Origin: an uncultured Bacteroidales bacterium
GTDB taxonomy: Bacteria; Bacteroidota; Bacteroidia; Bacteroidales; Bacteroidaceae
Length of the DNA stretch: 50,983 nucleotides
Reading direction: 5' to 3'
NCBI GenBank assembly: GCA_902763885.1
Contig: CACWTU010000019.1
Coordinates: 1-50,983, forward strand
Position 1 is the first letter of the stretch; each line of letters opens with the position of its first letter. Shown piece after piece: positions 1 through 50,983 of this stretch. The notes below the pieces were generated by a model, which worked only from the letters and a program-made list of their open reading frames with translations, was not told the DNA's origin and ran no database searches. The position numbers and the translations under genes are program-made.

Positions 1-1
1 C

Positions 2-910
2 CTCAAGGTTGGCGACGTTGTCAAGGGCAAGGTTGTCGTTATGGCCGATTACGGTGCATTCATCGAGATTGCTCCGGGCGTAGAGGGTCTGATCCACGTA
101 TCAGAGATGTCATGGAGCCAGCACCTGCGTTCAGCTCAGGATTTCATCAAGGTTGGCGATGAGGTTGAGGCTGTAATCCTGACACTTGACCGTAACGAGC
201 GCAAGATGTCACTCGGTATCAAGCAACTCAAGCAGGATCCGTGGGAGAACATCGACGAGAAGTATCCTATCGGTTCAAAGCACACCGCTACCGTTCGCAA
301 CTTTACCAACTTTGGTATCTTTGTTGAGATTGAGGAGGGCGTTGACGGCCTGATCCACATCAGTGACCTGAGCTGGACCAAGAAGGTTAAGCATCCTTCA
401 GAGTTCACCTCAATCGGTGCTTCAATTGATGTTGTAGTTCTTGAAATAGACAAGGAGAACCGTCGTCTCAGTCTGGGCCACAAGCAGCTTGAGGAGAATC
501 CTTGGGATGCATATGAGTCAATCTACACCGTTGATTCAATCCATGAGGGTAAGATCATCGAGATGATGGACAAGGGCGCAGTTATCCAGCTCGCAGAGGG
601 CGTTGAGGGCTTTGCTACTCCTAAGCATCTTGTTAAGGAGGACGGCTCACAGGCTCAGCAGGGTGAGACACTGCAGTTCAAGGTTATCGAGTTCAACAAG
701 GATTCAAAGAGAATCATCCTTTCACACAGCCGTATCTTTGAGGATATCGCTAAGGCTGAGGCCAAGGCTGAGAAGAAGGCTGCACGCAAGGCAGGTGCCA
801 AGAAGGAGAAGGAGGAGCCCGCAATCCAGAATCAGGCTGCTTCAACCACTCTTGGTGACATCGATGCTCTTGCAGCTCTCAAGGAGCAGCTGGAAGGTGG
901 CAACAAGTAA
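2..910 (+). CDS. rpsA: 30S ribosomal protein S1, 3' part (5' end outside window)
   Basis: The reading frame is open from base 2, so the gene enters from upstream; the first ATG in view (41) is internal. About 302 residues are visible. They hold three S1/OB-fold RNA-binding repeats, recognisable by GAFIEI..GVEGLIHVSEMSW, FGIFVEIEEGVDGLIHISDLSW and GAVIQLAEGVEGFA, each ending in a KRxxLS/RKMSLG strand. A Lys/Glu/Ala-rich linker and a tail reading TLGDIDALAALKEQLEGG follow; I associate this tail with Bacteroidetes S1 proteins. S1 binds mRNA on the 30S subunit. In this phylum, where Shine-Dalgarno sequences are weak, S1 and A-rich leaders are thought to carry much of mRNA recruitment. A strong hairpin terminator follows 22 bases after the stop. 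Confidence 0.96.
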   Translation, partial: LKVGDVVKGKVVVMADYGAFIEIAPGVEGLIHVSEMSWSQHLRSAQDFIKVGDEVEAVILTLDRNERKMSLGIKQLKQDPWENIDEKYPIGSKHTATVRNFTNFGIFVEIEEGVDGLIHISDLSWTKKVKHPSEFTSIGASIDVVVLEIDKENRRLSLGHKQLEENPWDAYESIYTVDSIHEGKIIEMMDKGAVIQLAEGVEGFATPKHLVKEDGSQAQQGETLQFKVIEFNKDSKRIILSHSRIFEDIAKAEAKAEKKAARKAGAKKEKEEPAIQNQAASTTLGDIDALAALKEQLEGGNK

Positions 911-932
911 TCTGATAATTACATCTTTTAAT

Positions 933-962
933 AAAAGGACCGCGCGTATGTGCGGTCCTTTT
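933..962 (+). terminator. rho-independent terminator of rpsA
   Basis: Arms AAAAGGACCGC (933-943) and GCGGTCCTTTT (952-962) form a GC-rich hairpin with an 8-base loop and a T run. It lies directly behind the rpsA stop. It also argues against starting the next gene at the in-frame ATG at 950, which lies inside the loop. Confidence 0.9.
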
Positions 963-965
963 TTG

Positions 966-973
966 TACTTTTG
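966..973 (+). promoter_or_regulatory. possible -7 box of the rnz operon
   Basis: TACTTTTG matches the Bacteroidetes -7 consensus TAnnTTTG and ends 9 bases before the rnz ATG. No convincing TTTG is seen at the -33 position, because the rpsA terminator occupies it. The transcript would be nearly leaderless. Confidence 0.35.
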
Positions 974-982
974 GCCGTTGAT

Positions 983-1897
983 ATGGAAAAGTTCGAGGTA
1001 ACCATACTTGGTTGCGGCTCTGCAACCCCCAGCCCCAAGCACTTCACATCATCACAGGTGGTCGATATTCGCGGCAAACTGTTCATGGTGGATTGCGGAG
1101 AGGGAACCCAGATTCAGTTGCGCCGTTCACGTGTAGCTTTTGCACGAATCAACCATATCTTCATTTCACACCTTCACGGTGACCATTGTTTCGGACTCTT
1201 GGGCATGATATCCACATTCGGACTTCTGGGGCGTACCGCACCTCTTTTCATTCATGCACCGCAGCAGCTTTGGAGCATTCTTGAACAGGAGATTGAGTTC
1301 TATTACCATGACCTTGAGTTCAAGGTGGAGTTCCAGGGCTTTGATCCGGCCAAGACTACGGTGGTATATGATGACCGTTCACTCACAGTGACAGCCTTCC
1401 CTCTTAAACACCGCGTTCCCTGCGCAGGATTCCTTTTCCGGGAGAAACCCACAGCCGATCATCTGGACCGTGAAGCGGCTGATTTCTATGGCGTGCCGCA
1501 ATGGGAGTACACCCGCATCAAGGAGGGTGGTGATTTCACCGCCCAAGATGGCACAGTCATCCCCCACTCCAGCCTTACCAAACCGGCTGACCCGGGCCGC
1601 AGCTATGCCTACTGCTGTGATACGGCCTATAACCCATCGATGATACAGGTCATAAAAGGCGTGGACCTTATGTATCATGACTGTACCTACGCCGATGAAG
1701 ATGCAGAGCGGGCCAAAAAGCATTTCCACAGCACCAGCGTTGAGGCAGCCCGCACCGCCAAGGAGGCAGAAGCAAAACGTCTTATCCTGGGCCATTTCTC
1801 GGCCCGTTACAATGATGAGAGCATACTTCTTGATGAAGCTGCTGCCATATTTCCTGAAACCGTTCTTGCAAAAGAGAACCTCACTGTAAGCATCTGA
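983..1897 (+). CDS. rnz: ribonuclease Z (tRNA 3' endonuclease)
   Basis: This is a metallo-beta-lactamase-fold endonuclease that cuts the 3' trailer from tRNA precursors; about 304 residues, normal for RNase Z. Diagnostic features: N-terminal ILGCGSATPSP, the zinc motif SHLHGDH (HxHxDH) near residue 64, DTAYNP in the middle, YHDCTY, and the late GHFSARY histidine region. The start is placed at ATG 983 (MEKFEVTILG) rather than 950, because 950 lies inside the rpsA terminator loop. The ECF sigma gene begins 5 bases after the stop, so the two are probably co-transcribed. A separate pathway is relevant here because the tRNA in this window has no encoded CCA. Confidence 0.95.
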   Translation: MEKFEVTILGCGSATPSPKHFTSSQVVDIRGKLFMVDCGEGTQIQLRRSRVAFARINHIFISHLHGDHCFGLLGMISTFGLLGRTAPLFIHAPQQLWSILEQEIEFYYHDLEFKVEFQGFDPAKTTVVYDDRSLTVTAFPLKHRVPCAGFLFREKPTADHLDREAADFYGVPQWEYTRIKEGGDFTAQDGTVIPHSSLTKPADPGRSYAYCCDTAYNPSMIQVIKGVDLMYHDCTYADEDAERAKKHFHSTSVEAARTAKEAEAKRLILGHFSARYNDESILLDEAAAIFPETVLAKENLTVSI

Positions 1898-1902
1898 GAA
1901 CT

Positions 1903-2466
1903 ATGGCAATGATGGCGTATGATGAACGTAGGATTCTGGAGATGCTCCGCGAGGATGAGCTCTCCCGCCGTCGCGCCTTTGAATCAATCGTCAATAATTT
2001 CAGTGAACAGCTTTATTGGCAGATACGCCACATGGTGCTTTCACATGAGGATGCCAATGACATACTCCAGAACACTTTCATCAAAGCCTGGACCAACATA
2101 GACTCCTTTATGGGCTATTCGCGCATATCCACATGGTTATACCGCATAGCCGTAAACGAGACGCTTACCTTCCTGAACAGGCAGAGAACTACCGTTCCGC
2201 TTGAGACCGATGAGGAGGGTGAACTGAGTATAGCAGACCGTTTGGAGAGTGATCCTTATTTTGACGGTGACCTTACTGAGCGACAGCTTCAGGAGGCCAT
2301 TGCCACTCTTCCTGACAAACAGCGTCTTGTTTTTAACATGAAGTATTTCAATGAGATGAAATATGAAGAAATCTCTGAGGCCCTGGGAACCAGCGTAGGA
2401 GCCCTTAAGGCGTCTTTTCATATTGCGGTAAAGAAAATTGAAGAGTATTTCAACAGTATAGATTAA
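1903..2466 (+). CDS. RNA polymerase ECF-type sigma factor
   Basis: 187 residues. Sigma region 2 is seen at about residues 22-90 (AFESIVNNF..; DANDILQNTFIKAW; STWLYRIAVNETLTFLNRQR). Region 4 helix-turn-helix is at about 135-180 (LPDKQRLVFNMKYF..MKYEEISEALGTSVGALKASFHIAVKKIE). A short acidic linker separates them, and there is no region 1 or 3, as in ECF (group 4) sigma factors. Several ATGs lie close together (1903, 1909, 1912); the first is used. It directly follows rnz and precedes a small single-pass membrane protein and a secreted protein. That order is the common Bacteroidetes sigma/anti-sigma/effector arrangement, but the signal is unknown. Confidence 0.93.
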   Translation: MAMMAYDERRILEMLREDELSRRRAFESIVNNFSEQLYWQIRHMVLSHEDANDILQNTFIKAWTNIDSFMGYSRISTWLYRIAVNETLTFLNRQRTTVPLETDEEGELSIADRLESDPYFDGDLTERQLQEAIATLPDKQRLVFNMKYFNEMKYEEISEALGTSVGALKASFHIAVKKIEEYFNSID

Positions 2467-2498
2467 ACCATTTATCTGAAAACCAGTCAAAACAGCGG

Positions 2499-2873
2499 AT
2501 GGAAAAAGAAAAAAAATATAAGCTTGAAGAGCAGCAGCCACGCAGGCCGTTCTCCGTTCCGGAAGGTTATTTTGACAACCTGACGCAGAACATTATGGCC
2601 GCACTGCCTGAGCAGGAGCAGTTATACTCCACCCAAATTAAGGTTACCCCATGGATGCGGATCAGACCATATCTTTACGCAGCTGCCGCATTCACAGGTA
2701 TTTTCTTCTGCATAAAGGCAGCCGTCATGATCAGCTCAAGCAATGACAATGTTCAGATGGCCCAGGCAGAAGAGACCACTATCTATACTGACGAGTACAT
2801 TGATTCATTCCTGGAAACAGCAATGATTGATGACTACACCCTGTACTATTCTTTGGTTGAAACAGCTAATTGA
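2499..2873 (+). CDS. small single-pass membrane protein, candidate anti-sigma factor
   Basis: 124 residues. The N-terminal 50 residues are soluble and carry the PFSVPEGYFDNLTQNIMAALPEQ motif, a pattern I have seen in short proteins encoded behind ECF sigma genes in Bacteroidetes. One membrane segment lies at about residues 62-80 (YLYAAAAFTGIFFCIKAAVM), followed by an acidic C-terminus of about 45 residues. No zinc-binding HxxxCxxC motif is present. The cytoplasmic N-terminus plus one membrane span, and the position right after the sigma gene, suggest it holds the sigma factor at the membrane. The role is inferred from context only. Confidence 0.7.
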   Translation: MEKEKKYKLEEQQPRRPFSVPEGYFDNLTQNIMAALPEQEQLYSTQIKVTPWMRIRPYLYAAAAFTGIFFCIKAAVMISSSNDNVQMAQAEETTIYTDEYIDSFLETAMIDDYTLYYSLVETAN

Positions 2874-2880
2874 CCGTCAT

Positions 2881-3510
2881 ATGAAACATTTCATGACAAT
2901 TATATGCCTTATACTGGCATTGTCTGTTTCTGCACAGAACCAGAGGCCTTTCATGCAGCGCCAGAACGGTCAACAGCAGCAGGGACAGATATGGAACCAA
3001 TGGCAAAACAGGAATCGTCAGCAGGTCCAGCAGGTTCCCAACCGTAGCGGTCAGTTCTCACCTGCCGAATACTGGAAACAGCAGAAAGCTTTCTTTACAG
3101 AGAAAGCAGGTCTTACTGATGATGAAGCCAATGCATTCTTCCCTCTCTATAATGAGCTACAGCAGAAAAAGCGTGATATCAACAGAGAGATAAGGCGCAA
3201 TATGCGTCTGGAAGGCAATACCGAGGCATCAGAAGAACAGAGCTTAAAGGCAATTAATGCCAAGGCTGACGCCAACATCAAGATAGCAGAACTGGAAAAA
3301 GAGTATCTACAGAAATTCAAGGAGGTGCTCCCCGCCTCCAAGATCCTCAAGGTTCAGAATGCTGAGGAGCAGTTCAACAGCCAGATACTAAAGGATATAC
3401 AACAGTCACGCGGGCACCAGTTCCAACAGCAAAGCCAGCAGCAGTTCCAGCAAGGACAACAAAGACCTGCACAACCGCAGTTCTTCTTCCAACCCGGACA
3501 GAACAGGTAA
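2881..3510 (+). CDS. secreted Gln-rich protein, Spy/CpxP-like core
   Basis: 209 residues from ATG 2881 (MKHFMTIICLILALSVSAQ), which gives a clean signal peptide; an upstream in-frame start at 2827 would overlap the previous gene. The mature N-terminus is Gln/Asn/Arg-rich. The central part (about 55-165) is helical (EYWKQQKAFFTEKAGLTDDEANAFFPLYNELQQKKRDINREIRR) and resembles the helical hairpins of periplasmic Spy/CpxP-type chaperone or stress proteins common in Bacteroidetes. The C-terminus is again Gln/Pro-rich (QQSQQQFQQGQQRPAQPQ). As the last gene of the sigma operon it may be an envelope-stress effector; this is inferred. Confidence 0.75.
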   Translation: MKHFMTIICLILALSVSAQNQRPFMQRQNGQQQQGQIWNQWQNRNRQQVQQVPNRSGQFSPAEYWKQQKAFFTEKAGLTDDEANAFFPLYNELQQKKRDINREIRRNMRLEGNTEASEEQSLKAINAKADANIKIAELEKEYLQKFKEVLPASKILKVQNAEEQFNSQILKDIQQSRGHQFQQQSQQQFQQGQQRPAQPQFFFQPGQNR

Positions 3511-3529
3511 AGTAAGACATCACAAGAGA

Positions 3530-3615
3530 GGGGCACAAAAGGGACGGTTCTTTTTGTGCCCTTCTTTTTTTTCAAGTAAAAGGGACACAAAGAGAACCGT
3601 CCCCTTTGTGCCCCT
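3530..3615. repeat. inverted pair of REP-like hairpins (REPIN-like)
   Basis: Two hairpin-forming repeats of one family lie in opposite orientation, 18 bases apart: 3530-3562 (GGGGCACAAAAGGGACGG.. to ..TTTTTGTGCCC) and 3581-3615 (GGGACACAAAGAGAACCG.. to ..CCCCTTTGTGCCCC). Each folds on itself through GGGCACAAA/TTTGTGCCC, and together they can fold into one long hairpin. The first is followed by CTTCTTTTTTTT and can end transcription of the plus-strand sigma operon. The second can do so for nrdG coming from the other side. Closely related copies occur at 19789-19821 and 20040-20072. Confidence 0.85.
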
Positions 3616-3619
3616 ATGC

Positions 3620-4081
3620 TTATCGTTTTTTTATAAAGCTTGATGTTATATCGATTAATTTTCCTTGATCTATCCGATACATCCGTTGGTTTGTGTTTGG
3701 ATTCGGCAACGGCCCCTTGCTTTCGATATAGGGTCCTACCTTGACATAATCAAGAGATTCCTTTCTGAAGCAATCCGGCAGTTCCTGTCGTCCGGAATAC
3801 CATGCGGTCTTTAATCCGATGCCATGTACTCGGTCTGCAAGGCGCATTACCTCTTCCGGCTCACGGTCACCGCCCATGAAACATACACAAGTGACATCAC
3901 GTCCATAGCGTTCCAGAAGGCCATCCAGCATATTGTCATCAAGAGGATAACCTATGTCATCCTGAAGTCCGGGACTGTGACAACCAGGGCAGCAATTAGG
4001 ACACTGGGAGAGGTTAAGCGATAGCGTAACCTCTCCCGGTACATCCTGAAATACTATATCGTATGAAGCAATCTTCAACAC
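3620..4081 (-). CDS. nrdG: anaerobic ribonucleotide reductase activating protein (radical SAM)
   Basis: 153 residues if started at GTG 4081; a TTG at 4078 is the alternative. Longer in-frame readings run into nrdD and do not look like the family. The iron-sulphur motif is C27-PNC-C31-PG-C34-H, the CX3CX2C of radical SAM enzymes. CVCFMGGDREPEEV matches the glycine-rich SAM-binding GGxEP region. NrdG uses SAM and a [4Fe-4S] cluster to put the glycyl radical on NrdD. It starts 5 bases after the nrdD stop, so translation is probably coupled. It is slightly short, but all key residues are present. Confidence 0.93.
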   Translation of the reverse strand: MLKIASYDIVFQDVPGEVTLSLNLSQCPNCCPGCHSPGLQDDIGYPLDDNMLDGLLERYGRDVTCVCFMGGDREPEEVMRLADRVHGIGLKTAWYSGRQELPDCFRKESLDYVKVGPYIESKGPLPNPNTNQRMYRIDQGKLIDITSSFIKKR

Positions 4082-4086
4082 GATGC

Positions 4087-6168
4087 TCAGATCTTGGCGT
4101 AGTAGCGCTTTGCGGCCTCTACCTGACGTGCAGCTGAGAAGTTGCTCACACGCTTCATATAACCAATGATACGGGTCAGATAATCCACATTGGTTGAATG
4201 GCAGTGCGGGCACTCCTTAAGGTAGCGCTTATCGATGGTTCCGCATTCGTTGCAGATGGTGTTGGGGATATTGAACGTAAAGTAGTTACAACCCTCCTGA
4301 GCAGCCACTCTGAGAAGCTGACGGTACTGAGCCTGTGACAGATGCTCCTCAAGGTTGCAGTGCAGAGCTGAACCACCAGTGAGGTGCTCGATATACTTGA
4401 CACCGTGCAGACGGAAACGGTCAATCACGTTCAGAGTAGTATCCTCAACCTTGTAGAAGTAGCTGTTGTAGCAGTCACGCGGTACAACATAGCCATCCTC
4501 CTTATCCCACTTGGCGTTCTTTACACCTACGTTCTCAGCAGGGATCATCTCACAGTTGAACATGACACCCTTGGAACGATACTGCTTGTTCAGTTTCTCA
4601 ATGATACCCAGAACGGTCTGTACATACTCAGTGTAACGCGGGTTGTCACTGATCTCAATACCTAAGAACTCAGCACTCTCAACCATGCCGTTCACTCCAA
4701 TGGTCAGATACTGACGGCCGATGTTGATGTAACCTGAATCAAACAGAGGCAGCATACCCTTGCTCTGAAGTTCCTTAAGGTTCTCATTGTATGCCAACTG
4801 AACCTTGTGCATAAGGTCAACCACCTCCTCAATATACTTCTGATACGGTATGCCCATACGTGAAGCATATTGAACGCAACGGTTCAGATTGATGGTAAGC
4901 ACACTCTTGGAACCTGTGCTCACGCCACCTGCTCCCAGAGTATAGGAGAATCCGTTATCGGTAATCTGGTTACGCAGACGGCAGCAACTGGACAGTGAAT
5001 CGGCGTTATCGCTGATATAAGTAAAGAATGAGTGACCCTCAGCGTACATCTCGGCAGTAAAATCACCGTACTCCTTATCCTTTACATCACCATTCTCAGT
5101 GAGCAGAGCCATGGTCTCAACAGGGAATGTGAGTACGCAGCGCAGACGCTCCTGGTTGAACCACTTCATGAAACGCTTCTGCAGCCATGAAAGAGACTCC
5201 CAATGGGGTTTCTCGCCGTCCGGGAAACGGAACTCACCAAACAGTGACTCAAAGTAGTAGCGGTCATAGTAGCTGATGTTCCAGAACACCGACTGGAAGT
5301 TACGTGCACCGGTAGGCTGGTTGATTGAGTAAACCACCTGCTGGAAATAGTCAGTAATAACCTTATCAATAGAACGTTTCTTTATGCTCAGATCTACAAT
5401 CTCATCGGCACGCTTGTAGTAATCCTCACCATACTCCTTCTCAATGAAGTAGTTCATGTACATCAGGAACTCAGGAGTAGCGCAGGCACCTGAAAGCATT
5501 GATGATACCATGAATACCATGTTGATGAAACCACCGCAGAAAGCCTTGAGGTTGGTGGGCTGTGTAGCGTTACCGCCTATTGACTTGGTGCCACCCAGCA
5601 GCCAAGGGTACATGGTGATACTGGCGCAGTAGTTGGCCAGGTTGGTCTCATCATTCTTATATATAAAGTGCTGATGCAACAGGCTGATGTACTTGTCGGC
5701 CACCTCCTTGCCGAACATGATACGTATGCGGTCGCAAAGCAGACGACGGTTCAGACGGATAAAGCCCTTTTTAGGCAACTCACCGATAAGAGTTGCGATG
5801 TTCTTGTTCTCAACATTAGCGTTAGCATCGAATTTACTGCCCTCAGCGGCATTGGCAGCCTGGCAGTATCCCATAAGAAATTCCAGCTTGGACTTGGTTT
5901 CGCGGTCCTCAGCATGACGGTTGCGGTACAGCATGTACGTCTTGGCAACCTGGTAATAGCCCTCGGCCATCAGAGCCACCTCAACCTGGTTCTGGATTTC
6001 CTCAACGCTGATGCCACTCTGAATGTTCAGATGGCTCAGGATGCCGGTCATCACCTCTTCTGTAGCGAACGCACCAGAAGCCAGGAATGATTTGGAAATT
6101 GCGGCCTTAATCTTGTCTATGGTAAACACCTCGTGCTTACCATCACGTTTCACTATATATGTTTCCAT
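4087..6168 (-). CDS. nrdD: anaerobic ribonucleoside-triphosphate reductase
   Basis: 693 residues. This class III reductase makes dNTPs without oxygen. The N-terminus is an ATP-cone (YIVKRDGKHEVFTIDKIKAAISKSF), the allosteric dATP/ATP sensor. The catalytic barrel follows. Near the C-terminus is a four-Cys zinc site (CNECGTIDKRYLKECPHCHS), and the glycyl radical loop RIIGYM puts the radical at about Gly669. The gene is complete and followed at once by its activase nrdG. The upstream region holds a -7 box at 6224-6231. I saw no clear NrdR-box pair. Confidence 0.97.
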   Translation of the reverse strand: METYIVKRDGKHEVFTIDKIKAAISKSFLASGAFATEEVMTGILSHLNIQSGISVEEIQNQVEVALMAEGYYQVAKTYMLYRNRHAEDRETKSKLEFLMGYCQAANAAEGSKFDANANVENKNIATLIGELPKKGFIRLNRRLLCDRIRIMFGKEVADKYISLLHQHFIYKNDETNLANYCASITMYPWLLGGTKSIGGNATQPTNLKAFCGGFINMVFMVSSMLSGACATPEFLMYMNYFIEKEYGEDYYKRADEIVDLSIKKRSIDKVITDYFQQVVYSINQPTGARNFQSVFWNISYYDRYYFESLFGEFRFPDGEKPHWESLSWLQKRFMKWFNQERLRCVLTFPVETMALLTENGDVKDKEYGDFTAEMYAEGHSFFTYISDNADSLSSCCRLRNQITDNGFSYTLGAGGVSTGSKSVLTINLNRCVQYASRMGIPYQKYIEEVVDLMHKVQLAYNENLKELQSKGMLPLFDSGYINIGRQYLTIGVNGMVESAEFLGIEISDNPRYTEYVQTVLGIIEKLNKQYRSKGVMFNCEMIPAENVGVKNAKWDKEDGYVVPRDCYNSYFYKVEDTTLNVIDRFRLHGVKYIEHLTGGSALHCNLEEHLSQAQYRQLLRVAAQEGCNYFTFNIPNTICNECGTIDKRYLKECPHCHSTNVDYLTRIIGYMKRVSNFSAARQVEAAKRYYAKI

Positions 6169-6223
6169 AAAAGAATAAAAGTATTTCTGACTCCGTTTTC
6201 CTGAAAAACAGGAACGACGCAGA

Positions 6224-6231
6224 CAAAGTTA
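6224..6231 (-). promoter_or_regulatory. -7 box of the nrdD-nrdG promoter
   Basis: On the minus strand the sequence reads TAACTTTG, matching TAnnTTTG, about 55 bases before the nrdD ATG. A canonical TTTG at -33 is not evident. Just downstream, TTCCTG..TTTTTCAGGAA makes a small hairpin in the leader (6197-6214). Confidence 0.45.
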
Positions 6232-6278
6232 TAATAAAAAAGACTAGTTGGTACAGCTTGTTGATAACTTCAAAGGCC

Positions 6279-6371
6279 TTATTTGGAAGAAGTTTTCAAC
6301 AGGTGTTTTAGGGTGACTCCTGGGTCAATTTTTTCCGGTTTCATCGGTTTGAGGGAGTAACGGAGGTCCAT
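6279..6371 (-). CDS. possible 30-residue peptide upstream of nrdD (uncertain)
   Basis: The 318-base gap between nrdD (6168) and the NikR-like gene (6487) is not obviously empty. On the minus strand an ATG at 6371 opens 30 codons ending with TAA at 6279-6281. The peptide begins MDLRYSLKPMKPEKIDPG and ends HLLKTSSK; the composition (Lys, Pro, Leu, mixed hydrophobics) is protein-like. The frame is also open upstream to a TGA near 6444, giving about 55 codons without an ATG. There is no Shine-Dalgarno sequence or clear promoter. It could be a leader peptide, a gene remnant or chance; it is not a family I recognise. Confidence 0.25.
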   Translation of the reverse strand: MDLRYSLKPMKPEKIDPGVTLKHLLKTSSK

Positions 6372-6468
6372 TATGACCGAGAAGCGGTGGAAGTAGAGGG
6401 AAAAAGAGGATACAAGAAAATCACGGAAACAAATCAAAACAGATTCTCAGTACAACAAGGTTTTTTAT

Positions 6469-6476
6469 TAAGTTTG
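6469..6476 (+). promoter_or_regulatory. -7 box before the NikR-like gene
   Basis: TAAGTTTG matches TAnnTTTG and ends 10 bases before the ATG at 6487, so the transcript would have a very short leader. No clear -33 TTTG is seen at the usual spacing. Confidence 0.45.
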
Positions 6477-6486
6477 CAGAGAGAAT

Positions 6487-6888
6487 ATGGCACTGAAAAG
6501 ATTCGGAGTCTCGCTGGAAGACGAACTGCTGGAGCAGCTTGATTCTTTTGTGAAAGAGGACGGTTACGCTAACCGTTCACAGGCCATACGTTTCCTTATA
6601 GAGAAGAACCTGGCCGAAAAGAAATGGCAGTGCAACCATATTGTGGCCGGCACCATATTTATAATATATGACCAGCAGCGCTCCGATATATCCGCACGCA
6701 TATCGGACATCCAGATCCGCCACCAGAAACTGGTCCTGTCATCATCCCAGCACTACATCAGCGAGGGCACCTGCCTGCACGTGTGTACCGTCATGGGTGA
6801 GGCCCGCATGCTAACTGCCCTGGCCGACGAGATGACTTCCATAAAAGGAATCCGTCACGGCAAACTCCTGATGAGCCGGGCCGATTAA
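6487..6888 (+). CDS. NikR-family ribbon-helix-helix regulator with altered metal site
   Basis: 133 residues, the same length as E. coli NikR. The N-terminal 45 residues form the CopG-type ribbon-helix-helix (KRFGVSLEDELLEQLDSFVKEDGYANRSQAIRFLIEKNL). The rest is an ACT-like regulatory domain that matches NikR along its length and ends with IKGIRHGKLL (NikR: RGVRHGHLQ). When aligned from memory to E. coli NikR without gaps, the nickel ligands His76, His87 and His89 become Ile, Gln and Tyr; only Cys95 (in GTCLHV) remains. Nickel sensing in the classical square-planar way is therefore doubtful. A TonB-dependent receptor follows in the same direction with its own -7 box and is the likely target. 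Confidence 0.85.
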   Translation: MALKRFGVSLEDELLEQLDSFVKEDGYANRSQAIRFLIEKNLAEKKWQCNHIVAGTIFIIYDQQRSDISARISDIQIRHQKLVLSSSQHYISEGTCLHVCTVMGEARMLTALADEMTSIKGIRHGKLLMSRAD

Positions 6889-6968
6889 ACGTATCTTTTC
6901 GGCCAACTTCCGGATGTTATTCTTTTAAAATAATAGTGGCACGATTTCCAGAATTCGTGTTACTTCAT

Positions 6969-6976
6969 TATATTTG
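6969..6976 (+). promoter_or_regulatory. promoter -7 box of the TonB receptor gene
   Basis: TATATTTG matches TAnnTTTG, 30 bases before the ATG at 7007. A TTTC lies 20 bases upstream (6945-6948) as a weak -33 element. A NikR-like repressor made next door could bind here, but I saw no clear palindrome. Confidence 0.55.
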
Positions 6977-7006
6977 CAGCCAAAAGACTAACCAAAAACA
7001 GGATAA

Positions 7007-8896
7007 ATGAAACACATTGCTCTTATTCTTGCTGCAGCAGCAGTATCATACAGCACAGTAAAGGCTGCCGAACCTTCAGACAAAACCATTCAGGAAGTAG
7101 TTATAACCGGTACACGCAGTGCCACCGATGTACGTCATCTGTCACAGACCGTCAACGTAATTGACCGCTCCGCCATTGAGGAGACCAACCGCACATCACT
7201 CCTGCCCCTGCTTTCAGAGCAGGTTCCCGGCCTATTCATCACACAGCGCGGTTACGCCGGTTACGGAGTATCTGATGGTGCAGCTGGAGCAATATCAATG
7301 CGTGGTATGTCTGGTGCATCAGCTCGTATGATTGTCCTTATTGACGGTCATCCTAACTATGCAGGAATTTTTGGACATCCCATAGCCGACTCTTACCAAT
7401 CACTTATGACAGAAAGAGTAGAAGTGGTACGTGGTCCGGTATCAATGCTATATGGATCAGGTGCAATGTCTGGTGTCATTAACATTGTAACAAAGAAACC
7501 GCAAGACGGCACTCACGCTTACCTGCACGCCGGATATGGTTCTTTCAATACCACCGAGACCGAATTCTCAGTCAACACGCAACAGGGCAAGTTCAGCGCC
7601 GTGGCGTCAGGTTCATATAACCGCACTGACGGCCATCGCGACAACCTGAACTTTGAACAATTTGGCGGATATGGCAAATTGGGCTATGAGATTTCAAAGA
7701 ACTGGAACGCATCAGCCAACATTGACATAACACGTTTCAAGGCATCATATCCGGGACCAGAGAATAATCCATTAAATGATGCAGACCAGGATATCACCCG
7801 TGGAACAACAGCTCTTTATGTTGAGAACAATTATAACCGAACATCGGGAACCATAAGCCTGTTTTACAGTTGGGGTGACCATTGGATTAACGATGGATAT
7901 CGTGGAACTAAACCATTACCCTACCGTTTCAAATCATATGACGAGATGTTAGGAGCATCGGCATGGCAGAGCGCAAGCCTATTTGATGGCAATCGCCTGA
8001 CTGTGGGATTTGATTATTACCGTTACGGTGGCAAAGCCACAAAAAGTTATATTGAAGGACCCAAAAACGGATTTGATTCCTTATACGTTGACAAACGCGA
8101 GGACGAAATGGCTGGCTACGTTGAGATGCGTCAGGATTTAGGTTCATGGTTAACCCTGAACGCAGGTTTTCGTGCTGATCATCATTTTACTTTAGGTACA
8201 GAAATAGTACCTCAATTCGGTGCAGCCATTCATCTACCAGCCAATGCCGAGGTTAAACTGTCAGTTGCAAGAGGATTCCGTTATCCAATATTAAGAGAAA
8301 TGTTCATGTTTCCACCCCAAAACACAGAACTCAAGCCGGAATCACTTTGGAACTACGAACTGGCATTCTCTCAGAGTCTGTTCAACGGCCGTCTCAATTA
8401 CGGAATCAACCTATTCCATCTAGAGGTAGAGAATCTTATACAGACCCTACGTACCCCCAAAGGGCCCAAGAACCAAAACAGCGATGGACTGAAAAACACC
8501 GGTGTTGAAATTCAGGCTTCATACCTCATCACAAAAAATATTGCAGTAAATGGAAACTACAGTTTCTTGAAGATGGAAGACCCAGTTGTAGGTATCCCTG
8601 CACACAAAGCATATCTGGGTGGTTCATTCAGCAAAAACGGCTGGCACGCCAGCACTGGGCTGCAGTACATAAACTCTCTTTACACTACGCCCAAATCTAC
8701 GCAACCCCCCACAGTCTTAGCCAACGAGCAAAAGGAGGACTTTCTGCTCTGGAACGCCCGCTGCTCATACCAGTTGACCGATATGGTACAGCTTTGGGTA
8801 AACGGTGACAACCTGCTTAACACCAAGTATCAGATCAATGACGGATATCCCATGCCGGGTATATCCTTTATGGCTGGTATCAACCTGTCATTCTAA
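7007..8896 (+). CDS. TonB-dependent outer-membrane receptor (metal/cofactor type)
   Basis: 629 residues. Signal peptide of about 20 residues (MKHIALILAAAAVSYSTVKA), TonB box-like TIQEVVITGTR, plug domain to about residue 160 (SMRGMSGASARMIVLIDGHP; ERVEVVRGPVSMLYGSGAMSGVINIVTK), then a beta-barrel ending with the terminal Phe strand (MPGISFMAGINLSF). It lacks the N-terminal carboxypeptidase-like domain and the SusD partner of glycan SusC systems. This and its size point to the BtuB/CirA/haem-type class that imports metal chelates or cofactors. The NikR-like regulator just upstream supports a metal-related substrate, which cannot be named from sequence. The convergent permease gene ends 7 bases downstream. 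Confidence 0.93.
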   Translation: MKHIALILAAAAVSYSTVKAAEPSDKTIQEVVITGTRSATDVRHLSQTVNVIDRSAIEETNRTSLLPLLSEQVPGLFITQRGYAGYGVSDGAAGAISMRGMSGASARMIVLIDGHPNYAGIFGHPIADSYQSLMTERVEVVRGPVSMLYGSGAMSGVINIVTKKPQDGTHAYLHAGYGSFNTTETEFSVNTQQGKFSAVASGSYNRTDGHRDNLNFEQFGGYGKLGYEISKNWNASANIDITRFKASYPGPENNPLNDADQDITRGTTALYVENNYNRTSGTISLFYSWGDHWINDGYRGTKPLPYRFKSYDEMLGASAWQSASLFDGNRLTVGFDYYRYGGKATKSYIEGPKNGFDSLYVDKREDEMAGYVEMRQDLGSWLTLNAGFRADHHFTLGTEIVPQFGAAIHLPANAEVKLSVARGFRYPILREMFMFPPQNTELKPESLWNYELAFSQSLFNGRLNYGINLFHLEVENLIQTLRTPKGPKNQNSDGLKNTGVEIQASYLITKNIAVNGNYSFLKMEDPVVGIPAHKAYLGGSFSKNGWHASTGLQYINSLYTTPKSTQPPTVLANEQKEDFLLWNARCSYQLTDMVQLWVNGDNLLNTKYQINDGYPMPGISFMAGINLSF

Positions 8897-8903
8897 GCAT
8901 CAG

Positions 8904-11261
8904 TTACTCGCTCTTGATTACATCGGCCGGATTCTCACGGGCAATACGCAGCACGCTGCATACTACCACAAGATAGATAAGGGCAGCCATTCCAGTCAGG
9001 ACTACAGCATAAATCCACCAGCTTACCACTGCCTGCTGCTGGAACTGCCCCCGCCAATGGTTTATGAACAGGAATCCCAGGCCGAATGCAGGAACGGAGG
9101 CCACAGCCAGTATCATGCCGTACTGGCGCAGGAATATGGAGAACACCTCCCATGTCCTGGCGCCGAATGTCTTGCGGATGGCAATTTCCCTGCGTCTCTT
9201 GCGGCAGGAGAGTATCACCACAGACCATACACCTGATACAGATATGAGTATGCAGATTGCTGAGAAGATGAACAACAATGGGAACAGTTTCATTGTACTC
9301 TCAACTCTTCTTTCCAAAAATGCATCCTCTGAAAAAAGTAGCCTGCCCGAAAGACCCATCTTGTCAATCTCCTGTTCCAACTGAGCACGGGTTCCCTCCT
9401 TGTATTGAATGTAAAGAGTGGCATATGACGATGAACCGTTTATCAGATACAAGGGTAAGGGTCTTTTAAGAGGTCCGGCAAAATACATCTCCTTCAAGAC
9501 AGCTATCACCTTGAATTCCCTGGGTCTGTTGGAAGCATCCCATGCGCCCCATTTGGGACGAAGATATATAGACTTGCCAACCGCGTCCTCAAGTCCAAGC
9601 TGCCTGGCCACATCGGCCGTTATTACAATCTCATTCTCCCAGTTCAGCCTGCGCTGCGGCAGTTCACCCTGCACTACGGTAAAGCCGTAAATCGGTCTCC
9701 ACGGTTCCTGTATTCCGCCGTCGGTACAAGCCGCTATACCTTCATCATCCGGATCCACTGAAAGATAGCCGTCAGACAAGCCTATATTTACGCCGCCCAT
9801 AAGCAGAGTGCCATCAGCAATAACCTCTTCTACCATCGGCAAGCCCTTTATCTGATCTATAAACCCAGATGTATCCACCTCTCTGAATCCGTTCTCATCA
9901 TAGACATATTTCTGGCCCATCTCAAGCAACGCCCTGTTCTTTGTAGCCAGCCCCCAATCCTTCTTGAATATATCCCGGTACTGATGACTGATACATACGG
10001 TAGAGAAGACAAAGAATATGCTGAATGCCAGCTGTACGGCGACACTCACCTGTGACAGCACGTTTGACGAACGCTTGTTTACAACTGATTCATGCAACAA
10101 TCTCCTGCTTACCAGGTGTGACAACGCAGTGCAAAGCATCACTGAGAATACAAGTATAATGAGCATAAACAGCAGGCTGCCACCTATAAAGTAGGATTCC
10201 GGCAGATCAAAGCCTGCAAAGGTGCAGAAGGGCCCCACAAGGAACAGATCGGCCACAATACCTATGGCATATGCTATTGCCAGCACCACAAGGATATTCA
10301 CTGACAGCATTACGGTAAGATCCCTTGGCGTTGAGCCATGAACCACGCGAAGTCCCATCTCATGACGTCTGTCAGCAAGGCTGTTCAGGAAGAATATCAG
10401 ATAGTTGATTATTGAGCAGATTATAAGCAACAGGCTTGTCCACGAGATAATGGTGACACTGTCCATACTCATTTCAAGGAGATTGCCCCTTAGAATCTTA
10501 TGTATTCCACTGATATTTACAGGAACATATTCTCTCTTATAATGGCTGTTGTATTCAAGGATTGAGTTACTCACTTTATCAGCAAGAGCATTAAGGTCAC
10601 ATCCCGGCTTAACCTTAACCAGAACATCCGTGACCTCTCCATAATGACGGCGTCCCTGAGACTCTTCACAAACCAGCATGGCAAAATCAAGGAAAGAGTG
10701 TTTCCAGTCCTTGATGACTGCTCCTACATAATGGATTCCGCTGTCAAAAAACCAACGGTTGTTTCCGAAATCATCTATGGCCTTACCGATGGGATTCTCA
10801 TCGCCAAAACACTCTTTTGCATATGATTCCGATATGGCTACCAGACCAGGATCATTAAGAAAGTTCATATCACCCTTTACCAGTTCCAGATTAAACAATT
10901 TGGTAAAGGATTCATTGATTATGATGACACGTTTTGTTCCACTGGCACCACCCCATCTTTCAAAGGGCACGACCATCTCCACTTCCGGCCACTTGGACAT
11001 ATCATCAAATGACTTAATATATGCCTGAAAAGGCCTGATATCACTGCTAAGGCTCTCCGATTTGTTTGCATCGCTTACATCAAAAGACCAGATATTCTGC
11101 CAATCCTTATGGAAAGTATCATAAGTATTCTCATAGTGGACGCAGATGGATGTGAGGCAGAAGCAAACAAATCCTGCCGCAAGCCCCAGGATGCAGATTG
11201 TGTTCTGGAGCGCGTATCTCTTAATGTTACGCAGCGCAATTGTAAGGTAATGGATAAACAT
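8904..11261 (-). CDS. FtsX/MacB-type ABC transporter permease
   Basis: 785 residues. Layout: N-terminal membrane segment (about 20-45), periplasmic MacB-PCD-like domain, a three-helix FtsX block in the middle (about 270-395: LLLIICSIINYLIFFLNSLADRRHEMGLRVVHGST), a second periplasmic domain, and a second FtsX block at the C-terminus (SGVWSVVILSCRKRRREIAIRKTFGART). This duplicated architecture is the long single-chain permease common in Bacteroidetes for lipoprotein/antimicrobial-type export. No ABC ATPase gene adjoins it here, so its partner must be encoded elsewhere. A TAAATTTG -7 box precedes it. Confidence 0.9.
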   Translation of the reverse strand: MFIHYLTIALRNIKRYALQNTICILGLAAGFVCFCLTSICVHYENTYDTFHKDWQNIWSFDVSDANKSESLSSDIRPFQAYIKSFDDMSKWPEVEMVVPFERWGGASGTKRVIIINESFTKLFNLELVKGDMNFLNDPGLVAISESYAKECFGDENPIGKAIDDFGNNRWFFDSGIHYVGAVIKDWKHSFLDFAMLVCEESQGRRHYGEVTDVLVKVKPGCDLNALADKVSNSILEYNSHYKREYVPVNISGIHKILRGNLLEMSMDSVTIISWTSLLLIICSIINYLIFFLNSLADRRHEMGLRVVHGSTPRDLTVMLSVNILVVLAIAYAIGIVADLFLVGPFCTFAGFDLPESYFIGGSLLFMLIILVFSVMLCTALSHLVSRRLLHESVVNKRSSNVLSQVSVAVQLAFSIFFVFSTVCISHQYRDIFKKDWGLATKNRALLEMGQKYVYDENGFREVDTSGFIDQIKGLPMVEEVIADGTLLMGGVNIGLSDGYLSVDPDDEGIAACTDGGIQEPWRPIYGFTVVQGELPQRRLNWENEIVITADVARQLGLEDAVGKSIYLRPKWGAWDASNRPREFKVIAVLKEMYFAGPLKRPLPLYLINGSSSYATLYIQYKEGTRAQLEQEIDKMGLSGRLLFSEDAFLERRVESTMKLFPLLFIFSAICILISVSGVWSVVILSCRKRRREIAIRKTFGARTWEVFSIFLRQYGMILAVASVPAFGLGFLFINHWRGQFQQQAVVSWWIYAVVLTGMAALIYLVVVCSVLRIARENPADVIKSE

Positions 11262-11285
11262 CTATAGGACTTTTAATTTTTACCC

Positions 11286-11318
11286 CAAATTTATCCGCTC
11301 ATCGGACCTATATCCAAG
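11286..11318 (-). promoter_or_regulatory. promoter of the FtsX-type permease gene
   Basis: On the minus strand TAAATTTG (11286-11293) matches TAnnTTTG, with CTTG (11315-11318) 21 bases upstream as a degenerate -33 element. The start codon follows about 25 bases later. The -33 part overlaps the terminator of the gene upstream. Confidence 0.45.
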
Positions 11319-11348
11319 AAAAAAGGGCAAAATCGTTGATTCTGCCCC
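11317..11348 (-). terminator. terminator behind the serine hydrolase gene
   Basis: On the minus strand GGCAGAAT-CAACG-ATTTTGCC followed by CTTTTTT forms a stable stem-loop with a T tract, about 30 bases after the stop at 11380. It separates the serine hydrolase from the permease gene transcribed in the same direction. Confidence 0.75.
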
Positions 11349-11379
11349 AATATTGTCCAAAAATTTGACACTTTCCCTA

Positions 11380-12456
11380 TTACAGTGCCGGAATCAAGTA
11401 CTTCCAGATTATATCCATATAAGGCTGGTAGACATTGGAATCAGTGGTTAGAACCAGAACGGCATCCTTATCGGGGAATACCATGAAATATTGTCCGTTG
11501 GCACCATCGGCACGATAGCCGTTGTCGGCACATATCCACATCTGATAGCAGTAACCCTTGGCCCACTGGTTATTCTCTTTGGTTATGCCCAAACGAGGCA
11601 TATCCTCCAAACGTGTTCCGGCAGGACCTGACTCCACCTTGTAAGTTGACATCTCCTTGACCCATTTCTTGGGAATCACCTGCTTGCCGTTCCACTTGCC
11701 CTTCTGGAGCATACACTGTCCCATGCGGGCCATATCCTCAGTCTTAAGGTGCAGACCCCATCCGCCGCAGCTCAATCCCTGCGGACTCTTGTCCCATTCC
11801 GGCTTCTCAATACCCAGGGGTTGCCACAGACGGGTGTCCAGATAGTCATTCATATCCTGACCGGTAACCTTGTTTATTATAGCCGATAACATATAGGTTC
11901 CCACAGAATTGTAAACAAAATAAGTACCTGGAGTATGAGTCACTGGATATGCCAGGAATCCCTCCACCCAGTCAGGAGCATCAAAATTATGAAAATCAAT
12001 AGCCACATCATGCCCACAGGTCATGGTGAGCAGGTCACGGATGGTCATCCTTGCCAGATTTTCATCCAGATTGGCAGGCAGTTTCTCTGGAAAGAAACTG
12101 AAAACAGGATCATCTACCCTAATCAGGCCCTCGTTAACAGCAAAGCCAATTGCTGTAGCGGTAAATGTCTTGCTCACCGACCACATGGTATGCGGTTTAT
12201 CGGCACTCTCACCGTTGTACCACCGTTCCAGCACCACTTTTCCGTGCTTGAGTACCATGATACTGTGCAAGTTGATATGGTCCCTACCCTGAGGTTCGGT
12301 CCGCGTAGCCTCATAAAAAGCATCGGCCGCAGCGATAAGTTCATTACTGGCCTTGCCACGCTTCAACTCGTTATTATTGGTGGTAGAATCACAGGCCGCG
12401 AACTGCATAATCACAGCAGTCGCCATAACAGCAGCTAAAATACGCAATGTTCTCAT
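11380..12456 (-). CDS. class-C beta-lactamase-like serine hydrolase, lipoprotein
   Basis: 358 residues. The N-terminus is a lipoprotein signal (MRTLRILAAVMATAVIMQFAAC, Cys about 22), so the protein is anchored in the envelope. The active-site SxxK is in WSVSKTFTATAIG (about residue 94), and the YxN motif is in FVYNSVGTYML. The third-motif region near the C-terminus reads ADGANGQYFMVFP rather than KTG/HxG, as in esterase or peptidase relatives of class C beta-lactamases (PF00144). It could be an esterase, D-aminopeptidase or peptidoglycan-related enzyme; beta-lactam resistance should not be assumed. Confidence 0.9.
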   Translation of the reverse strand: MRTLRILAAVMATAVIMQFAACDSTTNNNELKRGKASNELIAAADAFYEATRTEPQGRDHINLHSIMVLKHGKVVLERWYNGESADKPHTMWSVSKTFTATAIGFAVNEGLIRVDDPVFSFFPEKLPANLDENLARMTIRDLLTMTCGHDVAIDFHNFDAPDWVEGFLAYPVTHTPGTYFVYNSVGTYMLSAIINKVTGQDMNDYLDTRLWQPLGIEKPEWDKSPQGLSCGGWGLHLKTEDMARMGQCMLQKGKWNGKQVIPKKWVKEMSTYKVESGPAGTRLEDMPRLGITKENNQWAKGYCYQMWICADNGYRADGANGQYFMVFPDKDAVLVLTTDSNVYQPYMDIIWKYLIPAL

Positions 12457-12482
12457 AATGAATAATTAGTAACTTATTTCTC

Positions 12483-12515
12483 CAAAGATAGTCATTATCT
12501 TCAGAATCAGGCAAC
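12483..12515 (-). promoter_or_regulatory. promoter of the serine hydrolase gene
   Basis: On the minus strand TATCTTTG (12483-12490) is a perfect TAnnTTTG box, with GTTG (12512-12515) 21 bases upstream. The ATG follows 26 bases downstream of the -7 box. Confidence 0.55.
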
Positions 12516-12572
12516 CAGCCTCCCTGTCATTTCCCTTCTCCTGGTCGCAATTGATAATTTTGAATGATAAAG

Positions 12573-12603
12573 TTTGTTTTATTCATGATTACTATTACAT
12601 TTA
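12573..12603 (+). promoter_or_regulatory. promoter of the small lipoprotein gene
   Basis: TTTG (12573-12576), 19 bases, then TACATTTA (12596-12603), one base off TAnnTTTG. The ATG is at 12636. Confidence 0.5.
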
Positions 12604-12635
12604 CAACGTGTTAACCTATTAAACCAATTTGACTT

Positions 12636-12962
12636 ATGAAGAAATTATTCCTCATTGCCTTGTCAGGTATCGCTCTCTTTGCATTCTCCGCATGCGGAAG
12701 CAAAGGGTCTCAGGAGTTCAAAGACTCAAAGAAGCTTATTGAGAACGTCAAGAAAGCTGCAAACAGTGCCAAATCTTGCGAAGAATTACAGGAAGCCGGC
12801 CTTTCTCTATTGGCAGGCGCACTGACATCTGCCTCTTATTCAGATGGAGAAAAGATGACCGATGCAGAAAAGAAGAAAATTGAAGATCTCACGAAAGAGT
12901 TGAATGAAACTTTTGAAAAGATCAGCAAGAAACTGGATTGCAGCGGTTTCTCACTGTTCTGA
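12636..12962 (+). CDS. small helical lipoprotein of unknown function
   Basis: 108 residues. The signal MKKLFLIALSGIALFAFSAC carries a lipobox (FSAC; Cys20). The mature part is mostly charged helix (EFKDSKKLIENVKKAANSAKSCEELQEAG; MTDAEKKKIEDLTKELNETFEKISKKLDCSG), with two further cysteines (in KSCEEL and LDCSG) that could form a disulphide. It is monocistronic, with its own promoter upstream and a strong terminator right after the stop. I do not recognise the family; similar short Cys-containing helical lipoproteins are frequent in Bacteroidales. Confidence 0.85.
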   Translation: MKKLFLIALSGIALFAFSACGSKGSQEFKDSKKLIENVKKAANSAKSCEELQEAGLSLLAGALTSASYSDGEKMTDAEKKKIEDLTKELNETFEKISKKLDCSGFSLF

Positions 12963-12976
12963 TTTTTTCCGGATTT

Positions 12977-13013
12977 AAAAAGTGCGATGGCAGTTTTTTC
13001 CATCGCACTTTTT
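12977..13013. terminator. bidirectional terminator
   Basis: Arms AAAAAGTGCGATGG (12977-12990) and CCATCGCACTTTTT (13000-13013) are perfectly complementary, with runs of A before and T after. It ends the small lipoprotein transcript and, read from the other strand, the valS-helicase transcript. Confidence 0.93.
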
Positions 13014-13031
13014 TTCATACAATAAGGAGTG

Positions 13032-15056
13032 TTATCGGCGGGATTTCTTTGGCTTGGTGACGGTGCGGGATGCTTTGCGTCCGTTCACTTTTTCTTTACG
13101 GCCCGATGACTTCTTCTCCTTGCGTTTGGATGGCACAGTAGGGACTGTCCCCTTTGTGCCATTTCGGAAGAACTGACGCCAGTCACCGTTTTCAAAATCG
13201 CGCCAGAAATCATCATCCTGCGCCACCTGCACCTTGGGGGCACGTTTAGGAGTGCGTGATGTCTTTTCCTCGCGATAAGCTCTCTCCTCACGGGTTGGCT
13301 TACTCTCCTTATGAGGTTTAGCCTCCCTACGGGGTTTATCCTCACGATAAACTTTCTCTTCCCGAACTGGTTTCTCTTTACGGGGTTTGCGTTCACGTGC
13401 CGGTTTCTCTTCCCGTGGGGTTCCATCCTCTGAGCGTGTCTCGGCAACCTCCACATTTACCTCACGGCCCTTGTAGTTCACCCCGTTCATGCCCTCAATA
13501 ATCTCCTCTGTGTACTCCTCCGGGCACTCAAAGAATGAGAAGCTCTGCATCAGGTCAATACGGCCCACATCCACGCGCCCGGCTACATTACGGTTGAGCA
13601 TCTCAATGATATGGACTGGCTGTACGTGATCCTTCTTACCTATATTGATAAAGAAACGGGTATAACCTTTCTGAGCCCGATGACGGTCCTTTTTCTTACG
13701 TTTCTCTGCATCAGCATCACTACGGGTTACCTCCTCCAGTTCAGGAGCATCCTGATAGTAACGCACAAACCGTCCGAACTCACGGGTCACGATACGCTTT
13801 ATGATATCATTCTTGTCCATCCAATCCAGACGGCGGAAAATCTCAGGCAGGAACTTCTCAATCTGTTCCTCATTAACCTGAATGCGCTCCAGGTCATCAA
13901 TAACCTTGTAGAGTTGCTTCTCACATATCTGGGTACCGGTAGGCATCGTACCCTGCACGAATGTCTTGCCGATGGCCTTCTCTATGAAACGGATCTTGCC
14001 TTTCTCACGCAGATTGACGATTGATATGGATACACCCTTCTTACCTGCTCTGCCTGTACGGCCGCTGCGATGGGTATAGTTCTCAATATCATCAGGCAGT
14101 CCAAAGTTTATAACATGAGTCAAATTATCCACATCAAGACCGCGTGCAGCCACATCAGTAGCCACCAAAAGCTGCAGCTGATGCTTGCGGAACTTGTTCA
14201 TAGTGAGGTCACGCTGTGCCTGTGACAGGTCACCGTGCAGTGAATCGGCATTATAGCCGTCCTGCATCAGCTTATCGGCAATCTCCTGCGTCTCCAGACG
14301 GGTACGGCAGAAAATGATTGCGTATATGGATGGGTAATAGTCAACAATACGTTTCAGAGCCAGGTACTTGTCTTTGGCATGTACCATATAATAGACATGC
14401 TCCACGTTCTCAGCACCCTCATTACGTGTGCCGATGACAATCTCGCGGGCATGATTCAGGTACTTCTGCGATATGGCCTGAATCTCCTTGCTCATGGTGG
14501 CCGAGAACATAAGCATCTTACGCTCTACGGGAACCGATGACAGAATCTTCTCCAGATCCTCAGAGAAACCCATATTGAGCATCTCATCGGCCTCATCAAG
14601 GATTACGGTGCGGATTGTGTCAAGACTCACCACACCACGTTCCATAAGGTCAATAAGACGGCCCGGAGTGGCTACAATCACGTGTGCTCCGCGCTTGAAA
14701 TTACGTATCTGGTTCTCTATCGATGAGCCACCGTACATGGGGATTACGTGCAAGCCCTCTATATAGTGGGAGAAATCAGCCAGGTCACTGGCTATCTGCA
14801 CACACAGCTCACGCGTAGGGCTAAGTATAAGGAACTGAGCCTCTGAACTATCTACATCAGTCTGCTGGATTACCGGAATGCCGTATGCGGCAGTCTTGCC
14901 GGTTCCGGTCTGGGCCAATGCCACTACATCACCGCTGCCCTCCTCCAAAAGGTATGGTATGACAGCCTCCTGGACCGGCATGGGCTGCTCAAATCCAAGT
15001 TCCTCAATTGCCTTGAGTATCCTCTCAGATACACCAAGTTCACGGAATGAACTCAT
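13032..15056 (-). CDS. DEAD-box ATP-dependent RNA helicase, CsdA/DeaD type
   Basis: 674 residues. Motifs in order: Q motif (FRELGVSERILKAIEELGFEQPMPVQ), Walker A AQTGTGKT, PTRELCVQ, VILDEADEMLN, SAT, then the second RecA domain with HRSGRTGRAG. A DbpA-like RNA-binding domain lies at about 475-550 (TRFFINIGKKDHVQPVHIIEMLNR), followed by a long Lys/Arg/Glu tail. It unwinds structured RNA in ribosome assembly and cold adaptation. The tail contains an in-frame REP-like repeat (13130-13162) coding for NGTKGTVPTVP. The gene lies 12 bases behind the coiled-coil membrane protein gene, in a run that starts with valS. Confidence 0.95.
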   Translation of the reverse strand: MSSFRELGVSERILKAIEELGFEQPMPVQEAVIPYLLEEGSGDVVALAQTGTGKTAAYGIPVIQQTDVDSSEAQFLILSPTRELCVQIASDLADFSHYIEGLHVIPMYGGSSIENQIRNFKRGAHVIVATPGRLIDLMERGVVSLDTIRTVILDEADEMLNMGFSEDLEKILSSVPVERKMLMFSATMSKEIQAISQKYLNHAREIVIGTRNEGAENVEHVYYMVHAKDKYLALKRIVDYYPSIYAIIFCRTRLETQEIADKLMQDGYNADSLHGDLSQAQRDLTMNKFRKHQLQLLVATDVAARGLDVDNLTHVINFGLPDDIENYTHRSGRTGRAGKKGVSISIVNLREKGKIRFIEKAIGKTFVQGTMPTGTQICEKQLYKVIDDLERIQVNEEQIEKFLPEIFRRLDWMDKNDIIKRIVTREFGRFVRYYQDAPELEEVTRSDADAEKRKKKDRHRAQKGYTRFFINIGKKDHVQPVHIIEMLNRNVAGRVDVGRIDLMQSFSFFECPEEYTEEIIEGMNGVNYKGREVNVEVAETRSEDGTPREEKPARERKPRKEKPVREEKVYREDKPRREAKPHKESKPTREERAYREEKTSRTPKRAPKVQVAQDDDFWRDFENGDWRQFFRNGTKGTVPTVPSKRKEKKSSGRKEKVNGRKASRTVTKPKKSRR
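13130..13162. repeat. REP-like hairpin inside the helicase gene
   Basis: ATGGCACA (13130-13137) and TGTGCCAT (13155-13162) are perfect arms around TAGGGACTGTCCCC, itself a GGGAC/GTCCC palindrome. The repeat resembles the intergenic ones (GGCACA..GGGAC..CCCCTTTGTGCC) but here is exactly 33 bases, 11 codons, and keeps the frame. It adds a Gly/Thr/Val/Pro stretch to the otherwise Lys/Arg/Glu-rich tail. Confidence 0.8.
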
Positions 15057-15068
15057 TCTTGGGGTTTA

Positions 15069-15965
15069 TCAGTTAAGTGTAACGCTCTGCTCGCCTATCA
15101 TCACACCGTCCACGAACAGGTAAGCGGTGTATGTACCGGCACTCAGATACTCCTCCACATCCCAGTACATTGTAACCTCCTGCTGCTCGCCGGTGTATTC
15201 AATGTACTTCTTGGCCGAGTACTCCAATGCCACGTTCTCATATTGGAACGTATTGCCTGCATCCTTGACCAGAGGTTCACCATCAGGCTTGGTGAGGCGC
15301 AGATATACAATCTTCTCACCCGTCTTGACGGTAATATTCTTGACAATGGTAAAGTTTACCATAAACTGTGTCACGTTTTTGACCTTCTTCTCCTCCTTAC
15401 CGCGCTTGTTACGGGGTGTTACGGTAATGGCTGCAGCATCAAGCTGTGAAGCAAGAGCCACTTTCTCCTCTGCCTTCTCCTTATCAACAGTAAGCTGCTC
15501 CACAACCTTGGTCTGCTCCTGATACTGCTGACGCACACGGGTATTCTCCCTGGCAAGCTGCTTGTTAATCTGGTCCAATGAGTCTATCTGAATGATATAT
15601 GTGCGCATAACTTCACGCACGGTAGCCAACTCCTTCTTGAGTCGGGTTATCTCAGCTGCATTGGTAGCTTTGGTCTGGCGCAGTTCCTCCAAGAGTTGCT
15701 GTGTACGCTGTTTCTCCTTGTCCAACTGACGGATAAGTGAATCATTTGAGATATGGACCTTCATCTCATCATATTGCATGGCGAATCCGGAGTACTCATT
15801 CTCCATCTCCTCCTTTTCAATCTCAAAGAGTTGGGTCATCTCCTCTATCTCACGATTCTTATCCTGTCCGTCCTTGAAGAGATAGACTACAGCACCGGCA
15901 AGCAATACAATTGCCAGAATGGCAATGACAAGACCAGCTTTACCTGATTTCTTTTCTTCTTCCAT
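15069..15965 (-). CDS. membrane-anchored coiled-coil protein of unknown function
   Basis: 298 residues. Lys/Glu-rich short N-terminus, one membrane segment at about residues 11-30 (GLVIAILAIVLLAGAVVYLF), then a long coiled coil (about 35-170). The C-terminal domain of about 115 residues is beta-rich and Ig-like (IVKNITVKTGEKIVYLRLTKPDGEPL; GTYTAYLFVDGVMIGEQSVTLN). Its ATG overlaps the valS stop by one base (TAATG), indicating translational coupling. The role is unknown; topology suggests the coiled coil and Ig-like domain face the periplasm. Confidence 0.85.
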   Translation of the reverse strand: MEEEKKSGKAGLVIAILAIVLLAGAVVYLFKDGQDKNREIEEMTQLFEIEKEEMENEYSGFAMQYDEMKVHISNDSLIRQLDKEKQRTQQLLEELRQTKATNAAEITRLKKELATVREVMRTYIIQIDSLDQINKQLARENTRVRQQYQEQTKVVEQLTVDKEKAEEKVALASQLDAAAITVTPRNKRGKEEKKVKNVTQFMVNFTIVKNITVKTGEKIVYLRLTKPDGEPLVKDAGNTFQYENVALEYSAKKYIEYTGEQQEVTMYWDVEEYLSAGTYTAYLFVDGVMIGEQSVTLN

Positions 15966-18655
15966 TATTTCTTAAGAGCAGCCATGCTCTCCTTTATGGT
16001 TGCTATCTTCTGAGTGGCATCAGCCTGTTTCTTGCGCTCGTTCTCAACGACGGCAGCAGGAGCGTGTGCCACAAAGTTCTCATTAGAAAGCTTGGCGTTG
16101 ACACCCTTGAGGAATCCCTCAAGGTGCTGCAACTCAGCTTCCATCTTCTTAAGTTCAGCCTCCACGTCAATGAGTCCGCCCAAACGTACTGCATACTCCT
16201 GGGTACCCACCATGAACGCAGCTGTACCCTCACTCTTGACAGCTACTACAACAATCTCATCCAGTCCGGCCATCTTGAGTATCACGCTGTTCATTGCCTC
16301 AAGCGGGTTGCTGCCTACAGCCTCAACAGTAAGCGGCTCACGCGGGCCGATGTTCTTGGCCTTGCGCACTGAGCGGATCTCAGTTACCACCTGCTTGGCC
16401 TGCTCAAACTGATCAAGCAGAGCAGTATCGGCCTTACCCTTTACAAGATCAACGATAGTCTGGTTCATGATGCTCTCACCATCCTTGCGCTCGCGTACTG
16501 CATGCCAAAGTTCCTCAGTGATGAACGGCATGAACGGGTGAAGCAGCATAAGCAGCTGCTCAAACATATCAAGTGTGGCAGCATAGGTCTTAGAGTCAAT
16601 GGGCTGTCCATAAACAGGCTTGATGATCTCCAGATACCAGCTTGCAAACTCATCCCAGAACAGTTTATATACAGCCATCAGGGCCTCACTGATGCGGTAC
16701 TTTGACATCAAGTCATCCATCTCAGCGGCAGTGCTGTTCAACTTGCTGCGGAACCACTCTACTGCAACCTTTGCGCTCTCAGGCTGATCTATATCGGCTA
16801 CGGTCCATGTCTGTGTAAGACGGAACGCATTCCAGATCTTGTTGTTGAAGTTACGGCCCTGTTCGCAGATGGCCTCATCAAACGGTATGTCGTTACCTGC
16901 GGGAGCCGATAGCATCAGTCCCATACGTACACCGTCGGCTCCGTACTGCTCAATCAAACCTATCGGATCGGGAGAGTTACCAAGTGACTTACTCATCTTG
17001 CGGCCCAGTTTGTCACGTACGATACCGGTAAAGTATACGTTGCGGAAAGGCATATCGTGGCGGTACTCATAACCCGACATGATCATACGGGCCACCCAGA
17101 AGAATATGATATCCGGGCCGGTCACAAGGTCATTTGTGGGATAGTAGTACTTGATCTCATCGTTATCGGGGTTGTTGATGCCGTCAAAGAGGCTGATAGG
17201 CCAGAGCCATGAGCTGAACCATGTATCCAGCACATCCTCATCCTGACGCAGATCTGCAGCGGTCAGGCTGTTGTCACCGCTCTTGGCGCGTGCCAGTTCG
17301 ACAGCCTTCTCAATTGTCTCAGCAACTACAAATCCGCCCTTGGGCATGAAGTAAGCCGGAATACGGTGACCCCACCAGAGCTGACGGCTTATGCACCAGT
17401 CCTTGATGTTCTCCAGCCAGTTGCGGTATGTGTTCTTATATTTGGGCGGATAGAACTTGAGTTCATCATTCATTACAGGAGGCAGAGCCATATCGGCAAA
17501 GTGCTGCATCTTGAGGAACCACTGCATGGAGAGCTTGGGCTCAATAACAGTGTCCGGATTGCGCTCGCTGTAACCCACCTTGTTGGTGTAATCCTCCATC
17601 TTCTCTAAAAGACCGGCGGCATCCAGGTCTATGGCAATCTGCTTCTTTACGGCAAAGCGGTCCATGCCGATGTAAAGGCCGGCCTTCTCGCTCAGTGTAC
17701 CGTTGTCGTTGAAGATATCGATGGTCTCCAGGTTGTACTTCTCACCCAGCATATAGTCATTGACATCGTGGGCAGGGGTTACCTTCAAGCAACCGGTACC
17801 GAACTCAATGTCAACGTAATCATCTTCAATTACAGGAATCACACGGTTAACCAGAGGTACAATCACCTTGTGACCCTTGAGCCAGACGTTCTTAGGATCA
17901 GCGGGATTGATGCACATTGCGGTATCACCCATGATGGTCTCGGGACGTGTGGTGGCAACCACAGCGTAGTAGCCCTTGGCATCCTTGTGTACCACCTCAC
18001 CCTCGGCACCGGTGGTCTTTACAGGATTCTCGGCGGCATCGGCAACATAGTACTTGAGATAGTACAGCTTGCTGTGCTCCTCCTTGTAAACGACCTCCTC
18101 ATCACTGAGTGCTGTCTGAGCCTTGGGGTCCCAGTTCACCATACGTACGCCACGGTAAATCAGGCCCTTGTTGTAGAGGTCCACGAACACCTTGATCACG
18201 CTCTCTGAGCGCAGGTCATCCATGGTGAATGCGGTGCGGTCCCAGTCACAGCTGCAGCCAAGACGGCGCAACTGCTTGAGGATTATGCCTCCGTGCTCCT
18301 CTTTCCACTCCCAGGCGTGCTTAAGGAACTCCTCACGGGTAAGGTCAGTCTTCTTGATACCTTCCTTGGCAAGCTTGGCCACAACCTTAGCCTCAGTTGC
18401 TATTGATGCATGGTCAGTTCCGGGTACCCACAGGGCGTTCTTGCCCATCATGCGGGCACGGCGCACCAGGATATCCTGGATTGTGTTGTTGAGCATATGA
18501 CCCATGTGAAGCACGCCGGTCACATTTGGTGGCGGAATGACTATTGTGTAAGCCTCACGGCCATCAGGCTCTGAGTGAAAAAACTTGCCATCCTCCCAAT
18601 ACTTGTACCACTTTCCCTCCACATCGGCGGGGTTGTATTTGCTTGCTAATTCCAT
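15965..18655 (-). CDS. valS: valyl-tRNA synthetase
   Basis: 896 residues, normal for a bacterial class Ia ValRS. The HIGH motif is HMGH at residues 50-53 ([16 protein letters not shown]) and KMSKS is in [12 protein letters not shown]. The editing domain includes [13 protein letters not shown] and [12 protein letters not shown]. The C-terminus is the tRNA-contacting coiled coil ([20 protein letters not shown]). It charges tRNA-Val and removes misactivated Thr. It heads a minus-strand run with the coiled-coil protein and the RNA helicase. The structured element E1 begins 61 bases upstream of its ATG. Confidence 0.98.
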
Positions 18656-18684
18656 AAAGAAATAACTGTTTTCGTAATTGGGTG

Positions 18685-18692
18685 CAAAGGTA
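18685..18692 (-). promoter_or_regulatory. valS promoter -7 box
   Basis: On the minus strand TACCTTTG is a perfect TAnnTTTG, 29 bases before the ATG. The -33 position falls at about 18713-18719, at the edge of element E1 whose left arm starts at 18716, so E1 and this promoter touch. Confidence 0.6.
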
Positions 18693-18715
18693 CTGCTTTT
18701 TTCTCATTATTAAGG

Positions 18716-18884
18716 AAAAACTTGAAGGATATAGTATCCCAAACTTCGCTTCGCTCTTCCCTCCCACAACAAAAAATATCGATTCCGAAACTCTGTTCCA
18801 GAATCGATATTTTTTGTCGCGGGCCCCTCCCTCTGACGCGCCGAGGGTGGCGACGGTTTTTGAGACTATATCCTTCAAGTTTTT
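18716..18884 (+). repeat. structured element E1 (nested inverted repeats, candidate ncRNA or MITE)
   Basis: This fills most of the 345-base gap between valS and mazG. Outer arms: 18716-18735 pairs perfectly with 18865-18884 (20 bp, AAAAACTTGAAGGATATAGT); with mismatches the arms extend to 29 nt, ending AAAC/GTTT (18744/18856). Inside, in order: a small hairpin GC-TTC-GC, TCCCTCCC (18758-18765), a perfect 17-bp hairpin (18769-18785 with 18801-18817, 15-nt loop), GGGCCCCTCCC (18821-18831), a CGCC..GGCG hairpin and GGTGGCGACGGTTT (18846-18859). Element E2 at 19846-20029 has the same plan in reverse orientation, with different stem sequences. There is no open frame of note. Confidence 0.85.
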
Positions 18885-18975
18885 GCTCGCCTAGAAGAAG
18901 CAGCAAATACAGAATCTTTCTTTTAGTGAATGATGGATCTGTTTTTGTCATGCAACAAACACGCGAATAAAGAAT

Positions 18976-18983
18976 TATCTTTG
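18976..18983 (+). promoter_or_regulatory. mazG promoter -7 box
   Basis: TATCTTTG is a perfect TAnnTTTG, 17 bases before the ATG at 19001. A TTTG at 18944-18947 is 28 bases upstream, further than the usual spacing. Confidence 0.5.
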
Positions 18984-19000
18984 CGGCAAAATACAGAATC

Positions 19001-19786
19001 ATGCATACTAAAGAGGAAAAGATGCAGGCGTTCGGACGCTTGCTTGACATAATGGATGAGCTCAGGGAGAAGTGCCCTTGGGATAGTGTCCAGACCAATG
19101 ATTCACTGCGTCAAAACACCATTGAGGAGGTCTTTGAACTTTGCGATGCCATAATGAAAGACAATAAGGCCGATATATGCAAGGAGTTGGGCGATGTCTT
19201 GCTGCACGTAGTCTTCTACGCAAAGATAGGCAGCGAGACCGGCGATTACGATATCAAGGACGTTTGTGACAAGCTCTGCGACAAACTGATATACCGCCAT
19301 CCGCATATCTACGGCACTACCAATGTAAACGGTGCAGAGCAGGTGCTGCAGAACTGGGAACAGCTCAAGCTCAAAGAGAAGGGTGGTAACAAACGTGTGC
19401 TGGCAGGCGTGCCCGATGCCCTGCCATCAATCATCAAGGCTTTCCGCATACAGGAGAAGGCCGCTCATGTGGGTTTTGACTGGGATACTCCGCAGGGGGC
19501 ATTGGATAAGGTCCGTGAGGAGTATGCTGAACTCAGTGCGGAGATATCGGCCAATGACAAGGAGAAAGCAGAGCAGGAGCTGGGTGACCTGCTGTTCTCA
19601 ATCATCAACGTGGCGCGTCTCTACAAAATCCATCCCGATGACGCACTGGAGCGCACCAACAAGAAGTTCATACGCCGCTTCAACTATGTTGAGGAGGCCG
19701 CCCTTTCTAACAATCGTCAACTCAAAGACATGACCCTGGATGAGATGGACGCCCTCTGGAACGAAGCGAAAAGTAAAGGTTTATAA
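19001..19786 (+). CDS. mazG: MazG nucleoside triphosphate pyrophosphohydrolase
   Basis: 261 residues with two MazG repeats. The first (about 10-110) has LREKCPWDSVQTNDSLRQNTIEEVFELCDAI and the EExxE/ELGDVLLHVVFYAK metal-binding helices. The second (about 150-255) has VREEYAELSAEISANDKEKAEQELGDLLFSIINVARL. The ELGDxL pairs bind Mg2+. MazG hydrolyses NTPs/dNTPs to NMP and PPi (house cleaning; ppGpp-related effects in E. coli). It is a single-gene unit: promoter box upstream, and a REP hairpin with T run 2 bases after the stop. It is bracketed by E1 and E2 in opposite orientation. Confidence 0.95.
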   Translation: MHTKEEKMQAFGRLLDIMDELREKCPWDSVQTNDSLRQNTIEEVFELCDAIMKDNKADICKELGDVLLHVVFYAKIGSETGDYDIKDVCDKLCDKLIYRHPHIYGTTNVNGAEQVLQNWEQLKLKEKGGNKRVLAGVPDALPSIIKAFRIQEKAAHVGFDWDTPQGALDKVREEYAELSAEISANDKEKAEQELGDLLFSIINVARLYKIHPDDALERTNKKFIRRFNYVEEAALSNNRQLKDMTLDEMDALWNEAKSKGL

Positions 19787-19788
19787 TT

Positions 19789-19821
19789 GGGGCACAAAGG
19801 GGACGGTTCTTTTTGTGCCCC
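19789..19821 (+). repeat. REP-like hairpin, left member; also mazG terminator
   Basis: 33 bases, GGGGCACAAA..TTTGTGCCCC with GGGGACGGTTC in the loop side. It is an exact reverse complement of 20040-20072. It starts 2 bases behind the mazG stop and is followed by TTTT, so it can act as a terminator. Confidence 0.88.
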
Positions 19822-19845
19822 TTTTGATAATAATCCAAGGTGCAC

Positions 19846-20029
19846 AGAACTTTTGAGGTATCGGTATCGGAAACCATGGCCGCCCGTGGGCTTGTGAACG
19901 GGAGGGGCCCGTGCTTAAGAAGATGCTCTGGAAGGTAGGAGTTTACTCATGCCTTTCAGAGCGTCTTATTAGGGATGGGAGGGATAGCGCGAAGCGCGTA
20001 GTTTCAGATACTGATACCTCAAAAGTTCT
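19846..20029 (-). repeat. structured element E2 (nested inverted repeats, sister of E1)
   Basis: This occupies most of the 338-base gap between mazG and the GH30 gene. Outer arms 19846-19874 and 20001-20029 pair over 29 nt with one G-U and one mismatch. Read on the minus strand, the order is arm ending GAAAC, hairpin GCGC-TTC-GCGC, TCCCTCCC, inner hairpin (19952-19967 with 19920-19935, 16 bp including two G-U), GGGCCCCTCCC, a GCCC-AC-GGGC hairpin, GGCGGCCATGGTTT, arm. The same blocks stand in the same order in E1. The element lies 24 and 10 bases inside a perfect inverted REP pair, so 19789-20072 may be one composite unit. Confidence 0.85.
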
Positions 20030-20039
20030 CTTGGAAAGA

Positions 20040-20072
20040 GGGGCACAAAAAGAACCGTCCCCTTTGTGCCCC
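20040..20072 (-). repeat. REP-like hairpin, right member
   Basis: 33 bases, GGGGCACAAAAAGAACCG..CCCCTTTGTGCCCC, the exact reverse complement of 19789-19821. The pair encloses E2. On the minus strand it lies downstream of the GH30 stop at 20125 and could terminate that transcript. Confidence 0.88.
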
Positions 20073-20124
20073 TGGGCAATGTCCCTGAAGGGTGTATTCC
20101 TCCTGTTCCCTTTCTAAACCAGAA

Positions 20125-21627
20125 TCACTTGCAAGCGACAATAAAGGTAGTGACAGAGTTGGGGGCTAAAGTTACTTTTAGAGTTGAGCCTTTGACTTTT
20201 GGGAGTGTGGTTTCGGCCCAGTGTTCTCCGTCTGCGAATTGGCCGCTGGTTCGGATTTGACGGACCTGACCTTTCAGTTTGAGGCCTTCTGTATTGAATT
20301 CCACTTCTTTTGGTTCTGATGTAGTATTGGTGCATACCAGCGTCAGAGTCTTTTTGTCCTTTGCAGCCAGGGCTTTGACGCCGGAGCGGCGGTCGGTGGG
20401 GCAGTTGATCAGGGTTGAGCCGGGACGGATGTAGCGGGTAAACTGACCCATGGCGTAGTACTTCTGGGTAAGCAGGATTTCATTAGTATCGTGGTTGGCA
20501 CAGGCGGTTCCCCAGTAGCCTCCGGCAGTGCGGAGCGGACCTCCGTCACGACGGCCTTTGTAGCCATCCTTGCTTATGTGGGTGTCTATCACCTGCCAGA
20601 GCACCCAGGCTGATGGTTCAAGAGCCTGAATATCGGTTATTATCTTCTCTGCAAGCCACAGGCCGGCAGCCATCTCACCTGCGTTCTGTCCGGCGGTCCC
20701 GTTGCCGTCCACCTCACTCATCCAGAGGTTTATCTTCTCATCCTTGGCCAGTTGACCCATCTCGCGGATGCTGTTTACTCCGTAGGTGTGTACACTTATG
20801 CGGTTTATTGCTGCGCGGGCATCGGGGGTAAGAGTCTTGATCTCCTCTATCTGCTTGCCAGGATTGGTCTCATCGCTGGTGGTAAGGATTATATCTTTCA
20901 GGCCGTAACGGTTCAGTGCCTCTTTTGTGAGAACAAGCAACTTGGACTGTGACTCGCCGGCATCGATGTGGCAGCCCTCCTGCTTGTAGTTCATGGCGGG
21001 CCAGTAGTTGGTATTGGGCTCATTCATGGGCGATACGCTCTTTACCTTGAGTTTCATCTCACGGGTCATATAGTTAGCCACGTGAGCCATGTACTCGGCA
21101 AAGTCATCATACTCATCATCCTTTATGTTGTTCTCCTCGGCCTTGAAGTTACCGGTGGAGCAACCGCTGTTGGTCATAAAGTATGGCGGTGAGTTGCTGA
21201 ATATCTCCAGATAGGCATCCTGTCCAGCTGCTTTCATGGCAGCCTTTACCACATTCAGCTGGCGGGCATCGGCAGTATAGTCATACTTGCGCTCTCCGGT
21301 GGCGGGGTCTATTATCATCCAGCCGGGGACATCGCTGTCAGTGCGGGTAATATGATGATGCGTAGGGTCATCACCGCCACCCACGTTGTAGCGCATAATG
21401 TTCAGGCCAAGCCCCTGCTTGGCATCAAAGAACAGCGCTGCACTCTTGGCTGTAAGAGTCTCATTATACCCGATGCGGTTAGCCCACCAGCACAGACTGG
21501 TACCCCATCCTTCCCAATATCCTCCGTTGGTCTGGATAGCATTATCCTTAGAAACTTTTATGACCGTACTCTCAGCATGGCAAACCAGACTGGTAGCCAG
21601 CAACAAAACAAATGCGATTCTTCTCAT
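20125..21627 (-). CDS. secreted GH30-family glycoside hydrolase (endo-beta-1,6-galactanase-like)
   Basis: About 500 residues from ATG 21627 (MRRIAFVLLLATSLVCHAES), which gives a clean signal peptide; an in-frame start at 21648 would lie in the upstream hairpin. The catalytic barrel begins with GYWEGWGTSLCWWANRIG. The acid/base Glu is in SPMNEPNTNYW and the nucleophile Glu in LWMSEVDGNG. A C-terminal beta-sandwich (about 410-500) ends in VTLAPNSVTTFIVACK. The GWGTSLCWW signature resembles GH30 endo-beta-1,6-galactanases, so an arabinogalactan-type substrate is likely but not certain. There is no SusC/SusD pair nearby, so it is not in a classical PUL. Confidence 0.87.
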   Translation of the reverse strand: MRRIAFVLLLATSLVCHAESTVIKVSKDNAIQTNGGYWEGWGTSLCWWANRIGYNETLTAKSAALFFDAKQGLGLNIMRYNVGGGDDPTHHHITRTDSDVPGWMIIDPATGERKYDYTADARQLNVVKAAMKAAGQDAYLEIFSNSPPYFMTNSGCSTGNFKAEENNIKDDEYDDFAEYMAHVANYMTREMKLKVKSVSPMNEPNTNYWPAMNYKQEGCHIDAGESQSKLLVLTKEALNRYGLKDIILTTSDETNPGKQIEEIKTLTPDARAAINRISVHTYGVNSIREMGQLAKDEKINLWMSEVDGNGTAGQNAGEMAAGLWLAEKIITDIQALEPSAWVLWQVIDTHISKDGYKGRRDGGPLRTAGGYWGTACANHDTNEILLTQKYYAMGQFTRYIRPGSTLINCPTDRRSGVKALAAKDKKTLTLVCTNTTSEPKEVEFNTEGLKLKGQVRQIRTSGQFADGEHWAETTLPKVKGSTLKVTLAPNSVTTFIVACK

Positions 21628-21640
21628 AACAGCGCGAAGA

Positions 21641-21710
21641 TAGCACAAAAGGATCGTTTCCCTGTGCCATTTCTAAAAAAATGACACAGGGAAACGATCC
21701 TTTTGTGCTA
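21641..21710. repeat. 31-bp inverted repeat, long hairpin
   Basis: Arms 21641-21671 (TAGCACAAAAGGATCGTTTC..) and 21680-21710 pair over 31 bp with a single C/T difference; the loop is TCTAAAAA. The GCACAAAAGG and CCTGTG blocks relate it to the REP-like family, though the core sequence differs (GGATCGTTTCCC). It fills the gap between the beta-barrel gene (stop 21715) and the GH30 ATG (21627), and may end the first transcript. TATCTTCG (21636-21643 on the minus strand), resembling a -7 box for GH30, overlaps its edge. Confidence 0.85.
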
Positions 21711-21714
21711 TTGT

Positions 21715-22230
21715 TTAAAGCTTTATTGAAAAACCGATACGTAATTCCGGCATTCTGTATGATACACCCGCCTCAGCCATTACACCAAAATTCTCTGTAA
21801 AGAAGAAACGGCAACCAACCATATCATTCCATGTGATAAAGAGATTCTCACTGGTCTTGTCATTAACTTTATCTTTCTCACTCTGTAAACCTAATCCCAT
21901 TCCTACTATGGCATGAACCTCAAACTTAGGAGTAATATTGAGACCATATGTTACACGAGGAGTAAATCCAAAGTTCTTATCGTTCAAAGCTTTATTTTCC
22001 CATGTTGAGAAACCGACCTCACCACCAACGGTAAAGTGTCCCTTCCACCATTCGTCAACCAAGACATAATCCAATGAGACTGTGGTACCGAAATCTGCAT
22101 TGTCACCTATACCGATATTTGCATTGGCAATCATTGTACCTTTTGACCACTGGGGAGCAAGCTCAGCTTTAGCAGTGTAAGAAACCAGCACCAAAGCTGC
22201 AACAGCCATAATTTTTACGATTCTTTTCAT
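21715..22230 (-). CDS. small outer-membrane beta-barrel protein
   Basis: 171 residues. Signal peptide MKRIVKIMAVAALVLVSYTAKA, then alternating amphipathic strands (ANANIGIGDNADFGTTVSLDYVLV; HFTVGGEVGFST; FTPRVTYGLNITPKFEVHAIVGMGLGL; FGVMAEAGVSYRMPELRIGFSIKL). The ending in a hydrophobic beta-strand is typical of outer-membrane barrels of about eight strands. The family (OmpW/PorT-like) cannot be fixed. It has its own -7 box at 22262-22269 and is separated from GH30 by a long hairpin. Confidence 0.82.
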   Translation of the reverse strand: MKRIVKIMAVAALVLVSYTAKAELAPQWSKGTMIANANIGIGDNADFGTTVSLDYVLVDEWWKGHFTVGGEVGFSTWENKALNDKNFGFTPRVTYGLNITPKFEVHAIVGMGLGLQSEKDKVNDKTSENLFITWNDMVGCRFFFTENFGVMAEAGVSYRMPELRIGFSIKL

Positions 22231-22261
22231 AGTGTTCTGAAACTTTATTTGAATTTGGGCG

Positions 22262-22269
22262 CAAAGATA
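22262..22269 (-). promoter_or_regulatory. promoter -7 box of the beta-barrel gene
   Basis: On the minus strand TATCTTTG is a perfect TAnnTTTG, about 32 bases before the ATG at 22230. It lies in the 49-base gap after the U32 peptidase gene. Confidence 0.5.
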
Positions 22270-22279
22270 GCTATTTTTC

Positions 22280-24118
22280 TCAACTATTCACCTCCATCCG
22301 GCAATTAGCACAGTCAAAGCGTAGTGAAAAACGACGTCCGTCCTGCGACAGCAGATACAACGGCTCATGAACCTTGATATCCTGCCTGCGGTTCTTGGCG
22401 CAGATTCCCATGGAATTCTTTATGCAGTGGCGGCAGAACATTATCACCACACTATCAGGAGCGGTTTTCTCAAAAGCGTCATCAATACGCTGCACGCCAT
22501 GGTCACTGTAAAACGTGCGGGCCTGGGCATTCATCACGTTACCCAGATATGTAAGTTCACGGACCGGGTACTCCACCTTTACTCCCGATGCCTTTCCCTG
22601 CACCGGACGCACGTATGAATTCATGCGGATACTCTCCAGTTCTGTAGTCACCTGACGGCGCATGTCAGAGAGCAGCGATGAAGGAATGAACCTGTTGCCA
22701 TCAAGCTTTATATCAATAGTCTGAGCCTCAAAACGGGTACCGCCTAATTTACCCAACTGCGTACGGATATTGTTCTCCTGTGCTGTGCGGGCATCCTCTT
22801 TCTTCCAGTCACATGTGACCGATGCTGCATTCCCGTCCTCATCAGTCATGCTTACACCGTAGCCGGCGGCGGTCTCCTCAAACAGGATATCGACGCGAAT
22901 CTTCCTTACGGCACTCTCCTTGGCGAGCGTCTTCTCAAACTCCTGGTCATAGTTGCGGTACACATCGGTGCCCGCTGCAATTGAAGGCATTTCACCGCTC
23001 TCCAGATAGAGGAATATGCGGCCGTTCTCCACACGGTTTACACGATACCCCTTCAGCTCTCCGTCCTGCCCTATATAGCACAGGCCGTCACCGTTATGGA
23101 ACGGTTTGTTTCCTGATACGGTAATGAAGCCGCGGCCTGCTATGCGCACCTGCCCCATAAGCTCACCCTTGGATTTAGGAGTGTCGGGTGACCATATATC
23201 GGGCTGGCGACCATTCAGGAAATAGTCAGTGAACCCGCGGTTGAAACTCTTGTTCACATCAGGCGTGAACATGTATTCACTGTGGCCCGATGAAGCACGG
23301 TAGTACTCATTACGGCGTTCCAGTATCCTGTTTACCGCATCACTGTATGCGGCTGTCACATTCTTTACGTACGATGTCTCTTTCAGACGGCCCTCTATCT
23401 TAAATGAGCAGACACCGGCATCCATCAGTTCCTCCAGACTCTCCATGCGGTTCATGTCACGCAGTGAGAGCAGATGTTTACCCTTTACAATGACATTGCC
23501 GTCAGAATCAACCAGGTCAAACTTGAGACGGCAGAACTGGGCGCACTCACCACGGTTGGCACTACGTCCAAAACAGTATTGCGAGGCATAGCACTGCCCG
23601 CTGTAACTCACACAGAGAGCACCGTGTACAAAGCACTCAAGCTCCACATCCGGACAGGCCTTATGGATTTCAGTTATCTCATCAAGTGACAGTTCACGCG
23701 CCAACACCACGCGTGTAAAGCCGCAGTCTGCCAGGAAACGCACCTTATCCACGCTGCGCACATCACACTGGGTGCTTGCGTGCAGGGCAATCGGGGGCAG
23801 TTTCATGCGCAGAACCGCCATATCCTGAACCAGCAGAGCATCGGCTCCGGCCTCATAAAGCTGCCATATAAGTTTCTCGGCATCGGCAAGTTCAGAATCC
23901 TTGAGTATGGTGTTAACGGTTACATATACTTTGGCCCCATAGAAGTGGGCAAAACGGGTGAGCACAGCAATATCATCCACACTGTTACCGGCAGCCTGGC
24001 GCGCTCCAAACCGTCCCGCACCGATATAGACGGCATCGGCCCCATGCTTTATTGCCTCAATACCGCACTCCAGATTCCTGGCAGGCGAAAGCAGTTCTAT
24101 GGCTCTAACCTCTTTCAT
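22280..24118 (-). CDS. U32-family peptidase / RlhA-like protein
   Basis: About 612 residues from ATG 24118 (MKEVRAIELLSPARN); ATG 24127 is in frame and would overlap the upstream gene by 7 bases. The U32 signature is seen: ELLSPARNLECGIEAIKHGADAVYIGAGRFGAR; ECFVHGALCVSYSGQCYASQYCFGRSANRGECAQFCRLKFDL, with several conserved cysteines. The C-terminal part ends with a Cys cluster (FCRHCIKNSMGICAKN; FDCANCRMEV) as in the larger RlhA-like members. E. coli RlhA is needed for hydroxylation of 23S rRNA C2501; others in U32 are called collagenases. The rRNA-modification role is the better guess. It is last in the 30952-22280 gene run. Confidence 0.88.
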   Translation of the reverse strand: MKEVRAIELLSPARNLECGIEAIKHGADAVYIGAGRFGARQAAGNSVDDIAVLTRFAHFYGAKVYVTVNTILKDSELADAEKLIWQLYEAGADALLVQDMAVLRMKLPPIALHASTQCDVRSVDKVRFLADCGFTRVVLARELSLDEITEIHKACPDVELECFVHGALCVSYSGQCYASQYCFGRSANRGECAQFCRLKFDLVDSDGNVIVKGKHLLSLRDMNRMESLEELMDAGVCSFKIEGRLKETSYVKNVTAAYSDAVNRILERRNEYYRASSGHSEYMFTPDVNKSFNRGFTDYFLNGRQPDIWSPDTPKSKGELMGQVRIAGRGFITVSGNKPFHNGDGLCYIGQDGELKGYRVNRVENGRIFLYLESGEMPSIAAGTDVYRNYDQEFEKTLAKESAVRKIRVDILFEETAAGYGVSMTDEDGNAASVTCDWKKEDARTAQENNIRTQLGKLGGTRFEAQTIDIKLDGNRFIPSSLLSDMRRQVTTELESIRMNSYVRPVQGKASGVKVEYPVRELTYLGNVMNAQARTFYSDHGVQRIDDAFEKTAPDSVVIMFCRHCIKNSMGICAKNRRQDIKVHEPLYLLSQDGRRFSLRFDCANCRMEVNS

Positions 24119-24120
24119 TT

Positions 24121-26082
24121 TTACCATATATGTACCCTGTTACCGGGTGCAATATACATAGAATCCTGTTCCGTTATACCGAATGCCTCATACCATTCAT
24201 CAATATGCGGCAAGGCACCGTTCACACGCAGGCGGCTTAAAGAATGCTCATCACTCTTGGTCTGCTGCAGAATCATCTCGTCACGGCAGTTCTCAGCCCA
24301 CGTACAGGCATACGCGATAAAGAAGCGCTGCAATGGCGTAAATCCAAGTTTCACATCTTTCTGATTACATGACTCACGGAATGCCTCAAGAGCTACCGTC
24401 AGGCCGCCGTGGTCAGCTATATTCTCACCCAGGGTGAGTTTACCGTTGGCCTTTATGCCCGGCAGTACCTCAATCCCGCTGAACCAATCCACCAATACTT
24501 TTACGCGGCGGTTGAAACGGCGGGTATCGGACTTGCTCCACCAGTTGCACATATTGCCCTCCTTGTCAAACTGGCGACCCTCATCATCAAAGCCGTGAGT
24601 CATCTCATGACCCATGATGGTTCCTATGGCACCATAGTTGAATGCGTCATCGGCTTCCATGCTGAAGAACGGATATTGCAATATTCCCGCAGGGAAACAT
24701 ATTTCATTGATGGAGACGTCATAATAGGCGTTTATCTCCTGCGGGTTCATGTACCACTCGGTAGGATCAACAGGCTTCCTGAACTTACGCTCCACCATAT
24801 CGTTCCAGAAGTATCGGCTTATGGAGGCGCTGTTCTCAAATAGTGTCTTTGCCGGGTCAATCTCCATCTTGGAGTAGTCACGCCACTTGTCAGGGAAACC
24901 TATCTTGAACTTGAAGGCATCAAGTTTTTCAAGTGCCAGACGGCGGCTCTCATCGCTCAGCCAGTCCTGAGCCTCAATGCGGCGGGCAAGCGCACGTTTA
25001 AGATTATGGAACATCTCTATCATGCGCTCCTTAGCTCCCGCGGGGAAATACTTCTCCACATAAAGGCGTCCCAGAGCGTCACCAAGAGTTCCGTTTACGG
25101 CCGATGTTGCACGTTTCCACATGGGTTTGGGTTCCTTCTGCCCACTCAAGGTACGCCCGTAAAAATCAAAATCGGCATCATCAAAGGCTTTACCTATACG
25201 TGTGCCGTTTGAATCAAGCATCTGCCACTCCATAAGGACCTTCTGATCCTCAAGCGGTTCATCATTCAGTACATGTATTGCCTCCAGGATTGCCTCCGGT
25301 TGCCCTACATCTACCCACTCTACTCCGCCAAGACCAAGTTTACTGAAAAAACCGTTCCATTCAAAACCAGGTAGCTGCTCATAGAGTTCAGCAACAGACA
25401 TCTTGTTGTAATTAGAGGCAGGATCACGCAGCTGGACATTGTTTCTTGAAGCTTTGGCCAAGCGTTTCTCTATACGCCATATTATACGCATCCTGCGTCG
25501 GGCCTCCCATCTGCCGTAACCGGTAAGCATCAACATACGCACCACGTGTTTCTTGAATGCCTTACGTATATTCTGGGTCTGACGGTCACGGTCAGTATAA
25601 TACTCCTTGTCACCCAGCGTGAGGCCACCTTGGCTCAAACCAACGATATTGTTTTTGCTGTCCTTGAGATCAGGGCCTATGCCCACATCAAAGTAACCGG
25701 TCACCCCGTAAGGATCAAGTTCCAGCATCAGATTGAGCAGTTCCTCTCTATCAGAAACAGCATTTATGCGCTCCATATAAGGCTTGATGGGTGCCAGCCC
25801 CTCACGGTCACGGCGTTCAGTATCCATGACAAGGTTATAAAGGGCAGCAATGCGGGCGGCATCACTGCCCGGAGCATTGTCCTGAACGGTGATGCCGTCA
25901 ATAAGATCCTTGAGCTGCTGACGGTTCAGCTCAGCCAGCTCATCATATGTACCGTAACTGGAAAAGTCATCAGGCATAGGATTGGCATCAAGCCATCCCC
26001 CGCAACTGAACCTGTAGAAATCCTGACCGGGGCTTACGCTACGGTCAAGGTTCTCCTCCTTTATACCAGCACCTTTAAGCAC
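24121..26082 (-). CDS. M13-family zinc metallopeptidase lacking a signal peptide (copy B)
   Basis: 653 residues. Zinc motif IMGHEMTHGFDDEGRQFD (HExxH), third ligand in ENIADHGGL, and the conserved NAYYDVSINEICFPAGILQYPFF and C-terminal SRLRVNGALPHIDEWYEAFG of neprilysin/PepO. Start is GTG 26082, three bases after the stop of copy A; the first residues MLKGAGIKEENLDRSVSPGQDFYRF already align with copy A just after its lipobox, so no export signal is encoded. It therefore looks cytoplasmic or has lost its signal. Probably a tandem duplicate of the upstream gene. Confidence 0.93.
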   Translation of the reverse strand: MLKGAGIKEENLDRSVSPGQDFYRFSCGGWLDANPMPDDFSSYGTYDELAELNRQQLKDLIDGITVQDNAPGSDAARIAALYNLVMDTERRDREGLAPIKPYMERINAVSDREELLNLMLELDPYGVTGYFDVGIGPDLKDSKNNIVGLSQGGLTLGDKEYYTDRDRQTQNIRKAFKKHVVRMLMLTGYGRWEARRRMRIIWRIEKRLAKASRNNVQLRDPASNYNKMSVAELYEQLPGFEWNGFFSKLGLGGVEWVDVGQPEAILEAIHVLNDEPLEDQKVLMEWQMLDSNGTRIGKAFDDADFDFYGRTLSGQKEPKPMWKRATSAVNGTLGDALGRLYVEKYFPAGAKERMIEMFHNLKRALARRIEAQDWLSDESRRLALEKLDAFKFKIGFPDKWRDYSKMEIDPAKTLFENSASISRYFWNDMVERKFRKPVDPTEWYMNPQEINAYYDVSINEICFPAGILQYPFFSMEADDAFNYGAIGTIMGHEMTHGFDDEGRQFDKEGNMCNWWSKSDTRRFNRRVKVLVDWFSGIEVLPGIKANGKLTLGENIADHGGLTVALEAFRESCNQKDVKLGFTPLQRFFIAYACTWAENCRDEMILQQTKSDEHSLSRLRVNGALPHIDEWYEAFGITEQDSMYIAPGNRVHIW

Positions 26083-26085
26083 AGA

Positions 26086-28119
26086 TTACCAGATACGTGC
26101 TCTCTTTTCAGGAGCCAGATAAAGTGCGTTATCCTCTGTTATGCCGAATGCATCATACCATGCATCAATATGTGGCAGGGTACCGTTAACACGCCAGCGG
26201 CCCAGGGCATGGGGGTCACTCTTGGTGCGGTTACGAATCTCCTCATCACGGATATTGCCGGCCCATACGCCTGCGTATGCCATAAAGAAACGCTGTTCCG
26301 GAGTAAAACCGTTTACAGTCTTAAGCGGAGCATCCTTTGTGGCGTTCTTGAATGCCTGATAAGCTACCATCAGGCCACCATGGTCTGCTATATTCTCACC
26401 CAAAGTGAGTTCACCGTTACCGTTCAGGTCAGGCAACACCTTTATGCCGTTAAAATGATTTACAATAACCTGAACATGCTCCTTGAACTTATCGGCATCA
26501 CCCTCAGCCCACCAATCGGCAAAGTTACCCTCCTTATCAAACTGACGGCCCTGGTCATCAAATCCGTGAGTCATCTCGTGGCCGATTACAACGCCTATGG
26601 CACCATAATTGAATGCATCATCGGCACTCATGTCAAAGAACGGATACTGAAGTATTCCGGCCGGGAAGCATATCTCATTGGTTGTGGGATTATAATATGC
26701 GTTCACGGTCTGCGGGGTCATGAACCACTCAGTGTTGTCCACCGGTTTCTTGTACTTGCGCTCAACGGCATCCTGCCAGAAGAAACGGCTCACCGCAATA
26801 TTGTTCTCAAACAGGGTTTTAGCAGGATCTATCTTAAGTTTTGAATAATCCTTCCACTTGTCAGGATAACCTATCTTTACATAGAAGGCATCAAGTTTCT
26901 TATGGGCGTATGCCTTGGTGCTGTCACTCATCCAGTCCTGAGCGTCAATACGCTCACCCAGAGCTATCTGCAGGTTCTTTACAAGCGTTACCATACGCTC
27001 CTTTGATGATGCCGGGAAGTACTTCTCAACATAGAGTTGTCCGATGGCCTCACCCAACACACCGCTCACAGTTGACGTGGCACGTTTCCACCATGGCTGC
27101 TGCTCCTGACGTCCGCTCATGACCTTGCCATAGAAATCAAAATTGGCCTGATCCAGTTCCGTAGTCAGTCTTGAAGCTGCATGGTCTATGAGCTGCCACT
27201 CCATCAGAGCCTTGTGAGCCTCAACAGGCACCTGAGCCAGAATAGCCTCCACCTCATGGATAGGCTCAGGCTGACCTACATCGACAAAATCGCAGTCACC
27301 GATGCCCAAATTATCAAACATCATCTGCCAGTCAATGCCTTTATAGTCTTTCTTGAGATCGGCAAATGACATCTTGTGATAGTTTGCTGCCGGGTCACGC
27401 TGCTGCACCGCACTGTATGACTTCTCTGCAATACGGGTCTCTATCAACATCACATCCTCCATCTTCTTCTGTGCCGTATTCTCATCAAATCCGCACAGGG
27501 TGAACATGCGTACTACATGTTTCTTGAATGCCTCACGGATTGCAGTCGTGGCCTCATCGGTATCCAGGTAATACTCCTTCTCGCCAAGTGACAGACCGCC
27601 CTGACCTATGCTCACAAGATTAGACTTGCTGTCCATCATATCGGCACCTATTCCTATGCCGAAATAGTTACCGGCCAGGCCATTGATATCCAACTCCACC
27701 ATAAGCGGGAATATCTCCTTGCGGTCTTTGACAGCCTCAATCTTTTCAATCCAAGGCTTGAGCGGAGCAAGCCCCTCATTGTCACGACGGGCGGTGTCAA
27801 GCACCAGCTTATACAGATCAGCTATCTTCTGTGCGTTTGAACCCGGCTCGTTATCAGCAGCCACGATATCATCAATAAGGCCCTTCAACTGCTGGCGGTT
27901 ATCCTCTGCCAGCTGGTCAAAGCTTCCAAAACGTGCATACTCGTCAGTAAGCGGATGAGCTGCATTCCAACCTCCATCGGCAAACTGGAAAAAATCATCA
28001 CCCGGAACAGCACTAGTATCAAGATTCTCAAGTTTGATACCTATTCCCTGCTTTGAATTGTTACAAGACAACATAGTAATTCCTGCAAATGCAATTGTGA
28101 ATAATAAAATCTTATTCAT
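26086..28119 (-). CDS. M13-family zinc metallopeptidase, lipoprotein (copy A)
   Basis: 677 residues. Lipoprotein signal MNKILLFTIAFAGITMLSC (Cys19). M13 features: N-terminal lobe starting GDDFFQFADGGWNAAHPL, GVVIGHEMTHGFDDQGRQFD (HExxH), ENIADHGGLMVAYQAF with the third zinc ligand, and C-terminal RWRVNGTLPHIDAWYDAFG. It is an envelope-bound oligopeptidase of the neprilysin/PepO family. It lies 13 bases behind the ABC-F gene and is followed at 3 bases by copy B; the two share long stretches of identity. Confidence 0.95.
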   Translation of the reverse strand: MNKILLFTIAFAGITMLSCNNSKQGIGIKLENLDTSAVPGDDFFQFADGGWNAAHPLTDEYARFGSFDQLAEDNRQQLKGLIDDIVAADNEPGSNAQKIADLYKLVLDTARRDNEGLAPLKPWIEKIEAVKDRKEIFPLMVELDINGLAGNYFGIGIGADMMDSKSNLVSIGQGGLSLGEKEYYLDTDEATTAIREAFKKHVVRMFTLCGFDENTAQKKMEDVMLIETRIAEKSYSAVQQRDPAANYHKMSFADLKKDYKGIDWQMMFDNLGIGDCDFVDVGQPEPIHEVEAILAQVPVEAHKALMEWQLIDHAASRLTTELDQANFDFYGKVMSGRQEQQPWWKRATSTVSGVLGEAIGQLYVEKYFPASSKERMVTLVKNLQIALGERIDAQDWMSDSTKAYAHKKLDAFYVKIGYPDKWKDYSKLKIDPAKTLFENNIAVSRFFWQDAVERKYKKPVDNTEWFMTPQTVNAYYNPTTNEICFPAGILQYPFFDMSADDAFNYGAIGVVIGHEMTHGFDDQGRQFDKEGNFADWWAEGDADKFKEHVQVIVNHFNGIKVLPDLNGNGELTLGENIADHGGLMVAYQAFKNATKDAPLKTVNGFTPEQRFFMAYAGVWAGNIRDEEIRNRTKSDPHALGRWRVNGTLPHIDAWYDAFGITEDNALYLAPEKRARIW

Positions 28120-28132
28120 AAAATATCATTGA

Positions 28133-30058
28133 CTAAATATTCTCGCCTTCCATCATGGCCTCCTCCCAACGCTCTTCAGCTTTGGCAAGATCATCCTTCA
28201 GCTTGCCGTATGCCTCAAACATAGCCTGATTCTGCGCTCCCCCGGGAGTAGCCAGCCACTCTTCAATGTCCTTTATCTCTTTCGATATGCGCTCCACCTC
28301 CTTCTCACACTCCTCAATCCTTTTCTGGATCTTGCGCTTGCGTCGTTCCTGCTCCTTCCTGGCCTCATAATCCTCTTTTCCGGCCGATGCCTTATCCTGC
28401 TGTGGCTGTACCGCTGGAGCTCCTTTCATGCGACCGATATCAGCCAGACTGTCCAGATTTTTTTTCTGAAGGAAATCATAGATGCCGCCCAAATGCTCAC
28501 GGACCTTACCATCGGCAAACTCATAGACCTTGCTTACCAGGCCGTCCAGGAACTCACGGTCATGGCTTACTACGATAACCGTTCCGTCAAATGCCTGAAT
28601 TGCCTCCTTAAGAACATCCTTTGATGCCATATCCAGATGATTGGTAGGCTCATCAAGGATAAGCAGGTTATTGGGTGTAAGCAGCAGGCGTATCATTGCC
28701 AAGCGGCTACGTTCACCTCCTGAGAGCACCTTTACCTTCTTCTGGCCGGCCTCACCGCCAAACATGAATGCGCCAAGAATGTCATTGATGCGGGTACGTA
28801 TGGGCCCGGTAGCAACATTGTCAATAGTATCATGTACCGTCAGCTCATCATCAAGCAGCTGTGCCTGGTTCTGGGCATAGTACCCTATCTGTATGTTATG
28901 ACCTATTGTGAGCGTTCCGTCAAAAGGAATCTCTCCCATAATGCACTTCACCAAGGTGGTTTTGCCTTCACCGTTACGGCCCACAAAAGCCACCTTCTCA
29001 CCGCGCTTTATCGTAAGGTCCACCCCGCTGAAAACAGTGTGGTCACCATAGTTTTTGGCTACACCTTCACAAATCACGGGATAGTTGCCACTGCGGATTG
29101 CGGGCGGGAACTTAAGACGCATGGTCTTGTTATCCACCTCATCAATCTCAATAGGCACAATCTTCTCAAGTGCCTTGATGCGGCTCTGCACCTGTACAGC
29201 CTTGGTGGGTTTGTAACGGAAGCGCTCTATGAACTCCTTGGCATCAGCTATCTCCTTCTGCTGGTTCTCATAGGCACGGAGTTGCTGTTCACGACGCTCC
29301 TGGCGCAAAATCACGAACTCATTGTACTTGACCTTATAATCATATATCACGCCACAAGATATCTCTATGGTGCGGGTGGTAACGTTGTTGATGAAGGCAC
29401 GGTCATGGCTCACCAATATTACAGCATTACAGCGCTTGGCAAGAAACTCCTCAAGCCACTGTATGCTCTCAATGTCAAGGTGGTTGGTAGGCTCATCAAG
29501 CAGCAGCACATCAGGATGACGCAGCAGGATCTTGGCCAGCTCTATGCGCATGCGCCAACCGCCGCTGAACTCGCTGGTGGGACGGTCAAAATCATCACGA
29601 CGGAATCCCAGACCCAGCAGTGCCTGTTCCAGTTCAGCCTGATAATTACCGCCTCCCATCATCTGGTAGCGCTCGCTCTCACGGGTAAAGCGGTCTATGA
29701 GAGCGTGATACTCCTCACTCTCATAGTCAGTGCGCTCAACCATCTGGTTGTTAAGACGCTCGACCTCAGCCTTGAGCTTGTGAATATCCTCAAAGGCGGT
29801 CTCGGCCTCCTGTCTTACGGTGCGTGTATCGGCCAGTTTCATTACCTGCGGCAGGTAACCTATGGTCATCTCCTTGGGTATGGAAACCGTGCCCGATGTA
29901 GGCTGCTGCAGTCCGGCAATGATCTTAAGCATGGTTGATTTGCCCGCACCGTTCTTACCCACCAGGGCAATACGATCCTTGTCACCTACCACGTAGCTGA
30001 CATCATGGAACAGAGGTCGGGCTCCGAACTCAACCTTAAGATTCTCTACCGAAAACAC
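28133..30058 (-). CDS. ABC-F family ATPase (ribosome-associated, Uup/EttA-like)
   Basis: 641 residues with two ABC domains and no membrane segments. Walker A motifs GKNGAGKST and GRNGEGKTT; signatures SGGWRMRIELAKILL and SGGERSRLAMIRLLL; Walker B VLLLDEPTNHLD and LLILDEPTNHLD. The inter-domain linker (about 240-300) is basic (RERREQQLRAYENQQKEIADAKEFIERFR), the P-site tRNA-interaction motif of ABC-F proteins. The C-terminal 80 residues form a charged coiled coil as in Uup. Such proteins act on stalled ribosomes; a resistance role is not indicated. It starts 9 bases behind the nucleotidyltransferase. Confidence 0.95.
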   Translation of the reverse strand: MFSVENLKVEFGARPLFHDVSYVVGDKDRIALVGKNGAGKSTMLKIIAGLQQPTSGTVSIPKEMTIGYLPQVMKLADTRTVRQEAETAFEDIHKLKAEVERLNNQMVERTDYESEEYHALIDRFTRESERYQMMGGGNYQAELEQALLGLGFRRDDFDRPTSEFSGGWRMRIELAKILLRHPDVLLLDEPTNHLDIESIQWLEEFLAKRCNAVILVSHDRAFINNVTTRTIEISCGVIYDYKVKYNEFVILRQERREQQLRAYENQQKEIADAKEFIERFRYKPTKAVQVQSRIKALEKIVPIEIDEVDNKTMRLKFPPAIRSGNYPVICEGVAKNYGDHTVFSGVDLTIKRGEKVAFVGRNGEGKTTLVKCIMGEIPFDGTLTIGHNIQIGYYAQNQAQLLDDELTVHDTIDNVATGPIRTRINDILGAFMFGGEAGQKKVKVLSGGERSRLAMIRLLLTPNNLLILDEPTNHLDMASKDVLKEAIQAFDGTVIVVSHDREFLDGLVSKVYEFADGKVREHLGGIYDFLQKKNLDSLADIGRMKGAPAVQPQQDKASAGKEDYEARKEQERRKRKIQKRIEECEKEVERISKEIKDIEEWLATPGGAQNQAMFEAYGKLKDDLAKAEERWEEAMMEGENI

Positions 30059-30067
30059 CTAGAATTC

Positions 30068-30952
30068 TTATGCAAACAGCTTAGCAGGATAAACACCCTC
30101 CTTTACAAGTTCTGCAATCTTATCAACCACACCCTGGCGGTCATCAGCGTATGTCACGCCAAACCACTTGGAAGTGGTATCCAGAACCTCAACAGTTGCA
30201 GTTCCGTTGTTGATCAGTTCATTCACCATGAGCGGAATGAAATACTCTGACTTGGGAACGTTGATATTAGCCTTAAGCCATCCCTTGAAGAAATCCTCAG
30301 AGTACTTCATATAATCTGGAGTGAATCCCCAAACGTTCATTGAAACGGGAGTGTTATCCTCAATCTTGACCCAATCCTCACCGTCCTTGTAGCATACGCC
30401 GTTCTCACGACGCAGAATCTCGGTACGCTCCACAACAGTAGTCAGGTGACGCTTTTCATTCACCTCACATACGCCGCGTGATACCTTACCGTTCTCACTA
30501 AGGGTATTGGCTACGCGGAATCCTACCATTGAGTAGACGTTCTTTGAACCTTCAGGCAGTGAGCTCAGGAACTTGCCCATTACAGCAAAGCAGTCACGGC
30601 CATAGAAATCATCGGCATTGATTACGCAGAAAGGCTCATTGATGACATCCTTGGCCATGAGCACTGCGTGGTTGGTACCCCATGGTTTGGTACGGTCCTC
30701 CGGGCATTTGAAACCCTCTGGCAGGTCATTGATGCTCTGGAACACCACCTCAGTCTGAACGTGGCCCTCATATTTCTTGAGCACCAGACGGCGGAAATCA
30801 TCTTCAAAGTCCTTGCGAATAATGAACACCACCTTGCCGAATCCGGCGCGGATAGCATCAAACACAGAGTAATCCATAATGGTCTCACCATTGGGGCCAA
30901 GAGCGTCAAGCTGCTTGAGTCCACCGTAACGGCTACCCATACCGGCAGCCAA
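30068..30952 (-). CDS. sugar-nucleotide-type nucleotidyltransferase with unusual start
   Basis: 294 residues from TTG 30952. Rossmann-like NTP-transferase fold: N-terminal AAGMGSRYGGLKQLDALGPNGETIMDYSV (the GxGxR nucleotide loop), FCVINADDFYGRD (the metal-binding Asp region), VSMNVWGFTP. Related proteins usually start M-x(3-6)-LAAGMGSRYGG; here the first in-frame ATG (30940) is inside the loop, and upstream codons read ATA TTA AAT TTG. So translation starts at TTG 30952, at ATA 30961, or the 5' end is damaged. A TACCTTTG -7 box ends 11 bases before the TTG, so the mRNA would be nearly leaderless. First gene of the 30952-22280 run. Confidence 0.85.
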   Translation of the reverse strand: MAAGMGSRYGGLKQLDALGPNGETIMDYSVFDAIRAGFGKVVFIIRKDFEDDFRRLVLKKYEGHVQTEVVFQSINDLPEGFKCPEDRTKPWGTNHAVLMAKDVINEPFCVINADDFYGRDCFAVMGKFLSSLPEGSKNVYSMVGFRVANTLSENGKVSRGVCEVNEKRHLTTVVERTEILRRENGVCYKDGEDWVKIEDNTPVSMNVWGFTPDYMKYSEDFFKGWLKANINVPKSEYFIPLMVNELINNGTATVEVLDTTSKWFGVTYADDRQGVVDKIAELVKEGVYPAKLFA

Positions 30953-30962
30953 ATTTAATATG

Positions 30963-30970
30963 CAAAGGTA
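30963..30970 (-). promoter_or_regulatory. -7 box of the nucleotidyltransferase-ABC-F-M13-U32 run
   Basis: On the minus strand TACCTTTG is a perfect TAnnTTTG, ending 10 bases before the TTG at 30952. Spacing to any ATG-type start is too short for a normal leader. Confidence 0.5.
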
Positions 30971-31046
30971 ACATTTTACTTTGGCGTAGGCGTTGGCTTT
31001 GGCCTAAAAACCATTATATTCGCACTCAATAAATTCAAACATAACT

Positions 31047-31925
31047 ATGAAAAGATATCTGATAGGTATTCCCGTTGTACTGGCACTTTTGTTTGCCACC
31101 AATTGCAAGAACAACAATGCAGCTGCCCCTGTTGAGGAGGTTGATGCCGATACCATCATTCTGGATGCTGACCAATATGTGCGTTTTGAAACGACAGAGG
31201 GTAATTTCACGATAAAACTTTACCGCGAGACCCCGTTGCACCGTCACAACATGGTGCGTCAGGCACGTAAAGGTTTCTATGACAACCAGCTGTTTTTTGG
31301 AGTACAGAAAGGCTACAAGATTCAAGCCGGTGATGTGAAATCCAAAAACGCCAAGCCCGGACAGGAGATTGGAGTGGATGAAGAGAATGACACCATAATG
31401 TCTGAGATCAATCCTTGGAAATTCTACCATAAACGCGGAGCTGTGGGCCAGGCCAGCACGGTACAGTTCAAGTACTCCACCAGCCAGCAGTTCTACATAA
31501 TAACCGGCAGCAAGGTCAAGACCAATACCCTAACATCACAGGAGAACAAGATTAACAAGCGTTACCGTCAGGTTGTAAAGGACTCACTGACCCAGTTCCA
31601 TGCAAAAGAGTTGCGTGAATGGAAAAAATTTGGTGAGAACAAAAAAATAAGCAAGCTGAATGACCAGCTCAACAAGCAAACTGATGAAATAATGAAAACA
31701 CGCAAGTCATTCAGCTACTCCAAACAACAGACCAAGGAGTATGCCGATATTGGCGGAGCTCCCACCTTGGACGGCATGTACACCGTTTTTGGTGAGATAT
31801 GCGACGGAATGGATGTTGTTGATGCCATATCACAATTGCCGGCCATACGTAAAAACGGCCGCCCCGATCCCGATGTAAAGATAATCAGAGCCTACGTCCT
31901 AAACGACACCCTCCAGGCTCAATAA
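31047..31925 (+). CDS. cyclophilin-type peptidyl-prolyl isomerase, lipoprotein
   Basis: 292 residues. Signal MKRYLIGIPVVLALLFATNC with a lipobox-like end. The cyclophilin core starts FETTEGNFTIKLYRETPLHRHNMVRQARKGFYDNQLFF and continues with GAVGQA..SQQFYIITG and the C-terminal GGAPTLDGMYTVFGEICDGMDVVDAI. A charged helical insertion of about 70 residues (NKINKRYRQVVKDSLTQFHAKELREWKKF..) separates the halves. It would assist folding of envelope proteins. A truncated paralogue lies at 43551-43997; 94 bases (31479-31572) are identical to it. Confidence 0.93.
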   Translation: MKRYLIGIPVVLALLFATNCKNNNAAAPVEEVDADTIILDADQYVRFETTEGNFTIKLYRETPLHRHNMVRQARKGFYDNQLFFGVQKGYKIQAGDVKSKNAKPGQEIGVDEENDTIMSEINPWKFYHKRGAVGQASTVQFKYSTSQQFYIITGSKVKTNTLTSQENKINKRYRQVVKDSLTQFHAKELREWKKFGENKKISKLNDQLNKQTDEIMKTRKSFSYSKQQTKEYADIGGAPTLDGMYTVFGEICDGMDVVDAISQLPAIRKNGRPDPDVKIIRAYVLNDTLQAQ

Positions 31926-31932
31926 TAGGTCA

Positions 31933-34554
31933 TCAGAATTCCCTGTCCAGTATGTACGGCATGCCCGATGCGGTTATGCCCGCGCCACTGACTTTGTACT
32001 TTTTGCTGTAGGAGTTGTTGTAAAACTCTATCTCGGCACGACCGTTCTCGTCGGCAATAACATTGGGATTCCAATAGAGTGTGCGGCGGTAGTCAACGTC
32101 ACCCTTAACGGCTCCGTTTGGATATTCAGGTGCATAGAACTCATGGCTTGGGCTGAATCCTTGTAACGTAGTGAATCTCTGAGCCAGATTGAATGCATCC
32201 CGGGTACCTGTAATCATGCGCTTCTTATCCTTAAGCTTTAAATCCAAAATCACAAGCCTTTTACTCAAAATACCATCCATTGCCAAAGGACTATACTTTT
32301 TAAGATGAGCCATATATTCCGGAGCAAAATCACCTATATCTTCAATACTATACAGGCCATCGAAAACAAGAATACTCTCTATATCCTGCGTATCAGTAAT
32401 CCATGGCCGGAAGTCGTGTCCTGGAACTTGAAAGCCGTTGCCTCTATGGACATAACATAGTACATCGTGACCGTTTATAGTAAAAGAATCATCGTAATAG
32501 TATTTGTTTTCATCGCCATAGTCTATCGGATAGTGCACAGAATAGCCCTTGTCTATAAGATATCCTCCCAAATCGGTTGAATGTATTCCCTTATCCAGCG
32601 CATCATCGACATCCTTCTCCACATTAAATGACCTGAATGTGAAATAGTCCACATACTTGCGGTCGCCCTTAATACGTACCGCAGGCAACACTATGCCCTC
32701 CTGTTCATTTATTATTGCGGGATAGTTTGCCACATCCATGACTACGGTGTCAGTCTTTACCGTAGCCTTCACAACCGGATGTAACGGTTGCAATTCTTCC
32801 GACAGATACCTCCTGACCGATGGTAGTTTGACGCGTTCTAACAGAATCTTTGTCAGAGGCTGCTTGAGGTTATTATTTGCCTTGGTGACACGTATTGACA
32901 CTTCGCTCTCACCATAGAAATCATTTACGTCAAACCCAAAGTATCCGTCCTTACCAGTAAGTACATGGCCGTACTCCACAGACTCATGGTTTATGGGCGA
33001 TATGACAACGTTAACCTTTACGTTACCCTTGGCATGATCCAGAATAACATGGTCAGTCATTATCATTCCATTCAGGCTCAGCCCTTTTTCCAAACGGCGC
33101 GTCTCAACGAATGTCTTGTTGTCCGTCATATACTCCCAGTCATAGCGTTCCCATCCCTGAACCATGCAGAGCAGGTCCAGATTACGCAGATGTTGCTTGT
33201 CGGCAGACTCAAAATAGTATGATGGATTGTGTATGAATCCCTTCAGGTCCGACGTGAGCAGGAAGTCGGTGAGCAGATTGTCGGCATACTGCGTACCGTA
33301 ATCACCGGCATCGCGTACCGATATACAGAAACGGTCACGGAACGGCTTGCCATCCTTGTCCTTTAACCGGAATGACAGGTGCATCTTTCCGAACGCATCA
33401 TAACGGCGCTTGTCGGCTTTCATCTCTATTACCGGTGGCACGTATTTGACATTGCCGTTATACACGCTACGGGCGGCTAGCACCTCACCATTGGCGGTAA
33501 ACAGCACTATCCGGCACACTCCTGCGGGCCAATTCCTGGTGTCAAATGAGTATCCACCCTCATTTCCGCTCATGGGCAACTCATCAAACATAACCAGTTC
33601 GCCGCGGCAAGTCACAGTAACGCCTATCGTGCTATCGCGACGTGACTGAGTACGGCTTACGGTGAGCTCCAGGTTCTCCCTGCGTGCATCCATATCAGCT
33701 GTCATGACATAACCCTCATCCTTGGCCTGCGGCAGAGATACACGGTAGCGCCTCCCCTCATACTCGAACACCGCCCTATTGCGCTTGCTATCCGGCGTAA
33801 AATCAAACATACCCATTCCCTCATGGCCGCTCTCCGCCACCACCTTACGTCCGTCATCGGTCTCCAGGGTGAGTTTTCCGCTTATCCCCATACCATCCAT
33901 ATCGGTAGCCTTAAAAGCCACGCGGCCCTGCAAACCACGTACCATATTGCCTCCCTCGGGATAGAAAGACACGTTCACGTCATGCAGTCTCTCTTGTCTT
34001 GGCCGCAGTTTGTCAGGGTATGTTGAGTCAGGAAGCATTACGGGGTGTGCGTAGTCACCCTCCTGCTCTGGCTCGCAGTACACTGGCAATACACGCGAGA
34101 ATATAATTCCTGGGTCAAAATTGAGCATGTACTGTGTATATGCCCTAACCTCATAGTAGCCGCTGGGGTATGGACGCACGCCCCTTAACGTTCTGGCCTG
34201 TTCAGTGGAGTAATCCACAAGCTGAATACGCCCGTCAGCCTGACCTGCCACAATCTTGAGCTTTTGCTGCTGCAACAGCACACCGTTTGGCGACAGAAGG
34301 TCAACGTATAGCACGCCCGACTTGGTACGACTCAGATCCGATGAATTGACCACGAACGCCTTGAACCAGATATCATCACCCTGGAAGTAGGCAGTATTAT
34401 CAAACTGTAGATAAACCTTTTCCTGCGGGAACAGCTTATTGAATTGATGGATGTTACCGGCAAAACGCATCATAGCGTCATTATCTGCCCACAAGGTACT
34501 TATACCCAGCAGAAGGAAGCACACTAAACAATAAACCATCCTTCTCATAAGCAA
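31933..34554 (-). CDS. large secreted MG2-domain protein
   Basis: 873 residues. Signal peptide in the first 24 residues (ending GISTLWADND; starts at 34554 or at M3 34548 are both possible). The N-terminal domain FPQEKVYLQFDNTAYFQGDDIWFKAFVV matches the MG2 (macroglobulin) domain widespread in Bacteroidetes. Beta-sandwich regions follow (SGKLTLETDDGRKVVAESG; YGHVLTGKDGYFGFDVNDFYGES). A late stretch ILVFDGLYSIEDIGDFAP resembles a TonB-plug-like fold, and the C-terminus ends with EIEFYNNSYSKKYKVSGAGITASGMPY. There is no thioester CxEQ motif, so it is not a trapping alpha-2-macroglobulin. It has its own consensus promoter at 34615-34646. Confidence 0.85.
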   Translation of the reverse strand: MLMRRMVYCLVCFLLLGISTLWADNDAMMRFAGNIHQFNKLFPQEKVYLQFDNTAYFQGDDIWFKAFVVNSSDLSRTKSGVLYVDLLSPNGVLLQQQKLKIVAGQADGRIQLVDYSTEQARTLRGVRPYPSGYYEVRAYTQYMLNFDPGIIFSRVLPVYCEPEQEGDYAHPVMLPDSTYPDKLRPRQERLHDVNVSFYPEGGNMVRGLQGRVAFKATDMDGMGISGKLTLETDDGRKVVAESGHEGMGMFDFTPDSKRNRAVFEYEGRRYRVSLPQAKDEGYVMTADMDARRENLELTVSRTQSRRDSTIGVTVTCRGELVMFDELPMSGNEGGYSFDTRNWPAGVCRIVLFTANGEVLAARSVYNGNVKYVPPVIEMKADKRRYDAFGKMHLSFRLKDKDGKPFRDRFCISVRDAGDYGTQYADNLLTDFLLTSDLKGFIHNPSYYFESADKQHLRNLDLLCMVQGWERYDWEYMTDNKTFVETRRLEKGLSLNGMIMTDHVILDHAKGNVKVNVVISPINHESVEYGHVLTGKDGYFGFDVNDFYGESEVSIRVTKANNNLKQPLTKILLERVKLPSVRRYLSEELQPLHPVVKATVKTDTVVMDVANYPAIINEQEGIVLPAVRIKGDRKYVDYFTFRSFNVEKDVDDALDKGIHSTDLGGYLIDKGYSVHYPIDYGDENKYYYDDSFTINGHDVLCYVHRGNGFQVPGHDFRPWITDTQDIESILVFDGLYSIEDIGDFAPEYMAHLKKYSPLAMDGILSKRLVILDLKLKDKKRMITGTRDAFNLAQRFTTLQGFSPSHEFYAPEYPNGAVKGDVDYRRTLYWNPNVIADENGRAEIEFYNNSYSKKYKVSGAGITASGMPYILDREF

Positions 34555-34614
34555 ATAGTTCTTTGCAAATCTTTACTGACCATACTCAGCAACGCAGTCC
34601 AGACCCGTTATGCG

Positions 34615-34646
34615 CAAATATAACAAATTGATTTTTTAAAATCAAA
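34615..34646 (-). promoter_or_regulatory. consensus Bacteroidetes promoter of the MG2 gene
   Basis: On the minus strand TTTG (34643-34646), exactly 20 bases, then TATATTTG (34615-34622): a full match to -33/-7. Expected start of transcription near 34608, about 55 bases before the ATG. It lies in the 105-base gap behind the O-antigen-ligase-like gene. Confidence 0.75.
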
Positions 34647-34659
34647 AGTTGTATAACAA

Positions 34660-36264
34660 TCAGTTTATTTTCATCATTTTACGACGTACATCCAATCGCA
34701 TGGCTCTCGTATCATGAGACTGTACCTTAACTGGTCTATCCAAAATATTGTTACCAAATTCCACCATTTTTAATGTATCGTTTTGTTCCTCAAATATCCA
34801 GAACAAACGATATAATGGGGCAATACGTGAAGGACACATATTCGCTGCCATTGTGTAATGCATATAAGCCTCATCCATCATTCCCAGTTTTTGACAAGCA
34901 CTACCCAGAAGTAATTCCGTATCATAGCTGGAAAGATTGTCTCTACTCCTTTTTGCTTCGGCAATGGCAGATTCATAGTCTTCGGCATAATAACTCACAA
35001 CGGCCTTGCTGTATTGGTAGCGCGGATTATTTTCCAACACCTTGTCTATAGATGGCAGAATGTCCTTCCTTATTTCAATGGCAGACTTCTTATCATCATT
35101 GAGCTTTTCGTAAACGCACTTCCATCCTACCAAAGCAGAATGCCAGCGGGTTAAATATACGATTGATATTATAGATACTGATAAAACCGCCAGCCATACC
35201 ACCCTATTGTTTAAGAACTGGAATCTCCATGTCTGCTTTAACAGAATGAGAACAAAACAGACCAGCGCCACAATGGTCATGGGATATCTGAATGGATATG
35301 AGAATAATGAAATTACGCAGATTGAGCATAGCTCCATAAGCAGGAATATGCGGAATACTCCCCTCCTCTTTAATGACCGAATAAAAGCATATAATATCAG
35401 TGATATTATAATAGCGAGTCCCACAACACCGTAATTAACAGTCACAAGCATATATTCCGATAGCGGGTGCGTTACATTGTCCGAGAGCATCAACGTATCA
35501 ATATCAGTGCAATCCTTCAGATATTCAGCCTGGTACAGCATATACTCTCTATCAAATCCGTGAGGGCCGTGTCCTAACAACGGATTATCAGCAACCATAC
35601 GCAAACACGTGTTTATAATTACTGCTCGGCCACTTGTGGAGGCTCTCTTGTGGAAGGAAAGGATACAAACTCCGCACACCACAGCCACAAGCAATACTGC
35701 CATAGAGAGTATCCATATGCGTTTACTTCCTTTTTCCTTTATCTTAAAAAGCAACCAGAGTATAGCCGATGTTGACAAGGCTATAAGTCCGGCACGTGAC
35801 TGGACGACAAACAGTACCACCATATCAATGACAAATACAATCAATACAGGCACATCCCTATAATTGATGCTATGTGTTGCAAGTATTGCAAATGGAAATG
35901 TTACGCAAAACTGCGCAGCCACTCCTGCAGGATTGTCAAAATCCGCTACATACCGGAACGGATCACCGCTTAATGCAGCCATTCCCGTCATTTGCAGCAG
36001 GCAAAAGACCGCCACAATAACATTGGCCGCTGTCATAATAACAGAGCAAGCCTGGACATCAGGGCTTATTCTGAAACCAGGCTTGATGGTATGAAACAAT
36101 GATACTATGGCGGCACTAATTGATACAACTGCTACGGCTCCTATCCACTTTCCAGTTATCTGCCACTCAAATACATTATGAATTAGTGAAAAACTGGCAG
36201 CAAGACAAATACATCCAAATAAAACATTGCTGACATTAAACTTACAGCCATACCTCGTTGCCAT
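34660..36264 (-). CDS. O-antigen ligase-like membrane protein with C-terminal TPR
   Basis: 534 residues. About ten membrane segments occupy residues 10-390. A Wzy_C/WaaL-type periplasmic loop contains CLRMVADNPLLGHGPHGFDREYMLYQAEY and DNVTHPLSEYMLVTVNYGVVGLA; the GxGPxGF and H..P.S/N motifs are typical of this superfamily. Residues about 410-534 form TPR-like helices (YQYSKAVVSYYAEDYESAIAEAKRSRDN; LLGSACQKLGMMDEAYMHYTMAANMCP). Members attach or polymerise glycans on the periplasmic side; with no LPS cluster here, it may act on a surface protein or lipoprotein made by its neighbours. The gap to the upstream FISUMP gene is 28 bases, so co-transcription is likely. Confidence 0.88.
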   Translation of the reverse strand: MATRYGCKFNVSNVLFGCICLAASFSLIHNVFEWQITGKWIGAVAVVSISAAIVSLFHTIKPGFRISPDVQACSVIMTAANVIVAVFCLLQMTGMAALSGDPFRYVADFDNPAGVAAQFCVTFPFAILATHSINYRDVPVLIVFVIDMVVLFVVQSRAGLIALSTSAILWLLFKIKEKGSKRIWILSMAVLLVAVVCGVCILSFHKRASTSGRAVIINTCLRMVADNPLLGHGPHGFDREYMLYQAEYLKDCTDIDTLMLSDNVTHPLSEYMLVTVNYGVVGLAIIISLILYAFIRSLKRRGVFRIFLLMELCSICVISLFSYPFRYPMTIVALVCFVLILLKQTWRFQFLNNRVVWLAVLSVSIISIVYLTRWHSALVGWKCVYEKLNDDKKSAIEIRKDILPSIDKVLENNPRYQYSKAVVSYYAEDYESAIAEAKRSRDNLSSYDTELLLGSACQKLGMMDEAYMHYTMAANMCPSRIAPLYRLFWIFEEQNDTLKMVEFGNNILDRPVKVQSHDTRAMRLDVRRKMMKIN

Positions 36265-36292
36265 CAGTTTCTTTGTTTAAACTTACTGCATA

Positions 36293-37690
36293 TTATTCCG
36301 GCATATTGGAATCCCACACCGGGCGGATTCTGGCAGATAGTTCACGCCACCTACTCCAGATATCCATTTTACGGTAATCAACCTTCTGAATGGGGCCGCT
36401 GGAAGCATATTTCCTTGTATAATAAATAAAACTATACGCTTGTCCGTAGTCTTCACTCAAGGTTCCAGTCCAAAAAAACATCTCATCTTCAAGTTCAATA
36501 TAATTACCGTTAGGTCCAACAATCTTTACCGCATAAGCTTCATCTTGATAATAATTATTAGAAGATGGATACCAATATTTACAAGACATAAGAGTAGTCA
36601 TCTTCATATCGCAATTGTCCATAAGCTCCTCAACCTCCTCCTTACGTGGAAGCCTCCATTTACCGCCAAGAAGCGCATGTGCCACATCATATTTGGTTCC
36701 ACTTATATCAGTTCCTATATCCGTATAACTGCCAGTAGCCTGTTCCAAATAATCATACTTACTCCTTTCATCGTTTTCAAAAGAGTCATGCATAGCAAGT
36801 TTAAATGAGCCCCACCTAAAGTATAGATCATCTTTGCATATATCAACATTAAACTCCCATTCACCCAGTGTACAGTTTGCCCACTTAATTCCGCTCGTAA
36901 GACCAAGATCCACATACATCTTGTCCGATGTAAGCGTTGAGAACTCTTTATCCTGACTATATATCAATATAGGTTCTCCGTCTGAACCTGCATATTGAAC
37001 ATAGGCCTTGCAATAATATGTTTTATCAGGCTTAAGACCGTTCATAGTAATGCTGAAACAACTCATATCTTTTATCTGGGCAATGGATAAAGCGGAGTCT
37101 AAATCGCCTCCCTGAGTTTCAGAAACGACTATCCCTGCTCTACAATAGGAAGCATCATTTGCATCGATCACTATGCTTCCGCTGACAGTTACGTCAATAT
37201 AATGAATATCCTCTATCTTGAGATTATTAAACACAGGATTGAAAACGGAGGTGGTAAATGTGGACATAGGGCTTATCTTACGCTTTGATGCATCCATTCC
37301 CTGCGAGAACAGACAGAAACTGTACTCTGTTTCAGGACTAAGTCCTTTAATAACACCTGTAAATGACTCACCTTTGAATCCTTCCTTGAAAATGAGTATC
37401 TGGCAATCCGGCTGGTCATTGCCGTCAAGCCATGACTTGAATACAGTCTCGGCTTCTACGGACTCAGGACAATACATTATACCATTCTTGCCCAATGCTA
37501 TGTCAACGGTGGTAATATCCTTGAATGTTCCACTTATAGTGGCAGAAAAGGCAGTTGGAGTGACATCGCCCAGAGTTATATCACTTGAATTCATAACCAG
37601 TTCTGAACCGGTCTTTTCATCACCGCAAGATAAGCAAAAGACAGACGTAATTGCCCAAAAGACGCTAATACATTCCAACTTTATTCTCAT
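36293..37690 (-). CDS. FISUMP-domain surface lipoprotein with fibronectin-like repeats
   Basis: About 465 residues from ATG 37690 (MRIKLECISVFWAITSVFCLSC), which yields a proper lipobox; an in-frame start at 37744 adds 18 residues and hides it. Two beta-sandwich repeats follow (FSATISGTFKDITTVDIALGKNG.., VTVSGSIVIDANDASYCRAGIVVS..YYCKAYVQYAG). The C-terminal domain YVDLGLTSGIKWANCTLGEW..GGKWRLPRKEEVEELMDNC is the FISUMP (Fibrobacter succinogenes major paralogous) domain. Likely exposed on the cell surface; ligand unknown. Part of the 40830-34660 minus-strand run. Confidence 0.88.
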   Translation of the reverse strand: MRIKLECISVFWAITSVFCLSCGDEKTGSELVMNSSDITLGDVTPTAFSATISGTFKDITTVDIALGKNGIMYCPESVEAETVFKSWLDGNDQPDCQILIFKEGFKGESFTGVIKGLSPETEYSFCLFSQGMDASKRKISPMSTFTTSVFNPVFNNLKIEDIHYIDVTVSGSIVIDANDASYCRAGIVVSETQGGDLDSALSIAQIKDMSCFSITMNGLKPDKTYYCKAYVQYAGSDGEPILIYSQDKEFSTLTSDKMYVDLGLTSGIKWANCTLGEWEFNVDICKDDLYFRWGSFKLAMHDSFENDERSKYDYLEQATGSYTDIGTDISGTKYDVAHALLGGKWRLPRKEEVEELMDNCDMKMTTLMSCKYWYPSSNNYYQDEAYAVKIVGPNGNYIELEDEMFFWTGTLSEDYGQAYSFIYYTRKYASSGPIQKVDYRKMDIWSRWRELSARIRPVWDSNMPE

Positions 37691-37821
37691 AATAATTCTT
37701 GTTATGCTTTGTATTATTGATATGTATCCTGTAATAACGCACAATTATTTAAAAACATAGGAATTATGAATTGCAATAGCAACTCTATTATTTCATAAAC
37801 GATGGTTTATTCATGAAATCA

Positions 37822-38847
37822 CTAATCATTTGGATTTTGTGGTTTTGGGAAAGCAACCTGCCCATATCTTGGTGAAACAGTACTATTTTGTTCTACCAAA
37901 CGACCACAACCAGCTATTATTCTATTAGCAAAGCCTTCTGGACTTTCTAAATTCATATTAAACGGATTATTTCCATCATATATATTCAATCCATTTTTGG
38001 GTCCGGCCCATATTGCATAACGGAATTTATATGTACTTGTATTACCTGGGCTTAAATCCCTTTTGTCATAGTAAGTATCATAAAGTACTTCATCTGTTAC
38101 ATATCTAATACGAGTAAATTTTACATGGTCTACAGCAAATGTAGAACTTGTGTTATAGTATATAGAATCATCATCTGAATAATGATATTGATAAACTATA
38201 CGCCACTTACCTTTGACTTCCCATTCAATTCCAGACCTTGCTAATACGCAATTATTTTGTATATATTCAACACAATCATTTCCACTATCTCCAACACCAT
38301 TTATCATTTCCGTATTGTTCAAAGCTCTTGAGAAACTTTCTTTCTTGTAATGAGATAATGTTGACATGTTATACAACATGTTATCATACCTAAGTTCTCC
38401 TGTTCTCTTATTAAAGAATGCCAATGAGTTGTATTTATTATCATCATACTGCCATGTAAGCTCCACAATATCAAAATCATCAGCCTCTTCAAGTAAGTCG
38501 TTAATAGTATTAAAGACAGGAATGGTGTCAAAGAAGTAATTTGCAGAGTCTCTCATCAATTGACCATAAGTAACAACAGTAAAAACAGAATCTAATTTAG
38601 AATAAACTGGAAAGAAGCCATACTTATCACCAAGGAAAAGATCTCTGTCTATACTGATGTCCTTCATAAACTGCATATTAGTGATTTTGATACCACGGTC
38701 TGAGAAAACCGTCTGATTATCAGTTATTATTTCGCTTAGCGAAGTTTCCCAACTGCAGTCATTTTTAAATGACGGAAAATAATCACTGTCATTGGAACAG
38801 GCTGAAAGAATAATGCCTGTTGTAATTAATAATAGTCCTTTCTTCAT
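37822..38847 (-). CDS. AT-rich lipoprotein of unknown function
   Basis: 341 residues. Signal MKKGLLLITTGIILSAC with lipobox LSAC (Cys17). The mature protein is rich in Asp, Asn and Tyr (HYSDDDSIYYNTSSTFAVDHVKF). I do not recognise a fold; the Trp/Tyr spacing (ELTWQYDDNKYNSLAFFN; KGKWRIVYQYHYS) suggests beta structure. Codon use is visibly more AT-rich than in genes at 1-31 kb, suggesting recent acquisition. It sits 21 bases behind the transglutaminase-like gene and 131 bases before the FISUMP ATG, so probably the same transcript. Confidence 0.85.
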   Translation of the reverse strand: MKKGLLLITTGIILSACSNDSDYFPSFKNDCSWETSLSEIITDNQTVFSDRGIKITNMQFMKDISIDRDLFLGDKYGFFPVYSKLDSVFTVVTYGQLMRDSANYFFDTIPVFNTINDLLEEADDFDIVELTWQYDDNKYNSLAFFNKRTGELRYDNMLYNMSTLSHYKKESFSRALNNTEMINGVGDSGNDCVEYIQNNCVLARSGIEWEVKGKWRIVYQYHYSDDDSIYYNTSSTFAVDHVKFTRIRYVTDEVLYDTYYDKRDLSPGNTSTYKFRYAIWAGPKNGLNIYDGNNPFNMNLESPEGFANRIIAGCGRLVEQNSTVSPRYGQVAFPKPQNPND

Positions 38848-38868
38848 TTTATTATATATTTAATAATA

Positions 38869-40830
38869 TTACCACCATTCTATCTCACCGTCCTTTATGC
38901 GAAAGGGACGCTCATCCATGCCACGGCTACGGTTATGCAACCATATCAGAGCTCCAGTAGGAATGCCATCATAATGCAGACTGTTGTCACGTGCAATACT
39001 AATGTCATGAGTTATCCAGAAATTGCCATCCCAATATCTAAGCTCGTATTCATCACCGGGATGTATGTCATTATCATCTCCCCTTGGAACTAACCGTACA
39101 TAGCTTACACTTTGTGGTCGGCCCATGTCCATGCCCACCCAGTTGCCGTCAGCACTCCCTGTTTCGAAATTACTGAGCCAGTCACCATCGAAAGCCTTTC
39201 CTGCATTCGCACTATTTTGTTCATCGCTACTGATAGGTGTTCCATTCATCCTTACCGTATCCATATTAAAAAATGCCAGCTCTGCTATACTGCCGTATGA
39301 ACCGTCGGGAGACAAATAGCGCCAGTATCTATATGGCTTGTCCAGATTAACAGGAATCTTGTCCGGTATCGTCAAGGAATCAATCGTATAGAGTGTAACG
39401 ATATTGCTGAAATCAGGGCTGTTTGATGCTTGTATTGAACCTCCAAGTATCCTTTTGCGCATGGCTACCACATTCTCTGATGAGTAGTACTTACGGTGAA
39501 CATCAACACTGCCAGTATTCTTGTAGTTGGTATAGATATACTCTACGCTTCCGTCTTTTTGAATAATGAAAGGCCATGAAACAGGTACAAGATCTTTTCC
39601 GTCATATCCCAGTGTGAAATAGAGTATGTTACGGCCCATATTCTTAAATGTAACCTTTCCTTTCTTTACCACACCATAATCTATCAACGTCCAATATGAT
39701 TCATTGCCTCTAAAGGTCGCTATATATGCATAATCCTCAACCAGCTTGACGTTGTTGCGCAGTTTTACAGTAACATCGGTGGTCTTGTAATACTGGTCGG
39801 TCACGTCATGTGCAAACATGCTGAATGGATATTGATATACGGAATTGTTATGGTATGCCACCCTCTCCCTGTTTATGGCGTACTGCTGACGATAGACCTT
39901 GGGTATGCGCTGATGCGGGAAGAATGGACTACCAGGAACAGACGATATATCCCACTCAGAGCGCATCATGTCACCGTTGTCATTTAGGAGCGTATACCAT
40001 GTGTGTCCTGCACGATAACGGCCCCATGACGGGGTTTCTTCAATTACGACCGGTATACCATAACTACGGAATGTCAGTACACCCAGATTTACATAATCGG
40101 CACACGCTCCATATGTCATATGAGCCAAAGTAGATGCACTGCGCATTGGATAGCCTGAACGGTTATACATACCCACAGGCTTAACCCTCCATGCCACCTC
40201 GCTGCGTATAGTGTTGACGGCACGGAACGGAGAGTCATAACTTTCATCATCATAGTCCATGTGTGCCACATTCCACCAGAAAATCTGGCGCATAGTGTCA
40301 CGCCAACAGTCAAAGCTTTGAAGTTCCACGCACTTGTAGGGCAGAATGTACTCGCAGAACTCGTCAAAGGTGAGATGCTTGGCCCATCTTTCATTCTCCC
40401 ACACCTCAAATGACTTGTCTATGTTATAAATAAGATAATCAGCTGTTATTATGCGGGCATCCTGAATGAGATTATCATTAAGACCATAAAAACGGTTGTC
40501 GGAAAGATACAGAAGTGAGTCTCTCTGCTGTTTGGGCGAAAGGTCGGACCTGAACAACTGTAGTGCTAGCTCGTAGTATTGTTCTATTTCCTTTCTGTTC
40601 TTGTATGACACGTGACCGGGCATGTTCTCTATTAGGAAGTGGGCGGCTGCTAGTTTAAGGGAATCGTCCTTGTAGTGTTCCATTACGGTTTCCAACTCAC
40701 CACGGTTGGGGCCGGAAACCTGATATGCATACTCAAGTGCATCATACTCATGGGAGCATGATGCGAACATTATTGTGAATAACAATGTCACAATGACTAC
40801 TAATGTCACTAATTTATAAAAGTATTTCAC
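38869..40830 (-). CDS. lipoprotein with transglutaminase-like and discoidin-like domains
   Basis: 653 residues. Signal and lipobox MKYFYKLVTLVVIVTLLFTIMFASC (Cys25). A helical N-terminal part precedes a transglutaminase/papain-like core with a candidate Cys-His-Asp triad: YGACADYVNLGVLTFRSYGIPVV, AGHTWYTLL, SEWDISS. Beta-rich segments follow, and a C-terminal domain (about 520-640) looks like F5/8 type C (DEQNSANAGKAFDGDWLSNFE; WVGMDMGRPQSVSYVRLVPRGD), a carbohydrate-binding fold. It may cut or cross-link surface proteins or peptidoglycan peptides. First gene of the 40830-34660 run; a long AT-rich leader region (566 bases) precedes it. Confidence 0.87.
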   Translation of the reverse strand: MKYFYKLVTLVVIVTLLFTIMFASCSHEYDALEYAYQVSGPNRGELETVMEHYKDDSLKLAAAHFLIENMPGHVSYKNRKEIEQYYELALQLFRSDLSPKQQRDSLLYLSDNRFYGLNDNLIQDARIITADYLIYNIDKSFEVWENERWAKHLTFDEFCEYILPYKCVELQSFDCWRDTMRQIFWWNVAHMDYDDESYDSPFRAVNTIRSEVAWRVKPVGMYNRSGYPMRSASTLAHMTYGACADYVNLGVLTFRSYGIPVVIEETPSWGRYRAGHTWYTLLNDNGDMMRSEWDISSVPGSPFFPHQRIPKVYRQQYAINRERVAYHNNSVYQYPFSMFAHDVTDQYYKTTDVTVKLRNNVKLVEDYAYIATFRGNESYWTLIDYGVVKKGKVTFKNMGRNILYFTLGYDGKDLVPVSWPFIIQKDGSVEYIYTNYKNTGSVDVHRKYYSSENVVAMRKRILGGSIQASNSPDFSNIVTLYTIDSLTIPDKIPVNLDKPYRYWRYLSPDGSYGSIAELAFFNMDTVRMNGTPISSDEQNSANAGKAFDGDWLSNFETGSADGNWVGMDMGRPQSVSYVRLVPRGDDNDIHPGDEYELRYWDGNFWITHDISIARDNSLHYDGIPTGALIWLHNRSRGMDERPFRIKDGEIEWW

Positions 40831-41310
40831 CCAACTAATAGTTTATATTCTTGCTTCGCATTTACATATCAAATGAACTGTCCAATCTCCACAGGCTTCA
40901 TCTTATAGGAATCTACTTCATTTCCAATCATAATTTCTGAAAGATCGACATGAACTAAAAAGAAAATAGATGTCTAAGCCATCATACCTAAGGATTTAGA
41001 TACAGAATCCTGTCGATATTATACCGGAAAAAAATATTATCCTCCATACAAAAATTCTCTATCTGCTTTAAGATTACTTTTGTGATCTAAACCAACTGTT
41101 GGAATACAATGACTTTCAAATAATTGTTTATTATCGGTCAAAATGTCACCAAGCAATGTTCCCACAAATAATAATCTTCATTTATTGATGAAAAGAAATC
41201 GCTACCATTATAGCAAGACTTCAAAGCGTAAAATATACTCCCAATCCTCATATAGCGTATTAAAAAAATAATTTGCCAAAAACCATATCAATTCACAATA
41301 TATATTATGA

Positions 41311-41318
41311 CAAATGTA
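41311..41318 (-). promoter_or_regulatory. candidate -7 box for the transglutaminase-like gene run
   Basis: In the 566-base gap 40831-41396 the only clear TAnnTTTG on the minus strand is TACATTTG at 41311-41318, implying a leader of about 470 bases. The rest of the gap is AT-rich, without a credible gene or stable hairpin that I could find. Confidence 0.4.
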
Positions 41319-41352
41319 CACTCTCTTAATACAACCGGAATCAATTTAATAC

Positions 41353-41368
41353 GGGACAAAAATGGGAC
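41353..41368. promoter_or_regulatory. direct-repeat operator candidate GGGAC-N6-GGGAC (distal copy)
   Basis: GGGACAAAAATGGGAC: two GGGAC half-sites in direct orientation, 11 bases centre to centre, one helical turn. The identical 16-mer occurs at 43121-43136. This copy lies 35 bases upstream of the candidate -7 box at 41311-41318, a position suited to an activator of the minus-strand run below it. Confidence 0.6.
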
Positions 41369-41396
41369 GAAATGGAAAGAACTATAAATAAACGAG

Positions 41397-43058
41397 TTAA
41401 CAAAACAAGGCGTAATAGTCAGGATTGCTTTTGCCGAATCTGTACTTTCTCTTTCTTATTGCATCGGCAGTAACATTCCCGAATAGTTCAGATACAATTT
41501 CGTTCTTGATATGCATTGCCGACAGTATCAATGTCAGGGATTCCTCCGTGTCTATGCCTGGATACTCAATCTGCATATCTGCTATGGAGTCAATGAATGA
41601 CTGCTTAAGGGTCTCAATAATTGTATTACGGTCATCCATATTCAGGTTTCCTCCATGCACGACCGATGTCAATATCTTATAAGCACTGCTTTTATAGAAC
41701 AGGTCCTTACCTACGTTCAATCTTAAGTTATACAATTCCAAAAGTGCAGTTCTTGCATCGGAATCCGTCTGTGACTGCTCCCTTACCTGAGTTTCCAAAA
41801 TAGCAATACTGCTCCTGCGTATTTTCCGTTCCAGTTCTATTAGCTCATTCTGCTTTTGAATTATTCTCTTATTATCCCTGTTCCTGAGCAAGACATAGAC
41901 AAGGATAGTCATTGTTATTATCAGTATGACAGATGAAATGATTATAATAATAAAGCGCTGGTTCCTGCTATGCATTTTTTCCTCGGCAAGTTCCTCACGG
42001 TGAAGATACTGCATATCCAACACCTCTTTTGAGTCAGTCTTTTCAACGTTGTTTATAGAGTCGAGCAGTGAAATATAGTACTTGTGCCAACGATAAGTTT
42101 CATCCGCATCACCAATTTTTGCTGAGACCTCTACCAACTTTTCAGCTTGAATGATTCGGCCATATATATCCATCATGGTATCATTGAATGTGTACTTATA
42201 ATAAACATACGCAGAATCATAATTACCATCCTGAAAAAACAAATCAGCCTTAAGTGCATAATATGTATGCTGTGATTCTTTATCCTTCTTGTTATTCTTG
42301 CTATTCTTGTCAGAAAAAGAATAAAACGTTACAGTTTTGAATACAGTATCGCGCTCAGGTTCCGATGAGGATGGATAATACATAGGTATTCTCTTTTGGG
42401 ACTCAACAAATGGAAGTTCGGGGTCATCCTGACTACCAAATAATAATGATGATAAACTGCCGATATTCGGGATATCCTCATCATGGATTGCACACAGGGT
42501 TAAATAGCAAGACGCATAATATAACATGTTTTTATCCTGCAATCTTTCAGCATTTATCTTGCAACAATTGAACTGTTCAAAAGCTTCCTTGAACATTCTT
42601 TTGTTAAAATAATGTCCGCCAAGATTCTTTTCAGTGATGGCATAGTACCTTACAAGAGTATCGGGAAACATATCTTTTGCCTTGATATACGCATATATAG
42701 CCGCCATATCACTACCCATCTTGGAATAGACACAACCCTGCGAGTACCAACTCATGGCAGCGTGGAAACTCTTGCGGCGGGTACCGTAGTAGTCAGTTGC
42801 AAGGCGGATAAGACTGTCAGACGGAATGTCTATGTAACATTTGCAGTCGGCATGCGTTTTGAGCAGGGCATACAGGGCCTGCGGCTTGCCGTACAGCGAA
42901 GTAGCATCAATATCGGCAAGCAGTGTGCGTGCACTGTCAGGGTTGGATTCCAACACAGTCTCTATGACACTCAATTGCCGCATAATCCTATTCCTGCCGC
43001 ACGATACACACATGGCAAATGCAGCTATTGCGAGGATAAATCCGGCTATTCTCTTCAT
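41397..43058 (-). CDS. TPR-containing membrane regulator (Bacteroidetes type)
   Basis: 553 residues. Signal or anchor MKRIAGFILAIAAFAMCVSC, then TPR-like helices (about 25-340: ESNPDSARTLLADIDATSLYGKPQALYALL; HAAMSWYSQGCVYSKMGSDMAAIYAYIKAKDMFP). One membrane span at about 368-392 (FIIIIISSVILIITMTILVYVLL), a coiled coil, and a cytoplasmic C-terminal domain (about 470-553) ending SELFGNVTADAIRKRKYRFGKS, which reads like a helix-turn-helix. The plan is a periplasmic sensor, one span and a DNA-binding tail. Such proteins often regulate adjacent surface-protein genes in Bacteroidetes. GGGAC direct repeats lie upstream (at its -33) and downstream of the gene. Confidence 0.8.
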   Translation of the reverse strand: MKRIAGFILAIAAFAMCVSCGRNRIMRQLSVIETVLESNPDSARTLLADIDATSLYGKPQALYALLKTHADCKCYIDIPSDSLIRLATDYYGTRRKSFHAAMSWYSQGCVYSKMGSDMAAIYAYIKAKDMFPDTLVRYYAITEKNLGGHYFNKRMFKEAFEQFNCCKINAERLQDKNMLYYASCYLTLCAIHDEDIPNIGSLSSLLFGSQDDPELPFVESQKRIPMYYPSSSEPERDTVFKTVTFYSFSDKNSKNNKKDKESQHTYYALKADLFFQDGNYDSAYVYYKYTFNDTMMDIYGRIIQAEKLVEVSAKIGDADETYRWHKYYISLLDSINNVEKTDSKEVLDMQYLHREELAEEKMHSRNQRFIIIIISSVILIITMTILVYVLLRNRDNKRIIQKQNELIELERKIRRSSIAILETQVREQSQTDSDARTALLELYNLRLNVGKDLFYKSSAYKILTSVVHGGNLNMDDRNTIIETLKQSFIDSIADMQIEYPGIDTEESLTLILSAMHIKNEIVSELFGNVTADAIRKRKYRFGKSNPDYYALFC

Positions 43059-43096
43059 TCTATTTTGTTTTGTAGAGCAGGCGAATTAATTCAAAA

Positions 43097-43128
43097 CAAA
43101 AATAATCAAAAAAAACACTTGGGACAAA
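43097..43128 (-). promoter_or_regulatory. promoter of the TPR regulator gene
   Basis: On the minus strand TTTG (43125-43128), 20 bases, then TATTTTTG (43097-43104), matching the -33/-7 consensus. The -33 element lies inside the GGGACAAAAATGGGAC direct repeat, so a protein bound there would overlap RNA polymerase. Confidence 0.65.
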
Positions 43129-43136
43129 AATGGGAC
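43121..43136. promoter_or_regulatory. direct-repeat operator candidate GGGAC-N6-GGGAC (promoter copy)
   Basis: GGGACAAAAATGGGAC, identical to 41353-41368 and overlapping the -33 element of the TPR regulator promoter. Direct half-sites one helical turn apart suggest tandem DNA-binding domains; autoregulation is the simplest reading. Confidence 0.6.
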
Positions 43137-43195
43137 AAGCCATCTCATGGCAGTAAAAAAAATTCTACTGTCTATACTGGGATGGGAGCCTGCTG

Positions 43196-43559
43196 CTACA
43201 ATTGACTTGCAGTGTCTTTGAAACTCTGCCACAGTGAATCCTGCGGCAGGGGGGCTCTTACATCGACCGTGATGTGTGATACAGGGTGCTCAAATGTAAC
43301 ATGGAACGCATGGAGTGATATGCTGCCATCAGGGTTGGAGCGCTCGGCTCCGTACTTGAGATCACCCTTGATGGGGCAACCCATGCTGGCCAACTGGCAC
43401 CTTATCTGGTGATGGCGGCCGGTGAGCAGCTCAACCTCAAGCAGATGATAGTTGGTGGAGCTGGCCACAAGGCGGTAATTCAGCGCCGCATGCTTGCTGC
43501 CCGGCACCTCATGGTTATATGCATAGGAGCGGTTCTGTTTCTCGTTGCGAACCAGCCAG
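43196..43559 (-). pseudogene. 5'-truncated RluA-family pseudouridine synthase
   Basis: About 120 codons of the C-terminal half are intact and in frame (WLVRNEKQNRSYAYNHEVPGS; YHLLEVELLTGRHHQIRCQLASMGCPIKGDLKYGAERS; to the stop near 43196), closely matching the complete gene at 44023-44706 in protein but clearly diverged in DNA. The N-terminal half, with the catalytic HRLD motif, is missing. The frame is cut off at 43551-43559, where sequence of a cyclophilin gene on the other strand begins. No start codon or promoter remains, so it cannot make an active enzyme. Confidence 0.9.
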
Positions 43560-43997
43560 CAGTTCTACATAATAACCGGCAGCAAGGTCAAGACCAATAC
43601 CCTAACATCACAGGAGAACAAGATTAACAAGCGTTACCGTCAGGCTGTGAAGGATTCCATTACCATTCCCCATTCACGTGACCTCAACAAATGGCAGAAA
43701 TACGGTGAGAAAAATAAGATCAGCAAGCTGAATGACCAGTTGAACGCTCAGACTGACGCCATAATGAAAACCCGCAAGTCATTCTCATACTCACCTGAAC
43801 AGATCAAGCAATACGGCGAGATAGGCGGTGCACCTAACCTTGACGGATTATACACGGTTTTCGGTGAGATCTCAGAAGGTATGGATGTAGTAGAAAAGAT
43901 AAACGCCATGCCTACCGGTAAGAACGGACGTCCCAATCCCGATGTAAAGATCATAAGGGCATACGTCCTTGAAGAAACTGCCGCCCCTCAGCAATGA
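43551..43997 (+). pseudogene. 5'-truncated cyclophilin-type isomerase
   Basis: The C-terminal half of a paralogue of the lipoprotein at 31047-31925 (SQQFYIITGSKVKTNTLTSQ; GGAPNLDGLYTVFGEISEGMDVVEKI; end EETAAPQQ). The signal peptide and the first half of the cyclophilin fold are gone; a TTG at 43545 is the only possible start and lies in the neighbouring fragment. The first 94 bases (43551-43644) are identical to 31479-31572; after that the two diverge sharply. It ends tail-to-tail with the intact RluA gene, 25 bases away. Confidence 0.9.
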
Positions 43998-44022
43998 GAA
44001 GCGGCAGTTCTATAAATCTATT

Positions 44023-44706
44023 CTAAAGATTTGCAACCTTATCCTTGAAACTCTGCCATAACGGATCATCCGGCAGAGGAGCTTTCACATCTATCATCTC
44101 ATGTGACACGGGGTGCTCAAACGTAACGTGGAATGCATGAAGCGATATGCTTCCATCCGGATTTGAACGCTCTGCCCCATACTTGAGATCACCTTTGATG
44201 GGACACCCCATCTTGGCCAGCTGACAGCGTATCTGATGATGACGTCCCGTAAGCAACTCCACTTCAAGCAGATGATAGTTTACGGAACTTGCCACCAGTT
44301 TATAGTTCAGGATAGCCTGCTTGCTGTTAGGAACCTCCTTTTCATAAGCATATGAGCGGTTCTGTTTCTCATTGCGTACCAGCCAGTTCTCAAGCCTGCC
44401 TTCAGGCTCTTTAGGACAGTTTTTCACAATCGCCAGATAGCGTTTGTCAACACTCCCTACGCGGAACATCTCATTAAGCCGCGACAGAGCCTTGCTGGTT
44501 TTGGCCAGCACCACCACTCCGCTTACAGGACGATCCAGACGGTGTGGCACTCCCACGAACACATTGCCGGGTTTGGAGTATTTCTCCTTAAGATATGCAG
44601 CCACGATGTCCGACAATGGAACATCGCCGGTCTTATCCCCCTGCACTATCTCCCCAGCCCGCTTGGAGACAATGATAATATGATTATCCTCGTAAAGAAC
44701 TGTCAT
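44023..44706 (-). CDS. RluA-family 23S rRNA/tRNA pseudouridine synthase
   Basis: 227 residues. The catalytic motif GVPHRLDRPVSGVVVLAKT places the nucleophilic Asp at residue 58. Later conserved blocks are YHLLEVELLTGRHHQIRCQLAKMGCPIKGDLKYG and SLHAFHVTFEHPV. There is no S4 domain and the chain starts right at the catalytic domain, as in short RluA/TruC-like members; the exact RNA target cannot be told. ATG and the fabG stop overlap by one base (TAATG), so translation is coupled. Its tail faces the cyclophilin fragment. Confidence 0.92.
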   Translation of the reverse strand: MTVLYEDNHIIIVSKRAGEIVQGDKTGDVPLSDIVAAYLKEKYSKPGNVFVGVPHRLDRPVSGVVVLAKTSKALSRLNEMFRVGSVDKRYLAIVKNCPKEPEGRLENWLVRNEKQNRSYAYEKEVPNSKQAILNYKLVASSVNYHLLEVELLTGRHHQIRCQLAKMGCPIKGDLKYGAERSNPDGSISLHAFHVTFEHPVSHEMIDVKAPLPDDPLWQSFKDKVANL

Positions 44707-45455
44707 TACATGCTCATTCCGCCATCCACCTGCAGTACCTGTCCGGTCACATAAGAACTGTCATCGGATACCAGGAAGAGGGCTGCCTTGGCAATCTCCT
44801 CAACCTGAGCACCACGCTGCAGAGGAATTGACTTGCACCACTCTGCCAGTTTCTCCTCAGGAATCTTGCCTGTGGTCATCTCTGTAAGCACAAAACCCGG
44901 AGCAATCACGTTGGCACGGATGCCACGGGATGCCATCTCCTTGGCCACAGACTTGGTAAGACCTACCAGACCAGCCTTTGAAGCCGAATAGTTGGTCTGA
45001 CCAGCATTACCGTGCAGACCTACTACTGAAGAAACACAAAGTATATTGCCGCTACGCTGACGCATCATCTGCGGAGTGCAGGCCTTTATGAAATTGAATG
45101 CTGATTTAAGGTTGGTGTCAATCACCTCATCCCACTGCTGCTCATTCATGCGCATCATAAGACCGTCACGTGTGATACCGGCATTATTAACCAGGATATC
45201 TATACGGCCAAACTCCTTGACCACCTCATCTACCATCTGAGCAGCGCCCTCATAACTCGATACATCCACACGATAACCCTTAGCCTTGACGCCATTCGCA
45301 CTGAGTTCCTTTTCCAAGGCCTGAGCCTTCTCCACACTGTTAATGTACACGAATGCCAGGTCTGCCCCCTCAGCAGCGAACAGCTGAGCCATAGCCAGAC
45401 CGATACCACGGGTTGCTCCTGTTATGAGCACCGTCTTTCCAGTCAATTTTCCCAT
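44706..45455 (-). CDS. fabG: 3-oxoacyl-[ACP] reductase
   Basis: 249 residues, a classical short-chain dehydrogenase. Nucleotide motif TGATRGIG at residues 12-19, NNAG in ILVNNAGITRDGLMMRM, catalytic Ser in CVSSVVG and YSASK (Tyr/Lys). The GITRDGLMMRM and C-terminal SYVTGQVLQVDGGMSM stretches are those of FabG, which reduces beta-ketoacyl-ACP with NADPH in fatty-acid elongation. It lies 14 bases behind a TetR-type regulator gene and overlaps rluA. Confidence 0.95.
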   Translation of the reverse strand: MGKLTGKTVLITGATRGIGLAMAQLFAAEGADLAFVYINSVEKAQALEKELSANGVKAKGYRVDVSSYEGAAQMVDEVVKEFGRIDILVNNAGITRDGLMMRMNEQQWDEVIDTNLKSAFNFIKACTPQMMRQRSGNILCVSSVVGLHGNAGQTNYSASKAGLVGLTKSVAKEMASRGIRANVIAPGFVLTEMTTGKIPEEKLAEWCKSIPLQRGAQVEEIAKAALFLVSDDSSYVTGQVLQVDGGMSM

Positions 45456-45469
45456 TATATTATTGATTG

Positions 45470-46072
45470 TTATTTATTTGAATCCAGATTATTGTATCCG
45501 AGTGCACCGTAGATAAGCCTGCGGGCCTCAAAACGTATTTCCTCCCTAGTATTACCCTGCCATAGTTTACCTCTGATGTATGGTGCTTCAAAACCGCGCA
45601 TGCAGTTGTGCATAATCTCAGCGGTACGTCTTACGCTAACCACATCAAACACACCGGTTGTCTTACCCTCAGATATGATATCCTGAAGCATCTGTTTCTG
45701 TTTAAGGTCAAAAGCCTTACGGAAATGTTCCAGGCCCCAAACATTACGGAAGAACCCGGACCTGAGCGTACCGTTACGGTCAACAGTCTCCTTGACAAGA
45801 CGGAAATATCCGAATATGAACTCCACTATTTTCTGCTGTACCGGCATATTCTGCTTAGCAATATCTGACAGTTGAGTCAATATTTTCTCAACTTCACTGT
45901 TTACCACCGCCTGAAACACCTCAACCTTACTTTCAAAATAAGAATACAGGGTACGCCTGCTCAATCCGGCCTCCTCTGCAATATCAATCATAGTGGTATC
46001 ATCATAGCCTTTCCTTACAAACAAGGTCTTAGCGGCATTGATGAATTTATATTTTGTCTTAAGATTATCCAT
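45470..46072 (-). CDS. TetR/AcrR-family transcriptional regulator
   Basis: 200 residues. The N-terminal helix-turn-helix is clear: FINAAKTLFVRKGYDDTTMIDIAEEAGLSRRTLYSYFESKVEVFQAV (about 10-56). The C-terminal ligand domain is helical (RKAFDLKQKQMLQDIISEG; MHNCMRGFEAPYIRGKLW). Its position 14 bases before fabG suggests it senses a fatty-acid-related ligand, but the effector is unknown. The gene ends 14 bases upstream of fabG and begins 7 bases after the glycosyltransferase stop. Confidence 0.92.
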   Translation of the reverse strand: MDNLKTKYKFINAAKTLFVRKGYDDTTMIDIAEEAGLSRRTLYSYFESKVEVFQAVVNSEVEKILTQLSDIAKQNMPVQQKIVEFIFGYFRLVKETVDRNGTLRSGFFRNVWGLEHFRKAFDLKQKQMLQDIISEGKTTGVFDVVSVRRTAEIMHNCMRGFEAPYIRGKLWQGNTREEIRFEARRLIYGALGYNNLDSNK

Positions 46073-46079
46073 GTATTAT

Positions 46080-47162
46080 TTACAGTAAAGAACGGTATAT
46101 CTCCAGATATCTTTTAATGTGTTTCTCATATGTAAAGGATCTTGCATACTCAATGCTTTCAGCAGCAAGTTCCGGATGCTCCGCATATTCCTGAACGGCC
46201 GTTCTGACTCTATCTGCAATATGCTGAGCCTCAAAACTATCCATAAAGAAAACATGTGTGGAGCCTATCTCTGCAAGTGAAGTCATTTTTGATGATACAA
46301 CAGGTTTCCCATAGGACAAGGCCTCAATAACAGGAAGCCCGAACCCTTCAAACATGGACGGGAAAACAAAAGCCTCACAATTTGAATACATCCATGTCCT
46401 TTCCTTATTGGATATTTCTCCCAGCAATATCACGTTTGTTATCTGCTCAGAGTTGATTCTTTCACGAATCATATTTCCATAAGAAGTGGAACTATTACCG
46501 GCGATATATAAATTATACTCAGGCATGAGTTTCATTGCATCAAGCAATACATGGAAATTCTTCTTTTCCACAACCTGGCCGATAGTGAACAGGAATTTCC
46601 CGGATCCATCAAAAGGTGCCGCAGGCATACTTCCCGGATCATCAGATTGGCCAAACTCAACACCGTTATAGACCACCTCCACATCCTTCAACTCCGGACA
46701 ATATTTCAGTAAATCCGATTTGGCGAAATTGGATATCGCCACAATCTTATCGGCCCTTTGTAATCTGTAGTTCAACCTGTTGGCGGCTCTTTCAAGTTTC
46801 CTTCCGTTTTTCTCGTATATGAAATTCAGGTCATGGACAGTAAGAAGGTTCTTTACAGAACCATCCAAAGGAATGATCTTACTCAATTGATGGATTGAAT
46901 GCCAGACATCAAACCCTTTTAACAGCGAAGGAAACAAGATGTATATCCCAAGACTCACATGATAAAATACCTTGTTTCCAAAACGTCCTACGTATGACCT
47001 GGGCAACAGGAGGTGAATCTCAAATTCATATTCATCAGCATGTTCTCCAAAATATTTGGCGTAATTATATGCTATTTGGCCTAAACCACAATTAATATGT
47101 TTCAGTATGGACAAATCCACCAAAACCTTTTTGATATGAGGTTCTTTATTACCAAACATCAT
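46080..47162 (-). CDS. GT4-family glycosyltransferase
   Basis: About 360 residues. The N-terminal Rossmann half starts KKVLVDLSILKHINCGLGQIAYNYAKYFGEH. The GT-B C-terminal half has FLFTIGQVVEKKNFHVLLDAM, VILLGEISNKERTWMYSNCEAFVFPSMFEGFGLPVIEALSYGKPVV (the EX7E nucleotide-sugar motif region), typical of family GT4. ATG 47162 (or 47159) is preferred over in-frame 47192, because the -7 box at 47200-47207 would otherwise touch the start. It probably adds a sugar to a lipid or surface glycan; donor and acceptor are unknown. First gene of a tight four-gene run to rluA. Confidence 0.88.
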   Translation of the reverse strand: MMFGNKEPHIKKVLVDLSILKHINCGLGQIAYNYAKYFGEHADEYEFEIHLLLPRSYVGRFGNKVFYHVSLGIYILFPSLLKGFDVWHSIHQLSKIIPLDGSVKNLLTVHDLNFIYEKNGRKLERAANRLNYRLQRADKIVAISNFAKSDLLKYCPELKDVEVVYNGVEFGQSDDPGSMPAAPFDGSGKFLFTIGQVVEKKNFHVLLDAMKLMPEYNLYIAGNSSTSYGNMIRERINSEQITNVILLGEISNKERTWMYSNCEAFVFPSMFEGFGLPVIEALSYGKPVVSSKMTSLAEIGSTHVFFMDSFEAQHIADRVRTAVQEYAEHPELAAESIEYARSFTYEKHIKRYLEIYRSLL

Positions 47163-47199
47163 ACTTTCCCTCAACTTAACTTCAGAAAACAATTTACTG

Positions 47200-47207
47200 C
47201 AAAAATA
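47200..47207 (-). promoter_or_regulatory. -7 box of the GT4-TetR-fabG-rluA run
   Basis: On the minus strand TATTTTTG matches TAnnTTTG, 37 bases before ATG 47162; an ATTG 20 bases upstream (47228-47231) is a weak -33. Confidence 0.45.
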
Positions 47208-47309
47208 ATATATTGTTAAACATTAACCAATCCGTAACGCACATATATATCCCATGTGTGCTGTTTTTTAATTAATTAGGCAATTCTTCACAAATAAAAT
47301 AAGAATATT

Positions 47310-47341
47310 TTTGCGAATCCGGAAATAAAGAACTACCTTTG
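47310..47341 (+). promoter_or_regulatory. promoter of tRNA-fMet
   Basis: TTTG (47310-47313), 20 bases, TACCTTTG (47334-47341): a full match to the Bacteroidetes consensus, 23 bases before the tRNA 5' end. Confidence 0.8.
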
Positions 47342-47364
47342 CACTCGCAAAAAAGAAATGAAAT

Positions 47365-47436
47365 CGCGGAGTGGAGCAGAGGTAGCTCGTTAGGCTCATA
47401 ACCTAAAGGTCGGGGGTTCGAATCCTTCCTCCGCAA
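47365..47436 (+). tRNA. initiator tRNA-Met (anticodon CAT)
   Basis: All arms can be drawn: acceptor CGCGGAG/CTCCGCA with a C1-A72 mismatch, D stem GAGC/GCTC with A11-U24, anticodon stem TTAGG/CCTAA around CTCATAA, T stem GGGGG/CCTTC with TTCGAAT loop, discriminator A73. The C1-A72 mismatch and A11-U24 mark it as the formyl-methionine initiator. The anticodon stem has G-C at 30-40 and 31-39 but A-U at 29-41, so the usual run of three G-C pairs is incomplete. CCA is not encoded. Confidence 0.95.
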
Positions 47437-47437
47437 C

Positions 47438-47472
47438 AAAATCAGAGGTCCCAATTTGGGGCCTCTAATTTT
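47438..47472. terminator. terminator between tRNA-fMet and the EF-hand gene
   Basis: AAAATCAGAGGTCCC and GGGGCCTCTAATTTT (one mismatch, one G-U) form a stem over a 5-base loop, with A/T runs on both sides. It can stop transcripts from either direction. Confidence 0.75.
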
Positions 47473-47502
47473 GTTGGGGGGAAGGATTCGACGGAAACCT
47501 TC

Positions 47503-49722
47503 TTATGCCTTGAAATCTGTTGATTTCAGGATAAGCATGGCTTCGGGTTCTGGAGCTGCATTCTGTTTGAGCAATTCCTTCTTGGCCTTCTGTTTGGCAT
47601 CATAGTTGAAGTACTCCACCTTGGTTATCTTGTAAAGAAGATTTGAAGTGTAGAGTGTCCAGTATATGATAAAGAGTATGAACAGCCACTTAAGAATCTT
47701 TTTCCAGAACGGGGTCTTGTCAGCAAACGGATCGGGCTCAGCCTTGAGAGGAGCCTTGCCGACTTCAGTCAGAGTGGCACCGAACGCGATATTTACCTTC
47801 ACAGAGGCATTAATTGCCCAACCATTGGCATTGAGCAACGGAGAGAGGTTACGCTTGCGCAACTTGAGCCATGCCAGAATCATGGACGGGCCTGAAATAA
47901 CAAGCATGATTACAGCAATCAGAATGAGCCACTGATAGAGCTTGAAATCAGCCAAAGACTGTGCCATGCTCTTCAATGCAACACCGATACCGGCAACTGC
48001 CATGCCTACGGCAGCAAATATACCGGCAAACTTGGCAATATCAAACGCCTGTTTCTTTTCTGCAGGAGCATCGACCTTGGTTGTCAGATCAGCAGTTACC
48101 TTACTGTCTTTCTCTGCGGCCCTCTTCTCAATAGTGTTCTCTATATAACGGCCAAGTTTGTTATATGGAGCCCAGAATGCCTGGCGGATACTGATGGGGT
48201 TCTCTACGATCTTAAACACAGTAGCATCCCACTCAACACCAGCGCGATCATAGAACAGACCATGCTTACCCTCACGCAGATCAGCCACATCACCATCGGT
48301 CATAACAGCGGCAATAATCATTGTATCACCTGTAATCTTATTGACACAGTTGCAATAGAGTATATACATTCCGCTCAAACCTGTGGATGCATTGTGCGGC
48401 CCCATATCAGGAACCTTGAGGCAAAGTTCGCAGCAACGCTCGTCAATATAGAGTTCACCGGCCTGGAAGATTGCCTTGCCCTCCGGATCATAAAAGTCGC
48501 GGAATGACACGAAGTTGCAAAGGAATGTATAGAAATCCCTGTACAGATGGAGCAGTTTGCTTACCTCGTCAATAGAAACTGACTCAGACTCAAGTGCCTT
48601 GTCTGCATCTACCAGTTTCAACAGTTCAGCCTTCTGGTCAGCCTTGAGCAATGCCTTGACCTCATCCAGACCTAAAGCCTCAACCTCTGCGCCGGCTTTA
48701 CTGCCCAACCATGCCTCATAAGCACCGAACTTGGCCAGAACAGATTTCCACTGATCTTCTGTAATCTCCTTGGCACCTTTGAAATCCTTGTCAAAGACAA
48801 GAGCCTTGAGACTTGAGAATGTAGCCTGCCACACAGGATTTACCCTCTCATCTATCGGAAGTGCACCGTTTGAAGTAATGCTTGCCAACGGATACTGTGA
48901 GATCATATCATCACATGCTGAAAGATCCTTGTCGCTTATGGCCTCGATGCGGCTGACCGATACATCCAGTGCCGATGTGCTATCCTTGCTGAATGCAGAC
49001 AGTTTACAACGCATGAAATAGTCAGCCACCTTGGCTTTAATCGAACTTACGGCAGCATAGGCATCAGCAGTACCTTCACCATACGGGAATATTGCATCCT
49101 TATCATCATCGGCAGCCTTTTTCCAGGCAGCGTATGATGCGAGAGCGCCATAGAAGGCCTCTATCATATCCGCATCAATTCCGGGAAGTCCACTACGGTC
49201 TGCCTTGGAACCCATTGATGCGATACACTCAGCTATTGTTTTCTTAAGAGCCTCATCATCAGTGGATTGTTCCGTAATAATACCATCACCGTTAAGGGCA
49301 GTCTTGGCAAAAATAGCTATGCTGTCATCAGTATCAGCCACAGAAATGCTGTCTTTCTTCAAACCCAGATTTGACAGAATCTGTTTTGCTGAAGCCAGAA
49401 GTCTTCTACCATCAGGATTCTCCTTATTAAAAGCAGAGAACGGAAGTACATCCTCTTTCTTTAAAAGAAGGTCAGGATCTGTGATGATTGATGTAATCCA
49501 TTGAGCAGCCTGAATTACCTCATTTACATGAATTCTTCCGTCATTATCGGAATCAAGCATTTTCAATGTCTTGGCGTCAAACTCAAGTCCTGTTACCGGG
49601 CTGCTAAGAACTGTCCACAGTTTCTGGTCAAGTTCACCCAGATGCTTTATGTCCTCACCGCTCTTAATGTTAACGCGGTTCTTTCCACCTATAGTGGAAA
49701 ACTTCCATTCATATTCGCTCAT
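47503..49722 (-). CDS. large EF-hand membrane protein of unknown function
   Basis: About 739 residues from ATG 49722 (MSEYEWKFSTIGG); 49728 is also in frame. A canonical EF-hand lies near residue 57 (LKMLDSDNDGRIHVNEV: Asp, Asp, Asp, Gly, Ile, Glu in the loop) and a weaker one at NGDGIITEQSTDDE. A long helical middle contains a small Cys pair (IDERCCELCLKVPDMG). Two to three membrane segments lie in the last quarter (about 575-600 FAGIFAAVGMAVAGIGVAL; 610-640 LYQWLILIAVIMLVISGPSMIL; 680-700 LKWLFILFIIYWTLYTSNLL). There is no signal peptide, so the EF-hands face the cytoplasm. I do not recognise the family. Calcium binding is likely; role unknown. Confidence 0.85.
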   Translation of the reverse strand: MSEYEWKFSTIGGKNRVNIKSGEDIKHLGELDQKLWTVLSSPVTGLEFDAKTLKMLDSDNDGRIHVNEVIQAAQWITSIITDPDLLLKKEDVLPFSAFNKENPDGRRLLASAKQILSNLGLKKDSISVADTDDSIAIFAKTALNGDGIITEQSTDDEALKKTIAECIASMGSKADRSGLPGIDADMIEAFYGALASYAAWKKAADDDKDAIFPYGEGTADAYAAVSSIKAKVADYFMRCKLSAFSKDSTSALDVSVSRIEAISDKDLSACDDMISQYPLASITSNGALPIDERVNPVWQATFSSLKALVFDKDFKGAKEITEDQWKSVLAKFGAYEAWLGSKAGAEVEALGLDEVKALLKADQKAELLKLVDADKALESESVSIDEVSKLLHLYRDFYTFLCNFVSFRDFYDPEGKAIFQAGELYIDERCCELCLKVPDMGPHNASTGLSGMYILYCNCVNKITGDTMIIAAVMTDGDVADLREGKHGLFYDRAGVEWDATVFKIVENPISIRQAFWAPYNKLGRYIENTIEKRAAEKDSKVTADLTTKVDAPAEKKQAFDIAKFAGIFAAVGMAVAGIGVALKSMAQSLADFKLYQWLILIAVIMLVISGPSMILAWLKLRKRNLSPLLNANGWAINASVKVNIAFGATLTEVGKAPLKAEPDPFADKTPFWKKILKWLFILFIIYWTLYTSNLLYKITKVEYFNYDAKQKAKKELLKQNAAPEPEAMLILKSTDFKA

Positions 49723-49759
49723 AAGCATTATTTTTTTAGTCCAATATCATTTTGAGCCT

Positions 49760-49767
49760 CAAATATA
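49760..49767 (-). promoter_or_regulatory. -7 box of the EF-hand gene
   Basis: On the minus strand TATATTTG matches TAnnTTTG, 37 bases before ATG 49722. No clear -33 element. Confidence 0.45.
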
Positions 49768-49810
49768 ACGAATAATACAGTAATTGTCCACGAATCCCAT
49801 TCAAAAAACA

Positions 49811-49818
49811 TACCTTTG
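49811..49818 (+). promoter_or_regulatory. -7 box of the alpha/beta hydrolase gene
   Basis: TACCTTTG matches TAnnTTTG. An ATG at 49824 would be almost at the transcript start, which supports using the ATG at 49863. Confidence 0.5.
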
Positions 49819-49862
49819 AACAAATGAATAAAAGCTACATTCCACCAATTACAAACAACACG

Positions 49863-50786
49863 ATGAGAAAAATCATATCAATTTTAGCACTAACACTCGC
49901 AACGAGTGTATTTGCTCAACAGGAAATACGTCTGTATGATGGCATAGCACCCGGCAGTGAGGGTGTACAGGACAATGAACGCATTTCACGCGGCCCAGAC
50001 GGAAGCATCCAAAGCATATCCGGTGTAGTAACTCCTTCCATAACAATATATCTGCCCAGTGCCGATAAAGCTACAGGCACAGCCGTAATCCTATGCTCCG
50101 GCGGAGGCCTGATGTCACACTCATGGGGCACAGATGTCATCAATATGGCCCATTGGCTCAATGAGCGCGGCATAGCTGCCATCGGTCTCAAATATCGTAC
50201 CCGAGTAATGGGCGGTGGTCCCGGAATGGGTGCAGGACGGCCTATGGGTGGCGGAGCCGGACGTCAAGGCGGACTCAGTGCCACAGTAACCGAATTCTCC
50301 AAGATAACAAAATCCAATGCCAACCCCGATACCTCTGAAGGCGGAATAAAGAACATAGACAACGCCATTAATGACGCCCTACGTGCAATGGAGATAGTAC
50401 GTGGACATGCTACAGAGTGGCATATTGACCCCAACAAAATAGGTTACCTAGGCTTCTCCGCAGGCGGTGGTGTTGGAATAGGAGCAACCGTAAGGGCCGA
50501 TGATGCACACCGTCCTGCTTTCATGGCAACCATTTACGGTCCTTCTCTCATTGATGTGGAGGTACCGCAGAACGCCCCGAAGCTCTTCATAGCCACCCGA
50601 GGCGACCACCACAACGTAGCTGCCGGCCTGGTATCACTTTATCTGGATTGGAAACGTGCAGGAGCCAACGCCGAGATGCACCTCTACGATGACGGAACCG
50701 GCCCCTTCGGTCCCGACGACCCAGGCAATACCAGCGGAACCTGGCGCGAATCCTTCTACCGCTGGCTCACCTTCAACAAGTTCTGA
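49863..50786 (+). CDS. secreted alpha/beta hydrolase (esterase-like) with atypical C-terminus
   Basis: 307 residues from ATG 49863 (MRKIISILALTLATSVFAQ), a clean signal peptide; the in-frame ATG at 49824 would bury it. The fold features are GTAVILCSGGGLMSHSWGTD (oxyanion region) and the nucleophile elbow GYLGFSAGGGVG. It resembles the Bacteroidetes esterase/acetylxylan-esterase-like group. A Gly/Met/Arg-rich insertion (MGGGPGMGAGRPMGGGAG) of about 30 residues lies before the elbow. Where the group normally has GGHGFG with the catalytic His, this protein reads DDGTGPFGPDD, with no His. Activity is therefore uncertain. Confidence 0.85.
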   Translation: MRKIISILALTLATSVFAQQEIRLYDGIAPGSEGVQDNERISRGPDGSIQSISGVVTPSITIYLPSADKATGTAVILCSGGGLMSHSWGTDVINMAHWLNERGIAAIGLKYRTRVMGGGPGMGAGRPMGGGAGRQGGLSATVTEFSKITKSNANPDTSEGGIKNIDNAINDALRAMEIVRGHATEWHIDPNKIGYLGFSAGGGVGIGATVRADDAHRPAFMATIYGPSLIDVEVPQNAPKLFIATRGDHHNVAAGLVSLYLDWKRAGANAEMHLYDDGTGPFGPDDPGNTSGTWRESFYRWLTFNKF

Positions 50787-50960
50787 ATGTACCATTGGGG
50801 TCAGTCCCCTTTTGCACTTGAAATGTACCATTGGGGTCAGTCCCCTTTTGCACTTGAAATGTACCATTGGGGTCAGTCCCCTTATGCACTTGTTGAAGTT
50901 AGTGACTGTCGCTTAACTAATCAGGTGACAAAAGGGGACAGACCCCAATGGCACATTGAA
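50786..50960. repeat. REP-like cluster: three 36-bp direct copies plus one inverted copy
   Basis: The unit AATGTACCATTGGGGTCAGT.. starts at 50786, 50822 and 50858 with a 36-base period; each has the palindromic core GGGG-TCAGT-CCCC followed by TTTTGCACTTG (TTATGCACTTG in the third). A fourth copy is inverted at 50921-50960 (TCAGGTGACAAAAGGGGACA..), with GGGGTCTGTCCCC as its core. The first copy begins on the stop codon of the hydrolase. The palindromic core and inverted arrangement relate it to the other REP-like repeats in this window. Confidence 0.88.
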
Positions 50961-50983
50961 AAAGCCTGCGAACTTGATGTAAG

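Follow-up and report, generated by a model that had tools for sequence, protein, structure and literature searches.

Two structured elements, E1 and E2, flank mazG in opposite orientation within a 50,983-nucleotide stretch of DNA (the window) from an uncultured bacterium of the Bacteroidaceae. Both belong, with practical certainty, to a structured and dispersed family that is apparently undescribed, no description of it having been found in the open-licence literature. The preferred reading, held with a probability of about 0.56, is that E1 and E2 are dispersed, non-autonomous insertion elements recognized in a folded, single-stranded form, resembling REP and MITE elements but with an unusual pseudoknotted core. 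The arguments for this reading are the dispersal of the copies, their presence or absence in relatives, the short valS-mazG gaps at other loci, the REP-like flanks, the maintained pairing, the lack of orientation bias, and the scarcity of divergent sites. Against it stand the failure to find a mobilizing enzyme and the persistence of many copies at one site, which is more like a kept function.

E1 occupies positions 18716 to 18884 and E2 positions 19846 to 20029 on the other strand, each with the blocks described by a sequence-only reading of the window. Read along E1 and the reverse complement of E2, these are a 29-nucleotide arm, a small hairpin, CCCTCCC, a variable inner hairpin, GGGCCCCTCCC, a third structured block, and the closing arm; the 29-nucleotide arms fall within inverted repeats I5 and I7. 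Folded as single strands, E1 reaches −72.9 kcal/mol (z, −8.5) and E2 −79.8 kcal/mol (z, −9.1), and none of 200 dinucleotide shuffles was as good in either case. Members of the family are about 120 to 200 bp long and consist of a closing palindrome (P1), variable in sequence and length, around a core made up of a hairpin (P2) with a pseudoknot, a long inner hairpin (P3), and usually a further hairpin (P4).

On the G-rich strand of E2 (plus), the 5′ arm of P1 (19846 to 19874) pairs with the 3′ arm (20001 to 20029). Between them lie P2 (19875 to 19894), whose loop carries the 5′ pseudoknot strand CCCGT (19883 to 19887), the 3′ pseudoknot strand ACGGG (19898 to 19902), P3 (19908 to 19979) with its CCC-G...U-GGG closing, and P4 (19987 to 19997), which reads GCGC-GAA-GCGC. 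On the G-rich strand of E1 (minus), the 5′ arm (18856 to 18884) pairs with the 3′ arm (18716 to 18744). They enclose P2 (18837 to 18855), with one bulged U, the pseudoknot stem (18829 to 18847), in which GAGGG (minus strand of 18829 to 18833) pairs with CCCTC in the P2 loop (minus strand of 18843 to 18847), an AT-rich P3 with CCC/GGG closing (18763 to 18823), found both as inverted repeat I9 and by folding, and a P4 of the GCGAAGC type (18745 to 18757).

The sequence-only reading had counted a family of two members, a figure that the genome does not bear out. The 2.71-Mb genome has 25 occurrences of GGGCCCCTCCC and none of the reversed control pattern. By eye, 24 of the 25 are recognizable as family members (the exception being L012), and a covariance model gave 27 matches, E1 and E2 among them. 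A chance origin was rejected on these counts and on z scores below −8. Within the window, covariance model R1, whose seed contained neither E1 nor E2 itself but did include near copies of E2, matched E2 (19853 to 20022, plus strand, 108.3 bits, E = 1.4e-26) and E1 (18723 to 18877, minus strand, 81.8 bits, E = 1.6e-19) and nothing else. The window also contains other repeats. A near-perfect palindrome at 21640 to 21711 (33-nucleotide arms, 97% complementary, 6 nucleotides apart) lies between open frames listed at 20125 to 21648 and 21715 to 22230, three tandem copies of a 36-nucleotide unit holding GGGGTCAGTCCCC are found at 50786 to 50893, and two stretches 12 kb apart (31479 to 31909 and 43551 to 43978; repeat families D3, D5, and D11) are piecewise 75 to 95% alike.

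A covariance model search of Bacteroidales genomes, as the sequence-only reading had proposed, placed the family mainly in one genus. Within the genus, R1 gave 315 matches, spread over 33 of the 37 genomes, with 0 to 35 copies per genome in drafts of 62 to 100% completeness. Under stricter filters, by which weak matches are lost, it matched in 4 of 294 other genomes of the order, belonging to four other families (best E, 1.6e-19), and in 0 of 394 other genomes sampled from the phylum; three sampled genomes of other genera in the same family gave no R1 match. Over 61 genomes, GGGCCCCTCCC was found in 31 of the 37 of the genus; outside it, 4 of 24 genomes of other families contained the sequence, which is the control level. 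A wider exact core pattern gave no match in viral_contigs and retrieved 97 stretches in named genomes, all Bacteroidales, Bacteroidaceae, or Prevotellaceae by title; the sources named are ruminant forestomach, reindeer feces, and horse feces, and RUG in genome names stands for rumen genomes.

Pairing is conserved across the family while sequence is not. The alignment of G-rich strands (A3; 44 sequences, E1 and E2 excluded) took 41 of 45 parsed short-P3 copies, dropped L072 (bulged), L084, L119, and L137 (right arm damaged), and added L004, L038, and L040; three others were trimmed by 2 to 8 nucleotides. In A3, which leans toward well-paired copies because of this row selection, 94.0% of cells are paired (shuffled mean, 71.3%), 28 of 37 pairs show two-sided changes (21.5 in shuffles), and covariation is 0.545 (0.153 in shuffles, with no slid version above 0.118), the shuffled and slid controls being tree free; none of 500 shuffles was as high on all five measures. 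An unaided RNAalifold prediction recovered P1 to P3, as well as two of four pairs in P4, and gave P2 two further pairs, of which one is invariant and the other covaries (A-U in 24 and G-C in 20). Furthermore, 17 matches from other families, none of them in the seed, have 94.6% of cells paired and two-sided changes in 28 of 37 pairs in an alignment that leans toward the model because it was fitted to it. The arms, parsed in 69 of 145 copies (those parsable, distinct, and scoring at least 16), pair yet differ between copies. The claim that arms and inner stems differ in sequence and still pair is thus borne out by strong covariation across the family, and the many compensatory changes agree with the selection on structure, as in a noncoding RNA or a hairpin-recognized mobile element, that had been proposed from E1 and E2.

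The CCCTCCC and GGGCCCCTCCC blocks are conserved, as had been noted, but they are partly paired: their CCC and GGG ends close P3. These three pairs never vary and are therefore not proven by covariation. P3 also contains a near-invariant G-U pair (41 of 44 sequences in A3, with A-U in the other 3) and ranges in size from a minimal hairpin to cassettes of ~65 nucleotides. Among the long P3 hairpins (e.g., 19911 to 19975), a few much-alike cassettes recur in copies with differing arms, which suggests that they are modules exchanged between copies. P4 differs in sequence from copy to copy, and some copies from other families lack it.

The third short hairpin of the sequence-only reading corresponds to P2, which is only part of the structure at that point; an H-type pseudoknot is added to it. 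CCCNN in the P2 loop pairs with NNGGG a few nucleotides downstream, and the two are exact complements in 63 of 69 distinct segments, drawn from 130 distinct cores (shuffle mean, 22; maximum in 2,000 shuffles, 33), with five types of NN (GA/TC, AC/GT, GT/AC, AT/AT, and GC/GC). The six misses comprise four copies with loop inserts (L020, L026, L053, and L144), one masked copy (L080), and one decayed copy (L033). The pseudoknot was counted apart from A3 because the gap in its loop is misplaced there. A second repeat, of the TCGTCGCTCGGTATAGAAAAC type, is nested between the pseudoknot strands in L011, L020, and L026, and L053 has a related-looking insert.

Of the two strands, the G-rich one (minus in E1, plus in E2) most likely does the folding. 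The sequence-only reading took the opposite strand, which was rejected as less stable in 43 of 44 sequences and poorer in wobble pairs. Over the four helices of A3, the G-rich strand has 99 G-U cells versus 17 A-C cells, and its mean gain in stability over the complement is 7.0 kcal/mol. In the arms alone (69 copies), the C-rich strand has 57 A-C and 12 G-T cells, equivalent to 57 G-U cells on the G-rich strand, many of the 57 being one shared column, and with alignment columns 12 and 13 set aside the G-U excess in P1 is weak (18 versus 12 cells). On the G-rich strand, the pseudoknot follows the classical H-type order and its first loop is a single nucleotide; the loop lengths of the other strand appear unfavorable. 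The case for the G-rich strand thus draws on columns 12 and 13, pairs 27-41 and 60-76, stability, and pseudoknot geometry, the last as a matter of judgement. RNA is slightly more likely than single-stranded DNA as the folded form.

A known RNA family was ruled out, no Rfam match lying at or near threshold. Comparison with Rfam 15 at the gathering threshold found no family for E1 or E2 and only tRNA in the whole window, and at E values up to 10 the interval from 18650 to 20120 gave seven matches, all to miRNA, rox1, or scaRNA models and far below threshold. The sequence-only reading had named an Rfam match, or a want of further copies with compensatory changes, as grounds for abandoning its claim; further copies with such changes were found, and no Rfam match was.

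Gene context was typed for 92 of 145 copies (62 sites) with mechanically called open frames and was compared with 161 control gaps of 30 to 700 bp (frames of ≥100 amino acids, 97 loci) chosen by rules slightly unlike those for the element sites. The sites comprise 28 convergent, 29 tandem, and 5 divergent cases, against 24, 82, and 55 control gaps, respectively, giving an excess of convergent sites (Fisher P = 5e-6) and a deficit of divergent ones (P = 4e-5); E1 itself is at a divergent site. At tandem sites, 13 copies lie with the genes and 16 against them, showing no bias. The enrichment between convergent genes (28 of 62 versus 24 of 161) favors a role as a bidirectional transcription terminator or stabilizer of mRNA 3′ ends, in which the long P1 acts both ways and the core is incidental, and the symmetry of P1 would make orientation immaterial. 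This role leaves the asymmetric, conserved core and its pseudoknot unexplained and is improbable as the main explanation. A terminator scan restricted to loops of 3 to 8 nucleotides, in which P1 is not callable and which therefore has no bearing on this role, picked out only the left REP-like palindrome and a 5-pair stem in the E1 core, a yield close to the shuffle mean of 1.4. Just outside P1 of E1, positions 18885 to 18894 (minus strand; plus-strand letters GCTCGCCTAG) form a possible conserved box. Of 97 sites, 43 have similar letters (TTCY-GYKCRCYT.GG) next to P1, a count for which a loose by-eye pattern, used with no chance control, fixed the six middle letters, so that the box is a lead only. 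The flanking open frames of 12 loci from other families showed no common protein by eye.

E2 lies between REP-like palindromes of the GGGGCACAAA...TTTGTGCCCC type, at 19789 to 19821, within 19785 to 19822, on the left (plus strand) and, inverted, at 20040 to 20072, within 20036 to 20073, on the right (minus strand), which together form inverted pair I3. Such palindromes, alone or as inverted pairs, also occur at 3526 to 3615 and 13132 to 13160. The REP-E-REP composite recurs in the genome: 8 of the 25 pattern occurrences, E2 included, lie between inverted REPs. The genome has three Y1 transposase genes, one of which (L257) is flanked by an REP palindrome of the E2 type. Together, E2, the seven other copies between REPs, and this Y1 gene are what would be expected if the elements were REP/BIME units moved by a RAYT (Y1) transposase. 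That explanation is very improbable, as the other 17 occurrences have no flanking REP pair, the core is far larger than an REP, and across 37 draft genomes copy number does not track Y1 genes (Spearman rho, −0.02), with G007, for example, 97% complete, having 22 copies but lacking a Y1 gene; RAYT was rejected as the mover on this last ground. In the same genome, all 20 occurrences of a 3′-half pattern, which misses E1-type copies, fell within copies already identified. Neither a copy interrupted by a gene nor an autonomous relative was thus seen with this pattern, and a gene inside the element was likewise rejected, as the pattern revealed none.

Filled and empty sites in close relatives, which the sequence-only reading had suggested looking for, are clean for some copies, including E2 with one REP. 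Thirteen candidates yielded five clean comparisons at three places. E2 and one REP (251 bp) are absent from relative G020, where a single REP, the counterpart of the left one, stands alone; a REP-E-REP composite of 304 bp in L017 and L102 is missing at one place in L127; and L058 (195 bp) and L115 (197 bp) share one place that is empty in L135. Comparisons of L005 and L067 with L039 and of L134 with L095 were ragged, and for L044/L068, L058/L115, and L068/L148 the alignments were poor or the site was not empty. For E1, the site in L154 is not cleanly empty, as other bases of the gap differ too. The valS-mazG gap (valS read from its translation) is 345 bp here and 75 to 113 bp at 16 of 20 other measurable loci, in a sample of 30 loci that includes this one and 9 with no valS match in the sequence covered; the remaining four gaps are 150, 243, 1025, and 0 bp, the last probably an alignment fault. 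In G020 (L153), a 352-codon open stretch lies upstream of mazG, with no valS match within 1,500 bp. The comparison of L050 with L095 looks like loss, as a piece of the right arm of L050 is retained in L095, and presence or absence by itself therefore does not tell insertion from loss. Only two independent clean sites show candidate target duplications, ATT in one case and either TA or ATA in the second, and target-site duplication in the family is not proven. At the shared point in L135, the outer flanks of L058 and L115 match while their cores have opposite orientations, which we read as one insertion with a flipped core and which argues against a strand-specific role for the neighboring genes.

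Many sites are common to several species among the matches listed. One place, between genes read as an aminotransferase gene and carA, is occupied in six genomes, five placed by locus comparison (translated for one) and the sixth (L033) by a flank match, its core being decayed. In 20 same-site pairs picked among the matches listed, and in a best-pairing register that favors paired states, 472 arm pairs are unchanged, 44 have changed on both sides with compensation, 52 have changed on one side, and 7 have changed on both sides but do not form a Watson-Crick pair; there are also 6 indels. Four copies from the carA site account for six of the 20 comparisons, which are therefore not independent of one another. 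By our estimate, ~3 compensated changes would be expected if the two sides changed independently. The comparison excluded pairs with wholly different inner arm types, such as L003/L149, L010/L137, and one L044/L086 pair. This compensation can be explained either by selection acting at the site or by template switching that corrects the palindrome, and these data cannot separate the two.

The main rival explanation is a structured noncoding RNA with a host function, either trans acting or a 3′-untranslated-region element for processing or stability, that was amplified and whose individual copies are retained because the folded RNA of each functions where it lies. The 44 compensated changes, the covarying pseudoknot, the near-invariant G-U pair in P3, which is typical of RNA, and the location at gene ends, with one place occupied in six genomes, all speak for it and make it possible, if on balance unlikely. 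It fits poorly with the lack of orientation bias relative to tandem genes (13 versus 16), with the inverted core at one shared site, and with the uneven copy number, including no match in 4 of the 37 draft genomes of the genus. In addition, no promoter-like site was found in 18600 to 20150 with a sigma-70 pattern, which does not cover Bacteroidetes promoters.

Integron attC sites are read as a folded single strand, vary in sequence, and keep their pairing, and in this they may resemble E; to our knowledge, the pseudoknot and P3 of E have no attC counterpart. MITEs, by comparison, have terminal repeats conserved in sequence, and ERIC and NEMIS are among the MITE-like repeats. E is likewise noncoding, multicopy, and present or absent between relatives, but its arms differ between copies yet pair, and no parent transposon was seen in the genome with the half-element pattern. 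The MITE-like BrickBuilt elements of Porphyromonas gingivalis are short, non-autonomous, and dispersed, with inverted repeats and presence or absence between relatives, as in E (PMC5771137). REPs are described as single hairpins of 20 to 40 bp tagged GTAG or CGTC; like E, the REP/BIME and RAYT system is intergenic, palindromic, and multicopy, and REP-like palindromes flank E2, whereas E has its greater length, P1 to P4 with a pseudoknot, hypervariable arms, and a copy number independent of Y1 (PMC3733652). STAXI shares with E a covarying pseudoknot and a discussion of RNA or single-stranded DNA as the acting form but consists of two or three tandem repeats near genes for DNA-handling proteins, whereas E is single and dispersed, with a long P1 (PMC2864571). 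Candidates of the HMP2_4078 type are palindromic, 80 to 132 nucleotides long, and from Bacteroidetes; compared with E by description, they may be the same (PMC8040213).

For the insertion elements preferred here, the folded G-rich strand would be the form read by an enzyme that acts in trans to move or copy them. Copies may survive mainly at gene ends because promoter insertions are lost, and selection, template switching from one arm to the other, or a combination of the two might keep the P1 arms complementary. A more speculative and rather unlikely proposal is a new class of mobile structured RNA element, in which the pseudoknotted G-strand RNA moves or guides by itself, being copied into DNA or directing its own insertion with an enzyme supplied in trans; the closing helix would then be a palindrome that evolves fast, corrects itself, and is written anew at every site.

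As Rfam 15 has no model for the family, routine annotation will not mark its copies. Intergenic palindromic repeats are usually simple hairpins. The E family combines a covarying pseudoknot with inner hairpins that vary, arms whose changes are matched, and a core found in either orientation at one site, and it is a dense natural data set on how palindromes stay complementary and on whether short bacterial repeats travel as folded RNA or as folded DNA.
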